51,288 bases of DNA. It comes from Bacteroidota bacterium. Lineage in GTDB: Bacteria; Bacteroidota; Bacteroidia; AKYH767-A; 2013-40CM-41-45. The notes under the pieces were generated by a model that was not told the DNA's origin, did no database searches, and was given only the letters and a program-made list of their open reading frames with translations. The stretch covers positions 1-51,288 of the forward strand of contig JAPLDB010000013.1 in the NCBI GenBank assembly GCA_026391975.1, read 5' to 3'. Position numbers and translations under genes: made by a program. Shown piece by piece: positions 1 through 51,288 of this stretch. Position 1 is the first letter of the stretch. Every line of letters begins with the position of its first letter.

Positions 1-275
1 TGTGTTTGTTTGCCTGTGACAATTGATTTAAAAAGGGGTATTGCATTTATCTGCAGAAGAAGAAAGATGATTGGCCAATTGGGGAAATAGGCGAGGCAAA
101 AAAAAAGTGTAAAAAAACTTATACTGTTTGAATTATTTCATGATCCAATGAAGCTCCGTTTTGAGATAGAAAAACTCCTGGCTTCGCCCGGCATATTTTT
201 ATTTTCTTCCGCTTATGAAACTTTGTTTCAACGACAATGGATTAGCTTCGCTGATCCAATCTTATCCGTAGAATG

Positions 276-382
276 GATCAAAACAATAGGCCCGCTAACG
301 CGTACCCGCAGACTTCGCTTCCAAAAAAATTCAAGCGCGCTTGATTTTTTTGGAAGCGAAGTCTGCTGATATTGTTTTGATC
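276..382. repeat. Long nested inverted repeat next to tRNA-Arg
   Basis: The core is a near-perfect palindrome at 308-366: 22-nt outer arms match exactly, then one extra T at about 331 on the left arm, then an inner GC-rich tip. A second pair of 13-nt arms (276-288 and 370-382) surrounds it, so the block can fold into one long hairpin with an unpaired left-side bulge. It lies directly downstream of the 3' end of tRNA-Arg. A 15-nt palindrome (379-393) links the structure to the acceptor end of the tRNA. It could be a tRNA terminator, a REP/MITE-like element or an integration scar. No target-site duplication or coding capacity was recognised. Confidence 0.7.
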
Positions 383-388
383 ACTAAG

Positions 389-462
389 TGATCCCGATTG
401 GATTCGAACCAATGGCCGCAAGTTTAGAAAACTTGTGCTCTATCCAGCTGAGCTACGGGACC
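389..462 (-). tRNA. tRNA-Arg (UCU)
   Basis: Reading the minus strand gives a full cloverleaf. The 7-bp acceptor (GGTCCCG with CGGGATC) contains one G-T pair. The D arm is GCTC/GAGC, the anticodon stem CAAGT/ACTTG has loop TTTCTAA (anticodon TCT), and the T arm has TTCGAAT. The discriminator is A at 389 and CCA is not encoded. It is the third gene in the minus-strand order Ser, Pro, Arg. Confidence 0.95.
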
Positions 463-470
463 AAAAAAAT

Positions 471-531
471 GTAGGCAGTTTGCAATATGCAGTTAGCAAT
501 GATTGCCTACTGCCAACTGCATACTGCCTAC
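471..531. repeat. Inverted heptamer array between tRNA-Pro and tRNA-Arg
   Basis: The spacer is built of 7-nt units. Positions 475-502 hold four units that all begin GCA (GCAGTTT, GCAATAT, GCAGTTA, GCAATGA). Positions 503-530 hold four units that are the same kind of repeat read on the other strand (TTGCCTA, CTGCCAA, CTGCATA, CTGCCTA). The two halves are inverted, with GTAGGCAG at 471-478 pairing to CTGCCTAC at 524-531. In the tRNA transcript it would form an imperfect hairpin between tRNAs. Confidence 0.65.
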
Positions 532-539
532 TCTTGTTG

Positions 540-613
540 TCGGGGTGGCAGGATTCGAACCTGCGACCTCCTGGTCCCAAACCAGACGCGATACCGGGCT
601 ACGCTACACCCCG
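540..613 (-). tRNA. tRNA-Pro (UGG)
   Basis: On the minus strand the acceptor CGGGGTG pairs with CACCCCG over all seven positions. The anticodon stem TCTGG/CCAGG holds loop TTTGGGA, giving anticodon TGG. The T loop TTCGAAT is standard and the discriminator is A at 540. CCA is not encoded. It lies between tRNA-Ser and tRNA-Arg on the same strand, so the three are probably co-transcribed. Confidence 0.95.
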
Positions 614-670
614 AACTTTATAATCTATCAATTTGCTTTAATTCCGAAGTCCCAACTCCGCAAACAGATG

Positions 671-757
671 CGGTGAGGGTGGGATTCGAACCCACGGTAC
701 ACTTTCGCGTACGACAGTTTAGCAAACTGTTCCTTTCGGCCACTCAGGCACCTCACC
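671..757 (-). tRNA. tRNA-Ser (GCU)
   Basis: This is a class II tRNA of about 87 nt. The acceptor GGTGAGG pairs with its complement, the anticodon stem ACAGT/ACTGT has loop TTGCTAA (anticodon GCT), a long variable arm is present, the T loop is TTCGAAT and the discriminator is G. It is the first tRNA in the minus-strand direction of the cluster. Confidence 0.95.
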
Positions 758-954
758 AAAAGGGCGGCAAACCTACACGATTTTTTCAATAAATACACCA
801 TAATTGTAAATAATTGAAAGGTTTTTTTTGCCCTTATGCAAACTCCTGATTGATAAGACCTGAAGCCTGATTCTACAAAAGTATGATCACTTCCGCTTAC
901 CGGCAAATGTTTAAAAACTCTTGTAGTTTAAAATTTTCTATTGAAGGAAGAGAG

Positions 955-962
955 TAAATTTG
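955..962 (+). promoter_or_regulatory. Bacteroidota -7 box (TAAATTTG) of the ABC importer
   Basis: TAAATTTG matches the consensus TAnnTTTG. Transcription would begin near 969, leaving a leader of about 9 nt before the ATG at 978. This rules against the in-frame TTG at 960 as the start. No clear -33 TTG is at standard spacing. Confidence 0.6.
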
Positions 963-977
963 GCAAGATCAGAACCA

Positions 978-2816
978 ATGAAATATTGCTCAATCGTCTT
1001 TTTATTGCTTTTTATTTCCTGTGGAACCGATAAAAAGGTGGAACAACAAGAAGAAGTATTGTTTTCGGCCAGCAAGAGCTTTCCGGACACTTCTGCCGCT
1101 GATCCTTCATGGTCAAAGGAAAATACCCTCGTTTACCATACCATTAGCGAACCCGACAACCTTCATCCGACGAATGGAAGTTCTGCTCCACGTGGCGAAA
1201 TCAACCTTTACCTGCACATGGGGCTGGTGGCCATTGATCTGAAAAGCCAGGAGATTGCCCCTTCATTATTGAAATCACTTCCTGCTGTTGACTCTTCCGG
1301 TCTTGTCTATACCTACGAACTCCGTGATGAACCAAAATGGGATGATGGCTCCTCACTTTCAATGGAGGATATCGTTTTCTTCTTCAAAGCGGTAAGATGC
1401 CCGCTCACGAATAACCCTTTCGTAAAATCTTATTTTGAAAACCTGAAAGAAGTCAGGCCCGATGAAACAGATCCGAAAAAATTCATACTTGTGATGAAGC
1501 GGCCTTACATTCAGAATGCTTTTTTTCTTTCAGACATCCCAATGTTACAGCGTGCATTTTTTGACCCAAAGAATATTTTATCGAAATATTCTCTATCTGA
1601 TTTTGACAATACTGACTTTAAGCCTGATCAGCATGCTGACCTCGTTGCATGGGCTGCTGAATTTAACAATGAAAAATATGGACGCGATCCGGCCTCCATA
1701 AACGGTATTGGCGCATACAAGGTGGAGAAATGGGATCAGGGACAATCGGTTGTACTCGTTAAAAAGAAAAACCACTGGACAGATCATTCATCCCGTCCCG
1801 CAGAGAGATCATATCCTGAAAGGATTATTTTCAGGATCAACAAAGACGACAACAGCACCATGCTTGAATTCAAAACACAGACGCTGGATGCTTCATGTTT
1901 GTTGTCGGCTAAAAATCTGATGAATCTGAAAAAAAGTCCTGACTTCAACAGGAATTACAATTCCACATTCATACCAACTTATCATTATACATACCTCGCC
2001 ATGAATGAAAAACCTGATGGCGTAAAAAGAAAGAAAATTTTTGATGATGCCCGTGTAAGAAAAGCAATGGCATACCTCACTCCGGTTGATCAGATCATCA
2101 AACTGGTTTATGGTGAATACAGCAACTCCTGCAAACGGATGACTACCAATGTTTCTCCATTGAAAAAAGAACATGATCCTTCACTCCCTTCAATACCATT
2201 GGATATTGACAAAGCATCAGCATTGCTCGAAGAATCAGGCTGGAAGGACAGCAACGGTGACGGTATCCGCGATAAAATGATCGATAACCGGTTGATGGAT
2301 TTAAGTTTTGATTTGAACTTCCTTGCCACCGCCGGAGACTGGAAAGACATGGCTACAATCACTGCAGAACAAATGCTAAAAGCAGGAGTGAAAGCAACAC
2401 CCGTTCCGCTGGACGTAAAAGTCTTCATCGAAAAAGCACGCACCCACGATTTTGATATGATCATGGGAAGCTGGAGTGGCTCCTGCCTTCCTGAAGACTA
2501 CACACAGTTATGGCATTCCGGTTCCTGGAGCAGCGGAGGATCCAATTACAGCGGATTCGGAAACCCATCCAGTGATGCATTGATTGATTCAATAAAGGTA
2601 ACGCTGGATGAAAAAGTCCGAACCCCGATGGTAATGCGGTTGCAAAAAATGATCTTTGATGACCAGCCCTTTATTTTTATTTATACCAATCTGCGCAGAG
2701 CCATTCTTCACAAACGTTTCGGGAATTGCGAATTCTATTCCGAACGACCGGGGATTCTATTGAGCCACAGCAAACTAATCGGGGCAATGAACAAAGATGA
2801 TTTCAGTCCGCACTAA
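978..2816 (+). CDS. Oligopeptide-type ABC transporter substrate-binding lipoprotein
   Basis: This is a solute-binding protein of the SBP_bac_5 (OppA/DppA/NikA) family that captures peptides or similar solutes outside the inner membrane. It begins with a short hydrophobic signal and a lipobox ending FISC-G, so it is a lipoprotein of about 612 residues, somewhat longer than a typical OppA. Family-like segments include EPDNLHPT near residue 40 and the DDGSSLSMEDIVFFFKA stretch typical of the N-terminal lobe. The ATG at 978 was chosen over the upstream TTG because it follows the -7 box at 955 and gives a clean signal peptide. Two permease genes follow after 21 nt, making an operon. The substrate cannot be inferred. 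Confidence 0.88.
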   Translation: MKYCSIVFLLLFISCGTDKKVEQQEEVLFSASKSFPDTSAADPSWSKENTLVYHTISEPDNLHPTNGSSAPRGEINLYLHMGLVAIDLKSQEIAPSLLKSLPAVDSSGLVYTYELRDEPKWDDGSSLSMEDIVFFFKAVRCPLTNNPFVKSYFENLKEVRPDETDPKKFILVMKRPYIQNAFFLSDIPMLQRAFFDPKNILSKYSLSDFDNTDFKPDQHADLVAWAAEFNNEKYGRDPASINGIGAYKVEKWDQGQSVVLVKKKNHWTDHSSRPAERSYPERIIFRINKDDNSTMLEFKTQTLDASCLLSAKNLMNLKKSPDFNRNYNSTFIPTYHYTYLAMNEKPDGVKRKKIFDDARVRKAMAYLTPVDQIIKLVYGEYSNSCKRMTTNVSPLKKEHDPSLPSIPLDIDKASALLEESGWKDSNGDGIRDKMIDNRLMDLSFDLNFLATAGDWKDMATITAEQMLKAGVKATPVPLDVKVFIEKARTHDFDMIMGSWSGSCLPEDYTQLWHSGSWSSGGSNYSGFGNPSSDALIDSIKVTLDEKVRTPMVMRLQKMIFDDQPFIFIYTNLRRAILHKRFGNCEFYSERPGILLSHSKLIGAMNKDDFSPH

Positions 2817-2837
2817 GTTTTGTTTTAAGAAATAAAC

Positions 2838-3938
2838 ATGCGAAGTTATCTCCTCCGCAGAATTTTAGTTTTCATCCCTACTCTGCTGGTCATTTCACTG
2901 ATCTCTTTTGTAATTCTCATCAATTCACCCGGAGACCCGGTTGAACGGATGATGCAGGCCGGCGGAACAGGTGAGTTTATTCCTGCGCCACTACTTGAAA
3001 AACAACGTGCAGAAATACGCCATAGGCTAGGCCTTGACCTTCCTGTATTTTATTTCAACATACAATCTGCAGGTAATGATGGAATCTCCAAATACCTGCC
3101 CTCGGTCTCCTTCAACTATCACAACCAGTTTCATCGTTGGCTCTTTGGTGATGGAATAAATACACTGGGAATAATCCGTGGAGATTTTGGTACTTCTTAC
3201 CAGACACAACAGCCCGTTTCCAAATTGATCGCTGACAGGATTGGCTGGTCCTTATTTTTTACTCTTACATCTATTTTCTTTGCGTACATCATCAGCATAC
3301 CCATTGGCATAAAATCTGCCGCCGGAAGAAACGGAAGGTTTGATAGAATTAGTTCAACTGTACTTTTTATTCTCTACTCACTCCCGCTGTTTTGGGTTGC
3401 CACGCTGCTCTTAATGACATTTGCAAACCCTGATGTATTGTATATTTTTCCTGCCTCAGGCGTAAAACCGGTTTTTGGTTACCCGGAAGAATCCGGTTTC
3501 TTCAGACGAATACTTATTTCACTCCCTCACCTGGTATTGCCTACCATTTGCTACACATACAGCTCACTCACTTTTCTTTCCAGGCTGATGCGAAACTCCA
3601 TGCTGGAAATACTCGGAAGCGACTATATCAGGACTGCCCGCGCAAAAGGACTTAGTGAAAAAAGAATTTTGTGGGTACACGCTTTGAAAAATTCACTCTT
3701 CCCGATCATTACCGTTTTCGCTCATGTATTCCCTGCAATGATTGGCGGATCAGTAATTATTGAGAGTATTTTCTCTATACCCGGAATGGGCAATGCTATT
3801 TACCAGAGTATCACTACTCAGGATTATCCTGTGCTGATCGCAGTTTTTTCAATTACAGGATTGCTTACCGCAGTTGGTTATCTCATCAGTGATATTATTT
3901 ATGCATGGGTCGATCCCAGAATTTCTTTTTCCAAATAA
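2838..3938 (+). CDS. ABC transporter permease, DppB/OppB family
   Basis: This is the first of two integral membrane permeases of an oligopeptide-type importer. The N-terminal segment (RSYLLRRILVFIPTLLVIS) is the usual first helix of DppB proteins. A periplasmic region of about 100 residues follows, then five more hydrophobic helices. The EAA loop is visible as the DYIRTARAKGLSEKRILWVHALKN region (near residue 270), which contacts the ATPase. The length of 366 aa is at the long side of the family. It sits 21 nt after the binding protein and its stop is one base before the next gene, so translational coupling is likely. Confidence 0.92.
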   Translation: MRSYLLRRILVFIPTLLVISLISFVILINSPGDPVERMMQAGGTGEFIPAPLLEKQRAEIRHRLGLDLPVFYFNIQSAGNDGISKYLPSVSFNYHNQFHRWLFGDGINTLGIIRGDFGTSYQTQQPVSKLIADRIGWSLFFTLTSIFFAYIISIPIGIKSAAGRNGRFDRISSTVLFILYSLPLFWVATLLLMTFANPDVLYIFPASGVKPVFGYPEESGFFRRILISLPHLVLPTICYTYSSLTFLSRLMRNSMLEILGSDYIRTARAKGLSEKRILWVHALKNSLFPIITVFAHVFPAMIGGSVIIESIFSIPGMGNAIYQSITTQDYPVLIAVFSITGLLTAVGYLISDIIYAWVDPRISFSK

Positions 3939-3939
3939 A

Positions 3940-5259
3940 ATGCTGAAGGAAAAGCCGGTAAAAAAAAATAATCGCTTTTTAAAAAGATTCGCTCACCGGC
4001 GAACCGTTCGTCTTGCTGCCTATTTTCTTCTGTTGATCGCAGTGGTTGCCTCATTTGCAAATGTGCTTTCGAATGAAAAACCGCTGTATGTAAAATACAA
4101 GGGCGAGCATCTCTTTCCTGCTCTTTCATTGAATGGATTTGCAGATATAGTCAACAATGATTCTACGAACCCGCAAAGACTGGTCTACGCAAATGTCAAT
4201 TGGCGTGAACTCAAAAAAGAAAAAGTGATCTGGTGTCCCATTGTTTTTTCTCCCGGGAAAAGTGATTGGATAAACAGTCCTTTCAAGTCTCCTAATGACT
4301 TCCAGACATATTCTGAAAACGGAAAAACGAGCGAAGCCAATTTCAGAAACAGGCATTGGCTGGGCACCACCAAAACAGGTGCTGATGTACTGAGTGGTAT
4401 CATCCATGGTACAAGGGTTTCACTCACCATCGGAATTTGCTCAATGATCATTGCAGGCCTGACAGGAATCCTGCTTGGCGCAATGGCAGGTTTCTTTGGT
4501 GATCACAGAATAAGAATATCAAAATCCGGATTTATCACAGGAATAATTTTAGGATTGCCTCTTGCATGGTTTTATGGAGTCAGTGTCCCACTCCGCTATT
4601 TCGGACAAATGGAGAACACCTCTTTTCTTTCCATACTTGCAGTATTGCTATTTGCAGTATTGCTGATTGCAATCTGTCTTTTTATCACATTCTTTTTAGG
4701 AAGACTGACCGGGCGATTCTTCAAAATGAGCGGTCAGACTTTTCTTCACGTCGACCAGTTTATATCAAGGGGAATAGAAATATTCAATTCCATTCCGCGC
4801 ATCGTGCTTATTATAACTCTTTCTGCAATTGCACGCCCATCAGTGATCAATCTGGTGCTCATCATTGGCCTTACATCCTGGACAGATATTGCAAGGCTTG
4901 TACGTGCGGAAATGCTGAAGGTGCGGTCAGCTGAATACATCCTGTCAGCGGAAGCCTCCGGAATCAAGACCATCCGCCAGGTTTACAGGCATGCCTTACC
5001 CAATGTAGTCATCCCTGCAATCACTGCAATAACGCTGGGTATAGCTTCTGCGATATTAACTGAGTCGGCGCTTTCATTCCTCGGAATCGGGGTTCCGGCC
5101 GATGTAGTGACGTGGGGCTCACTTTTAAATGAAGGCCGGCAAAACTTCAGCGCATGGTGGCTGGTTGTTTTTCCGGGACTTGCTATTTTCTGCACTGTTA
5201 CTGCCTTTAATATTGCCGGAGATGCTTTGAGTGAGTCAATTGATACAACTAAAAGATAA
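3940..5259 (+). CDS. ABC transporter permease, DppC/OppC family
   Basis: This is the second permease of the importer. The ATG at 3940 starts one base after the preceding stop and gives a basic N terminus followed by a hydrophobic helix. A hydrophilic stretch of about 130 residues comes next, ending in HWLGTTKTGADVLSGIIHGTRVSL, the conserved DppC segment preceding the transmembrane core. The EAA-type loop (AEYILSAEASGIKTIRQVYRHALPN) and the ending (ESALSFLGIGVP, then WGSLLNEG) are typical. At 439 aa it is longer than most DppC proteins because of the N-terminal region and an insertion between the first core helices. No ATPase gene follows, so the importer must borrow DppD/F-type ATPases encoded elsewhere. 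Confidence 0.92.
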   Translation: MLKEKPVKKNNRFLKRFAHRRTVRLAAYFLLLIAVVASFANVLSNEKPLYVKYKGEHLFPALSLNGFADIVNNDSTNPQRLVYANVNWRELKKEKVIWCPIVFSPGKSDWINSPFKSPNDFQTYSENGKTSEANFRNRHWLGTTKTGADVLSGIIHGTRVSLTIGICSMIIAGLTGILLGAMAGFFGDHRIRISKSGFITGIILGLPLAWFYGVSVPLRYFGQMENTSFLSILAVLLFAVLLIAICLFITFFLGRLTGRFFKMSGQTFLHVDQFISRGIEIFNSIPRIVLIITLSAIARPSVINLVLIIGLTSWTDIARLVRAEMLKVRSAEYILSAEASGIKTIRQVYRHALPNVVIPAITAITLGIASAILTESALSFLGIGVPADVVTWGSLLNEGRQNFSAWWLVVFPGLAIFCTVTAFNIAGDALSESIDTTKR

Positions 5260-5266
5260 TGAACCT

Positions 5267-5680
5267 ATGTTCGAAATAAGTAGCAGGTACGATCTCGGCG
5301 AAAAAAAATTTTCCGAAGCGGAGATCATTGACTTCGCCATGCAGTACGATCCGCTGGATTTTCATTTAAGCGTCGAGGCTGCAAAGCATAGCTTGTTCAA
5401 GGCCCTCGTAAGCAGCGGGCCTCACCCCTTTCATCACTTTTATAAAAATCACTGGATTCCAAAATTCGGAAAAAGTGTAGTTGCGGGAATTGGTTTGGAT
5501 AACTGGCGGTTTTTAAAACCGGTTCATGTAAATGAAAATGTCCGTTGCATTGTTTCAGTAAAAAGAACCATGCCTCATCCGGAAAAAGCCACCATCACTG
5601 TAACCTGGCTGTTCGAATTCCTGAATGACAAAGAAGAATTATTCCAGCACCTTGAAATGATCGTGCTGCATAAAAAATAA
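5267..5680 (+). CDS. MaoC-like hot-dog dehydratase/hydratase domain protein
   Basis: This 137-residue protein has the size and pattern of single-domain MaoC/R-specific enoyl-CoA hydratases. Residues 24-29 (DPLDFH) match the catalytic Asp-x4-His pattern of that family, followed by a conserved-looking SGPHPFHHFYK segment. The substrate is probably an acyl-thioester. The ATG at 5267 lies 7 nt after the permease stop; an upstream GTG at 5231 would overlap the permease by 29 nt and is less likely. It ends directly against the stop of the convergent gcvT. Membership in the transporter operon is by spacing only. Confidence 0.75.
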   Translation: MFEISSRYDLGEKKFSEAEIIDFAMQYDPLDFHLSVEAAKHSLFKALVSSGPHPFHHFYKNHWIPKFGKSVVAGIGLDNWRFLKPVHVNENVRCIVSVKRTMPHPEKATITVTWLFEFLNDKEELFQHLEMIVLHKK

Positions 5681-6781
5681 TTACCCTTTCCAGAAAGGCA
5701 GTTTTGAAACCTTAGCTTTTAGTTGCTTATCCCGGATCGGGATGAATATCTCTGTTCCTTCTTTTGCAAATTCAGTGCGAACATAGCCCATGCCAATTGC
5801 TTTCTGCAAGGAAGGCGATTGCGTACCGGATGTCACATGGCCAATTTTCTCACCGGCCGCATTCGTGATTTCATAGCCATGACGTGGAATGCCCCTGTCA
5901 ATCATTTCAAAACCTACAAGCTTCAATGCAACTCCTTTTTCCTTTTGCATCTTGAATTCTGCTGAGTTGGTAAACTCCTTTGTAAACTTCGTGATCCAGC
6001 CCAATCCTGCTTCAATCGGAGAGGTAGTATCATCAATGTCATTTCCATAAAGACAAAAACCCATTTCGAGGCGAAGCGTATCACGCGCACCCAGTCCAAT
6101 AGGTTTTATGCCAAATGCTTTTCCACTTTCAAAAATGGCATCCCACACTTTCTTCGCATTGGCATTTTCCACATATACTTCGAAGCCTCCGGCACCAGTA
6201 TAACCTGTTGCAGAAACCAGGACATTTTCCACGCCGGCAAACTTTCCCTTTGCAAAAGAATAGTATCCCATCCCCCGTAGGTTCATCTCAGTAAGTGGCT
6301 GCAATGCGTCTATTGCCTTGGGCCCCTGTACTGCTAACAAAGAAGTCTGATCCGATATATTATGCATTTCAACATTTGCTGTATTGAATTTCCGAATCCA
6401 GTCCCAGTCTTTATCAATATTGGATGCATTCACAACCAGCATGTAAGTCTTTTCATCTATCCGGTAAACAAGCAGGTCATCTACAATTCCACCTGCATCA
6501 TTCGGAAGGCAGGAATACTGCACCTTTCCATCGATCAGTTTTGCTGCATCATTGCTGGTCACACGTTGAATCAGATCAAGCGCATCAGGACCTTTCAAAA
6601 TAAATTCACCCATGTGTGACACATCAAAAACGCCAACACCCTTGCGGACGGTTTCATGTTCTGCATTGATCCCTTCATAACTAACAGGCATCAGGTATCC
6701 GGCAAAGGGTACCATTTTGGCTCCAAGAGTCTGGTGCGTTTCAGTAAGTGCAATGTTTTTTAATTCTGCAGTTGCTTCCAT
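5681..6781 (-). CDS. gcvT: Glycine cleavage system T protein (aminomethyltransferase)
   Basis: GcvT moves the methylene group from the aminomethyl-lipoyl H protein to tetrahydrofolate and releases ammonia. The 366-aa length is standard. Recognisable features are the N-terminal [27 protein letters not shown] stretch, the [10 protein letters not shown] motif near residue 52, LLAVQGPKA, and the [12 protein letters not shown] segment of the folate-binding core. The C-terminal barrel keeps [12 protein letters not shown]. It stands alone here, with no gcvH or gcvP nearby. A -7 box (TACTTTTG) at 6816-6823 gives a leader of about 28 nt. Confidence 0.96.
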
Positions 6782-6815
6782 ATATAGTCCGGTATCAGGC
6801 TTATTGTACCGGGTG

Positions 6816-6823
6816 CAAAAGTA
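6816..6823 (-). promoter_or_regulatory. -7 box (TACTTTTG) of gcvT
   Basis: On the minus strand TACTTTTG matches TAnnTTTG. A start near 6809 gives a leader of about 28 nt to the gcvT ATG. No convincing -33 TTG was found. Confidence 0.5.
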
Positions 6824-6826
6824 ATT

Positions 6827-7924
6827 TTATCCTTGTAACTGTGGCTTAAAAAGGCCAAGAAAATTTTCCTTATTTGACTGAAGGGAATATCCTGAGACTA
6901 TCCGCTCCCGGGTACCTTTACTAAGGCGGAGTAAATATTCCTTATCGCTCATCAGCTTTGAAAGGCATTGATACCATTCATCGGCTGTATTACAGACACA
7001 TCCGTTCACTTCGTGATCGACAATTTCTGCATTCACTCCAACATTTGAAACAACTGCCGGAATTCCGAGTGCCATATACTGAAGCGCCTTAAATCCGCAT
7101 TTCCCTCTGGTCCATACATTATCCGGCAATGGCATGATCCCCACGTTGAGACGTAGCAAATCATCGATCTCTGTCTTCTTGGACCATTTTACAAATTTCA
7201 TAGACTTCAGTTGAAACTTCGGGGCCACATCGGCTATAACGTGAAATTCAAAATCGAATTTTTTCTCAAGCTCCTGCAGCACAGGAACGATATCGTCAAG
7301 AAACTGAACTGTTGAATGTGAGCCGGTCCACCCAATAGTAAACTTGTGGTCTTCGTGCTGTTTCACCTGATTGTGTAGCGTCGTCGTGTCGATCGTTGTT
7401 GGATTCACGATCACATGATAGTTGAAACCGGAAGCATAATCTGCCAGAAATTTGTTTCCCGCAGAAACAACCGTTGCCCATTTCATCAGGCTATTTGCAT
7501 TGCTGTAACGTTTGAAAAATTTTGTGATCCAGTTCGATTCACTGGAATTGGCCAGCCAGATGGCGTCATCAAAATCAAAGATGGTATTCTTTCGAAATAG
7601 CTTTGTGATTACCCATCCCATCCAGGGATAACCAAACGGGCTCACTTCGCGGTGAATAAAAACAAAATCATACCGGCTCATCAGGAAAAGAAGCCGCACC
7701 CTTCTTAAGTATCCTGCGACAATTGCTCCGATTTTCTTTGCAAAATATCCCTTTCTGTAAAGGATGCTCCAGGCTTCATGTGATAGAAAAGAAGATACTT
7801 CAAATTCGAAACCATTTTCTTTCAGCACTTCCAAATACTGTTCAAAACGGAAACGCTGACTGCCTGCTTCTCCCTCGGGATAAGGAACGATAAAAAGAAT
7901 TATTTTCTTCCGGCTTTTGTTCAT
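6827..7924 (-). CDS. Glycosyltransferase, GT4-like (GT-B fold)
   Basis: This cytosolic or membrane-associated sugar transferase has 365 residues from the ATG at 7924. The N-terminal domain has the PYPEGEAGSQRFRFEQ stretch. The C-terminal domain has IGWTGSHST and the region WTRGKCGFKALQYMALGIPAVVSNVGVNAEIV, which carries the donor-binding E-equivalent position (K-x-LQYMA-GIP) typical of GT4 proteins. The longer reading frame upstream to 8047 was rejected because it runs through the divergent promoter region and adds nothing family-like. The neighbour across the promoter is a nucleotide-sugar dehydratase, which suggests surface-glycan assembly. Confidence 0.88.
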   Translation of the reverse strand: MNKSRKKIILFIVPYPEGEAGSQRFRFEQYLEVLKENGFEFEVSSFLSHEAWSILYRKGYFAKKIGAIVAGYLRRVRLLFLMSRYDFVFIHREVSPFGYPWMGWVITKLFRKNTIFDFDDAIWLANSSESNWITKFFKRYSNANSLMKWATVVSAGNKFLADYASGFNYHVIVNPTTIDTTTLHNQVKQHEDHKFTIGWTGSHSTVQFLDDIVPVLQELEKKFDFEFHVIADVAPKFQLKSMKFVKWSKKTEIDDLLRLNVGIMPLPDNVWTRGKCGFKALQYMALGIPAVVSNVGVNAEIVDHEVNGCVCNTADEWYQCLSKLMSDKEYLLRLSKGTRERIVSGYSLQSNKENFLGLFKPQLQG

Positions 7925-7934
7925 TGAAGTTCTG

Positions 7935-7980
7935 CAAATATAGAAAACGATGTGCCAGTTCCATGAATCTTGTATCTTTG
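7935..7980. promoter_or_regulatory. Divergent -7 boxes between the glycosyltransferase and the sugar dehydratase
   Basis: The 73-nt gap holds TATATTTG on the minus strand (7942 down to 7935) and TATCTTTG on the plus strand (7973-7980). The leaders would be short: the minus start would be close to the ATG at 7924 and the plus start about 11 nt before 7998. The two -7 boxes point away from each other, so their upstream regions overlap. Confidence 0.6.
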
Positions 7981-7997
7981 AACACCCTCCAGTAGTT

Positions 7998-9878
7998 ATG
8001 AAACTGTTTTCCGAAAAAAACACCCCTCGATGGATCATTTTCTCCATTGACGTTTTTATCTGTCTTGCATCGCTGATGCTTGCCTATCAATTGCGTTTCA
8101 ATTTCCGTGTACCTGCAATGGAAATGGAACGCTGGAATGTGGCAATCCCAAGCCTGCTCATTATACGCATTCTCAGTTTTGCCATCGCGAGAATTTATGC
8201 CGGCATCATCCGGTATACCAGCACCCGCGATGCATTAAGGATCTTTTATACGATTACGGCAGGAACAATACTGCTCGGACTATTGAACTTTGTTTCACTG
8301 AAGATCATAGGATATTACCTCGTTCCTTTTTCCATTCTGGTCATTGACTATTTTACGTCTATTTTTTCGATTACGGCATTTCGCATTCTTGTCAAGGCAC
8401 TTTATCAGGAATTAAAGAACCCGGCAAGTGGCAAGCGTGATGTGATTATTTACGGTGCCGGTGTTTCCGGCGTCATTACCAAACGAACTTTGGACAGGGA
8501 TGCAGGTATTAAGTACAATGTAATCGCATTTGTTGATGATGATAAAAAGAAGAAAGGAAAACGACTGGAAGGTGTGAGTATTTACAATACGGAAGACGAC
8601 TTTGAAGATCTGCTCAGGGCCAACAATGTTGCACATGTCATTATCAGCATCCAGAATATCTCACCGCAAAAAAAGCAGGCCATCATTGAAAAGGTACTGA
8701 ACCATGATGCCAAGATTCTGAACGTTCCTCCAGTAAACAGCTGGATCAACGGCGAGTTGAGTTTTAAGCAGATCAAGAAAGTGAAGATTGAAGACCTACT
8801 GGAACGCGAGCCGATCAAACTTGACATGGAAAGCATACGCAAAGCACTTTCCGGAAAGGTTATTCTGATCACGGGAGGTGCAGGAAGTATCGGCAGCGAA
8901 CTGGTGAGACAGATCATCCCCTTTCAGCCGGCAAAATTGATCCTGCTTGATCAGGCAGAATCAGCCCTATATGACATGGAACTGGAAGTGACTGAAAATT
9001 TCAGTTTAAAAAACTTCGAAACCGTTATCGGTGACATCACCAAAGAGGAACGTATGCGGAGGGTCTTTGATGCGTTTCACCCCCAGATCGTTTTTCATGC
9101 AGCTGCTTACAAACACGTACCAGTGATGGAAAATAATCCCAGTGAAGCCATTCTGACAAATGTTTACGGTACAAAAGTGCTTGCCGATCTCTCCAATGAA
9201 TATGGAGTTGAAAAATTTGTCATGGTGAGTACAGACAAAGCAGTGAATCCTACCAGCATCATGGGCGCTACGAAACGGATCGCAGAAATTTATTGCCAGT
9301 CCCTTGGAAAGACCTCGAAGACGAAATTTGTCACCACACGATTCGGAAACGTACTCGACAGCAGCGGGTCTGTCATTCCAAGGTTTAAGAAACAAATAGA
9401 AAACGGAGGGCCAGTTACTGTAACGCATCCGGATGTAACGCGTTTTTTTATGACGATCCCCGAAGCTAGCCAGCTGGTACTTGAAGCAGGCGCCATGGGC
9501 AAGGGCGGCGAGATATTTATTTTTGATATGGGCAAGAGCGTAAAGATCGCTGACCTTGCAAAGAAGATGATCAAACTCAGCGGACTTTCGCTGGGGAAAG
9601 ATATACAGATTACTTTTTCCGGATTGAGGCCGGGGGAGAAAATTTTTGAGGAATTGCTGAATGACCAGGAAAAAACAGTTCCGACACACCATGAAAAAAT
9701 TTTAATAGCGAAGGTTAAAGAATATGAATTTGCTGATGTAAAAAAAGAGATCGACATCCTGCACGGTTTGTTCGACAAGCAGGACAATGATGCCATCGTC
9801 AGGAAGATGAAAGAAATTGTTCCGGAATACCTCTCCCATAATTCTGTTTATGAAAAACTCGATTCCGGAAAAGTTTAA
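7998..9878 (+). CDS. Membrane nucleotide-sugar 4,6-dehydratase (PglF/CapD/WbpM type)
   Basis: This 626-aa protein starts at the ATG at 7998, just after a -7 box. About four transmembrane helices occupy residues 10-135. A Rossmann-like CoA-binding domain follows (IYGAGVSG at 151-158), then the catalytic SDR domain with TGGAGSIGS at 292-300. The family hallmark S-T-D-K (411-414) is followed by NPTSIMGATKR, where Met replaces the usual SDR tyrosine ahead of the catalytic lysine, as in PglF/FlaA1-type enzymes. The likely reaction is dehydration of UDP-GlcNAc to a 4-keto-6-deoxy sugar for glycan or glycoprotein synthesis. The 3' end overlaps the next gene by 29 nt. Confidence 0.93.
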   Translation: MKLFSEKNTPRWIIFSIDVFICLASLMLAYQLRFNFRVPAMEMERWNVAIPSLLIIRILSFAIARIYAGIIRYTSTRDALRIFYTITAGTILLGLLNFVSLKIIGYYLVPFSILVIDYFTSIFSITAFRILVKALYQELKNPASGKRDVIIYGAGVSGVITKRTLDRDAGIKYNVIAFVDDDKKKKGKRLEGVSIYNTEDDFEDLLRANNVAHVIISIQNISPQKKQAIIEKVLNHDAKILNVPPVNSWINGELSFKQIKKVKIEDLLEREPIKLDMESIRKALSGKVILITGGAGSIGSELVRQIIPFQPAKLILLDQAESALYDMELEVTENFSLKNFETVIGDITKEERMRRVFDAFHPQIVFHAAAYKHVPVMENNPSEAILTNVYGTKVLADLSNEYGVEKFVMVSTDKAVNPTSIMGATKRIAEIYCQSLGKTSKTKFVTTRFGNVLDSSGSVIPRFKKQIENGGPVTVTHPDVTRFFMTIPEASQLVLEAGAMGKGGEIFIFDMGKSVKIADLAKKMIKLSGLSLGKDIQITFSGLRPGEKIFEELLNDQEKTVPTHHEKILIAKVKEYEFADVKKEIDILHGLFDKQDNDAIVRKMKEIVPEYLSHNSVYEKLDSGKV

Positions 9879-10290
9879 ACACAGCACCCGGCTTGAAATC
9901 CGTTTTGTTGATGTGGATGCTTTCGGCCACGTGAACAATGCCCATTACCTAACCTATTTTGAACAGGCACGCGTAAAGTATTTTGATGACATCATGGGAT
10001 GGAAGTACGACTGGAACAGGCAGGGGATCATACTTGCACGGGCTGAGATCAATTATAAAGAACCCGTTCTTTTCAGGGACGATCTTTACGTCATGACACA
10101 TTGTTCCCGCATTGGAACAAAAAGTTTCGACCTTGATTACCTCGTGATCAAAAAAATAAATGAAGACGATGTCATCCTCGCAGAAGGAAAAACGGTGATG
10201 GTTGCTTATGACTATGATGCGGGGGAATCCATTGCAGTTCCGGAAAAATGGATTGGTGCGATAAAAAAATTTGAAGAGATTGATCTGTGA
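9850..10290 (+). CDS. Acyl-CoA thioesterase, 4HBT/YbgC family
   Basis: This single hot-dog domain of 146 residues hydrolyses acyl-thioesters. The family signature RFVDVDAFGHVNNAHYLTYFEQAR near residue 18 carries the catalytic Asp and the HVNN motif. The ATG at 9850 lies inside the end of the dehydratase gene; an earlier start at 9817 would add 11 residues with no family match. It is coupled to the upstream gene by overlap, but there is no obvious functional link. A bidirectional terminator follows. Confidence 0.9.
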   Translation: MKNSIPEKFKHSTRLEIRFVDVDAFGHVNNAHYLTYFEQARVKYFDDIMGWKYDWNRQGIILARAEINYKEPVLFRDDLYVMTHCSRIGTKSFDLDYLVIKKINEDDVILAEGKTVMVAYDYDAGESIAVPEKWIGAIKKFEEIDL

Positions 10291-10313
10291 TGCTGCATAG
10301 AAGTTTGACAATA

Positions 10314-10350
10314 AAAAACCCCGTCTAACCTGAGGCCAGACGGGGTTTTT
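10314..10350. terminator. Bidirectional rho-independent terminator
   Basis: AAAAACCCCGTCT (10314-10326) pairs exactly with AGACGGGGTTTTT (10338-10350) across an 11-nt loop. There is a T run on both strands. It separates the plus-strand thioesterase gene from the convergent SWIB gene. Confidence 0.92.
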
Positions 10351-10366
10351 ATTTTTTAATAGAAAA

Positions 10367-10744
10367 TTAAGAAAGGTGTCCGCTGATAAGCTTTGTCATT
10401 TCAAACATGCTTACAGTTTTCTTTCCGCCAAACACCGCTTTCAGATTATCATCAGCGTTGATGTTGCGTCTTTCCTTTGCATCCTGAAGTTTATTCTTCT
10501 TGATGTACTCCCAGATTTTCTTTACAACTTCAGTACGAGGCATTGGCTTGCTGCCGATTACAGGATGTAATACGGAACCGATTGTCATCGGTCTCATGAA
10601 AGCAGCATTCGGTTTACGTTTTGCTTTCGGTTTTGCAGCTTTAGCAGCCTTAGCAGGTTTTGCTTTTGCCTTTGCCTTTACTGCCGGTTTTGCTTTTGCT
10701 TTTGCTTTTGGTTTCGCTTTTGCTTTTGCTTTTTTAGTTGCCAT
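10367..10744 (-). CDS. SWIB/MDM2-domain protein with lysine/alanine-rich N-terminal tail
   Basis: The 125-residue protein has two parts. Residues 1-45 are almost only K, A and P in short repeats (KAKAKPK type), like the tails of histone H1 or bacterial histone-like proteins. Residues 48-123 form a SWIB/MDM2 domain, with RPMTIGSVLHPVIG, then TEVVKKIWEYIKKNKLQD and the ending VFGGKKTVSMFEMTKLISGHL. It probably binds DNA or nucleoid proteins in the cytoplasm. The tail is encoded by a six-base GCN-AAR repeat that could vary in length. It is convergent with the thioesterase gene and shares its terminator. Confidence 0.88.
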   Translation of the reverse strand: MATKKAKAKAKPKAKAKAKPAVKAKAKAKPAKAAKAAKPKAKRKPNAAFMRPMTIGSVLHPVIGSKPMPRTEVVKKIWEYIKKNKLQDAKERRNINADDNLKAVFGGKKTVSMFEMTKLISGHLS

Positions 10745-10794
10745 TTGATTTTTAGATTAAGTTGTTTATAAGACAAAGAAAACAACAATTTTCA

Positions 10795-10825
10795 TTGGTA
10801 AAACACCTCGGATGAAATATTTTTA
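10795..10825 (+). promoter_or_regulatory. Promoter-like TTG-N20-TATTTTTA
   Basis: TTG at 10795-10797 and TATTTTTA at 10818-10825 are 20 nt apart. The -7 element differs from TAnnTTTG only in the last base. A start near 10830 would coincide with the first arm of a strong stem. Confidence 0.4.
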
Positions 10826-10827
10826 AA

Positions 10828-10967
10828 CCTAAAACCCTTTCCTGATGCGGTGTTGACGCGAACCGGAGAGGGTTTAGGGAAGGCCCCGAAGTGCAGGAGA
10901 ACCCTCCTGCCAGGGCATTGTCAGCGACCCATGAAAGCCCTACAGATACAGCGTTTCAGGCTTTTTT
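10828..10967 (+). ncRNA. Candidate structured small RNA
   Basis: CCTAAAACCCT (10828-10838) pairs with AGGGTTTAGG (10869-10878) with one bulged base. A perfect 7-bp hairpin, GCAGGAG-AACC-CTCCTGC, follows at 10893-10910. The end is AAAGCC/GGCTTTTTT (10934-10967), a weak stem with a T run. Together with the promoter-like sequence this fits an RNA of about 140 nt. I do not recognise a known family. Alternatives are a non-transcribed repeat or the 3' region of the PspC transcript. Confidence 0.35.
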
Positions 10968-11079
10968 ACCAATGAAAATAGAAATCAGTATCGGCCGGAT
11001 TGTCAGTTTCAATGAACCTTTTCCAGGCTCCGGGTTTCAACAAACCGGAATTAGACATGCCGATATCAACATCCTGATG

Positions 11080-12852
11080 TTAGTTGTTCTGCTTTTTCTT
11101 CGCATGCTCAGTATTGATATTAACCACATCCTTTCCATTCTCGCGTACATGAATACCCGTGCTATCAATGACTACTTTATCGCCTTTTTCATTCGTGATA
11201 TGAAGTCCATTCTTATTGATTTCGACTTTGGCATCACTTTCATCACCATAATCATTACTGATATTAAAGTCACCGCCAAGAATGCTTTCAGTACCATCAC
11301 AATCCACACAGCTCAGTCCTTTGGGTGTCATTTCCCATGTTCTGTTGATCATGTCGTTGTCATAAATGTTTTTCACATTGTCAATATCATGGATCAGGTT
11401 ACGCAATGATTCATCGAGGCGGACCCTCGCTCCAACGGGCATTCTTAATAACAATTGCACTTTTTGTGCACGCCATTTATCACCTTCATTCATATTGAAG
11501 AACCTGTTGAGCCGCAGTGATGAATCAGTTTGGGTAAATGAATAACTGATGCGTGATGCGTTGTCAATGGCAGCTTTCCTTGAAGAACCCTGGGCATAAA
11601 ATATTTCTACCAGGTCAAAAGAATCTATCGGGCTTTTAACAATATCCAGTTTCACATTTTTGGAAATGAGCATATGTCCGTCAGATTCAAGATCGAAATC
11701 AGTATCCATATTCCTGTAATATTTTCCGCCGTAATCATAATCGCTTTCGCTGTTTTTGGATTCGTTCGTTTCGAGCACCATGTATTTTGAAGCCGGCTGT
11801 TGAAGTGCCACTTCCTTTCTGAAACTATCGGTCTCACTGAAGTCTGAGAATACACTAAATCCGCTGAACATAACAATGGCCAGTGCAACAAGCCATATTC
11901 CAAGGGCAGTGAATCCGAATACCCTCGATCTTCTTTTTATCTTAAAGAGAAAACGGATACCTGCATAGGCGATCATTAATGCAGGAATGGCTATCAGCAA
12001 TACGACTCCGACATAAATCCAGCTGAACTGAGAAGTGCTGTTGAAGATATGATTCAGAAAACCCGGATAATGAACGAATGGCGCACCCACCAGACCAAAT
12101 AATGAAGCGAGCAAAGCCACTGCAATAACCAAAGCAATAAATACAAAAAATGCCGTAATGATTTTACCTATCAGCAGGAAGATAAATTTGAAAACATCAC
12201 CGATCGTTTCGAAAATCCTTCCGATGGCAGTTGTTGACTTTTGCCCATCCTTCATTCGATCTTTCAGTGCATCCAGTTCCTCGCGAACGTTCTTCTCAAT
12301 GCTTGAAACTGTAACCGGTTCTCCGCGCATCATCAGTCTGTCGGCAGTTGTTTTGGCCTCAGGAATGATGATCCATAGCAGGATGTAGATCCAGAATCCT
12401 GTTCCGTAAAATATCAGGGCGCAGGCAAAGACCAATCGGATCCAAACGGGATCAATATCGAAATAGGCTGCCATGCCGCTACAGACACCTCCGACAAATT
12501 TTTCGTCGGGGTCACGGAAAAAGCGTTTCTTCAGTTTTCCTGAAGATGCATTTTCCATGGAAGGAGGAGCTTCTGTTGCTTTTTCTTCGCCGCCGGCAAA
12601 TTCTTCCGGCCTTCCCATCACTGCTGTGACTTCGTTTACGTCATTCAGGGTGATTACCTGCCTGCCGCCATTCAGGCGTTCACGAAACATTTCACCAATC
12701 CTGCTTTCAATGTCCTGCATGATCTCATCACGGCCCTGGTCGGAGCTGAAGTGACCTTTGATCGCATTTAAGTACTTGATCAACGACTCGTATGCGTTGT
12801 CGTCAATGTGAAACACTGTTCCACCGAGATTGACAGTTACTGTCTTATTCAT
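11080..12852 (-). CDS. PspC-domain membrane protein
   Basis: This 590-aa envelope-stress-type membrane protein has three parts. Residues 1-75 form a domain with VNLGGTVFHIDDNAYESL and EIMQDIESRIGEMF, common in Bacteroidota PspC proteins. A PspC domain follows (KKRFFRDPDEKFVGGVCSGMAAYFDIDP, then a hydrophobic pair ending IIIPEA). Several transmembrane helices lie between about 215 and 335, then a soluble C-terminal region ending in DVVNINTEH. The start overlaps the PadR stop by 8 nt, so the two are one transcription unit. The regulator probably controls this gene; the role in membrane stress comes from family knowledge. Confidence 0.88.
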   Translation of the reverse strand: MNKTVTVNLGGTVFHIDDNAYESLIKYLNAIKGHFSSDQGRDEIMQDIESRIGEMFRERLNGGRQVITLNDVNEVTAVMGRPEEFAGGEEKATEAPPSMENASSGKLKKRFFRDPDEKFVGGVCSGMAAYFDIDPVWIRLVFACALIFYGTGFWIYILLWIIIPEAKTTADRLMMRGEPVTVSSIEKNVREELDALKDRMKDGQKSTTAIGRIFETIGDVFKFIFLLIGKIITAFFVFIALVIAVALLASLFGLVGAPFVHYPGFLNHIFNSTSQFSWIYVGVVLLIAIPALMIAYAGIRFLFKIKRRSRVFGFTALGIWLVALAIVMFSGFSVFSDFSETDSFRKEVALQQPASKYMVLETNESKNSESDYDYGGKYYRNMDTDFDLESDGHMLISKNVKLDIVKSPIDSFDLVEIFYAQGSSRKAAIDNASRISYSFTQTDSSLRLNRFFNMNEGDKWRAQKVQLLLRMPVGARVRLDESLRNLIHDIDNVKNIYDNDMINRTWEMTPKGLSCVDCDGTESILGGDFNISNDYGDESDAKVEINKNGLHITNEKGDKVVIDSTGIHVRENGKDVVNINTEHAKKKQNN

Positions 12853-13192
12853 TTGCTGTTGCTTTTATGGATGTTGTTTGATTTACTGCCTCCACTAGTT
12901 CGCGCCAGGTAACGCGTAATTCATCTAAGAATTTTTCCCCGAGAGGTGTGAGGGAATAGTATTTGCGTGGTGGTCCTGAGCTGCTTTCTACCCAGCGGTA
13001 GCTTAGCAAGCCTGCATTCTTCAGCCTCGTAAGCAGCGGGTAAAGTGTACCTTCTACGACGATCAGTTTGGCTTCTTTCAGTTTCTCAATGATGTCGGAA
13101 GTATAAACTTCTTTGTGTGACAGAACTGAAAGGATGCAGAACTCCAGGACCCCTTTACGCATCTGCGCCTGAGTGTTATCAAGATTACTCAT
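12845..13192 (-). CDS. PadR-family transcriptional regulator
   Basis: A winged-helix repressor of 115 residues. The segment MRKGVLEFCILSVLSHKEVYTSDIIEKL is the PadR N-terminal pattern. It continues through VVEGTLYPLLTRLKNAGLLSYRW, the recognition helix and wing, and then GPPRKYYSLTPLG. The short C-terminal helix is typical of the small PadR class. The gene overlaps the PspC gene, a pairing common in Bacteroidota, so autoregulation of the operon is likely. Confidence 0.95.
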   Translation of the reverse strand: MSNLDNTQAQMRKGVLEFCILSVLSHKEVYTSDIIEKLKEAKLIVVEGTLYPLLTRLKNAGLLSYRWVESSSGPPRKYYSLTPLGEKFLDELRVTWRELVEAVNQTTSIKATANE

Positions 13193-13251
13193 TGCTTTTT
13201 ATATAAAGGGTTATTAATTTATTTATCTACTAACTATGATTCAAATTCCGA

Positions 13252-13872
13252 TTACTGATGCAATGACAATGCGCGATGTGATTTGCGTTTTGCATTTGAC
13301 ACTTCCGTATTCACAGCTTCCAGCGATGCACTTTGCCTGAGGGTGTCAAGGTTCATGCTTACCACTTGTCCGTTGCCTTTTACTTTTACAAAGCTGTCGC
13401 CGGTAACTCCCCTTGCATAGATCTTTCCTCCGCCATTGATGACCATTCCGACACTGAGTGCGCGTACATCAGCACTGATAATCCCGGAACCGGATATTTT
13501 CATCAGCAGCATGTCGGAAGCCAAAGGAGATGTTGACCTGATAATGCCTGCACCGTTTACCTGGATAAGGCTGATGTCTGACATCGTTACATAAACATTG
13601 ACATTGCGAAGGCCACCTGCATTGATCACCAGCGCACCGTTGCTTACAGAAGTAGTTACCTCTTCGGTATTTTCATTCATTCCCTCCAGGCGGACGGCGT
13701 TGAATTCACCCTGGGTTAGGTAAACGTTGGCATTGCCATTCAGAATAATTCCGTAAAAGTTTTGATCTACTGAACGGATCTCAGATGATGCAGCGGTTGT
13801 TGAAGTACAACCGAGAAGAACTGTTGACATGGCCATTGCAACCAGGGCAACCAAAGTGAAACGGGTTTTCAT
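13252..13872 (-). CDS. GIN-domain (DUF2807) lipoprotein
   Basis: A 206-residue exported protein with a signal peptide ending in a lipobox (LLGC-T). The mature part is a right-handed beta-helix-like GIN domain: repeated patterns such as ILNGNANVYLTQG, LVINAGGL, ISGSGIISADV and VKGNGQVV. The function of the domain is unknown; it is often encoded near PspC genes in Bacteroidota, as here. The ATG at 13872 was preferred to 13938 because it starts directly at the signal peptide, although the promoter at 13952 lies only a few bases upstream of the earlier ATG. Confidence 0.82.
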   Translation of the reverse strand: MKTRFTLVALVAMAMSTVLLGCTSTTAASSEIRSVDQNFYGIILNGNANVYLTQGEFNAVRLEGMNENTEEVTTSVSNGALVINAGGLRNVNVYVTMSDISLIQVNGAGIIRSTSPLASDMLLMKISGSGIISADVRALSVGMVINGGGKIYARGVTGDSFVKVKGNGQVVSMNLDTLRQSASLEAVNTEVSNAKRKSHRALSLHQ

Positions 13873-13951
13873 TGTTTTTGAGATTTGAAGGTTATTATTT
13901 TTAGAAGCTGATTTCATTTGACTTGTGTGTGTTACCATTTAATTTGCTTGG

Positions 13952-13983
13952 CAAAGATACTGTCATCAAACGGTACTTTGCAA
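13952..13983 (-). promoter_or_regulatory. Promoter TTG-N21-TATCTTTG of the GIN-domain gene
   Basis: On the minus strand TATCTTTG runs from 13959 to 13952, with TTG 21 nt upstream. Transcription from about 13945 leaves a leader of roughly 70 nt to the ATG at 13872. Confidence 0.65.
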
Positions 13984-14062
13984 CACATAGTACTATAATT
14001 ATTTGTTAATTTTTGTAATCTGCTGATTATCAGTAATAAAAATTGTATGGGATTAGACTTTT

Positions 14063-14146
14063 AATTGGCTAAACAAAGGCCATTTTCAGAAAATCAATGA
14101 AATCAGGGGAAAAAAATTGGTTGAACTAAACCAAAACTAGCCAATT
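14063..14146. repeat. Nested inverted repeats downstream of the 14179 gene
   Basis: AATTGGCTA (14063-14071) is the reverse complement of TAGCCAATT (14138-14146). Inside lies TTGGTT/AACCAA. It may be a structured 3' end for the minus-strand lipoprotein gene that stops at 14179, but no T tract follows. Confidence 0.35.
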
Positions 14147-14178
14147 CGGCAAGATGAACCAATTACAAAAAGGGTATT

Positions 14179-15102
14179 TTATAAGGACTCCAGAGCTGAA
14201 AGTATTGCAGACTCACTCGATGTTTGCAGATCGAGCGTTATCTGCTGGCCTGCAGTTACAACAAAGGTTTCCTTATGCAATACAAACTCATTGCCTTGCT
14301 TTTTTGCGAAAGCAACGAGTGTTACCGTCTCCCCTATAGGAACGGGTGCTGAAACAAGGTTAGTCACCTTCATCACACTTTTTATATTAGCAAAAGAAAT
14401 ATAGATCTCTATATTTTGCGTGTTGGTGCCTTGAACAGAAATTGATACCGGTGTTTTTTGAGAAGACGACAGGTGCTGTTTTGCTGCACTTACATATCCT
14501 GTATTTGCAGGAGTAAGGATATAATAAGCCGGTGCTGCGACTACGGATGAAAGAGTATCCACGAATCCCGGAATAATGGTTGACAGTGTATTTGTCCAGT
14601 CCCCTACCCCGCCATTGTCGAAACCATAAAAACTGACCATGTTGGTATTCATGGATGGTAGAGTGTCAGTCTCCATCATATAAGCTCGTCCTTGTTTAAG
14701 GAAAGCTTCATTACCATCTTTAAATGGCCGTACTTTTATCTCCGCGCTTGTTTCAAGGATTGTACTTCCTGAAACAGAAGGTTGTTTCCTCATGATCATA
14801 TCCTTGATGGAATATAGTTCGATCACTTTTAACTTAAAAGGATACGACGGAATATCATTCCCGCCTGCATCCCGCAGCATGTCGCGCGTAACACAAATGC
14901 GTGTTCCTTTTTTTGCAGTAACAAAACAATCACCACTTCCGGAATCAACCTGAAGTTCCTGTTCTTCCTCCTGGTTATCGCTATAGAATGAATCCATGCT
15001 CTGATAATCATCCTGAGGCACCCTATCCTTTTTGCAGGCATTGAAAGAAATCAGAAAGCCGAGAAAGGCAACGGCAAGCAGAATGTTAATTTTATTTTTC
15101 AT
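14179..15102 (-). CDS. Hypothetical lipoprotein
   Basis: I do not recognise a family. From the ATG at 15102 the product is 307 residues with a signal peptide ending FNACKK, a typical Bacteroidota lipobox. The mature protein starts with an acidic low-complexity region (DNQEEEQEL), then a beta-rich part with GTRICVTRDMLRD and YPFKLKVIELYSIKDMI, reminiscent of surface proteins with carboxypeptidase-regulatory-like folds, but this is weak. It is 27 nt downstream of the small outer-membrane protein gene, so the two are likely co-expressed. Confidence 0.65.
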   Translation of the reverse strand: MKNKINILLAVAFLGFLISFNACKKDRVPQDDYQSMDSFYSDNQEEEQELQVDSGSGDCFVTAKKGTRICVTRDMLRDAGGNDIPSYPFKLKVIELYSIKDMIMRKQPSVSGSTILETSAEIKVRPFKDGNEAFLKQGRAYMMETDTLPSMNTNMVSFYGFDNGGVGDWTNTLSTIIPGFVDTLSSVVAAPAYYILTPANTGYVSAAKQHLSSSQKTPVSISVQGTNTQNIEIYISFANIKSVMKVTNLVSAPVPIGETVTLVAFAKKQGNEFVLHKETFVVTAGQQITLDLQTSSESAILSALESL

Positions 15103-15129
15103 GATATGAATTATTGAACTGTTCAATTC

Positions 15130-15678
15130 TTAGTCGTAAGCCGGGCATTTTTCCTTTCCTCCGCATTCACCCGGGTATATATAGATTCCGATTCGCAGGC
15201 TGTTTTCTTTCCATTTAAAATCATAACCATCTTCAATAAATGGCCTGATACATCCATAGCGCCTAACAAGTCCTCCTCCGGCTTCATAGGCAAAGTTGTG
15301 CTGCTTCTTTTGCCCGGGAGCATATTCCTCAGCGTTTATCCAGTCATTGTAATATCCTGCTCCAAGAAGGTAAAAGTTGTAAGTGCCAAACCGGAAAATT
15401 TCATAATGCAAAGCGGCACCGGCATAAAATTCATGGTAATCATTGAATGCAGGGAAGTATGAGATTTGAGGGACAACACTTAGATTCTTTAGTAGTGGAA
15501 TTTTCACCCTGACATCTGCACCAAAAGAAGTCGCATGGAAATTATAGATGAGGCTTGCGCCATAGCCGATAGATTTATTTTCTCTCTTCACCGCCTGAGC
15601 GAATAACCCGTCAGACATGAAAAAAGCCAGGGAAAGAATGCATACCCTGCAAAAACATTTAATTGCTTTTTCAAACAT
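15130..15678 (-). CDS. Small outer-membrane beta-barrel-like protein
   Basis: A protein of 182 residues from the ATG at 15678, with a signal peptide ending GLFAQ. The rest alternates short hydrophobic/aromatic strands (SIGYGASLIYNF, SVVPQISYFPAF, YEIFRFGTYNFYLLGAGYY, NSLRIGIYIYP), as in 8-stranded barrels of the outer membrane. No named family was recognised. Its C terminus carries a CGGKEKC motif. It sits directly upstream of the lipoprotein gene at 14179-15102 and may form a surface pair with it. Confidence 0.65.
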   Translation of the reverse strand: MFEKAIKCFCRVCILSLAFFMSDGLFAQAVKRENKSIGYGASLIYNFHATSFGADVRVKIPLLKNLSVVPQISYFPAFNDYHEFYAGAALHYEIFRFGTYNFYLLGAGYYNDWINAEEYAPGQKKQHNFAYEAGGGLVRRYGCIRPFIEDGYDFKWKENSLRIGIYIYPGECGGKEKCPAYD

Positions 15679-15805
15679 ATTATTCAATTCCCGAATATCT
15701 GAAGAATTGCCGTTCAAGGAATATAGATATCAAACTGTTTTCAAAATACTTCTAAACATTAACGCATCCGAACTGCAAATATTCGACTTAGGAAAAAATA
15801 CAACG

Positions 15806-15841
15806 CAAAAAAATCCCTCTGACCTTTACAGCCAGAGGGAT
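15806..15841 (-). terminator. Rho-independent terminator of the giant adhesin gene
   Basis: On the minus strand ATCCCTCTG pairs with CAGAGGGAT (plus positions 15833-15841 and 15813-15821) over an 11-nt loop, followed by seven Ts. It lies 23 nt past the stop codon at 15864. Confidence 0.9.
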
Positions 15842-15863
15842 ATTCATTTTATTGTATATTTAA

Positions 15864-18800
15864 TTACTCAACCACAACCCTGAGCTGCTCATTGTTGTCA
15901 CCGCTCATGATATTGAGCATGTAAACACCTTTTGCAAGATTGTTCAGGTCTAGGTCAACCATGTTGATGCCTTCAGTACCTGTACCCTTAGTTGACAATA
16001 CATTCTGACCAAGTACATCAGTCATGTTCAGTTGATACTGAACTGCAGTTGTAGCAGTGAATTTCACTGTTGCTTTTTCAGTTGCAGGGTTCGGATAAAC
16101 CTGTGCATTCAATCCTGAAGCAGATGCAGAAATCTGGCTCTGACGGCAGGAGATCACGCAAGGCAATGAACGAATACCTGAAGTTCCGCATGCATTGGTA
16201 GCAGTTACGGTGATGTTACCGCTTGTTGCACCCCACAATACACTGATTGAAGCACCATTGGCAGGTCCAAGAATTAAAGCTCCTGCAGGAACTGTCCAGT
16301 TGTAAGAAGTAGCACCAAGTGAACTTGCTGCATAGCCCTCAACAGAACTTGCGCAAGGAGCTGCGTTACCTGTAATAGATGCAGGGATTGCAGGAGCACC
16401 AAATACGACCAGCGTACGAGCGATACCTGTACCGCATGCATTGGTAGCAGTAACTGACAGTGTGCAAGTTGTGAAACTAGCCGGCCAGTCAATAGTGAGA
16501 CCGCTTAAGTTGGTAGGTCCTACAGTGATTCCGCAGGATGCAGTCCAGTTGTAACCGGTTGCACCGAAAACAGGGCTAATTGAATAAGATACACCTGTTT
16601 GTCCGCACTGACCTGAAGCAGGTCCGGTGATCGCAAAAGGTACACCCGGTAAACCGGTAGAAATACCTTTTGAACGTGTCGGGCTTGAAGTAGGGCAGCT
16701 GCTGTTAGCAACTACAGATACCGTTGAACCTGCCGGAATTGTTGCAGGGAATGCAATAGAACAAGATGTACCTGTTCCTGTTACAATAGCACCCGGTACA
16801 GAAGTAGTCCATGTGTAGTTTGCAGCACCCGGTACAGCAGCAATGCTGTATGACGAAGAAGAATTCGGACATGGGTAGCTTGGTCCGGAAATAGTTCCCG
16901 GAATAACAGGACTTGCAGTGATGGTGATGGTGCGGTTAGGTCCCTGGTATCCGCATGCAGTTTGTCCGCACACGCTGAGTGTACCTGAAACGAAACCACC
17001 GGGGAATGCAACAGTAACTGCCTGCGCACCGTTTCCGGTTACCACGATACCGCCTGTAGAACTCCACTGATAAGATGCAGCGCCGGCTACTGTAGAAGAT
17101 GAATATGCATTGCCTGAAGTACCCGTACAACCGATCACAGAACCGGTAATTGAATTTGGCATTGAAACAGTTGCACGAACCCATGTACAGATGGTGTTTG
17201 TGTTACCACAAGCATTTCCACCGAATACACAGATGCTCCATCCTGAAGCACCTGCAGCAGGAAGTGACACGAATGTTACGTTTACCGTAGGAACCGTAGT
17301 CTGGAATGGACTAGGGTTACCATTGAAACGCACACCTGCCTGAGAGCTTGACCAGTTGTAGAAAGTAGAGTTGGCCACAGCATTTACACTGAATGTTGCA
17401 GCTGGAGCTGCAACGCAACCATCAGCGATTGAAGCTGTATAATGGATCGTGCCTGAAGGAGGAGCATTGATTACGTTTATTGCAACTGATTTGCAGGCCG
17501 TGTTTCCACAAGCTTCTTCAGCACGAACGAAATAGTTATGCAAACCAATTGAAGGCGTAATCGTTATTGAAGCCCCGATTCCTATACTAGCCCCACTTCC
17601 ACAGCCGCCATCATACCATACCCACTGGCCACCTGCAGTTCCCAGAGAACCACCGATAGCTGTAAGGGAAAGGGCGCCGGGATAACAAATCTGATTATAA
17701 CTGGCATTGGTTGAAATCCCTGTCGCAGCAGTAGCGTGATTAACAACTACAGTGATGTTTTGCGCACAGGTATTGGTGTTTCCGTGGATGTCAGTTACTG
17801 TATAGATTACTGCTGTAGTCCCTTCAGGATATGTTGGAGACGGGTGATTTGTTGACGTACCGTAAATGCCACAATTATCATTTACAAAAAGGCCCGGGCA
17901 GTTTGGAGGACATGGAATTCGTGTGCCTGTACAGGCTCCTAAATCATTAATTATTGTTTCAGGTCCAGGACAGGTGATTGAAGGATTTTCCGCATCTGTA
18001 ACATTAATTATCTGGTTGCACTGCGCGCTGTTTCCGTTTGCATCCTGAGCAAACCAGGTTACTGTAGTTGCTCCCACCGGATATGGCGCAGCAGGGAAAG
18101 GACCAAGAATAACTACACCGGAGCAGTTATCTGTTGCAGTGGCTGTGCCGATTAATGCACTCGATGAACACTGACCTAAATCAGTTTGAATATTTGCTGT
18201 TGGAGGGCAGGTAATAACAGGAGGCTCTGCATCTGCAACATTAATTATTTGGCTGCACTGCGCGCTGTTTCCGTTTGCATCCTGAGCAAACCAGGTCACT
18301 GTAGTTGCTCCCACCGGATATGGTGCTGCAGGGAAAGGACCCAGAATAACTACACCAGAGCAGTTATCAGTGGCAGTGGCAGTGCCGATTAATGCACTTG
18401 ATGAACACTGACCTAAATCAGTTTGAATATTTGCTGTTGGAGGGCAGGTGATTACAGGATTCTCTACATCCGCCACTACAACATTAAATGAACAAGTAAT
18501 TGCGGGTAGGCAGGAATTCGTTGCTGTAACAGTTACAACCGTCGTTCCAACATTAAATGTAGAACTGCTACCATCACCATTACCGTTTCCTGTTGTTGCT
18601 CCACTAAAAGTATATGTAATAGTTGGCGCAGGAAAACCAGTTGATATTGTTGTATAAGAAACAACAGCAGTACATGCACCGGTAGTATTTGCATTCTGAG
18701 TTCCGGGACAGGTTGTAAATGCGGGAGATTCATTAATTGTTACATTGAAAGAGCAACTACTCGGTGAACCGCAACCGTTGTTGGCAGTGCACGTAACAGA

Positions 18801-21053
18801 AGTGGTTCCCAATGAAAATGTTGATCCTGATAAAGGGGAACATATTACAGTAGCCGCCGGGTCTCCAGTGGCTGTAGGGTCTGTCCATGTTGCAATGTTA
18901 TTATCGCATTGAACAATATCTAATGGGCAGGCATTGATCGCAGCAGGTGTGTATGTTGTTGTAACAGTGATCACATTGGAATTATCAGAAGTACTTGAAG
19001 CTCCCGTTGCGCGCACCCTGTAGTAATATGTGGCATTTGCAGCCAAACCTGAAACAGGTTGTGTTAAACCGGCAACGGAGAGATTGTTGTAACCAGACAC
19101 AAATGTTCCGGCGTTACCTATCACAGAAATATTATCAATTGCGCTTGTTCCTGTTGTGGCAACGGCTGCAAGGTTAACAGCAGTATTGGTTGTCATAATC
19201 CACCTGAGGAATACGGAAATTTTATTTTCACATGCAGCAGGCAAGGAAACAGACGTCAACACGCCCGAAGTCCAGTTATTGCCTACACTTGTTGTTCCGC
19301 CCGGCACATCCGTGTATGTTCCACCGGCACCAATTTTATATTGAAGTTTAAAATCCTTTGGGCCCGTATTGGATGAACGCTGGGCAGATGATACTTTCAG
19401 ATTGTAATATCCCGCAGTAACCATACTTACTTCCCAATAGTCAGCTCCGGATCCTGAAGCCCATCCCCCACTTGCACTTGCTGTTGTTGCAGCACTCGTA
19501 GTGCTTCCAGAAGTAGGGACATAGGAAACAGCTGCCAGGCATCCAAATAAATTCAAAGTCTTGGAGGTGTTAAAGGCAATTCCACCGTCAGCGATATTGT
19601 CATCGACAGCGTTTGGAAAATTCCATTCAACAACAGGTGTCGTAGCGGCCGCATAAAAAGTATTTGTGGTTGCTACATCAAGCCTGTAGCCAGTTGCTCC
19701 TGTTACAGGATCCCAGTTTGCATCAAAACTATGATTGGCAACATTTGTTGCTGCAGTTGCATTGGGAATGTCAATGGTTGTTGTAAATGTTCCCTGTGTA
19801 CCATAAGCCGTAACAGCATTGCTGTTTGTAGCATATGAATGGTAATAATATACAGTACTAAGAGAAAGGCCTGTAAGCGATGATGTAAAGTTGATGCCGG
19901 CCAGGTTGGTTGAAGCCACAGGTGTACCGGATCCGTTCGGGAAACCTGAAGTTGTGCTGTATTCAATTCCGTATGCTGTCAATGTTCCGCAGCCGGGAGA
20001 GGAGACGGTTCCGGCTACAGTAGCAGTAACAGATCCAATTGGACCTGCTGCTCCGGACGTTGTCGTAGGAAGAGTATTGATCCCTGCTCCAAAAACAGCA
20101 GTGGTAGTTGAAGTTCCGCCGCCATTCACAGGAATACTTCCATTGTATGAAATAGCGCTCGTCGGATTGAACTTTACAAAAATTGTGGTCGAACTTAATG
20201 TAGGAGCGGTATATGGAACAGCAATCGTAGTCAGGTACGTACCGCCTGAAGTAAGGCAATAACTGTATCCTGAAAGGGCATTAATATTAAGTGCTGAGCC
20301 ATCCAGGTTATTTCCTGACAATGAAAAACTTTCCGGACCGGCAGTTGTATTTATGCAAACGTTTCCAAATGAAGCAGACATTGCACCAGCGGAAAGAATT
20401 GGTGTCAGAATCGCAGCTGTCGTGCCATTTAACTGTACATCAACTACGTTAGTTGAATTATCAAATCCTCCGGTTCCTGCAGTGGCAGTTGCAGCGTAAC
20501 CATACAAACGAAAAGTGGTTGTGGCTGAAATATTCGAGAGTGTCGAAATTGTAATTGTCCTAGGTGTTGTTGTTGCTGCACCACCACTAATCATTCCGGT
20601 AACAGTACCAAGGTCTGACACAAAACCGTCTGCAGATGACCGTAGTGTAACACTTGAAGGTCCTGTAGTTGAACGGTCCCATGTAAAAACAAGAGACGTT
20701 GCAGTAAATGAAAATCCTGCATTCGGAGTTACAACAAACTGGATATAATCATTTCCGGCAATAGCTTCAGCAAGTGTATTTCCTGCTACAGTATTACCTG
20801 TATCGAACCACCCTGAACCACCAAACCTGTTGGCGTTTGTGGCAGGCGTAATCGTTCCTATTGTTAGGTTAACGGATCCTGCAATATTTACATCATTGAA
20901 AACACTTGGTTCAGTTGTTTCTGTTCCGACATTTCCAAAAGTATTCCATTGGAGGAGTTGCGCTTTGCAAATATTTCCCGCAGAAAATAAAAAGCAAAAC
21001 AATAAAGCAGAAATCAATTTTCCTGCACTGATCTGATCGTACATTTTTTTCAT
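15864..21053 (-). CDS. Giant secreted HYR/PKD-like adhesin with type IX sorting domain
   Basis: The product has 1729 residues from the ATG at 21053. A signal peptide (cleavage after CKA, before Q32) sends it to the periplasm. The body is a chain of Ig-like modules: fibronectin-III-like segments (for example NATYYYRVRATG near 700), HYR domains including two almost identical 79-residue copies at about 860-1018, and a series of PKD-like repeats (YQWSSTGG, YNWTASCG, YNWTVPAG) that are poor in charge and rich in Cys, Thr and Gly. The last 75 residues (VYPNPATEKATVKF to the end) form a type IX secretion sorting domain, so it is probably cell-surface or released. Roles in adhesion or gliding are inferences. 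A near-consensus -7 box (TATCTTTA) precedes it. Confidence 0.9.
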   Translation of the reverse strand: MKKMYDQISAGKLISALLFCFLFSAGNICKAQLLQWNTFGNVGTETTEPSVFNDVNIAGSVNLTIGTITPATNANRFGGSGWFDTGNTVAGNTLAEAIAGNDYIQFVVTPNAGFSFTATSLVFTWDRSTTGPSSVTLRSSADGFVSDLGTVTGMISGGAATTTPRTITISTLSNISATTTFRLYGYAATATAGTGGFDNSTNVVDVQLNGTTAAILTPILSAGAMSASFGNVCINTTAGPESFSLSGNNLDGSALNINALSGYSYCLTSGGTYLTTIAVPYTAPTLSSTTIFVKFNPTSAISYNGSIPVNGGGTSTTTAVFGAGINTLPTTTSGAAGPIGSVTATVAGTVSSPGCGTLTAYGIEYSTTSGFPNGSGTPVASTNLAGINFTSSLTGLSLSTVYYYHSYATNSNAVTAYGTQGTFTTTIDIPNATAATNVANHSFDANWDPVTGATGYRLDVATTNTFYAAATTPVVEWNFPNAVDDNIADGGIAFNTSKTLNLFGCLAAVSYVPTSGSTTSAATTASASGGWASGSGADYWEVSMVTAGYYNLKVSSAQRSSNTGPKDFKLQYKIGAGGTYTDVPGGTTSVGNNWTSGVLTSVSLPAACENKISVFLRWIMTTNTAVNLAAVATTGTSAIDNISVIGNAGTFVSGYNNLSVAGLTQPVSGLAANATYYYRVRATGASSTSDNSNVITVTTTYTPAAINACPLDIVQCDNNIATWTDPTATGDPAATVICSPLSGSTFSLGTTSVTCTANNGCGSPSSCSFNVTINESPAFTTCPGTQNANTTGACTAVVSYTTISTGFPAPTITYTFSGATTGNGNGDGSSSTFNVGTTVVTVTATNSCLPAITCSFNVVVADVENPVITCPPTANIQTDLGQCSSSALIGTATATDNCSGVVILGPFPAAPYPVGATTVTWFAQDANGNSAQCSQIINVADAEPPVITCPPTANIQTDLGQCSSSALIGTATATDNCSGVVILGPFPAAPYPVGATTVTWFAQDANGNSAQCNQIINVTDAENPSITCPGPETIINDLGACTGTRIPCPPNCPGLFVNDNCGIYGTSTNHPSPTYPEGTTAVIYTVTDIHGNTNTCAQNITVVVNHATAATGISTNASYNQICYPGALSLTAIGGSLGTAGGQWVWYDGGCGSGASIGIGASITITPSIGLHNYFVRAEEACGNTACKSVAINVINAPPSGTIHYTASIADGCVAAPAATFSVNAVANSTFYNWSSSQAGVRFNGNPSPFQTTVPTVNVTFVSLPAAGASGWSICVFGGNACGNTNTICTWVRATVSMPNSITGSVIGCTGTSGNAYSSSTVAGAASYQWSSTGGIVVTGNGAQAVTVAFPGGFVSGTLSVCGQTACGYQGPNRTITITASPVIPGTISGPSYPCPNSSSSYSIAAVPGAANYTWTTSVPGAIVTGTGTSCSIAFPATIPAGSTVSVVANSSCPTSSPTRSKGISTGLPGVPFAITGPASGQCGQTGVSYSISPVFGATGYNWTASCGITVGPTNLSGLTIDWPASFTTCTLSVTATNACGTGIARTLVVFGAPAIPASITGNAAPCASSVEGYAASSLGATSYNWTVPAGALILGPANGASISVLWGATSGNITVTATNACGTSGIRSLPCVISCRQSQISASASGLNAQVYPNPATEKATVKFTATTAVQYQLNMTDVLGQNVLSTKGTGTEGINMVDLDLNNLAKGVYMLNIMSGDNNEQLRVVVE
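18001..18474 (-). repeat. Tandem 237-bp duplication inside the adhesin gene
   Basis: Positions 18001-18237 and 18238-18474 are near-identical copies in frame, each encoding one HYR domain. A run of about 66 residues is identical between the copies, and the DNA differs at only a few synonymous sites, so the duplication looks recent or maintained by recombination. Confidence 0.9.
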
Positions 21054-21234
21054 GTTTGTTGATTTTAAGTTTTCCCTGAAATGACGTTGATGCATCATTG
21101 CAAGGGCAATAAAGATAGCAAATTTCCTTTAAAGCCTGTATCCAGTAAGGATTTGGCGGCATGCAATATTACTCAGCTAATGCAACCGATGCAATAATTG
21201 AATATTAAGAAATAAAGAAGAAATGGTGTTTGAC

Positions 21235-21753
21235 CTATAACCAGCCCGGATTATTGCTGATCATTCCCATTTTCCATAGGGCAAAGACAACAATAATCAT
21301 AATCACAAATGCCACTGCAAAAACGTAGGTAAGCTTTTTATAGGTACTTGCCTGATTCTGAAGCTTCATCCTGCGGATGATGTTAAAAATCACGTTTTCT
21401 GAGCGGTAAAAAGCGCTTTCACTTTTAACGATGTAGTCAAAGGCACCGTACTTCATAGTATTGACAGCGACTTCAATCTTATCTTGTCCACTGAACATGA
21501 TGACTTCGGTTTCCGGTTTCTGGGCCTTGATTTCCTTGAGGATCTCAGTACCATTCATTGCATCCTTACCGATCTTATCAAAATTGTAATCCAGAAAGAC
21601 AATCTGCGGATTCAGAGTCAGGTTTTTAAGGCATTCTTCACCACTTGGAAAAATATGTGTGGTAAACGTGGTGTATTTGCTCAGATAGTCCTGCAGCATC
21701 ATAGCCTGCATGCTATCGTCGTCAACGATGAAAATGGTTTTTACTTCGGCCAT
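21235..21753 (-). CDS. Response-regulator receiver with C-terminal membrane anchor
   Basis: A 172-aa protein. Residues 1-125 form a receiver domain with acidic cluster D11-D13, phospho-acceptor D55 (VFLDYN), S88 and K110, so it should be phosphorylatable. There is no output domain. Instead residues 140-162 form one hydrophobic helix (YVFAVAFVIMIIVVFALW), followed by a short tail. It would place the receiver on the cytoplasmic face of the inner membrane. No histidine kinase is nearby. The -7 box TACTTTTG at 21771 gives an 11-nt leader. Confidence 0.88.
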   Translation of the reverse strand: MAEVKTIFIVDDDSMQAMMLQDYLSKYTTFTTHIFPSGEECLKNLTLNPQIVFLDYNFDKIGKDAMNGTEILKEIKAQKPETEVIMFSGQDKIEVAVNTMKYGAFDYIVKSESAFYRSENVIFNIIRRMKLQNQASTYKKLTYVFAVAFVIMIIVVFALWKMGMISNNPGWL

Positions 21754-21770
21754 TGTTTTAGTGTTGGCTT

Positions 21771-21800
21771 CAAAAGTAGAAAATCTGTTTCAACAAACAA
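21771..21800 (-). promoter_or_regulatory. Promoter TTG-N19-TACTTTTG of the receiver gene
   Basis: On the minus strand TACTTTTG runs from 21778 to 21771, with TTG 19 nt upstream. The predicted leader is about 11 nt, as for several other genes here. Confidence 0.65.
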
Positions 21801-21842
21801 GTATTGCCTGAAAAGGTCTTTTGAACAAAGAAAAAAAGGAAA

Positions 21843-22916
21843 TTAAGCTGCTACTCCGATTTTTTTCAGGTGCACGAGGTGTGATTTCAATGCGCTTCGA
21901 AAAGTAGGATACTCTTTATAGTCAATATTAAACTCAATGCAGGTAGCGCGAACGATCTTACTGATCTGCGGATAATGCACATGGCTTATACGGGGGAAAA
22001 GGTGGTGTTCAACCTGAAAATTCAATCCTCCAAGAAGCCAGCACCACATTTTGCTATTCATAGCGAAGTTAACTGTGGTATTGATCTGGTGGACTGCCCA
22101 CTCGCTTTCAATACGCATTGGCTGAACAGGCGTAACGAACTCTGCATTTCCTACTACGTGCGCCAGCTGGAATACAACTGCGATGATCACACCAGTAACA
22201 AATACCATGACGCTGTAGCCAATAATGGTATCAACTATACCAATATTATACATTGGTAAAACAATAAATGCACCGACATAAAAAACTTTCGAAGCCCAAA
22301 AGATGATGTGTTCTTTTATGCTCATGTGCTGAATTTTGGTATGGTCTGCAATTTTACCGGTGAAATACTTCTTAAAATCCTGCAGAAAAATCCATGCGAG
22401 GTAAGTAAGGCCATAAAGTAAAAGTCCGTAGATATGCTGATAACGATGAAACCAGTATTTCTTCTGGCTTGAATGCACTCTGATGAACGGTTTAATATCG
22501 ATATCATCATCCATTCCTTCCACATTTGTATAAGAGTGGTGGTTGATGTTGTGCTTTTGCTTCCACATGAAATTGCTTCCGCCCATCATATTTAGGGCAT
22601 AGCCCATCGTTTCATTGAGCCATTTGAAGTTGCTGTAACTGCCGTGTGCACCGTCATGCATTACGTTAAAGCCGATTCCGGCAAACAAACCTCCCATAAC
22701 AGCACACAATCCAAGGGAAATGTACCATAGAGAAGGGGTAAAGAAAACAAGCACGATGTACGATGTGATAAGTGCACCTACAAAAGCGAAAGTTTTAAAG
22801 TATAAACGGATGTCGCCTGTTGGCTTGACTTTCTTCTCTGTAAAATAAGCGTTTATCCGTTCTTTGAGTGTATTGAAAAATACCGGCTCACTATTGTTAA
22901 ATTTGACTGATGACAT
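21843..22916 (-). CDS. Membrane fatty-acid desaturase
   Basis: A 357-aa di-iron integral membrane desaturase. Its three histidine boxes are visible: HDGAH (87-91), HNINHH (122-127) and QVEHHLFPRISHVHY near residue 300; the QxxHH form of the third box is typical of acyl-lipid or linoleoyl-CoA-type (front-end) desaturases. Hydrophobic pairs separate the boxes. There is no fused cytochrome b5 domain. The ATG at 22916 was preferred to the frame start at 22967, which lies in the leader downstream of the -7 box at 22975. Which double bond it makes cannot be read. Confidence 0.9.
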   Translation of the reverse strand: MSSVKFNNSEPVFFNTLKERINAYFTEKKVKPTGDIRLYFKTFAFVGALITSYIVLVFFTPSLWYISLGLCAVMGGLFAGIGFNVMHDGAHGSYSNFKWLNETMGYALNMMGGSNFMWKQKHNINHHSYTNVEGMDDDIDIKPFIRVHSSQKKYWFHRYQHIYGLLLYGLTYLAWIFLQDFKKYFTGKIADHTKIQHMSIKEHIIFWASKVFYVGAFIVLPMYNIGIVDTIIGYSVMVFVTGVIIAVVFQLAHVVGNAEFVTPVQPMRIESEWAVHQINTTVNFAMNSKMWCWLLGGLNFQVEHHLFPRISHVHYPQISKIVRATCIEFNIDYKEYPTFRSALKSHLVHLKKIGVAA

Positions 22917-22974
22917 TTGATGAATTAAGTTGCTTGATTGCACTACAAATAACGCAGGAGAATGCAAACAGTTG

Positions 22975-22982
22975 CAAAGGTA
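22975..22982 (-). promoter_or_regulatory. -7 box (TACCTTTG) of the desaturase gene
   Basis: TACCTTTG on the minus strand matches TAnnTTTG and gives a leader of about 50 nt to the ATG at 22916. No -33 TTG at standard spacing. Confidence 0.45.
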
Positions 22983-23281
22983 CTCATTCTTTTATGAACA
23001 TGGGGAAGAATGACGATGAATTGACCACCAAGTGGTTAATTAGGGGAAATTGGGTATATGATTGATGTCATGTATCGTACAAATTGGCGGTCAAATAAAA
23101 CGGTTACCGTTATTGGAATGAATTATAAATGGAGTAGCTACAATTATTAGCAGGCTGCTTCTCCCGAAGTCTCGGGATCGCAGTGACTACACTGAGTTGG
23201 GGTGATTGCTTTGTTGATTGATATTGGCGGGCTGCTTCTCCCGAAGTCTCAGGATCGCAGTCGCTACACAGGATGAGAGGA
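22983..23281. other. Intergenic stretch between desaturase and dxs, with repeats
   Basis: No gene is supported. The stretch holds a pair of 40-nt direct repeats (23153-23192 and 23230-23269), annotated separately. Reading frames through it only translate the repeat. Confidence 0.5.
23153..23269. repeat. Two imperfect 40-nt direct repeats with TCCCGA hairpins
   Basis: Copies at 23153-23192 and 23230-23269 differ at only a few positions. Each contains a small inverted repeat, TCCCGAAGTCTCGGGA in the first copy and TCCCGAAGTCTCAGGA in the second. They lie just past the dxs stop on the minus strand and could act as 3' stem-loops. Confidence 0.75.
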
Positions 23282-25204
23282 TTAAACAAGCACAGTCTCG
23301 CAGACTTGTTGTCGTACTGCTTTTTTGATCGCTTCGGCATCGAAGTGGCATTCATCGTAGAGTTCTTTCTGCTCACCATGCTCAATAAAACGGTCGGGAA
23401 TTCCGAGGCGGGTGATGGAGGCGGAATAATTGTTATCGATCATGAACTCAGCGATGGCACTGCCGAAGCCGCCCATGATGCAGGCATCCTCAACAGTGAT
23501 GATCTTTTTGAAACTCGAAAAAATTTCGTGCAGGAGTTCTGTATCGAGGGGTTTTACAAACCGCAGGTCGTAATGTGCAGGATAAAAGCCCTCCTTATTG
23601 AGCTCACCGCATGCTTCTACAGCAAAATTTCCGGGGTGTCCGATGGTCAGGATGGCTACCTCTTCCCCACTCCTTACCATTCTTCCCTTGCCGATCTCCA
23701 GTTTCTGCATTGGCTTTTTCCAGTCAACAATAACACCATTGCCACGCGGATAACGAATACTAAAAGGGGCATTGGTTTCTTCAAGTTGAGCAGTATACAT
23801 GAGGTTGCGTAATTCTTCCTCATTCATTGGTGCACTAACGATCATATTCGGAATGCATCTGAAATATGCGTAATCAAAAGCACCATGGTGTGTGGCACCA
23901 TCAGCTCCTGCAAGGCCGCCACGGTCAAGGCAAAATACCACGTGCAGGTTTTGCAATGCTACATCATGTATCACCTGGTCGTAAGCACGCTGCATGAATG
24001 ACGAGTAGATATTACAGAACGGAACCATGCCTTGAGTAGCAAGTCCGGCGCTGAAAGTAACAGCATGCTGCTCAGCGATACCTACATCGAATGCGCGGTC
24101 GGGCATGGCCTTCATCATGATATTGAGTGAACATCCGCTTGGCATTGCCGGTGTAACGCCAACAATTTTCGGATTTTTTTCCGCAAGCTCCACAATGGTA
24201 TGACCAAACACATCCTGGTATTTAGGAGGAGAAGGCTTATCGCTTTTCGGCTTGTGTATTTCGCCGCTGATCTTATCGAATAACCCGGGAGCATGCCATT
24301 TGGTCTGGTCTTTTTCAGCGTTCGCATAGCCCTTTCCTTTTACAGTAAGTGCATGCAATATTTTTGGGCCGGGAATGTCTTTCAGATCTTGTAATACTTT
24401 CACCATGCGATTTACATCATGTCCGTCAACCGGACCGAAGTATCTGAAACGAAGTGATTCGAAGAGGTTACTTTGCTTAAGCAATGTTGTCTTGACAGCA
24501 TTTTCAAGTTTGGAAGCGATCTCCTGTGCATTCGGTCCAAACTTTGAAATTTTCCCTAGAAGCTTCCACACTTCATCCTTCACTTTATTATAAGTGTGCG
24601 ATGTGCTCATATCGGTCAGGTATTCCTTCAGGGCACCAACATTTGGATCAATACTCATGCAATTGTCGTTGAGGATAACTAGCAAGTTGGAGTTTTCAAC
24701 TCCGGCATGATTCAATGCTTCGAAAGCAAGTCCTGCAGTCATGGCACCGTCACCTATCACTGCAATGTGCTGGCGTTCTTTCTCACCCTTCAGCCTTGAA
24801 GCAACGGCCATACCGAGTGCTGCGCTGATAGAAGTTGAAGAATGACCCACACCGAAAGTATCGTATTCACTTTCGCTTCGTTTTGGAAATCCGCTGATGC
24901 CTTTGTAAATCCTGTTCGTATGAAATAAATCCCTGCGACCTGTCAGGATTTTATGTCCGTAAGCCTGATGTCCAACGTCCCATACCAACTGGTCATAAGG
25001 AGTATTGAAAACATAGTGCAATGCAACGGTCATTTCTACTGTGCCAAGGGAAGCACCAAAATGGCCACCATTCACAGAAACGATATCAATAATATAATCA
25101 CGAAGCTCTCTGCTTACCTCTTTTAACTGATCTTCACGCAGGGAGCGCAAATCGGCAGGTAAATTGATATTTGCCAGAAGGGAGCCGGGTTCAACTTTGT
25201 TCAT
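23282..25204 (-). CDS. dxs: 1-deoxy-D-xylulose-5-phosphate synthase
   Basis: DXS joins pyruvate and glyceraldehyde 3-phosphate with thiamine diphosphate, the first step of the MEP isoprenoid pathway. The product has 640 residues, as usual. Visible motifs are HFGASLGTVEMTVALH near 50, the TPP-binding GDGAMTAGLAFEALNHAG, the central FFGPVDGH-like segment RYFGPVDGHD, and MPSG and FDVGIAEQHAVTFSAGLA in the second half. The ATG at 25204 was chosen because the -7 box overlaps the upstream ATG at 25222. It implies that this organism makes isoprenoids by the MEP route. Confidence 0.97.
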   Translation of the reverse strand: MNKVEPGSLLANINLPADLRSLREDQLKEVSRELRDYIIDIVSVNGGHFGASLGTVEMTVALHYVFNTPYDQLVWDVGHQAYGHKILTGRRDLFHTNRIYKGISGFPKRSESEYDTFGVGHSSTSISAALGMAVASRLKGEKERQHIAVIGDGAMTAGLAFEALNHAGVENSNLLVILNDNCMSIDPNVGALKEYLTDMSTSHTYNKVKDEVWKLLGKISKFGPNAQEIASKLENAVKTTLLKQSNLFESLRFRYFGPVDGHDVNRMVKVLQDLKDIPGPKILHALTVKGKGYANAEKDQTKWHAPGLFDKISGEIHKPKSDKPSPPKYQDVFGHTIVELAEKNPKIVGVTPAMPSGCSLNIMMKAMPDRAFDVGIAEQHAVTFSAGLATQGMVPFCNIYSSFMQRAYDQVIHDVALQNLHVVFCLDRGGLAGADGATHHGAFDYAYFRCIPNMIVSAPMNEEELRNLMYTAQLEETNAPFSIRYPRGNGVIVDWKKPMQKLEIGKGRMVRSGEEVAILTIGHPGNFAVEACGELNKEGFYPAHYDLRFVKPLDTELLHEIFSSFKKIITVEDACIMGGFGSAIAEFMIDNNYSASITRLGIPDRFIEHGEQKELYDECHFDAEAIKKAVRQQVCETVLV

Positions 25205-25219
25205 TGCAGGTTTCAGAGG

Positions 25220-25252
25220 CAAATATACTACTTAGCAGCTATAGGAGGCAAA
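25220..25252 (-). promoter_or_regulatory. Promoter TTTG-N21-TATATTTG of dxs
   Basis: On the minus strand TATATTTG runs 25227 to 25220 and TTTG 25252 to 25249, 21 nt apart, a textbook Bacteroidota promoter. The leader to the ATG at 25204 is about 9 nt. Confidence 0.8.
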
Positions 25253-25412
25253 ATTATGTTCTTGTCTGAACTAATTGGTTTTATTCAATAAAATTCACAT
25301 TGCCTCAGGTATGATAAACAAGGTGTTTGATAATATAACTATTGATAATTACGAAGCGCAAAGAGTAACGGATTGGGCAATGAATTGTTTTGAATGGCCC
25401 AAGGCAGCTCAA

Positions 25413-25444
25413 TTGAAATAGAAAGGGGGTTTGTGTTATATTTG
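25413..25444 (+). promoter_or_regulatory. Promoter TTG-N21-TATATTTG of the M20 peptidase gene
   Basis: TTG at 25413-25415 and TATATTTG at 25437-25444 are 21 nt apart. Transcription near 25451 gives a leader of about 120 nt, unusually long for this window, and almost all of it is the heptamer array. Confidence 0.75.
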
Positions 25445-25457
25445 CGGCGAAGAAGAG

Positions 25458-25534
25458 AAGTCGCAAGTCGCAAGTCGCAAGTCGCAAGGCAAAAGGCAAA
25501 AGGCTCAAGTTAAAAGTTAGAAGTTAGAAGGCAA
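25458..25534 (+). repeat. Degenerate heptamer array (11 units) in a 5' leader
   Basis: The sequence divides exactly into eleven 7-nt units that all begin AAG: AAGTCGC four times, AAGGCAA twice, AAGGCTC, AAGTTAA, AAGTTAG twice and AAGGCAA. It lies between the promoter and the start codon of the M20 peptidase. Confidence 0.85.
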
Positions 25535-25570
25535 TAGAAAAAAGTAAATAACAATAATCAACAAACAGAT

Positions 25571-26947
25571 ATGGAACAAACACTGGCATTTGTAAAGAGC
25601 AACGAAAATCGTTTTCTCGAAGAACTTTTTGAATTACTGCGCATACCGAGTGTGAGCGCTGATACAAAGTACAAACCGGAGGTGGCGCGTGCTGCAGAAT
25701 TTATCAGAACGAGTCTGGAAAAAGCAGGTGCGGAAAAAGTTGAGATCTGTCCGACATCAGGGCATCCGATTGTTTACGGTGAAAAGATCATTGATCCGAA
25801 ACTGCCGACGGTAATTGTATACGGTCACTATGATGTTCAACCTGCCGATCCGGTAAATCTATGGACTACTCCACCGTTTGAGCCACAGGTGCGTGATGGA
25901 AAAATTTATGCGCGCGGAAGCTGCGATGATAAAGGACAAGTATTCATGCATATCAAAGCTTTTGAAAGTATGATGAAAACAAATTCTCTTCCATGCAATG
26001 TACGTTTCATGATCGAAGGAGAAGAAGAAGTTGGGTCATCCAACCTGGGCGCTTGGGTACGCGAAAATAAAAACAGACTTAAGGGAGATGTAATATTGAT
26101 CTCAGATACTTCCATTGTTGCCAATGACACTCCAAGTATTGAAGTCGGGCTTCGCGGATTGAGTTATGTTCAGGTTGAAGTAACAGGTCCTAACCGTGAT
26201 CTGCATTCAGGCGTTTATGGTGGCGCAGTTTCTAATCCGATCCAGGTTTTGTGTGATATGATCGCCTCGATGAAAGACAAGGAAAACCGCATCACCATAC
26301 CGGGATTTTATGATGATGTGTTGGAATTGACAAGTGATGAAAGAATAGAACTGAATAAGACACCATTCAACCTGAATGAATATAAAAAAGACCTTGGCAT
26401 TGATGAGGTCCGCGGAGAAACAGGATATACAACACTTGAACGCACAGGAATCCGTCCGACATTTGAGTTGAACGGAATCTGGGGTGGATATACAGGTGAA
26501 GGATCAAAGACTGTTCTTCCTTCACAGGCTTTTGCAAAGATCAGTATGCGACTAGTGCCTCACCAGACCACAGATAAGATCACTGAAATTTTTACGAAAC
26601 ATTTTACATCCATTGCTCCAAAAGGAGTGAAAGTTAAAGTGACTCCACATCATGGTGGCGAACCGGTTGTTACCCCAACTGATTCAGTAGCATTTAAAGC
26701 TGCGAGCAAAGCGATGGAAACAACTTTCGGCAAAAAACCGATTCCAACCCGCGGAGGCGGCAGTATTCCTATCGTGGCTTTGTTTGAAAAGGAACTGGGT
26801 TTGAAATCTGTTTTGATGGGATTCGGCCTTGACAGCGATCTGATCCATTCCCCGAATGAGCATTATGGCATATTCAATTTCATGAAGGGAATTGAGACCA
26901 TTCCATTGTTCTTTAAGAATTTTGCTGATATGAGCGCCAAAGGGTAA
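25571..26947 (+). CDS. M20-family metallodipeptidase
   Basis: A 458-aa cytosolic zinc peptidase of the M20 family, nearest in pattern to CNDP/carnosinase-like dipeptidases. Metal ligands are visible as H86 and D88 (YGHYDVQPAD), D119-D120 (GSCDDKG) and the catalytic/ligand glutamates at 151-153 (EGEEEVGS). The lid domain begins with the GLSYVQVEVTGPNRDLHSG stretch, and the C-terminal metal-binding part has GFGLDSDLIHSPNE, where the last His is the third ligand. No signal peptide. A good RBS is not obvious; the leader is AT-rich. Confidence 0.94.
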   Translation: MEQTLAFVKSNENRFLEELFELLRIPSVSADTKYKPEVARAAEFIRTSLEKAGAEKVEICPTSGHPIVYGEKIIDPKLPTVIVYGHYDVQPADPVNLWTTPPFEPQVRDGKIYARGSCDDKGQVFMHIKAFESMMKTNSLPCNVRFMIEGEEEVGSSNLGAWVRENKNRLKGDVILISDTSIVANDTPSIEVGLRGLSYVQVEVTGPNRDLHSGVYGGAVSNPIQVLCDMIASMKDKENRITIPGFYDDVLELTSDERIELNKTPFNLNEYKKDLGIDEVRGETGYTTLERTGIRPTFELNGIWGGYTGEGSKTVLPSQAFAKISMRLVPHQTTDKITEIFTKHFTSIAPKGVKVKVTPHHGGEPVVTPTDSVAFKAASKAMETTFGKKPIPTRGGGSIPIVALFEKELGLKSVLMGFGLDSDLIHSPNEHYGIFNFMKGIETIPLFFKNFADMSAKG

Positions 26948-27043
26948 TGTGAACCCGGTGTTAAGGGAATTATTTTTATTTCCTTTCAATAACTTCTGTA
27001 ATTCTTCGTTACTGTTTTAACAATCGCATTGGTAAACAATCTT

Positions 27044-27051
27044 TATCTTTA
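27044..27051 (+). promoter_or_regulatory. Weak -7 box (TATCTTTA) of the DUF1501 operon
   Basis: TATCTTTA differs from TAnnTTTG in the last base. It lies 26 nt before the first ATG of the operon. No -33 at good spacing. Confidence 0.4.
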
Positions 27052-27077
27052 GGTTCTTAAAACCATCTTAAACACAG

Positions 27078-27944
27078 ATGAAACGAATTGGCGGACTCTT
27101 ATTGCTATTTTCTTTCCTGATCTTTATTGCTTCATGCAGTGATGAAGAAGTAATTCCCAATAACACTGCACCACCGGATCAGACCATTGAGAATGTCACC
27201 ATCAGCAATTACGTAAACCGCGTTTACGTTTCTGTGCTTGGCCACGAAGCAAGTGATAGCGAGAAAAACACAGGTTATAACCTGCTTCGTCAAAACAACC
27301 TGTCAAATGCAAGCCGGTCGCAGTTTCTGGACCAGGTTTTTTCTTCCGGAAGTTATCTTCCACATCTTTATGATTTTGCCCGCACTGAATTGCTGAATAA
27401 TCTCGACACAGCTCAAATCACTTTTTATCTTTATCTTTTCAATCTTGACATACAAGATACAGCTTACCAGCTATATTGGAGCACTTTCATTTATGAAATT
27501 GAAAGACTCGATAGCCTGCAACGCGTACCTGCCGACCTCACAAATAATTTGCTGGACATTTCGCACCTCCACAAGCGTTGTGCAAACAATTATTTCTATG
27601 ACCAGATCAACATGGGCACGGAAAATTTTGTGATAAGCTGCTTCCAGCATTTTCTTAGCAGGTATCCAACAGCAAATGAATTGAGTGAAGGGAAGAAAAT
27701 GGTGGATGGGGCACCGGCAATATTATTTCTCGAATCAGGGCAAAACAAAACTGATTTTGTAAACATCTTTTTTGCTTCCAGGGATTATCAGGAAGGACTT
27801 GCCATCAATCTCTATAACAGATACCTTTTGCGCAATCCAACATCCATAGAAATGGGCAATGCTGTGCAGGCCTTCAGCACCACCCATGATTATATACAAA
27901 TGCAGAAAGATATATTATCCACCAACGAATACATCGGAATATAA
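27078..27944 (+). CDS. Lipoprotein, first gene of the DUF1501 operon
   Basis: A 288-aa protein with a lipoprotein signal (IASCSD). The mature part is mostly helical. Two segments, YVNRVYVSVLGHEASDSE and FLSRYPTANELSEG, look like repeats of a unit also found in DUF1549/DUF1800-type or DUF4214-like proteins, where a short helix is followed by R-x-P-T/S. YNRYLLRNPTSIEMG is a third such copy. I do not assign a function. The stop overlaps the next ATG (TAATG). The partners suggest a cell-surface module. Confidence 0.7.
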   Translation: MKRIGGLLLLFSFLIFIASCSDEEVIPNNTAPPDQTIENVTISNYVNRVYVSVLGHEASDSEKNTGYNLLRQNNLSNASRSQFLDQVFSSGSYLPHLYDFARTELLNNLDTAQITFYLYLFNLDIQDTAYQLYWSTFIYEIERLDSLQRVPADLTNNLLDISHLHKRCANNYFYDQINMGTENFVISCFQHFLSRYPTANELSEGKKMVDGAPAILFLESGQNKTDFVNIFFASRDYQEGLAINLYNRYLLRNPTSIEMGNAVQAFSTTHDYIQMQKDILSTNEYIGI

Positions 27945-28429
27945 TGAGATCAATCAGGTTGTTTTTTTTCGTTATTGCCTTTGCAGGTTTGCAGTCTTCC
28001 TGCAAAAAGGATTATGTGTATGAAGTTGATGATGTCACAGTCTCACAACCGGGCGGTTCAAAAGACAATGTAAAAACCACCACGGAGTTTATATCAATCG
28101 TTTATTCTGATTTGTTCAACACAATTATTCCAACCGACACTTTGCTTTATGTGCAACAGGCATATGAAGCCTTCGGTGATAAAAAACTTATTGAAGACAG
28201 AATCGTGCGTCACTTTCTGAATTCGACTTCAGTACAGATCCCTTCTGATGCAACAATGAGGGCGAATGTTCCTTTGTTTGTTGATGAAACGATCCAGAAA
28301 TTCTTCAACAGAAAGCCGGATGCATTTGAGAATTATTTTATCAGCAATATCATTTCGAATGCGACTACCATTACGCCGATGATGGTTTATTATGCGTGTA
28401 TGACGAGTAATGAGTATAGGTATTATTAA
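27944..28429 (+). CDS. Small lipoprotein, second gene of the DUF1501 operon
   Basis: A 161-aa protein with a signal peptide and lipobox (QSSCKK). The mature protein is helix-rich with TEFISIVYSDLFNTIIP and IQKFFNRKPDAFENYFIS, the latter echoing the RxPT/S repeats of the preceding protein, so the two may share a fold. Function unknown. Translation is coupled by a one-base overlap with the preceding stop. The stop codon itself is the first part of the heptamer array that separates this gene from DUF1501. Confidence 0.65.
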   Translation: MRSIRLFFFVIAFAGLQSSCKKDYVYEVDDVTVSQPGGSKDNVKTTTEFISIVYSDLFNTIIPTDTLLYVQQAYEAFGDKKLIEDRIVRHFLNSTSVQIPSDATMRANVPLFVDETIQKFFNRKPDAFENYFISNIISNATTITPMMVYYACMTSNEYRYY

Positions 28430-28574
28430 GGCAAAAGTTAAAAGTCAAAAGTTAAAAGTTACAAGTCAGAAGTTTGAAGTTTGAAGTTTGAAGTTTGAAG
28501 TTTGAAGTTTGAAGTTTGAAGTTTGAAGTTTGAAGTTTGAAGTTTGAAGTTTGAAGTTTGAAGTTTGAAGTTTG
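28428..28574 (+). repeat. Heptamer array (21 units) starting in a stop codon
   Basis: Twenty-one 7-nt units follow without a break. The first six are degenerate (AAGGCAA, AAGTTAA, AAGTCAA, AAGTTAA, AAGTTAC, AAGTCAG), then come fifteen perfect copies of AAGTTTG (28470-28574). The first unit overlaps the TAA of the upstream gene. An A-rich tail follows, then the DUF1501 ATG at 28594. Copy number of such perfect repeats may vary by slippage. Confidence 0.92.
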
Positions 28575-28593
28575 AAAAAAAAATATAATCTGA

Positions 28594-29934
28594 ATGAGAA
28601 GGAGAGAATTCATCAAGAAAGCAGGGCTTGCGACAGCGGGAGCATTTGCGATTCCTTATATTCTTCCTTCGGGGAGGTTGTTTGCAGCATCCGGAATCCG
28701 CAAAGTAAACCATGTAGTGTTCTGCATGTTCGCAGGCGGCGTACGCAACATGGAATCGGTTGACAAAGCCCTGGGAAACCTGATGCCACACATGTTGCTC
28801 GGCAACGAATCCATTTCAACTGATATTGCAGCTGCACTTGCTGCAAGTCCGCTTCCAAACCTTAACCTGGGTTATAATCTGCAAACCAAAGGGACGATCT
28901 TCAAAGAATTCCGTTACAAGAGCGGTCCGACAGGACATTTTAACGGACATACAACTGCCATCACAGGAGCATACACTACGGCTGATCTGAATATCAAAGA
29001 TCATCCGCACACACCGACCATATTCGAATTTTACAGGAAACATAATTCGCCGGCACAAACGGCACGCAAATGCTGGTGGGTATCAAATGCCCTGGGCCCT
29101 TATCCTGCGCTCAACTTCAGCTCCTATGCAGGATATGGTGCACAATTCGGTGCAAATTTTATTGCACCAACTTATATGTTCAGCAACCAGGGTTATAATT
29201 CAATCGGCACACTCAAAACATTTACGAGCGCTGAAGAAGCATCGGTCAACAACATGCGTACATTCATGAATCACAACTTCAACAAGAGTTTTGTGGATGG
29301 TGATGCGGGCGTGACCAACATTGAAGCTGATGCTGCAGAACTGCAAACATGGATCAACTCCATGTTCAGCCAGTATCAGGGAGGCGCTTTCAATAACCCA
29401 TGGGGAGCAGGATCATCGATGAACAATGACATGATGAATATTTTCTTTGCAGAGAAGATCATTGATCAGTTTGCACCTGAACTGATGGTTGTAAACATGC
29501 AGGATGTGGATGTGGCGCATTTCAATTTTACTGACTATGCCGTCAATTTGCACAAGGCAGATTTTGCAGTGGCTCACCTCTGGAATAAAATACAAAGCAC
29601 TCCGGGAATGATGAATGATACGGTGATGATCATTGCACCGGAACATGGCAGGAACCTGACTGGCAATTCAAGTATTGATCAGAATGGTCGTGCAGCACTT
29701 GATCATACTGCTGCACTTGATGAATTGAGCGGCGACCAGATGGCAAGAGAAATCTTCTGCCAGGTCCTGGGCCCGTCAAATATTGTTCAGCAGGGGCAGG
29801 TCATATCAGGTACTGCGGGAGAAAGCATAGATGTGGCAGCTGCCATCGCCAACCTGCTTGGATTCGATACGCAGGTGCCATCAGGATTACTTCGTGATTT
29901 TAATGCAACAGGTATTCAACAGGCGTTTCTATGA
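28594..29934 (+). CDS. Tat-exported DUF1501 protein
   Basis: A 446-aa protein with a twin-arginine signal (RRREFIKKAGLATAGAFAIPYILP), so it is exported folded, probably with a bound metal. The rest matches DUF1501, a sulfatase/alkaline-phosphatase-like superfamily: SGPTGHFNGHTTAITGAY near 110, DVDVAHFNFTDY with metal-ligand-type Asp and His, and a C-terminal TVMIIAPEHGRNL. The enzymatic role is unproven in the family. It overlaps the next gene by an ATGA stop/start and is the third gene of the operon, after the heptamer array. Confidence 0.88.
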   Translation: MRRREFIKKAGLATAGAFAIPYILPSGRLFAASGIRKVNHVVFCMFAGGVRNMESVDKALGNLMPHMLLGNESISTDIAAALAASPLPNLNLGYNLQTKGTIFKEFRYKSGPTGHFNGHTTAITGAYTTADLNIKDHPHTPTIFEFYRKHNSPAQTARKCWWVSNALGPYPALNFSSYAGYGAQFGANFIAPTYMFSNQGYNSIGTLKTFTSAEEASVNNMRTFMNHNFNKSFVDGDAGVTNIEADAAELQTWINSMFSQYQGGAFNNPWGAGSSMNNDMMNIFFAEKIIDQFAPELMVVNMQDVDVAHFNFTDYAVNLHKADFAVAHLWNKIQSTPGMMNDTVMIIAPEHGRNLTGNSSIDQNGRAALDHTAALDELSGDQMAREIFCQVLGPSNIVQQGQVISGTAGESIDVAAAIANLLGFDTQVPSGLLRDFNATGIQQAFL

Positions 29935-30827
29935 TGAATAAGAAAATACTTTTTCTTTTTGCAATCGTAATGGTCATTTTTTCGTGTGAAAAAACGCCGG
30001 ACAATCCGTATGATAATGTCAATTACAATACCGACACAACGACCGCTGCTACTGCAGATCCGAACACCATCGTGGGCCTGCACCGTAATATTTTCTTTCC
30101 TCGCTGTGCGAAGTCAGGCTGCCATGACGGAACATTTGAACCCGACTACAGAACGGTGATGTCAACTTATTCGACGCTCGTTTATCAGCCGGTAATTAAA
30201 TCCACAGTGGATTCACTTTCATTTTTCAGACTGCGTGTAATTCCATTTAATGCAGACAGTTCATTGCTGATAGAGAGATTGACAACGTCAACGAGTGATT
30301 ACATGCCTTCCAACGGAAACAGGCTATCAGGTACAGACATAGATCACATCCGCACATGGATCAACAACGGGGCGAAAGACCAGAATGGAAACATCCCTGT
30401 TGCGCCTAATCTTCCTCCTGTTATCACTGCGATCTTTGCGATTGACCAGAACCCGCCATATGCGCAGGTGGATACAGGCAGGCTTGGAGGCATTTCATAC
30501 AATCCGTTCATCGTTCATCCCGGACAGAATTTCTATATCATATTTGCGTCTGAGGATGACAGCACCAGTGTTCCCAATTACACATTCAATCAGCTGAAGC
30601 TTTCTTATAATCAGGATGACTTCAACAGTGCAACCATAGTGAATGCTACATACAATTCATTGGCACAACAATGGCTCGTTCCTATCAGCGCAAACAACTA
30701 CACGCTCAACGACACAGTCTTCTTCCGTTATTATGTAAATGACGGGGACCATGTGCAACCAACAGAATTTCCGCGAAACGACTACCCATATTATTACAAA
30801 TATTACTGTTCATTTATTGTGCAATGA
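29931..30827 (+). CDS. Lipoprotein c-type cytochrome-like protein (CX4CH)
   Basis: A 298-aa protein with a lipobox (IFSCEK). Residues 45-155 resemble small c-type cytochrome domains of the planctomycete/PSCyt type: the haem site reads CAKSGCH (C59, C64, H65), i.e. CX4CH rather than CXXCH, and a distal-ligand-type Met occurs in DYMPSNG, followed by IDHIRTWINNGAKDQNG. The C-terminal half (from about 165) is beta-rich. The start may be 29931 or the second ATG at 29934. It would sit on the periplasmic or outer surface and could pass electrons to or from the DUF1501 partner, which is inference. Confidence 0.8.
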   Translation: MMNKKILFLFAIVMVIFSCEKTPDNPYDNVNYNTDTTTAATADPNTIVGLHRNIFFPRCAKSGCHDGTFEPDYRTVMSTYSTLVYQPVIKSTVDSLSFFRLRVIPFNADSSLLIERLTTSTSDYMPSNGNRLSGTDIDHIRTWINNGAKDQNGNIPVAPNLPPVITAIFAIDQNPPYAQVDTGRLGGISYNPFIVHPGQNFYIIFASEDDSTSVPNYTFNQLKLSYNQDDFNSATIVNATYNSLAQQWLVPISANNYTLNDTVFFRYYVNDGDHVQPTEFPRNDYPYYYKYYCSFIVQ

Positions 30828-31273
30828 TGACAGATATGTTTAAAAAGATCTCCTTTTGGTTTTTATTTGCTGCGGCTCTTTCTTCATGCAAGAAAGACGA
30901 TGCAATTAGCAGTGATATCCCAACTATTGAACTGGTGAGTGTTTCATCCAACAATATTGCAGAAGGAGATCCACTTACTTTCAGGATAAAATACACCGAC
31001 GGTGACGGCGACCTCGGCGAGAACAATGCAAATGCGCACAACCTTTTTCTGACTGACAACCGCGTGGGAGTAACATACGAATACCGCATTCAGGAACTGG
31101 CGCCTTCGGGTTCGTCGTTGATTATCCGTGGTAACCTTGATGTAGTGCTCAATACAACAGCGATTACAAATGGCAGCAATTCGCAGAATGTGACCTATTC
31201 CATTTATGTGAAAGACAGGTCAGGAAACCAAAGCAACACGGTTACATCTTCTGACATCACCATTCACAATTGA
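30824..31273 (+). CDS. Small Ig-like lipoprotein, last gene of the operon
   Basis: A 149-aa protein with a signal peptide and lipobox (LSSCKK). The mature part is one beta-sandwich-like domain: it opens with PTIELVSVSSNNIAEGDPLTF, then an acidic DGDGDLGENN loop that looks Ca2+-binding, and ends with SIYVKDRSGNQSNTVTSSDITI. It overlaps the cytochrome gene by ATGA. Likely an accessory cell-surface domain. The start could also be the ATG at 30836. Confidence 0.75.
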   Translation: MMTDMFKKISFWFLFAAALSSCKKDDAISSDIPTIELVSVSSNNIAEGDPLTFRIKYTDGDGDLGENNANAHNLFLTDNRVGVTYEYRIQELAPSGSSLIIRGNLDVVLNTTAITNGSNSQNVTYSIYVKDRSGNQSNTVTSSDITIHN

Positions 31274-31403
31274 ATGACTCCGCTGAGTGTGGGGTTATAT
31301 GATGTTTCAAAAAAAATATTGCTTAAAACAGATCTGCGAAACCTGAAAAATCAGAGCGGCTATATGCCTACCTTATCCTATGAGGAATTCTTTCAATTAA
31401 AAC

Positions 31404-32294
31404 TTAAGCGTCTTTTTTAGCTGTGCTTTTATTGATCAAATAAACGCCAATGAGCGCACCTGACAGTCCGAGGAAATGCAAAGGTGTCAGTGTTTCATGA
31501 TCAGCAAGTCCCCACATCACTGCAACAACAGGAATGAGATAGGTTACAGAAGTGGCAAACAATGCTCCTGAGACCTTGATGAGTTTATTAAAAAGTACGG
31601 TGCTCAGGGCTGTACCCATGATTGCGAGGATCAGTATATAAACCATGCTCATTCCTGCACCCTGAACAGTTTGCGTTCGGGAAATGAAATCTGTAAAGAA
31701 TAAAGAAATTCCCATTGGGATACCTGTGAACATCAATGCCATTGCTGTATTGCTATAGCTGTCGATGTCGGCAAGTTTGCTGCGGATAATATTTACACTG
31801 AAACCATAACAAACCGTTGCGAGAATTACAGCAGTAGTAAAGAGCAGATCACTTTGTGCATTGTCAGAATTTCTTCCGGCCACAAGCAAACAGGCGCCGA
31901 TCAGTCCGATGACAAGTCCGTAAATTTTATTTTGAGAAAACTTCATTTTAAACATGCTGATGCCGATCAGAAATGTAAACAGCGGCGTCAGCGAATTGAG
32001 CATTCCGGTAAGGGCACTGTTGAGGTGTGTTTCAGCGAGCGGAAAAAGAATGGAAGGAATCCCGTTACCCAGCCATCCTGCTGCGGCCAGGTATTTCCAT
32101 TTTTCTCTGGGGACTTTTTTAAGCGCGCTGACTAAAAAAGGCAGCAGACAAATAAAAGATGCACCCATCCTTAGCGCTCCGATCTGAAAAGGCGTATAGG
32201 TCTCCAGTCCGCGTTTCATCAGTATGAATGAACTGCCCCAGATCACAGCAAGCGCTACCATGAGTGTCCAGGCGGTGGTAGAATTGTTTTTCAT
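31404..32294 (-). CDS. EamA/DMT-family transporter
   Basis: A 296-aa inner-membrane protein with about ten hydrophobic helices in two EamA repeats. The first repeat begins LAVIWGSSFILMKRGLETYTPFQIGALRMGAS and the second follows about 145 residues later. Exporters of this family move small metabolites. It starts only 6 nt after the FAD oxidoreductase stop and so is the last gene of the long minus-strand run, which suggests it may work with that cluster, though this is by spacing. Confidence 0.9.
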   Translation of the reverse strand: MKNNSTTAWTLMVALAVIWGSSFILMKRGLETYTPFQIGALRMGASFICLLPFLVSALKKVPREKWKYLAAAGWLGNGIPSILFPLAETHLNSALTGMLNSLTPLFTFLIGISMFKMKFSQNKIYGLVIGLIGACLLVAGRNSDNAQSDLLFTTAVILATVCYGFSVNIIRSKLADIDSYSNTAMALMFTGIPMGISLFFTDFISRTQTVQGAGMSMVYILILAIMGTALSTVLFNKLIKVSGALFATSVTYLIPVVAVMWGLADHETLTPLHFLGLSGALIGVYLINKSTAKKDA

Positions 32295-32300
32295 TCCGGC

Positions 32301-33815
32301 TCAGGCAGCATTGATCTTGTTTAATAAATATTCAGTACCGAGCAGTTGGGAACAAGTGAGAACTGCACCAACAGTTACGCCCAGGACACCATGCATATTC
32401 AGGTTCTGACCTGTTAGCAGGATATTATCCACTTTCAATTTCGGCGAGATGAAAGATTTCATCGGCTCGGCTGCATCTTTCTCAATTCCATAAAGTGAAC
32501 CATCCCGCACTCCGATATAATCACGGAATGTGAGTGGTGTGGAAGCATAGTGCGATTTTATCTTTCCACGGATACCGGGGAATTTTTCTTCAATAAAACC
32601 TATCAGTTGATCGCTTTTACGGAGTTTAAATTCATTGTATTCGCTACCCCTGTCGGTCAGTTCCCTGGGAATTGTATGTTTTGTATCAGCCCATTTTTTT
32701 ACTTCATCGAATTTCATGTAACTCATAAGCGCAATGCTTTCAGCGAAGTTTTCAGTCTTTGATGAATAGGGCGTAAAAAGTGCATAGCTGGAAGGCCATT
32801 CATTTTCCCTGTAGTTGATCTCATTCCATACATCTTTTTTTGCATAGTGATAGATGTTGTGATTGAGGTATGGAAATGCGTTCTCCTTCATTACAATATT
32901 TAGTGTGAAAACCGAAATCGTATTGTTCAGTTCGCTGATGCGGTGTCGATAAGCAGGCCTGATCTTGCTATTCTCCAGTAAGTCAAGCGTATCAGCAGGA
33001 GGAATATTTGAAATAAATGTTTTAGCGAAAATTTTTTCTCCATTATCCAGTTCCACATATTGTGCCTTCTCTCCTTCGCACCTGATCTTCGAAACACGGG
33101 CATAATTTCTCACAACACCCCCCATGCCCTTTATATCCTTAACAAGCAGGGTTGCAATCTGGGACCCTCCATCCACACATTTCCATGAACTTTCAATATA
33201 GGTGTTCACAACCAGCGCATGAACATACAAAGGTGTTTTGTCTCCATTACCGGCATAAAGTGGATTAGAACCTGCAAGTACATTCTGAAGCATGACATCA
33301 CTTGTCACGGAGTTGATATAATCCCGCGCATTGATCTCAAAAATTTTTGTGTTAAGAATATCCTTGTCCCCCACCCTCAGATTATATAGTGGAAACTGCT
33401 GCGTTATTTCTCTGATCTTATTGCAATACTCAACGATTGCCTTTCTCTCTTTCGGAAAATCTTTTGAAAGAACTTCGATAAAGTTTTCATATCCCTGAGC
33501 ATGCCTGTATTCCTTCTCATGTCCTGAAAAACTGATTACGTCAAAGCCGTCCATGTCCATGCGTTTCAGCTTCAACCTATCCATGAGGCCGAAATATTTG
33601 AAATAACGATTAAGGTTCTGGCCCTCTGCAAGTCCTCCGATATAATGGATGCCTGTATCAAATATTGCGCGGTCGCGAACAAAGATCTGGAGGTTGCCTC
33701 CAAACTGCCTATTTTTTTCGAGGACGCAAACCTTATACCCTTCCTTTGCAAGGATGTAAGCACACTCCAGTCCACCGAGGCCGCTACCGATTATTACTAC
33801 ATCAAATTGCTCCAT
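32301..33815 (-). CDS. CrtI/phytoene-desaturase-like FAD oxidoreductase
   Basis: A 504-aa flavoprotein with the dinucleotide-binding GSGLGGLE at residues 11-18 and the E-K pair at 33-34 (VLEKNRQFGG). The C-terminal motif LLTGQNLNMHGVLGVTVGAVLT is the family's FAD-contact segment. It matches the CrtI/CrtO and RetSat-like oxidoreductases found near flexirubin genes in Bacteroidota. It may oxidise or isomerise the polyene product. It lies 5 nt after the RND fusion gene and 6 nt before the EamA gene. Confidence 0.87.
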   Translation of the reverse strand: MEQFDVVIIGSGLGGLECAYILAKEGYKVCVLEKNRQFGGNLQIFVRDRAIFDTGIHYIGGLAEGQNLNRYFKYFGLMDRLKLKRMDMDGFDVISFSGHEKEYRHAQGYENFIEVLSKDFPKERKAIVEYCNKIREITQQFPLYNLRVGDKDILNTKIFEINARDYINSVTSDVMLQNVLAGSNPLYAGNGDKTPLYVHALVVNTYIESSWKCVDGGSQIATLLVKDIKGMGGVVRNYARVSKIRCEGEKAQYVELDNGEKIFAKTFISNIPPADTLDLLENSKIRPAYRHRISELNNTISVFTLNIVMKENAFPYLNHNIYHYAKKDVWNEINYRENEWPSSYALFTPYSSKTENFAESIALMSYMKFDEVKKWADTKHTIPRELTDRGSEYNEFKLRKSDQLIGFIEEKFPGIRGKIKSHYASTPLTFRDYIGVRDGSLYGIEKDAAEPMKSFISPKLKVDNILLTGQNLNMHGVLGVTVGAVLTCSQLLGTEYLLNKINAA

Positions 33816-33820
33816 TCACT

Positions 33821-36800
33821 TTATTGCTTCCTGAGGTGGTAAAAAATATTTGATGTGAGTTTTGTGTTATCAATTACTTCCAGCTGCATCTGATGTTTGG
33901 CAGCGATCCGTTCAATTGTTTTTCCTGAAATAAAATGCATCCCTCCATGTGTTGCCTTATTGAATCCAAATGTAGTTGAAAAAAACTCTGTCAACCGTGT
34001 TCCTTTGTGCCTGTTTCCCAGATCAGCGTTTGCATCGCGGATCAAAACAGAACCGCCGGTGTTTAAACTGGCAATGCACTTTTCAATGAGGGAAACCTGC
34101 TTCTCTTCAGGCATGTAATGCAAAACATCACTCAACAGGAAAGTATCTGTAGGTGAAAAATTATAATTCAGCACATCGCTGTGGATGAAACTGACATTGG
34201 CCGGCTTCGTCGGAGAATTAGAGGCCATTGCTATTTTATCTTCATCATAATCAACGCCTGTCACCTGCCTGTGTTTTGAAATAAATCCAAGCATCAGGGA
34301 AACATTTCCATATCCACAGCCAAGGTCAACAATACTGCCGCTCCGGGGGACGCGGTCAAGGAATAAACTGTAGTTATTTTCCAGGCGCAGTTTGACGCGC
34401 ATATACCATTCGATTATAGCGCCTTTGTAAATGTAATTTTTAATAAGCCTGTCTTTGAAATACCGTGGGCTTTCAAGTTCCTCCCTTAATTTTTGGTATT
34501 CAGCCTTGAAATATCTTGAAATCAGTTTGGTGCGTTCATAATAACCCACACCGAAAGATGCATCATCTGCCTTGATACGTGGAAGATACTTAACGGTCAA
34601 TTGTCCGCTTTTCAGCAAGAAGTCATCACCTTTTTGCATTGTTTCACTGCATCCATGGATCAACAAAGGAAGAATGTCCATATTGAATTTTTCAGCAATG
34701 AAGAAAGCGCCTTTGTGAAAACGCTGTAACTCAGAAGTGCGTGAGCGTGTGCCTTCAGGAAAAACAACGATGCTGTAACCCATTTTCACAGCTTCTTCCA
34801 ATGCGGGAATACTTTCCTCAAATCCTTTGCTTACCGGATAAAACCCTGCACGCTTAACAACCAATCCGAAGAAAGGTGAGTTCCAAACCCAATCATTCAC
34901 CAATAGTACATTTTTATTGCTGATCATCACGGTAAGAAGAATATCAAGGAAGGATTGGTGGTTGGCAATTACAACGGCAGGCTTTGAGGAATCCTCGCCA
35001 TGTTCATTAATGATTTTCTTTTTTACGTTGAACATAAGATATATCAATGATCCGCAGAACAGGCTGAGCAGGTTGTGCAGCATTCGTTTCTTTACTGCCT
35101 TCCTCAAAGGAAGAATCGGATAAATAACAATGGCTACAATTGTCAGTATCACACATCCAATAAAAAAATAAGTGAACGCAATCGCCGACTGAAAGATGGA
35201 AAGAAATGTGAGCGGCACTCTTCCGTTTTTCTTTCTGTTTAAAATAAGGAAATCATATAGCATCGGTTGCACATAGAATGAAATAAACACGACGCAAATT
35301 AATCCGATGATGGTAATGAGGGATATCGACCTGAGGGCTGGATGCTGCGCAAAAATCAGCGTACCCACGCCGATGAGAGATGTGAGGGCTGAAAGAAGAA
35401 TAGAAGTCTTGAAGGAAGATACCATTTTCTGTCCGTAAGAATATTCGCGCAGCATTCCTTCCGAATTAAAAATACTGTAGTCATCTCCCAATCCAAAGAT
35501 GAAAGTTGAGATGATGATGTTTACGATATTGAATTTCATTCCAATCAGCGCCATGATACCAAGGATCCATATCCAGCTAATGAGCATTGGAAGAAAACTG
35601 AAAACGGCCGGCTCTATTCTGCCGAAAGAAAGGAGGAGGAAAAAGAATACCAATATGGTAGAAATGTAAAGCACGGAATTGAAATCGCTTTGGAGAAATT
35701 GAACGAGTTGTGTAGAGACAAATAATTTATCAAAGACAAGGGCATTGGAAATTCCGGACAGATCAGTAAAAAGTTGCGTCCTTTTCTCCGCAGCAACCTT
35801 GATCCCGGTGAGTATCGTAACAACATTGTTCTTAACAGAGACAAATTCCGAAAGCATGGAATTCTTAAATACAGGCGAAGCGAGCATGTCGACAGGCTGA
35901 TATTCCCGTTCAAGCATTGAAAAGAAAGGGTCGAATGCAGAACCGGTAAACCCTGATTTAACAGCATACTGATTGATAGCGGCCTTCACTTTATCCTTTC
36001 TTTCTATCGTCCAGTAATTATTCCAGCCGGCAATTCGCGCACGCTGCATTGAATCCGAAATTAAGAAATCAGATACTGATGACCTGCCTGCAATAACCCC
36101 ACGCTCTTTGAGTTCAGACAGCCTCTTGTTTACTTTGATATTTGCATCAGCAGCCTCATCCAGAGATGATCCATAGGAAATACAAAATACAGACTTCAGA
36201 TGCGCATTGTTAATGTCATCGAGTTTTTTTTCAGCTCCGGCAATTTCTTCAGGCATGTAATTCATGCTCATCAGATTGTCTTCGAATTCTACATCGAATG
36301 CAAACCAGGTGAGAATGCATGTTATTGCGATCACACCAAATATTAAAGGCTTCTTTTTCCTGAACCTGAATGAAACAATACGGTCAATGATTTTTTCGAA
36401 ACGTGAAACGGTTTCCAGTTTGCCGATATCAAAGTATGCAAGTGCATGTGGAAGAATAACAAGTGAAAAAAAAGCCGCGCCAACGAGGCTAAATGCTGCG
36501 AACATTCCGAAGTCGTGAAGCAATTCAGATTTAATAAAAAGCAAACCCAGAAAAGCTCCTATGGTGGTAATGCTGCCAATGGTCATGGGAGATGCAAGGT
36601 CACGAATGGTTTGCTTCACATTACGGACGTGCTTGAGATGCACCAGGAAGTGAAGCGAGTAATTGATGGCCAGTCCAAGCACAACAGATCCCGCACCAAC
36701 GGCAATGATGGAAACCTTTGCCTTGATCAGGTACAAAAGTGCAAGTGCAAAACCTCCGCCAAAAGCAACAGGAAAAATGATCAGCAACAACACTCTTTTC

Positions 36801-37678
36801 TTGCGGAAGAAAAAATAAAGCATGAGAATGATCAGCACCAGTGCAATTGAAGAAGAGAGGATCGAGTCTTTCTTCATCTGCTGCGCATTTGCAAGAGAAA
36901 CCACTGCTCCTCCGAAAAAGTCGACCTTGACTTTACCGGATTGTGCTGATTCTTCTGATATTAACTCCTTTAAAGTTGTAATAAAACGCGTATTCATTTT
37001 GGTGTCCCCCGCATCAAAAGCCGGAGCTATAAACATCAACAGCGTTTTCTTATTCCTTGAGAAAATATATCCGTTTTCTATTTCATAATTATTATCGAGC
37101 TGGAGTTGTTTGAGCTTATTGAGAATAACAGGGCCAAAACCAAGGGGATCTTTTTCAATAAACCTTCCCATTACAACACCGGAAGGAGCCAGCAATGACT
37201 TGTAATTTTTTCGCATTGCAGCTTCAATGGCGCTATCCCCGGTAAGCGAATCCAAATGCTTGTAATCAGTTTGGTCTAAATAAAGCGGCAGGTTGCGATA
37301 CAATTCATCATAAAGATCGAGGAAGGAGTTTTCTTCGATATGGTACAGGATATGGTCAACAAAATGCGAGTCGAGTTTTGAATTGACTTCTCCGGCAAAT
37401 GAATCTGCGAATGAAGTCATGGCAGCATTGCCTTCTTCACCGGGCAATGAAGATGAAACCATCACTACCAACTTATCCTTCAGTTTGTTATTTGCAAAAG
37501 CCTCTTTTACTGCGAGTGAATTCTTTTCACCAAGTGGCAGGAACCGGGTGATGTCCTCTTCAAACTGAATCTTTGATGCAAACCATGCAACCAGAAGGCA
37601 CAACACAATAACACCAGTCCAGAAAATTTTCAGGTGCTTATTGAAAAAAGAATAAAGTGCCAGAAAGAGGGTTGCCAA
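33821..37678 (-). CDS. RND (MMPL) exporter - PlsC acyltransferase - SAM methyltransferase fusion
   Basis: A 1285-aa three-part protein. Residues 1-860 are an RND/MMPL exporter with two blocks of helices (about 270-420 and 670-860) and large periplasmic loops; a GXXXD-like GLGDDYS occurs at 729. Residues about 895-1070 are a PlsC-type acyltransferase with NHQSFLD (H907, D912) and FPEGTRS (973-979). Residues about 1105-1285 are a class I methyltransferase with VDLGCGYG at 1117-1124. It likely transfers an acyl group to a lipid or glycan acceptor, methylates and exports it. Aryl-polyene clusters encode similar activities separately. It starts 8 nt after the DUF2062 stop. Confidence 0.9.
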   Translation of the reverse strand: MATLFLALYSFFNKHLKIFWTGVIVLCLLVAWFASKIQFEEDITRFLPLGEKNSLAVKEAFANNKLKDKLVVMVSSSLPGEEGNAAMTSFADSFAGEVNSKLDSHFVDHILYHIEENSFLDLYDELYRNLPLYLDQTDYKHLDSLTGDSAIEAAMRKNYKSLLAPSGVVMGRFIEKDPLGFGPVILNKLKQLQLDNNYEIENGYIFSRNKKTLLMFIAPAFDAGDTKMNTRFITTLKELISEESAQSGKVKVDFFGGAVVSLANAQQMKKDSILSSSIALVLIILMLYFFFRKKRVLLLIIFPVAFGGGFALALLYLIKAKVSIIAVGAGSVVLGLAINYSLHFLVHLKHVRNVKQTIRDLASPMTIGSITTIGAFLGLLFIKSELLHDFGMFAAFSLVGAAFFSLVILPHALAYFDIGKLETVSRFEKIIDRIVSFRFRKKKPLIFGVIAITCILTWFAFDVEFEDNLMSMNYMPEEIAGAEKKLDDINNAHLKSVFCISYGSSLDEAADANIKVNKRLSELKERGVIAGRSSVSDFLISDSMQRARIAGWNNYWTIERKDKVKAAINQYAVKSGFTGSAFDPFFSMLEREYQPVDMLASPVFKNSMLSEFVSVKNNVVTILTGIKVAAEKRTQLFTDLSGISNALVFDKLFVSTQLVQFLQSDFNSVLYISTILVFFFLLLSFGRIEPAVFSFLPMLISWIWILGIMALIGMKFNIVNIIISTFIFGLGDDYSIFNSEGMLREYSYGQKMVSSFKTSILLSALTSLIGVGTLIFAQHPALRSISLITIIGLICVVFISFYVQPMLYDFLILNRKKNGRVPLTFLSIFQSAIAFTYFFIGCVILTIVAIVIYPILPLRKAVKKRMLHNLLSLFCGSLIYLMFNVKKKIINEHGEDSSKPAVVIANHQSFLDILLTVMISNKNVLLVNDWVWNSPFFGLVVKRAGFYPVSKGFEESIPALEEAVKMGYSIVVFPEGTRSRTSELQRFHKGAFFIAEKFNMDILPLLIHGCSETMQKGDDFLLKSGQLTVKYLPRIKADDASFGVGYYERTKLISRYFKAEYQKLREELESPRYFKDRLIKNYIYKGAIIEWYMRVKLRLENNYSLFLDRVPRSGSIVDLGCGYGNVSLMLGFISKHRQVTGVDYDEDKIAMASNSPTKPANVSFIHSDVLNYNFSPTDTFLLSDVLHYMPEEKQVSLIEKCIASLNTGGSVLIRDANADLGNRHKGTRLTEFFSTTFGFNKATHGGMHFISGKTIERIAAKHQMQLEVIDNTKLTSNIFYHLRKQ

Positions 37679-37686
37679 TTTACGTA

Positions 37687-38013
37687 CTAAACGTTTTTCC
37701 TTGTGAACTTAAGGATGGCAAATGTAAGAAGCCATCCTAAAATTCCTACCAACAAAGCAAACACAATGCTGCCAGGAATATATTGCACAAGCATCTTTTT
37801 TACCACATCAAGTGTTATGTCATGAAAAGTAAGTGCCAGAGGCTGGCCCAGCAAGACCGACCCTGTTTTCATGCTGCCATAGAGGATAAATGGAATCATG
37901 GGTGGAATGCTGATGTTGGATGCAATGATGACAATTGCTTTATTAAGCCGGAAAATATGTGCCAGCGCAAAGGCAATGATCATCTGGTACCCCCATGCAG
38001 GAAAGATGCCCAT
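37687..38013 (-). CDS. DUF2062 membrane domain, probably the displaced C-terminal part of the GT2 protein
   Basis: From the ATG at 38013 the frame encodes 108 residues with DUF2062 features: MGIFPAWGYQMIIAFALA, then SNISIPPMIPFILYGS and two more helices. However, the open frame continues upstream of 38013 without a start codon to 38106 (…FRKIFREAFTNPSESVAVKSASVGFGLF), and this region is the normal N-terminal part of the DUF2062 domain. The frame opens exactly at the A10 tract (minus strand) where the GT2 gene runs out of family similarity. GT2-DUF2062 fusion proteins are known. Either slippage or a true frameshift joins them; the free-standing start would lack the first helix. Confidence 0.7.
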   Translation of the reverse strand: MGIFPAWGYQMIIAFALAHIFRLNKAIVIIASNISIPPMIPFILYGSMKTGSVLLGQPLALTFHDITLDVVKKMLVQYIPGSIVFALLVGILGWLLTFAILKFTRKNV

Positions 38014-38048
38014 AAATAATCCGAAACCTACTGAAGCTGATTTTACTG

Positions 38049-38855
38049 CTACAGATTCACTGGGGTTGGTAAACGCCTCCCGAAAGATCTTCCTGAAGTT
38101 TTTTTTTTAATGCGGTTGAAAAACCGTTGCGGAAAGAACCATAAAGCTGTAAGGATGACCAGCCAGGTATGTAAAATACTTACCCTTGTAAAATCGGTGA
38201 ATGGGCGGAAGTGTGTGACTCTTTCTTTGCCTGGAGCATAAAAAACTTTGATCGGAACCGAGACAACTGGGATGCCTGCCCATGAAGCCCTCACAAGCAC
38301 TTCTATTTCGAATTCATATTTTGTGGTAAAGAAATTCATTTTGCTCAATTCTCTTACAGGATACAACCTGTACCCGGATTGTGTGTCAGGCAAATTGATT
38401 CCTGATTCAAAATGAAACCAGAAATTTGAAATTTTGTGTCCGAAGCTGCTCTTTCCCGGTATACCCTCCGCAGTCATGTTGCGGGCACCAACGATCAACG
38501 CATCCGGCTGTGCTTCCAGTTTTTCAAAAAAGGATGGAATATCGTCTGCATAATGCTGTCCGTCAGAATCAATCGTTATCGCTTTGTCATAACCCATTGC
38601 AACTACCTCTTTAAAGCCGGCCCTCAATGCCATGCCTTTACCTTTATTCATGGGAAAGGAAACCAGATGCAGGTGGGAGAACTTCTCAAGGATGCTTTTT
38701 GTCTCGTCTGTTGAGCCGTCATTTACAATGATGATCCTGTTGGTATATGCAAGCACATTATTAATAACAGCCTCCAGTGAACCTGCGTTGTTATATGTCG
38801 GAATGAGAACGCAGCAGTTGTGTTTCTCGAAAAGGTTTTGGGCAAGGCCTGACAT
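38049..38855 (-). CDS. GT2 family glycosyltransferase, C terminus altered by frameshift
   Basis: A 268-aa DPM1-like GT2 enzyme acting at the inner-membrane face. Motifs are CVLIPTYNN, IIIVNDGSTDET, the metal-binding ITIDSDGQHY and the acceptor-side SGYRLYPV. The start is the ATG at 38855; the TTG at 38867 was rejected. A hydrophobic helix at about 233-250 (LHTWLVILTALWFFP) follows. The final 15 or so residues after IKKK are not family-like: the A10 tract at 38099-38108 appears to shift frame here, giving an extra ending and leaving DUF2062 (37687-38106) in another frame. One more A would fuse them into about 389 aa. Confidence 0.85.
   Translation of the reverse strand: MSGLAQNLFEKHNCCVLIPTYNNAGSLEAVINNVLAYTNRIIIVNDGSTDETKSILEKFSHLHLVSFPMNKGKGMALRAGFKEVVAMGYDKAITIDSDGQHYADDIPSFFEKLEAQPDALIVGARNMTAEGIPGKSSFGHKISNFWFHFESGINLPDTQSGYRLYPVRELSKMNFFTTKYEFEIEVLVRASWAGIPVVSVPIKVFYAPGKERVTHFRPFTDFTRVSILHTWLVILTALWFFPQRFFNRIKKKTSGRSFGRRLPTPVNL
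38099..38108 (-). other. A10 homopolymer at GT2/DUF2062 junction
   Basis: Ten consecutive A residues on the minus strand, followed by CTTCAG. With ten As the GT2 frame stops at 38049; with eleven or eight As it continues into DUF2062. Candidate site for phase variation, transcriptional slippage or a sequencing/assembly error. Confidence 0.7.
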
Positions 38856-39146
38856 AATTGGCCGCAAAATACGTTTTAGGGAGGGATTTGGAAAACAGTT
38901 TTCCTGACAGCCAAATTATTTGTTTGCATTTGTGAGCTAACGGGGAGAATTGTCTGTCGGAATGAAGTAATCTTTTCATTTGAAGCATGTTACCAATTTT
39001 TAATCACTTCCGACAATCCCGGCCAATCAGGATTTATACTTTTAATCAATTTGATTTTGTTTTTCCGGTTTCCGGCTTTGATCCGCTTCTCCTCAAAAAA
39101 TGATAGATGGATTGCTTTGGTCGTTCCTCCCTCGCAAATTCAATAC

Positions 39147-39518
39147 TTAATTGGCAATGAAAGCACCTTTGAATTTAAGAAAAACCAATTCCGCTTTTTG
39201 AAAAGTGCCGGAGACAACCATACCGTCCTTATCATCCTTTAATACAGAAAACTCAACGAAGAGCGCTTTCACTTCATCGGGATTCAGAATTGCAAGGAAC
39301 TTTAATTGAGAAGCATCCTTCATTGTGAAGTCCTTATTAAAAATGTGTTTCAGAATTTCTTTCAGCATCTGAACCATGCATACACCGGGCACAACAGGAT
39401 TGCCGGGAAAATGTCCCTGAAATATTTCATGGGCAGGATTTAATTCAACACCAATAGTGAACTTTTGCTCCGCCTTAATGACATCCAGAATTTTGAAGAA
39501 ATCATTCAACAGAATCAT
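39147..39518 (-). CDS. FabZ-like hot-dog 3-hydroxyacyl-ACP dehydratase
   Basis: A 123-aa protein matching FabZ over the key segment GHFPGNPVVPGV, with the catalytic-type His at 36. The usual FabZ glutamate (PGVLxxE) is Gln50 here (PGVCMVQ), so activity may be altered or use another residue. It would dehydrate 3-hydroxyacyl chains on the cluster's ACP. Its start overlaps the lipoprotein gene's end by 17 nt. Length is slightly short for FabZ. Confidence 0.82.
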   Translation of the reverse strand: MILLNDFFKILDVIKAEQKFTIGVELNPAHEIFQGHFPGNPVVPGVCMVQMLKEILKHIFNKDFTMKDASQLKFLAILNPDEVKALFVEFSVLKDDKDGMVVSGTFQKAELVFLKFKGAFIAN

Positions 39519-40200
39519 TGCTTGCTTTTTTTAGTAGTGACATCGTAATCTTCAAATGCAGTGAAGGATGCTCAATTGAAAACACTTCGGGCTGAAAGTC
39601 CTGCATTGAATCAATACTCACAAGCACCTTCTTTGATTTGCCCTTATAAGATTCGATCATGGTCACCGATTTTGCAACAGGATCGTAATGATACAGGTTA
39701 TTCGTTCTGCCGTCAGCGAAATCAAACACCGTGCTTTGGCTGTTTTCAGTAAAAAGTTTTGGAATACTTCTTTTTAAATTTCCTCCCAGCAATATTCTCC
39801 AGTCGCCTTCAAGCAATTTAAGTATGGGTTTTCTGTTGAGGTAAGATATTACATTGCTCACAGTAAACCTGTCTCTTGAAATCTCAGCTTCAAGAAGTGT
39901 ATTGCCAAAGTTAGAAAGCAAAACAATTTTGAATACCGAATCATTCAGTGCATTCAGGTAAGTAAGCGAACTGAATTCTTTGTCTTTGTATTTGATCATT
40001 GTTTTGTAAACGAGGCTTTCATTCTTACCGGGGCGGAACAAAGCCAGCATTCCTTTTGAATAACGACCCTCTCCACTTTTTAAATCAGCGAACATTTTCG
40101 GGGAGCAGGAACTAAGTAGGAAGCAACAACAAAACGAAGCAAAAACGAAACGGAGGTGACGTCGACAAAACAGATTAAAAAAGATTTGATCAACTTTCAT
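39502..40200 (-). CDS. Lipoprotein of the polyene-like cluster
   Basis: A 232-aa protein with a 32-residue N-terminal region ending in a lipobox (LLSSCSPK). The mature part is beta-rich, with SLTYLNALNDSVFKIVLLSNFGN and KLLEGDWRILLGG, a LolA/LolB-like or DUF4292-like lipid-carrier pattern. It sits 32 nt after the LolA-like gene, so it may receive lipid from it at the outer membrane. I assign the carrier role with low certainty. Confidence 0.65.
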   Translation of the reverse strand: MKVDQIFFNLFCRRHLRFVFASFCCCFLLSSCSPKMFADLKSGEGRYSKGMLALFRPGKNESLVYKTMIKYKDKEFSSLTYLNALNDSVFKIVLLSNFGNTLLEAEISRDRFTVSNVISYLNRKPILKLLEGDWRILLGGNLKRSIPKLFTENSQSTVFDFADGRTNNLYHYDPVAKSVTMIESYKGKSKKVLVSIDSMQDFQPEVFSIEHPSLHLKITMSLLKKASNDSVE

Positions 40201-40232
40201 CAGAATCAGCGTTATTTTTATTTAATATCTTA

Positions 40233-40874
40233 TTAATTCAGGATAAAATACTTCTCCGCAATATCACCATTCAATTTTTTATTTTTAAAAAGAATTACAG
40301 TGCTGTTTTGTGAAGGCTCAAGCATATCCACCTTTGTCACTGTAAAGTCGGTTTTATCAAAGTATAAAATGATCTTGTCAATAAATTTTTTCATTGCTGA
40401 ATTCACGGGCGTCATTTCAGCTATGTTGTTTTTTTCAGTCTCAAAGAATCGAAATGAGAATTTTTTGCTCTTAAATATATTCCCGTTAATGCAGGTAATC
40501 AGTATATCATTAAGCTCAAGGAAGAGTTTGTTGGCATTTGCATCATAGCTGGAAACCTTTCCTTCGTCTTTCAGCATGACTTTACCATTATTCAATGAAA
40601 TGATATAGCTGAACGGCTCAGTATATTCCCACCTGAGTTTGTTTTCTTTTTTAAAATACAGCGAACCTTTACTTACTACTTTGTCATTCAGCATTTTTAG
40701 TTTTTTCTCCTGTACAAATTCACCCTGTATTGTTTGTGTTGATCTGGAAAACTGCGCAAGGCTATTTATAAAAGCAGCTGTATCTGTCATTGACTTCATT
40801 ACCTGCTGAGCATTCGTTAGAACAGGAATGATGCAAAGAATTAAAAATGAAAAATATTTATTAAACCGATTCAT
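40233..40874 (-). CDS. LolA-like periplasmic lipid carrier
   Basis: A 213-aa periplasmic protein with signal peptide ending TNAQQ. The central part matches the LolA fold: TQTIQGEFVQEKKLKML, then SKGSLYFKKENKLRWEYTEPFSYIISLNNGKV and IDKIILYFDKTDFTVTKVDM. LolA-like proteins in aryl-polyene loci are thought to move the lipid-linked product to the outer membrane. The start overlaps the preceding deacetylase by 14 nt, so translation is coupled. Confidence 0.88.
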   Translation of the reverse strand: MNRFNKYFSFLILCIIPVLTNAQQVMKSMTDTAAFINSLAQFSRSTQTIQGEFVQEKKLKMLNDKVVSKGSLYFKKENKLRWEYTEPFSYIISLNNGKVMLKDEGKVSSYDANANKLFLELNDILITCINGNIFKSKKFSFRFFETEKNNIAEMTPVNSAMKKFIDKIILYFDKTDFTVTKVDMLEPSQNSTVILFKNKKLNGDIAEKYFILN

Positions 40875-41637
40875 AAGCGTTTATTTGAAACATATCTTCT
40901 ATGCTGACCACTTTCAGATTTCTTTCACGGGCATGATCCAGTACTTTCTGTAAAACAATCTCGATACCGGGGGTTGTATCGTGCAGCAAAATTAGTGAAC
41001 CGTTTTTTATTCCTTTCAGGATCCTTTTCATGAGCCGGTCGTGGTCTTTAATGGCGGTATCGTATGATCTCAGGTTCCAGCCGATCACTTTATAATCCAT
41101 TTCCCTAACCATTTGTGCAATATTCGGCGTGGTTACACCAAACGGAGGCCGGAATAATTTATTTCTTTTCCCGGTACTTCGGAGAATTAGGTCATCGGTT
41201 TTGGAAACATCCTGTTTCAGTTTTTTCACAGAGAAAAAATCAAATAAGTTATGATGAGAAAAAGAATGATTTGAAACAATGTGCCCTTCATCGTTAATAC
41301 TCTTTACAATATTTTCCTTTCCCGCAATATTCTTCCCAATGCAAAAAAATGCAACTGTAGCATTGTTTTTTTTCAACACATCGAGAATTAGTGATGTATT
41401 TTCATGCGGGCCATCGTCAAAGGTAATGGCAATCTGACCTTTGTTTTCATCGCCGCTGCAATAGGCTTTCAAAAAAAAGCCGGATTGAATAAAGTAACTT
41501 CCGAAAATAATTGCCAGGCTAAACAAAAAGAACGCAATGAAATAATACCACCCTGAAACGTGATACGTATAATCATATGCCATCAGGCCAAGAATGATCA
41601 GAATGAATACAATTGATGAATCGCGGTAGTTCAGCAT
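40861..41637 (-). CDS. NodB-type polysaccharide deacetylase
   Basis: A 258-aa protein with two N-terminal hydrophobic helices and a NodB domain. Motifs in order: ITFDDGPH, HSFSHH (metal His), RPPFGV and LILLHD. The active site would face the periplasm. It probably removes an N-acyl or O-acyl group from a glycan or glycolipid intermediate. It overlaps the KS-like gene upstream by 7 nt and the LolA gene downstream by 14 nt. Confidence 0.92.
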   Translation of the reverse strand: MLNYRDSSIVFILIILGLMAYDYTYHVSGWYYFIAFFLFSLAIIFGSYFIQSGFFLKAYCSGDENKGQIAITFDDGPHENTSLILDVLKKNNATVAFFCIGKNIAGKENIVKSINDEGHIVSNHSFSHHNLFDFFSVKKLKQDVSKTDDLILRSTGKRNKLFRPPFGVTTPNIAQMVREMDYKVIGWNLRSYDTAIKDHDRLMKRILKGIKNGSLILLHDTTPGIEIVLQKVLDHARERNLKVVSIEDMFQINAYESV

Positions 41638-42686
41638 CTTTCAAGCAGCAATAAAGAAAACTCCCTGCCTTTATAATGATTGAGAATCAAAACCCTTTCC
41701 GGTGCAAATGTGATTGATTTCTCAGATGACATGTATTGTGGAATGCGTTGTTCCTTTAGGATCATAGTGCCCAGCCAAAACGCAAATGCAGTTGACGTAT
41801 GGTAATCACCACACAGATGCTTGTACATGCCGGTCTTGTTATGACTGAAATGGTTTTTGATGGCAGACTTGTAAATCATGTCTCCGTTTACATCACCATT
41901 GTTTCCAAGCAGAATGAAATCACCGGAGGATATCTTATGTTGATCAACGAATGTGCCTATCTTTTCAGCTATTTCAACTTCGCTCTCAGGGTTTGAAAAT
42001 GTTTCAACAGCAATAAACTTCGCTAAATTGTTTTTATCGTTGATGCTATTCAAGTTAAAAAATACAGAGCCTTCACCTGCTATTGTTCCTGAAGTTTGCT
42101 TTTCATACAAAGCACTGCTTCCTGATTCTTTACTTATTCCTCCCAGGCGCTCCAGTATTCTGAAACTTGCATTCGAGATTTCATCCGTTGCCCCTACAAG
42201 CACATTTGACTGCGGTTGGTCATTCAAAAATATCATTGCATCCATCAATGAATTCTCAAATGACAACCCCCGATGCGTGTGCGTGAAGTTGTAATTGTTG
42301 CATTGCAGCAACAAAGCAATCTGTGCTGCAACAGTATTGTGTGTGGAAAAAATAAATGATGTGGGGGACAACGTTTGTTCATTGTTGTCAAGCATTGAAG
42401 CCAGAAATTTTTCCGAGTCTTCCATGCAGCCCAAACCGGTTCCGCAGATAATTGCATCGGGAATATTCACACCTGAATCTTTGACACAACTTAAGGCAGC
42501 ACAAACCCCCATTTTGATGAGTCGGCTCATTCTTCTCGCGGAAGGAATATTCAAGTGTGTTTTATAATCGGGTTCGATTGATAAAAGTTTATTTTCGGAA
42601 AATGTTTTGATATCGGAAGGCAGCGCAACTGCTCCAAAGGTTGGCTGCGGTGAAATACAAGAAGCTGATCTGATGTAAATTTCCAT
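41631..42686 (-). CDS. Beta-ketoacyl synthase-like protein without active-site cysteine
   Basis: A 351-aa thiolase-fold protein from the ATG at 42686. The N-terminal half has the ketosynthase pattern MSRLIKMGVCAAL, IICGTGLGCMED and FIFSTHNTVAAQIAL. Where the nucleophilic Cys should be (residues 135-147) the sequence is THTHRGLSFENSL, with no cysteine. Catalytic His residues are also not in their usual GTGT and GHT settings. It is likely a chain-length-factor-like partner of the 42863 or 45052 ketosynthase. The start at 42755 adds 23 residues that lie in a repeat and was rejected. Confidence 0.8.
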   Translation of the reverse strand: MEIYIRSASCISPQPTFGAVALPSDIKTFSENKLLSIEPDYKTHLNIPSARRMSRLIKMGVCAALSCVKDSGVNIPDAIICGTGLGCMEDSEKFLASMLDNNEQTLSPTSFIFSTHNTVAAQIALLLQCNNYNFTHTHRGLSFENSLMDAMIFLNDQPQSNVLVGATDEISNASFRILERLGGISKESGSSALYEKQTSGTIAGEGSVFFNLNSINDKNNLAKFIAVETFSNPESEVEIAEKIGTFVDQHKISSGDFILLGNNGDVNGDMIYKSAIKNHFSHNKTGMYKHLCGDYHTSTAFAFWLGTMILKEQRIPQYMSSEKSITFAPERVLILNHYKGREFSLLLLERC

Positions 42687-42706
42687 ATCAAATTTCTTTG
42701 CCACCA

Positions 42707-42751
42707 TCCCGATAGCCCCGCCTGAATGACGCAGTCGGGCAGGTATCGGGA
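42707..42751. repeat. TCCCGATA/TATCGGGA inverted repeat
   Basis: TCCCGATA (42707-42714) and TATCGGGA (42744-42751) form an 8-bp stem with a GC-rich 29-nt loop, in the gap between two ketosynthase genes. The same TCCCGA stem occurs at 46261-46288 and 23162 in this window. Confidence 0.75.
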
Positions 42752-42862
42752 ACACGATTTGACACTAATTGAAAAAAATATATATTTTGATTCATGCATT
42801 TCAAGCAAAACTTGTCTTGCATTAATTTGTGACAATTGGTGAAATTCGTGGCTACTTTCATG

Positions 42863-44068
42863 TCAGGCTTTTGAAAAAAGTAATGATGAATTATTCCCTC
42901 CAAATCCAAATGAATTAGAGATCACGTTTTTCAACTGAACCTGCCGCTTCAATTCTGTTACCGGACTGAAATGAAATTCTTTCATCATTGTTTCGTATCG
43001 GAGATTGGGAAAGATCAATCCATGTTTCAAAGCAAGGAGAGAGAATACGGCCTCAATTCCTCCCGCGGCTGCAAGCGTATGTCCTGTATATCCTTTTGTA
43101 GAACTGAATGGTGGAATGTGCTCACCAAAAATTGTATTGAATGCAGTTTCTTCAGTAAGGTCGTTGTTTGGCGTACCTGTTCCATGTGCATTGATGTAAT
43201 CAATCTGATCCGGCGATAGCTTTGCCATTTGCATCGCCTGCGTCATTGCCATGATAGCGCCTTTGGCATCAGGAGATGATGCTGTCTGATGGTATGCATC
43301 GTTGGTATTTGCATAACCGGTCAGTTCTCCGAAGATCTCTTTATTGTCTATTCCTGGATTTTTTTCCGATTCAAGCACGATGAATCCTGCTCCCTCTCCC
43401 ATGTTCAGGCCTCTTCGGTTTTCATCAAACGGCTGGCAGGGTTGTTTGTCGAGGATCATCAGCGAATTAAATCCGTTCAGTGTAAAACGTGACAAGGCAT
43501 CTGTTCCGCCGGCAATGACTCTGTCAAGTTTACCCTGTTTAATAAGCTTTGCACCCAGCATAATGGCATTTGCAGAAGATGAACAAGCGGTGCTTATTGT
43601 ATCGACATAATCTTTAATGCCGAGTTGCAAGGCAATTGCTTCTGTGCTTTCTCCGCAGTCATGGGTAATAACATCACGCAAATGCCCCCGCGTATTGTCT
43701 TTTGAAAATTCTTCATAAAAAACTTCGGTACGATCCATTCCTCCAACACTGGTTGCAGAGATGAATCCTGTACGCAGCTCTTTGATGTTTTCAATTTTAG
43801 CAGATAAAACGGCCTGTCGGGCTGCAATCATTCCAAGCAAGGTTGTGCGCGAAAAATATTTGTCCTGAGGAAGTCCGGACATTGCCCGTAACTCTTCATT
43901 GGTCTTCTTTACTTCTGCGCCGGGATGGGTTTCACTCAGTGCAGTTTTCAGAATCGTAATTTTCCCTACGCCGGTCTTAGATGCAAGAAGTGATTGAAAG
44001 GATTCGTCCACAGTATTACCGATGGCTGAAATTATCCCTAATCCTGTTATGTAAACTTTCCCTTGCAT
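42863..44068 (-). CDS. Beta-ketoacyl-ACP synthase (complete)
   Basis: A 401-aa FabF-like condensing enzyme. All three catalytic residues are present: C162 in TACSSS, H295 in NAHGTGTP and H330 in GYTGHTLAA. Length and C-terminal GFGGNNSSLLF are standard. It condenses acyl units with malonyl-ACP, using the ACP at 44158. The KS-like protein at 41631 is a plausible partner. Confidence 0.94.
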   Translation of the reverse strand: MQGKVYITGLGIISAIGNTVDESFQSLLASKTGVGKITILKTALSETHPGAEVKKTNEELRAMSGLPQDKYFSRTTLLGMIAARQAVLSAKIENIKELRTGFISATSVGGMDRTEVFYEEFSKDNTRGHLRDVITHDCGESTEAIALQLGIKDYVDTISTACSSSANAIMLGAKLIKQGKLDRVIAGGTDALSRFTLNGFNSLMILDKQPCQPFDENRRGLNMGEGAGFIVLESEKNPGIDNKEIFGELTGYANTNDAYHQTASSPDAKGAIMAMTQAMQMAKLSPDQIDYINAHGTGTPNNDLTEETAFNTIFGEHIPPFSSTKGYTGHTLAAAGGIEAVFSLLALKHGLIFPNLRYETMMKEFHFSPVTELKRQVQLKNVISNSFGFGGNNSSLLFSKA

Positions 44069-44119
44069 GATATCGAATATCTAAATCTGCTTTTCAAAAA
44101 AAATGAAATCCGGATATAT

Positions 44120-44154
44120 TTCGAAATTCGACATTTAATATTCGAAATTGAGGA
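44120..44154. repeat. Short heptamer array beside the ACP stop codon
   Basis: Five 7-nt units, TTCGAAA, TTCGACA, TTTAATA, TTCGAAA, TTGAGGA, end 3 nt from the ACP stop (minus strand). It fills part of the 89-nt gap between the ACP and ketosynthase genes. Confidence 0.55.
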
Positions 44155-44157
44155 ACT

Positions 44158-44412
44158 TTATTTTTTCTTCGACTGAATAAATTCAGCCATTGACTTCACC
44201 GAATGAAAAACCGCTTTGCCGTCTTCAGGCTTATCGAGTTTAAGTCCGTAATTTTTTTCAAGCAGTACGATGAGTTCAAGTGCATCAATAGAATCCAACC
44301 CAAGCCCATCGCCGAAAAGTGGCGCATCAGTCTGTATATCTGCAGGGGTTTTGTCTTCAAGGTTGAGCTGGGAAATGATCTCAGTTTTGAGTTTGGCAAT
44401 TATGTCTTCCAT
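44158..44412 (-). CDS. Acyl carrier protein
   Basis: An 84-aa ACP with the phosphopantetheine site at S41 (GLGLDSIDALEL). The surroundings are typical: acidic helix 2 (ELIVLLEKNYG). It is shorter than type II FAS ACPs only in its N terminus and lies between two ketosynthase-family genes, so it is the dedicated carrier of this cluster. Gap to the upstream half-ketosynthase gene is 11 nt. Confidence 0.95.
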   Translation of the reverse strand: MEDIIAKLKTEIISQLNLEDKTPADIQTDAPLFGDGLGLDSIDALELIVLLEKNYGLKLDKPEDGKAVFHSVKSMAEFIQSKKK

Positions 44413-44423
44413 AACGTTATTTC

Positions 44424-45062
44424 TTAATCCTTTTTGAGTGCGTAAATTTCGTTTAAACTTTCTTTCGATAAACGGGTTCCTGAATTTTCTTTTGCTGTCT
44501 TTTCAATCAGGAAAAGTGCTGCATCCCAACCATTTTCATTGATTTCCACCCATCCTGCAATGACACATTTTGCCTTGCCTGAAGTCAACAGGTTGGCGGA
44601 ATAGTCAACAAGCAAATCTGCGTCAAACTTTTCAGCAATGAAAAAAGCATTTTCACCCTGAAATTGATGTCGGATACAGATCTCGCCCATCATGATATTG
44701 GGCAATGTGTAAACAAATACTGCAGGACTCGGGAAATAATTCGACTTGTCTTCAACAGAAGCGTAGTATGTTTTATCCGTATCGAGCGATGAACCGGCAT
44801 TGGAAAACACCAAAGCCACTTCCTCCTTCGGACAGTTTATTGTCCGGTTCAACAATAGTAATTCCGTTGCTGCAAAAGCCAGCTTACAGAGATTATCCAT
44901 CTTATAAAACTTGGAATAGTCGCATTTCAGTTCCTTGTATAGTTCTTTAACGAACGACAAAGCATCTCCATCTTTCTTCTCAAAGAAAACAATACCGTTG
45001 TGAACCGCCCTCTTACTGCGTACAACAACCGATGATGTGATATAAAGATCTTCAGCCTTCAT
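44424..45062 (-). CDS. Half-size ketosynthase-like protein
   Basis: A 212-aa protein that matches only the N-terminal half of the thiolase fold: VALVFSNAGSSLDTDKTYY, then FPSPAVFVYTLPNIMMGEICIRHQFQGENAFF at the active-site turn, then AKCVIAGWVE. No Cys stands at the nucleophile position (around 136-141, GENAFF). It is too short to carry the His residues. Similar small proteins occur in aryl-polyene/flexirubin clusters; it may be a scaffold or starter-recognition subunit. It overlaps the 45052 ketosynthase by 11 nt. Confidence 0.75.
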   Translation of the reverse strand: MKAEDLYITSSVVVRSKRAVHNGIVFFEKKDGDALSFVKELYKELKCDYSKFYKMDNLCKLAFAATELLLLNRTINCPKEEVALVFSNAGSSLDTDKTYYASVEDKSNYFPSPAVFVYTLPNIMMGEICIRHQFQGENAFFIAEKFDADLLVDYSANLLTSGKAKCVIAGWVEINENGWDAALFLIEKTAKENSGTRLSKESLNEIYALKKD

Positions 45063-46212
45063 GTTTTTGCAGGATCATGGCAGCATTGCAACCGCCAAAG
45101 CCCGATGCTACTTTTAAAGATGTACGTATTTCTTTGCTTTTATTTTCTGAGATTACATTCAACGGCTTGGAAACACCATGTGAAGCATAACCCAATGATT
45201 TGATCAGTAAATTATTTTTCATCGACAAAGACGTAAGCACTGTTTCCAGTACACCGGCAGCGCCGAGGGTATGTCCGTAATACCCTTTGAAGCTGTTGAC
45301 CGGAACCGCATCAAGACCGGTCCTTGAAAAAGCTATTGCCTCCATTTCATCATTGTACGGAGTAGCCGTTCCGTGAGCTGAGATGAAATCAATTCCACCT
45401 GCTGATATCTGATGCTGAGTGAACACACGCTCAATGGCTTTCACCAAACCCTCTCCTGTGCGTGAAGGTCCGGAAATATGGTTTGCGTCGTTGCTTGTGG
45501 CCCCACCAACAATTTCAACTGAAGTTTTTTCATCTTTTTTTCTTTCTGATGAAAGTACGATGGTGGCACATGCTTCTCCGAGCGAAATTCCGTTGCGAGA
45601 CTGGTCAAATGGCTTGCAAGGTTCTCCGCTGATGGCGAGGAAAGACTGAAAACCGCTGACGACAAACTCAGTGAGTGCATCCATTCCGCATACCACTGCG
45701 TTCTTAAATTTTCCGCTTTGCACAAGTTCAGAAGCGTAAATGAGGGCAACCACACCTGAGATGCAGGCATTGGAAATGACTACGGGCTTGTTTGGATTCC
45801 GGAAATAATCAGTCACTACCTGTGCAGTTTTCCATAACTGAATGCGGGATGAATCAAACTCATTCTTGAATTTTGAGTTGAGCAACTCGATATTTCCTTT
45901 CGTGGTAGAGAAAACAAATATTGTATCGGTTCCGGTTATATCAATGCCTGAATGTCTTACTGCATCGGCGATTGAGAGCAGCATCATTTTTTCAAGCCGC
46001 GTATATTTTTCAGTAACGCTTAGCTTTTGAAATTCATGATCCAGGATATCGTTACCAATTCTTGCTCCGCTGAATGGAAGCGGAATAAAGTCTTTGTCGA
46101 GAATAGTTTTTACACCTGTCCTATTTGCCGAAACGTTGATGAAGTTCTCGGCAGCGGAAAAACCCAGCGGGCTAACGATATTCTCTCCGATTATGTAGGC
46201 ACTGTTAGTCAA
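45052..46212 (-). CDS. Beta-ketoacyl-ACP synthase, first gene of the cluster operon
   Basis: A 386-aa condensing enzyme. C150 lies in ISNACISG, H280 in SAHGTATP and H314 in KGYYGHTLGAAG, so it is catalytically complete. The NACISG setting, rather than TACSS, marks a divergent clade as in polyene clusters. It is the first gene of the long minus-strand run, 80 nt after a promoter with a hairpin leader. Confidence 0.93.
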   Translation of the reverse strand: MTNSAYIIGENIVSPLGFSAAENFINVSANRTGVKTILDKDFIPLPFSGARIGNDILDHEFQKLSVTEKYTRLEKMMLLSIADAVRHSGIDITGTDTIFVFSTTKGNIELLNSKFKNEFDSSRIQLWKTAQVVTDYFRNPNKPVVISNACISGVVALIYASELVQSGKFKNAVVCGMDALTEFVVSGFQSFLAISGEPCKPFDQSRNGISLGEACATIVLSSERKKDEKTSVEIVGGATSNDANHISGPSRTGEGLVKAIERVFTQHQISAGGIDFISAHGTATPYNDEMEAIAFSRTGLDAVPVNSFKGYYGHTLGAAGVLETVLTSLSMKNNLLIKSLGYASHGVSKPLNVISENKSKEIRTSLKVASGFGGCNAAMILQKHEG

Positions 46213-46260
46213 GGTAGTCGAATGGTTAGCAAATATGCTGGAAGAGTTTCACGCAATCCC

Positions 46261-46306
46261 GTCCCGATGTGTTGGGAGCTATCGGGACGCTAAGACCGCA
46301 AAGGTA
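46261..46306 (-). promoter_or_regulatory. -7 box and leader hairpin of the polyene-like operon
   Basis: On the minus strand TACCTTTG runs from 46306 to 46299. The leader then contains an 8-bp stem, GTCCCGAT (46261-46268) with ATCGGGAC (46281-46288), around a 12-nt loop. The ATG of the first ketosynthase is at 46212. The stem could be a regulatory leader or just a member of the TCCCGA repeat class. Confidence 0.5.
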
Positions 46307-46312
46307 AAATCA

Positions 46313-46438
46313 AATTAAAGCAAAACTCCTTTGTGCTCTTTGTGCCCCTTGCTTCACTGTAGCGGCTTCGCAAAAGAAATGTTTGCGTGAAATGGCTGTT
46401 GGCCTTATTCCCCCTTCGGGGGATAGGGGGCTGGCTGT
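46313..46438. other. Gap with 9-nt repeats and a C5/G5 hairpin
   Basis: Positions about 46326-46355 contain three degenerate 9-nt units (CTTTGTGCT, CTTTGTGCC, CCTTGCTTC). CCCCC-TTC-GGGGG near 46410-46425 is a compact hairpin downstream of the thioesterase stop (minus strand), but lacks a T tract. No gene is seen. Confidence 0.4.
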
Positions 46439-46876
46439 TCACACCGCGTATTTCCTTTTCCACTCCTGGTAAAACTGCGGATTTGTGAGCATGAGTTCAC
46501 CCTTAAGATCCAGAAAAACCTGGATTGAATTGGCCGTGGCAATGATCTCCTCAGGTTTTTTCAAATTCATGACCTTGTAAGAGAAAATGATTTTTGCTGC
46601 ATCGTCATGCACATATTTGGTTTCGATTAGGATGCTCTCCCCATAACGCAATGACTTTTTGTATTTGATGTCTATCTCCACCAGTGGAGCAGCAAACCCT
46701 TGCTTGTAAATATCCATATAGCCGATGCCATACTTTGCGCCAAATGCCTCACGCCCGTCTTCGAGGTATTTGAGGTAATTGCCATGCCATACAATGCCCA
46801 TGGGGTCAGTCTCGGAGAAGCGGATGTTCACTTCTACAGTTTCAGTAAGGGAGGTGATGTTTAGTTTTTCTTTCAA
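46439..46876 (-). CDS. Acyl-CoA/ACP thioesterase, 4HBT family
   Basis: A 145-aa hot-dog thioesterase with the family signature RFSETDPMGIVWHGNYLKYLEDGR and PLVEIDIKYKKSLRYGESILIETK. It may release chains from the ACP of the neighbouring cluster, but a separate 226-nt gap and a promoter lie between them, so it could be independent. It is divergent from the isocitrate dehydrogenase gene. Confidence 0.9.
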   Translation of the reverse strand: MKEKLNITSLTETVEVNIRFSETDPMGIVWHGNYLKYLEDGREAFGAKYGIGYMDIYKQGFAAPLVEIDIKYKKSLRYGESILIETKYVHDDAAKIIFSYKVMNLKKPEEIIATANSIQVFLDLKGELMLTNPQFYQEWKRKYAV

Positions 46877-46965
46877 AACAGACTTTGTATTAATGGTGCG
46901 TGAAAGTAGTGAAATATGGTTTAAGGGGAAACGTAATATACTTTCTCTACTTTCCTTACTTTCCT

Positions 46966-46973
46966 TATTTTTG
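46966..46973 (+). promoter_or_regulatory. -7 box (TATTTTTG) of the isocitrate dehydrogenase gene
   Basis: TATTTTTG matches TAnnTTTG and gives a leader of about 52 nt to the ATG at 47032. It rules against the upstream in-frame ATG at 46900. Confidence 0.55.
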
Positions 46974-47031
46974 CACCCCGTCTGAAAAATTTCAGTCGGC
47001 CTGGCCCGAAATTATTAACGAAACTAACCCT

Positions 47032-48258
47032 ATGCAAAAGATAAAAGTAACCAACCCTGTAGTAGAACTTGACGGTGATGAAATGACACGCGTCATCTGG
47101 AAATTCATCAAAGACAAACTGATTATTCCTTATCTGGATCTTGATATAAAGTATTATGATCTCGGCATGGAAAACCGTGATAAAACGGATGATAAAGTTA
47201 CCGTTGAAGCTGCTGAGGCTATTAAGAAATACAGCGTAGGCATCAAATGCGCAACCATCACCCCTGATGAGGAGCGCGTAAAAGAGTTTTCATTGAAGCA
47301 AATGTGGAAGTCGCCAAACGGAACCATTCGTAACATACTGGACGGCACCGTTTTCAGAGAGCCGATTGTTTGCAAGAACATTCCCCGCCTGGTACCCAAC
47401 TGGACAGCACCGATCTGCATCGGGCGTCATGCCTTCGGAGATCAGTACCGTGCAACGGATTTTGTAACAAAAGGAAAAGGGAAATTACAGATCACCTTTA
47501 CTCCGGAGGATGGCTCTGCTCCGCAGTCATTTGAAGTATATAATTTTAAAGGCGATGGCATTGCACTGGCCATGTACAACACCGATGAAAGTATTGCAGG
47601 TTTTGCCCGCTCCTGCTTCAACCAGGCAATTAGCAAACAATGGCCACTGTACCTCAGCACCAAGAATACCATCCTGAAAAAGTACGATGGTCGTTTCAAA
47701 GATATTTTCGAGGAAATTTATCAGAAGGAATTCAAGGCGAAAATGGATGCCATTAAAATCACTTATGAGCATCGCCTTATTGACGATATGGTGGCAAGCG
47801 CTTTAAAGTGGAACGGAAATTTTGTGTGGGCCTGTAAAAACTATGATGGCGACGTGCAAAGTGATACCGTAGCACAGGGATTTGGTTCTCTCGGACTGAT
47901 GACTTCAACGCTTGTTACTCCGGATGGAAAAACCATGGAAGCAGAAGCTGCTCACGGAACCGTTACGCGCCACTTCCGCGAACACCAGAAAGGAAAGCCA
48001 ACCAGTACGAACCCGATCGCCAGCATTTTCGCCTGGACAAGGGGACTGGAATTCCGAGGCAAACTGGATAACAACCAGCCACTGGTTAACTTTTGCAAAA
48101 CGCTGGAGAAGGTTTGTGTGGATACTGTTGAAAGCGGGAAGATGACGAAGGATCTTGCGGTGTGCATTTATGGTAATGAAACGAAGCCGGAACATTATTT
48201 GAATACGGAAGATTTTTTGAATGCGCTGGATTCTAATTTGAAGAAAGCACTTGCTTAA
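47032..48258 (+). CDS. icd: NADP-dependent isocitrate dehydrogenase
   Basis: A 408-aa cytosolic enzyme of the eukaryotic-type (subfamily II) NADP-IDH class, which converts isocitrate to 2-oxoglutarate and CO2. Typical stretches are [22 protein letters not shown] at the N terminus, [20 protein letters not shown] (substrate-binding serine and arginines), the [13 protein letters not shown] segment, and [17 protein letters not shown] near the coenzyme site. Length is standard. The ATG at 47032 was chosen over 46900 because the -7 box lies between them. It is divergent from the thioesterase. Confidence 0.96.
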
Positions 48259-48579
48259 TGGAAGAAAATATGTGCAAATGAGAGGCAATCCTGATGTGTA
48301 AATTTGCAAATGTGAAGATGTGAGAAATCCTCATGTACAAATGAGAAAATTTGAAGATTTGCGATAATGAATCGGATTTTATTCAAATCAACTTTACTGG
48401 ATCCAGGTCCAATGTTGCCTCTGCTCTCATTGGATTTTAGCGCGGGGTGCCCTTTAGGGTCAGGGTGAGCGAGGGAGGATTTTTTTCTTCGCACTTTCTG
48501 CTTTTTCACGAAAATTATTTTTGAAATTCTTTCTGAATATTTGAACTACCAATCCGTTAACTTCAGTAAATAATTCCTG
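48259..48579. other. Intergenic stretch downstream of icd
   Basis: The left part is an octamer array (listed). The right part (about 48420-48500) contains GGGGTGCCCTTTAGGGTCAGG-like GC-rich sequence that is not coding on any frame I accept. No gene is supported. Confidence 0.5.
48270..48364 (+). repeat. Degenerate octamer array after the icd stop
   Basis: Most of the stretch splits into 8-nt units of the type ATKWGNRN: ATGTGCAA, ATGAGAGG, ATGTGTAA, ATTTGCAA, ATGTGAAG, ATGTGAGA, ATGTACAA, ATGAGAAA, ATTTGAAG, ATTTGCGA, interrupted by two CAATCCTG/AATCCTC spacers. It begins 11 nt after the stop. Confidence 0.65.
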
Positions 48580-49101
48580 ATGAAGTCCATATTGCTGATT
48601 CTTCAATTCCTATGTTTGACTGGTTTGCTGTTTGGCCAAACAGTTCCACCTTTCACCGGCGAAACTCTGGAGAACAAAACCATCACAATTCCCTCAGATA
48701 CAAAAGGCAAATACACGCTCCTCTGTTTCGCTTCAAGCATGAAAGCACAGGAAGCCCTGGAGGGCTGGCTTGATCCGGTGTACAACAAATTCATTGCGAA
48801 AACGGGATTGATGGATGACTTCTACGACCTCAATGTTTTTTTTATTCCTGTTTTTAAGGGTTCAAATGCCTCCATGCAGGGAACGGTAAAAAAGAAATTC
48901 AATGAAACGGCACAGGCTGATATTAAAGGCCATGTCTTATTTTGCAACTCCGATCTCGGAGAAGTTACTACCGCACTACATCTGCAGAATGATGATACGC
49001 CGTACTTTTTTCTTTTGGATACGACGGGGAATATTGTGTATCACACTTCAGGCGCTTTTTCGGAAGAAAAGTTTGATGCGCTGGATGATAAGATCGAGTA
49101 A
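48580..49101 (+). CDS. Secreted thioredoxin-like protein
   Basis: A 173-aa protein with a signal peptide ending LLFGQ. It reads like a thioredoxin-fold protein: the strand YTLLCFASSMKAQEALEGWLDPVYNKFI, a central helix, and NDDTPYFFLLDTTGNIVYHTSG with a cis-proline-type TPY followed by a beta-hairpin. The CXXC redox pair is absent (SSMK at the equivalent place), so it is likely not an oxidoreductase. It is somewhat reminiscent of ATP10-like or TlpA-like proteins. Function unknown. Confidence 0.65.
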   Translation: MKSILLILQFLCLTGLLFGQTVPPFTGETLENKTITIPSDTKGKYTLLCFASSMKAQEALEGWLDPVYNKFIAKTGLMDDFYDLNVFFIPVFKGSNASMQGTVKKKFNETAQADIKGHVLFCNSDLGEVTTALHLQNDDTPYFFLLDTTGNIVYHTSGAFSEEKFDALDDKIE

Positions 49102-49102
49102 C

Positions 49103-49218
49103 CTCAACGAAGTACGAATAAAGGCATACGAACATACTAATCTGTCAATTTGAATCTCTGCTTCAGCTAGGGCAATTCGTAATTGGTATTTTCGTATCTT
49201 AATTCGTACTTCGTTGAG
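49103..49218. repeat. 17-bp inverted repeat around degenerate heptamers
   Basis: CTCAACGAAGTACGAAT (49103-49119) and its exact reverse complement (49202-49218) flank an 82-nt centre with partial inverted TACGAA-type units on both sides. It starts one base after the stop of the thioredoxin-like gene and ends 22 nt before the Crp/Fnr gene. It can fold into a long hairpin and is orientation-symmetric. Confidence 0.85.
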
Positions 49219-49240
49219 ATCTTTCCATCTTTGCTTTAAC

Positions 49241-49828
49241 ATGCACCAAGTCCTAAGGAATTACATCGCTGATAAAAAAGTGGTTCTTACTGAAGAAGAA
49301 TTCAACCATTGGGTTTCTTTGTTCATTCCTAAAAAAGTAAAAAAGCATGAATTTCTTTTGAACGAAGGCGAGATTGCAAAATACACTTACTTCACTGTGC
49401 ATGGTTGTCTGCGCATGTACACCGTTGACAACAAAGGAAAAGAACACATCATGCAGTTTGCGCCGGAGAATTGGTGGCTAGGGGATATGGAAAGCAGCAG
49501 CAAGAATACACCATCCGTTTATTTTATTGATGCACTCGAAGAGAGCGATGTGCTTTTAATGGACAATGTATCGTGGGAAAAATCACTGAAAGAAATTCCT
49601 GCCCTTGCGTTGTTGTTTCAGCGACTGATGCAAAACCGTCAGATGGCAACCCAAAAGCGGATTATTTTTTCGATGAGTTCATCGGCTGAAGAAAGGTACC
49701 TGGCCTTTATGAAAACGTATCCTTCAATCGCACAGCGAATACCACAGCACATGATCGCTTCCTATCTGGGAATTACGCCTGAATCACTAAGCAGAATAAG
49801 GAAGCAGGTGGTAAAGGGCAGCAGGTAA
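49241..49828 (+). CDS. Crp/Fnr-family transcriptional regulator
   Basis: A 195-aa regulator from the ATG at 49241. Residues 1-120 are a cNMP-binding jelly-roll (HEFLLNEGEIAKYTYFTVHGCLRMY, then MQFAPENWWLGDMESSSKNTPS). The C-terminal helix-turn-helix is visible as HMIASYLGITPESLSRIRKQV. Iron-sulfur cysteines of Fnr are absent, and cAMP-binding residues are not clearly conserved, so the effector is unknown. Length is slightly short for the family. Confidence 0.92.
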   Translation: MHQVLRNYIADKKVVLTEEEFNHWVSLFIPKKVKKHEFLLNEGEIAKYTYFTVHGCLRMYTVDNKGKEHIMQFAPENWWLGDMESSSKNTPSVYFIDALEESDVLLMDNVSWEKSLKEIPALALLFQRLMQNRQMATQKRIIFSMSSSAEERYLAFMKTYPSIAQRIPQHMIASYLGITPESLSRIRKQVVKGSR

Positions 49829-49831
49829 AAA

Positions 49832-50848
49832 TTAATTATTCTCCAGCACCTTCAGCAATTCATCCAGCTTAGGCGTAAGAATAATTTCTGTTCTCCGGTT
49901 TTTCTTTCTTGCATCAGCAGTAGAGGAAGGATCGAGCGGAAAAAACGGCCCGCGGCCGGATGCAGAAATACGGATTGGATCAATGCCGGAATTTTTTGTA
50001 ATTATTTTTACCACTGATGTCGCGCGCAAAACGCTGAGATCCCAGTTATCCTTTGCTCCGCTGGAAAGCGTTCCCTGGATAGGCACATTGTCGGTGTGAC
50101 CTTCCACCATGATGTTGATGTCTTTCTTGCTTTCAAGAACAACAGCCAGTTTTTTCAGCGCTTCCTCTCCCCGCTTATCGACTACAGTGCTCCCGCTGGC
50201 GAACAACAACTGCTCTTCCATGCTCACATATACTTTACCGTTTTTCTGCTCCACACTGAGGCCATTGTTTACAAAACCAACCAGTGCATTGTTCACTGCA
50301 TCCTTCAAGGCCTTCACTGCAGAATCTTTCTGGCTCAGCACACCCTGAAGTTCGGCAACTTTATCTTCCCTTTCCTTCAGACTTGCTTTAAGTTCAGCCA
50401 GTTTTGATTCTCGATCAGTAAGATCGGCTTGCTTCTTTTTTAATTCATCTTCCTTCCTCTGCAAATCTGTACGTGTATCATTCAGCTGAGCAATAAGTTT
50501 TTTTGTTTCTTCATTACTTCCCGCCAGTAGTTTTTCTTTGTTTGACAACAACTGATCATACGATTTCGTGAGTTCATTGTAAAGGTTGGTCAGTCTGCGG
50601 TAATCCTCTCCCCGTTTCAATGAATCCTTTACAAGGTCATTCATGTCGCGCGAAAGTTTTTCCATACTTGCATTGAGCTCGGTTATCTTTGTATTCAGGT
50701 CCTGATTTTCTGAGGTCAGCCGTTTATTTTCATCCTGGCACTTCTGCTCGTTTGTCTTCATTTCATCAAATTGCCGGGAAGGCACGCATGAAGTGATGCC
50801 TGCTGCCAGTGCAAGGAAAACGGGTATAACGATCCACTTATTATTCAT
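49832..50848 (-). CDS. OmpA-family lipoprotein with coiled coil
   Basis: A 338-aa outer-membrane lipoprotein (lipobox ITSC). Residues about 25-180 form a long coiled coil with heptad-like Lys/Glu/Leu patterns (for example DRESKLAELKASLKEREDKV). Residues about 205-330 are an OmpA-like peptidoglycan-binding domain, LLFASGSTVVDKRGEEALKKLA, then VEGHTDNVPI and GRGPFFPLDPSSTADARKKNRRTEI. It probably anchors the outer membrane to the wall across the periplasm. A -7 box (TACTTTTG) at 50888 precedes it. Confidence 0.92.
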   Translation of the reverse strand: MNNKWIVIPVFLALAAGITSCVPSRQFDEMKTNEQKCQDENKRLTSENQDLNTKITELNASMEKLSRDMNDLVKDSLKRGEDYRRLTNLYNELTKSYDQLLSNKEKLLAGSNEETKKLIAQLNDTRTDLQRKEDELKKKQADLTDRESKLAELKASLKEREDKVAELQGVLSQKDSAVKALKDAVNNALVGFVNNGLSVEQKNGKVYVSMEEQLLFASGSTVVDKRGEEALKKLAVVLESKKDINIMVEGHTDNVPIQGTLSSGAKDNWDLSVLRATSVVKIITKNSGIDPIRISASGRGPFFPLDPSSTADARKKNRRTEIILTPKLDELLKVLENN

Positions 50849-50887
50849 AGTATTTTGATTTTGTTTTAATTTCAGTCAATTGAACCT

Positions 50888-50895
50888 CAAAAGTA
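50888..50895 (-). promoter_or_regulatory. -7 box (TACTTTTG) of the OmpA lipoprotein gene
   Basis: TACTTTTG on the minus strand matches TAnnTTTG. The leader to the ATG at 50848 is about 33 nt. A TTG lies upstream but the spacing (15 nt) is short. Confidence 0.5.
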
Positions 50896-51025
50896 AAGTT
50901 CAAAGCCACGCAACCACTGCAAGAGGAGGTGATGTTTTCAACAAATCATATGAGAAACATTTTTATCTTCATTTCGTTTACTAATGAAGCAGGGCCTATA
51001 ATTGCATGAATAAGCTTTCTGAAAA

Positions 51026-51288
51026 ATGAATTCACTGAATAAAAACTGGATTACTGAAAAGCACATTGACTTCGAATACAAGAAGTATGTGTTGCTTGCC
51101 TATCTGCAGCATGTAAGTGAAAATTTTACAGAGAACAAGTTGTACCCATTTCTCGCCGACCTCGTAGAGCATTACCGCAACCTGAAATTTCTAAAAGACA
51201 GCAAGAAAAATCTATTTGAAAAATTTCCCGGGAGGATCTCCAAAACTGACTTCGAACAGTTTCAGCTGATCTATGAGAAGATCGTTGA
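51026..51288 (+). CDS. Unidentified protein, 5' part only
   Basis: The frame from the ATG at 51026 is open to the end of the window (87 codons plus two bases). The N terminus starts MNSLNKNWITEKHIDFEYKK and continues with a helix-rich sequence (YVLLAYLQHVSENFTENKLY). No signal peptide and no recognised family. It is divergent from the OmpA lipoprotein gene. The 3' end lies beyond the window. Confidence 0.7.
   Translation, partial: MNSLNKNWITEKHIDFEYKKYVLLAYLQHVSENFTENKLYPFLADLVEHYRNLKFLKDSKKNLFEKFPGRISKTDFEQFQLIYEKIV

Follow-up and report, generated by a model that had tools for sequence, protein, structure and literature searches.

The window, meaning the whole stretch of 51,288 nucleotides that was analysed (contig JAPLDB010000013.1), belongs to the 3.6 Mb genome of a Bacteroidota bacterium, assembled in 239 contigs (GCA_026391975.1). 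Its minus strand carries at 33821..46212 a putative aryl-polyene/flexirubin-type cluster, indicated by Pfam and NCBIfam matches, with three ketosynthases, a polysaccharide deacetylase-like protein, a LolA-like carrier, a FabA/ApeI-like dehydratase and a 1285-aa single-chain protein (33821-37678, minus strand) made up of MMPL/RND exporter, acyltransferase and methyltransferase parts. The ApeI-like match of the FabA-like dehydratase scores 22.1 bits and is below the cut-off of 28.5; the other expected component types are present.

Within the cluster lies a glycosyltransferase frame, GT2 (38049..38855, minus strand; PF00535, E=1.4e-21, 77.6 bits against a curated Pfam cut-off of 23.3), which starts with ATG at 38855 or alternatively with TTG at 38867. 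At the domain boundary it crosses a run of ten A's (A10, 38099..38108, minus strand), identified by direct reading and by comparison with 19 other species. The run is read as AAA AAA AAA A in the GT2 frame, the minus strand context being ...CGC ATT AAA AAA AAA ACT TCA... with A10 at 38108-38099. The GT2 frame then adds a tail of 16 unrelated, unconserved residues (TSGRSFGRRLPTPVNL) and ends with TAG at 38051-38049, giving the short product. The DUF2062 frame (37687..38106, minus strand; PF09835, E=8e-19, 68.5 bits against a curated Pfam cut-off of 27.4) lies at -1 relative to GT2, encodes a hydrophobic C-terminal domain and can be read only once the frame has changed within the run. It is closed at the 5' edge of the run by TAA (38107..38109, minus strand), formed by the final T of ATT and the first two A's of the run. 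Its first start codon, an ATG at 38011..38013 (minus strand), is located within the domain, and the whole DUF2062 has no start of its own. A sequence-only reading had described this junction, and every base of its coordinates checked out (run at 38099-38108, GT2 end at 38049, DUF2062 at -1). The TAA at 38109-38107 and the ATG, read directly, agree with its statement that the DUF2062 frame opens at the run and has its first start at 38013, and counting from ATG 38855 yields the joined GT2-DUF2062 product of about 389 aa that it had given.

The host's 3.6-Mb genome contains about 31 distinct A/T runs of at least ten bases. No other of these runs was seen to split a gene; they are intergenic or within open frames, and two doubtful ones were re-read and both found to be intergenic. 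A genome-wide habit of A10-split genes was rejected, since the GT2/DUF2062 run is alone among the approximately 31 in being seen to split a gene. This, together with the same state in 19 other species, makes the split more than a matter of chance.

Orthologs were collected by a GTDB contig scan and several whole-genome searches, giving 183 scorable two-domain genes including that of the window. Comparing the junction in relatives, as the sequence-only reading had suggested, separates 163 single-frame GT2-DUF2062 fusions, mostly of 390-416 aa, from 20 identically split genes, window included. The fraction 20/183 is not a natural frequency, because sampling was steered toward families in which splits had already been seen. 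In all 20 split species the same codon is affected, DUF2062 is always at -1 and the run is A10 (17 species) or A11 (3 species). The splits fall on the branch of the window, on twelve species of one Chryseotaleaceae-like clade, on five Capnocytophaga and on two other Bacteroidota (L112, L115). The split members of the clade are Chryseosolibacter histidini (L032), Parachryseolinea silvisoli (L034), Dawidia soli (L043), Fulvivirgaceae JP3-4 (L045) and their eight relatives L169, L173-L175, L181, L182, L185 and L189; the Capnocytophaga genes are L051, L060, L277, L280 and L285. Genes close to the Bacteroidota orthologs were also found in a Thermoanaerobaculia bin (L033) and an Azovibrio restrictus bin (L054), the contigs of which are likely misbinned in metagenome bins of other phyla. 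In Chitinophaga sp. E66 (L102; CP079103.1, near 3700) an indel a little upstream of the site interrupts GT2-DUF2062, by its appearance either a sequencing error or a genuine mutation; as this indel lies elsewhere and comes without an A run, L102 was set aside from the split count.

Could the break in the window be an assembly or sequencing error, as the sequence-only reading had allowed, or the mark of a decaying pseudogene? The window does come from a 239-contig assembly and L102 does look like such a case, but the indel of the latter is not at the run, and codon, offset and A10 or A11 agree among 20 species that were assembled independently, several being cultured isolates. Both frames are moreover under purifying selection, with dN/dS of 0.05-0.17 (close pairs) for the DUF2062 frame of the split genes, and in most pairs examined the changes just 3' of the run are for the most part synonymous in the DUF2062 frame. 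Error or decay in the window is thus extremely improbable, and random decay was rejected because of the selection on the DUF2062 frame.

A tree was built on 173 GT2 domains with the junction excluded, and a second one on 183 rows. The split label changes 6 times on the 173 rows, at least 4 of these changes being forced by well-supported branches, and 9 times on the 183 rows. Together with Pseudochryseolinea (two identical rows), which is fused without the run and is the sole fused member, the twelve split species make up a clade of 14 rows. L115 is split and its congeners are fused, reading ATG AAA ACY AAT at the site. From these relationships and the changes on the tree the identical arrangement very probably arose more than once, gains and losses being indistinguishable on the tree. 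The branch of the window is long and its placement unsure.

Synonymous differences within the clade are near saturation, with a median pS of 0.76 in GT2 and 0.73 in DUF2062. AAA AAA AAA A is nevertheless unbroken in all twelve split members, all of which have A10 or A11 and the -1 offset. The A11 of L174, L175 and L181 arose without a change of frame: the extra A replaces the next base and DUF2062 remains at -1. In four of the five Capnocytophaga split genes (L051, L060, L280, L285) A10 is made up with the last base of the preceding codon and the run ends in G; these genes keep the run length by another route. In the 17 split genes examined, 43-91% of the lysine codons are AAA, and finding three AAA codons in every one is therefore unexpected; the probability product is about 10^-10.8, which ignores relatedness and is indicative only. 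For the NTT codon before the run in the same 17 genes the product is about 10^-7.2, to be read in the same way.

The constancy of the offset bears on phase variation, in which the run would gain or lose A's in the DNA and so switch the fusion on and off in a population. Homopolymer runs are capable of such switching, and the species of Capnocytophaga differ in frame, one of them (L286) with an in-frame A11. On the other side, the clade with the twelve split species contains no member with a frame-restored run, its A11 keeps -1, and all 20 split genes have the same offset with no spread of lengths. We regard phase variation as very unlikely, and the suggestion that the cluster is switched on and off at the run finds no counterpart in the clade, where the offset is constant and not toggling. 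The sequence-only reading had left slippage, phase variation and error side by side; it is slippage that is retained.

Separate translation of DUF2062 was considered and rejected, as a stop stands at or near the run and in most species no start precedes the domain core. Of the 17 split genes examined, 15 have a TAA at the edge of the run that closes the DUF2062 frame, the exceptions having their TAA four (L060) and 53 codons upstream (L051). The first start of the frame follows 18-29 codons in, again in 15 of 17; earlier ones are a TTG at codon 10 in L060 and a TTG at codon 6 in L169. Because of this TAA and the missing early start, the whole DUF2062 would most simply be made by a frame change in the run.

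What such a change would add to the enzyme can be seen from the AlphaFold model of the fused ortholog L033 (mean pLDDT 86), in which a GT2 fold is followed by a long helix, by a linker of low confidence (residues 251-270) and then by a helical bundle; the run would fall in the interdomain linker. The best fold matches are ArnC, dolichyl-phosphate mannose synthase and GtrB, with a large rmsd over the membrane part, and glucosyl-3-phosphoglycerate synthases. Hydrophobic segments are clear in DUF2062 and borderline only in the GT2 part of the window, so slippage would decide whether GT2 carries a membrane domain. GT2 without DUF2062 occurs naturally (L226, L227 and several GT2-only genes of about 256 aa), which makes the short form plausible as an enzyme. 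The same GT2 is found in proteins of about 500 aa without DUF2062 (L143, L146, L149, L153, L157, L159-L161, L163, L166) and of about 650 aa (L147); these possibly represent the GT2-acyltransferase arrangement of ApeJ. In E. coli the glycosyltransferase/acyltransferase ApeJ has been proposed to join the polyene to its lipid anchor (PMC8253772). By analogy the GT2 of the window, with or without DUF2062, may act in polyene attachment to a lipid anchor: both are GT2-type enzymes from aryl-polyene-type clusters that also encode LolA-like and RND transport proteins (PMC8253772), but ApeJ is fused to its acyltransferase, whereas here GT2 joins DUF2062 and the acyltransferase is part of the exporter protein.

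Slippage, be it transcriptional or ribosomal, is in our judgement highly probably used to make both products, and the same run with the same wrong frame in 20 species makes a built-in slippage site the most likely explanation. Three features of programmed transcriptional slippage genes were found: an A or T run of at least nine bases on the sense strand, a frame change leading into a conserved, selected domain, and a run and offset kept beyond synonymous divergence. Bacterial RNA polymerase slips efficiently on nine A's or T's, and Thermus thermophilus dnaX, Shigella mxiE and Citrobacter rodentium tssM1 exploit this (PMC5009743, PMC1088944, PMC4256274). The reading that we favour, and hold to be probable, is that the A10 run at the boundary of the two domains is a conserved programmed transcriptional slippage site yielding GT2 and GT2-DUF2062 from one gene. 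RNA polymerase copying the run would add (or drop) A's and produce a mixed mRNA population; mRNA with the templated number of A's would give the GT2 enzyme alone, with a stop shortly after the run, and realigned mRNA the GT2-DUF2062 fusion with its hydrophobic C-terminal domain. From such a mixture one gene would supply two glycosyltransferases at a fixed ratio, a short one and a membrane-anchored one, both forms probably being used in attaching or decorating the aryl-polyene/flexirubin-type lipid.

The same two proteins would arise by a programmed -1 ribosomal frameshift on A_AAA_AAA, the mRNA being uniform and the ribosome slipping back one base to make the fusion. The heptamer is in frame in every split gene, the -1 direction fits, and purine-rich GGAG-like bases precede the run by a few positions in some species (for example L173, L181 and L189), but the window and Capnocytophaga lack them. 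No 3' stimulatory hairpin was found in the 60 bases after the run in 17 split genes (mean z +0.1). A ribosomal site would also permit A_AAA_AAG, whereas the third codon is never AAG and the run always has at least 10 bases, a constancy more typical of a transcriptional site. The frameshift of E. coli dnaX is alike in taking a -1 step at A-rich lysine codons and meeting a stop shortly afterwards; it differs in that its A_AAA_AAG is accompanied by a Shine-Dalgarno-like element and a hairpin, and the GT2-DUF2062 site has no such hairpin. The E. coli dnaX frameshift serves the short product. The lack of a hairpin and of third-codon AAG and the length of at least 10 speak for transcription over the ribosome, without deciding, and we consider the ribosomal explanation unlikely. 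In the 60 bases 5' of the run strong hairpins (z about -4.5) occur in L034 and L174, a feature not general among split genes; these could modulate slippage.

The run is also present among fused orthologs, 34 of which, most from the family of Capnocytophaga, carry an in-frame A9-A11. A one-base slip, tested in 31 of the 34, leads to a stop after a median of 2 codons versus 9 in orthologs without the run. KKK stands at the site in 31 orthologs and is written AAA AAA AAA in 25 of them, against 14.9 expected from gene codon use (simulated P ~5e-5, relatedness ignored). Slippage in the in-frame orthologs would yield the short form, as in Thermus dnaX. Capnocytophaga shows both frame states in different species, five with the out-of-frame A10 and L286 with an in-frame A11 at the site.

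These orthologs bear on tolerated ('savior') slippage as well, in which the gene lost its frame by chance within a long A run, slippage still supplies enough of the fusion and the short product has no role. Repeated independent losses, frame flips in Capnocytophaga and the frequency of KKK-coding A9-A11 runs in fused orthologs are in its favour. However, the split and the intact run persist through a clade with saturated synonymous sites and were never repaired with the run present, GT2 without DUF2062 exists as a natural form, and avoidance of slippage does not appear to be favoured, given that the in-frame orthologs keep AAA AAA AAA above codon-use expectation (25/31 vs 14.9) and meet a stop soon after a slip. 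Tolerated slippage is in our view improbable. Some observations do count against programmed slippage: the majority of orthologs are simple fusions that lack a long run, so that two products are not needed in every species; the KKK of the linker easily gives poly-A in A+T-rich genomes; and with the frame flips in Capnocytophaga the run could be only tolerated, the fusion being the one needed product.

For programmed transcriptional slippage the closest likeness is to C. rodentium tssM1 and Yersinia pseudotuberculosis tssM3, chromosomal membrane-protein genes in which poly-A cuts the frame before a domain in another frame (PMC4256274). Short and full-length forms are likewise made from one gene and no ribosomal stimulators are seen; in tssM1, A11 spans three AAA codons, ribosomal stimulators are absent and both products are needed (PMC4256274). 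Those genes belong to a secretion system in a few species, whereas GT2-DUF2062 spans several families of one phylum, and slippage was demonstrated there by mRNA mass analysis and blots, whereas for GT2-DUF2062 it is deduced from sequence. T. thermophilus dnaX has an in-frame A9 and a nearby stop, slippage giving a shorter product (PMC5009743, PMC1088944), like the 34 in-frame orthologs; the window is its mirror image, the genomic frame giving the short product and slippage the long one. Shigella mxiE consists of two overlapping frames joined solely by transcriptional slippage to a longer product (PMC1088944, PMC5009743), but is a plasmid-borne regulator of a different family. In the literature searched, which was covered in part and may hold an earlier mention, no report of slippage with Bacteroidetes or Flavobacterium glycosyltransferases, or on DUF2062, was found, and text search of the GeneTack survey and of a recoding review did not return the family. 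As far as the searched literature shows, the kind of system is known and the GT2-DUF2062 family is new to programmed slippage.

GT2-DUF2062 would represent a conserved, non-mobile chromosomal case of slippage in Bacteroidota with two mirror-image frame states. Conserved recoding in non-mobile chromosomal genes has been described as known in few cases (PMC5009743); the present one is spread over several Bacteroidota families and is easy to assay, and with its two frame states one can ask directly whether it is the frame or the slippage that is under selection. A tentative and rather doubtful extension is a 'frame-indifferent' gene: as slippage would make GT2 and GT2-DUF2062 from either DNA frame, selection in Bacteroidota might keep the slippery run and not the genomic frame. 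If so, orthologs would alternate between two states, one like dnaX, in which the DNA encodes the fusion and slippage yields the short form, and one like mxiE, in which the DNA encodes the short form and slippage yields the fusion, and such flips would tune the ratio of GT2 to GT2-DUF2062. Annotation pipelines may label functional GT2-DUF2062 genes as frameshifted or split in two. For the biology of these bacteria, the arrangement suggests that the amount of a membrane-anchored enzyme in a widespread pigment-type pathway may be governed by slippage of RNA polymerase.
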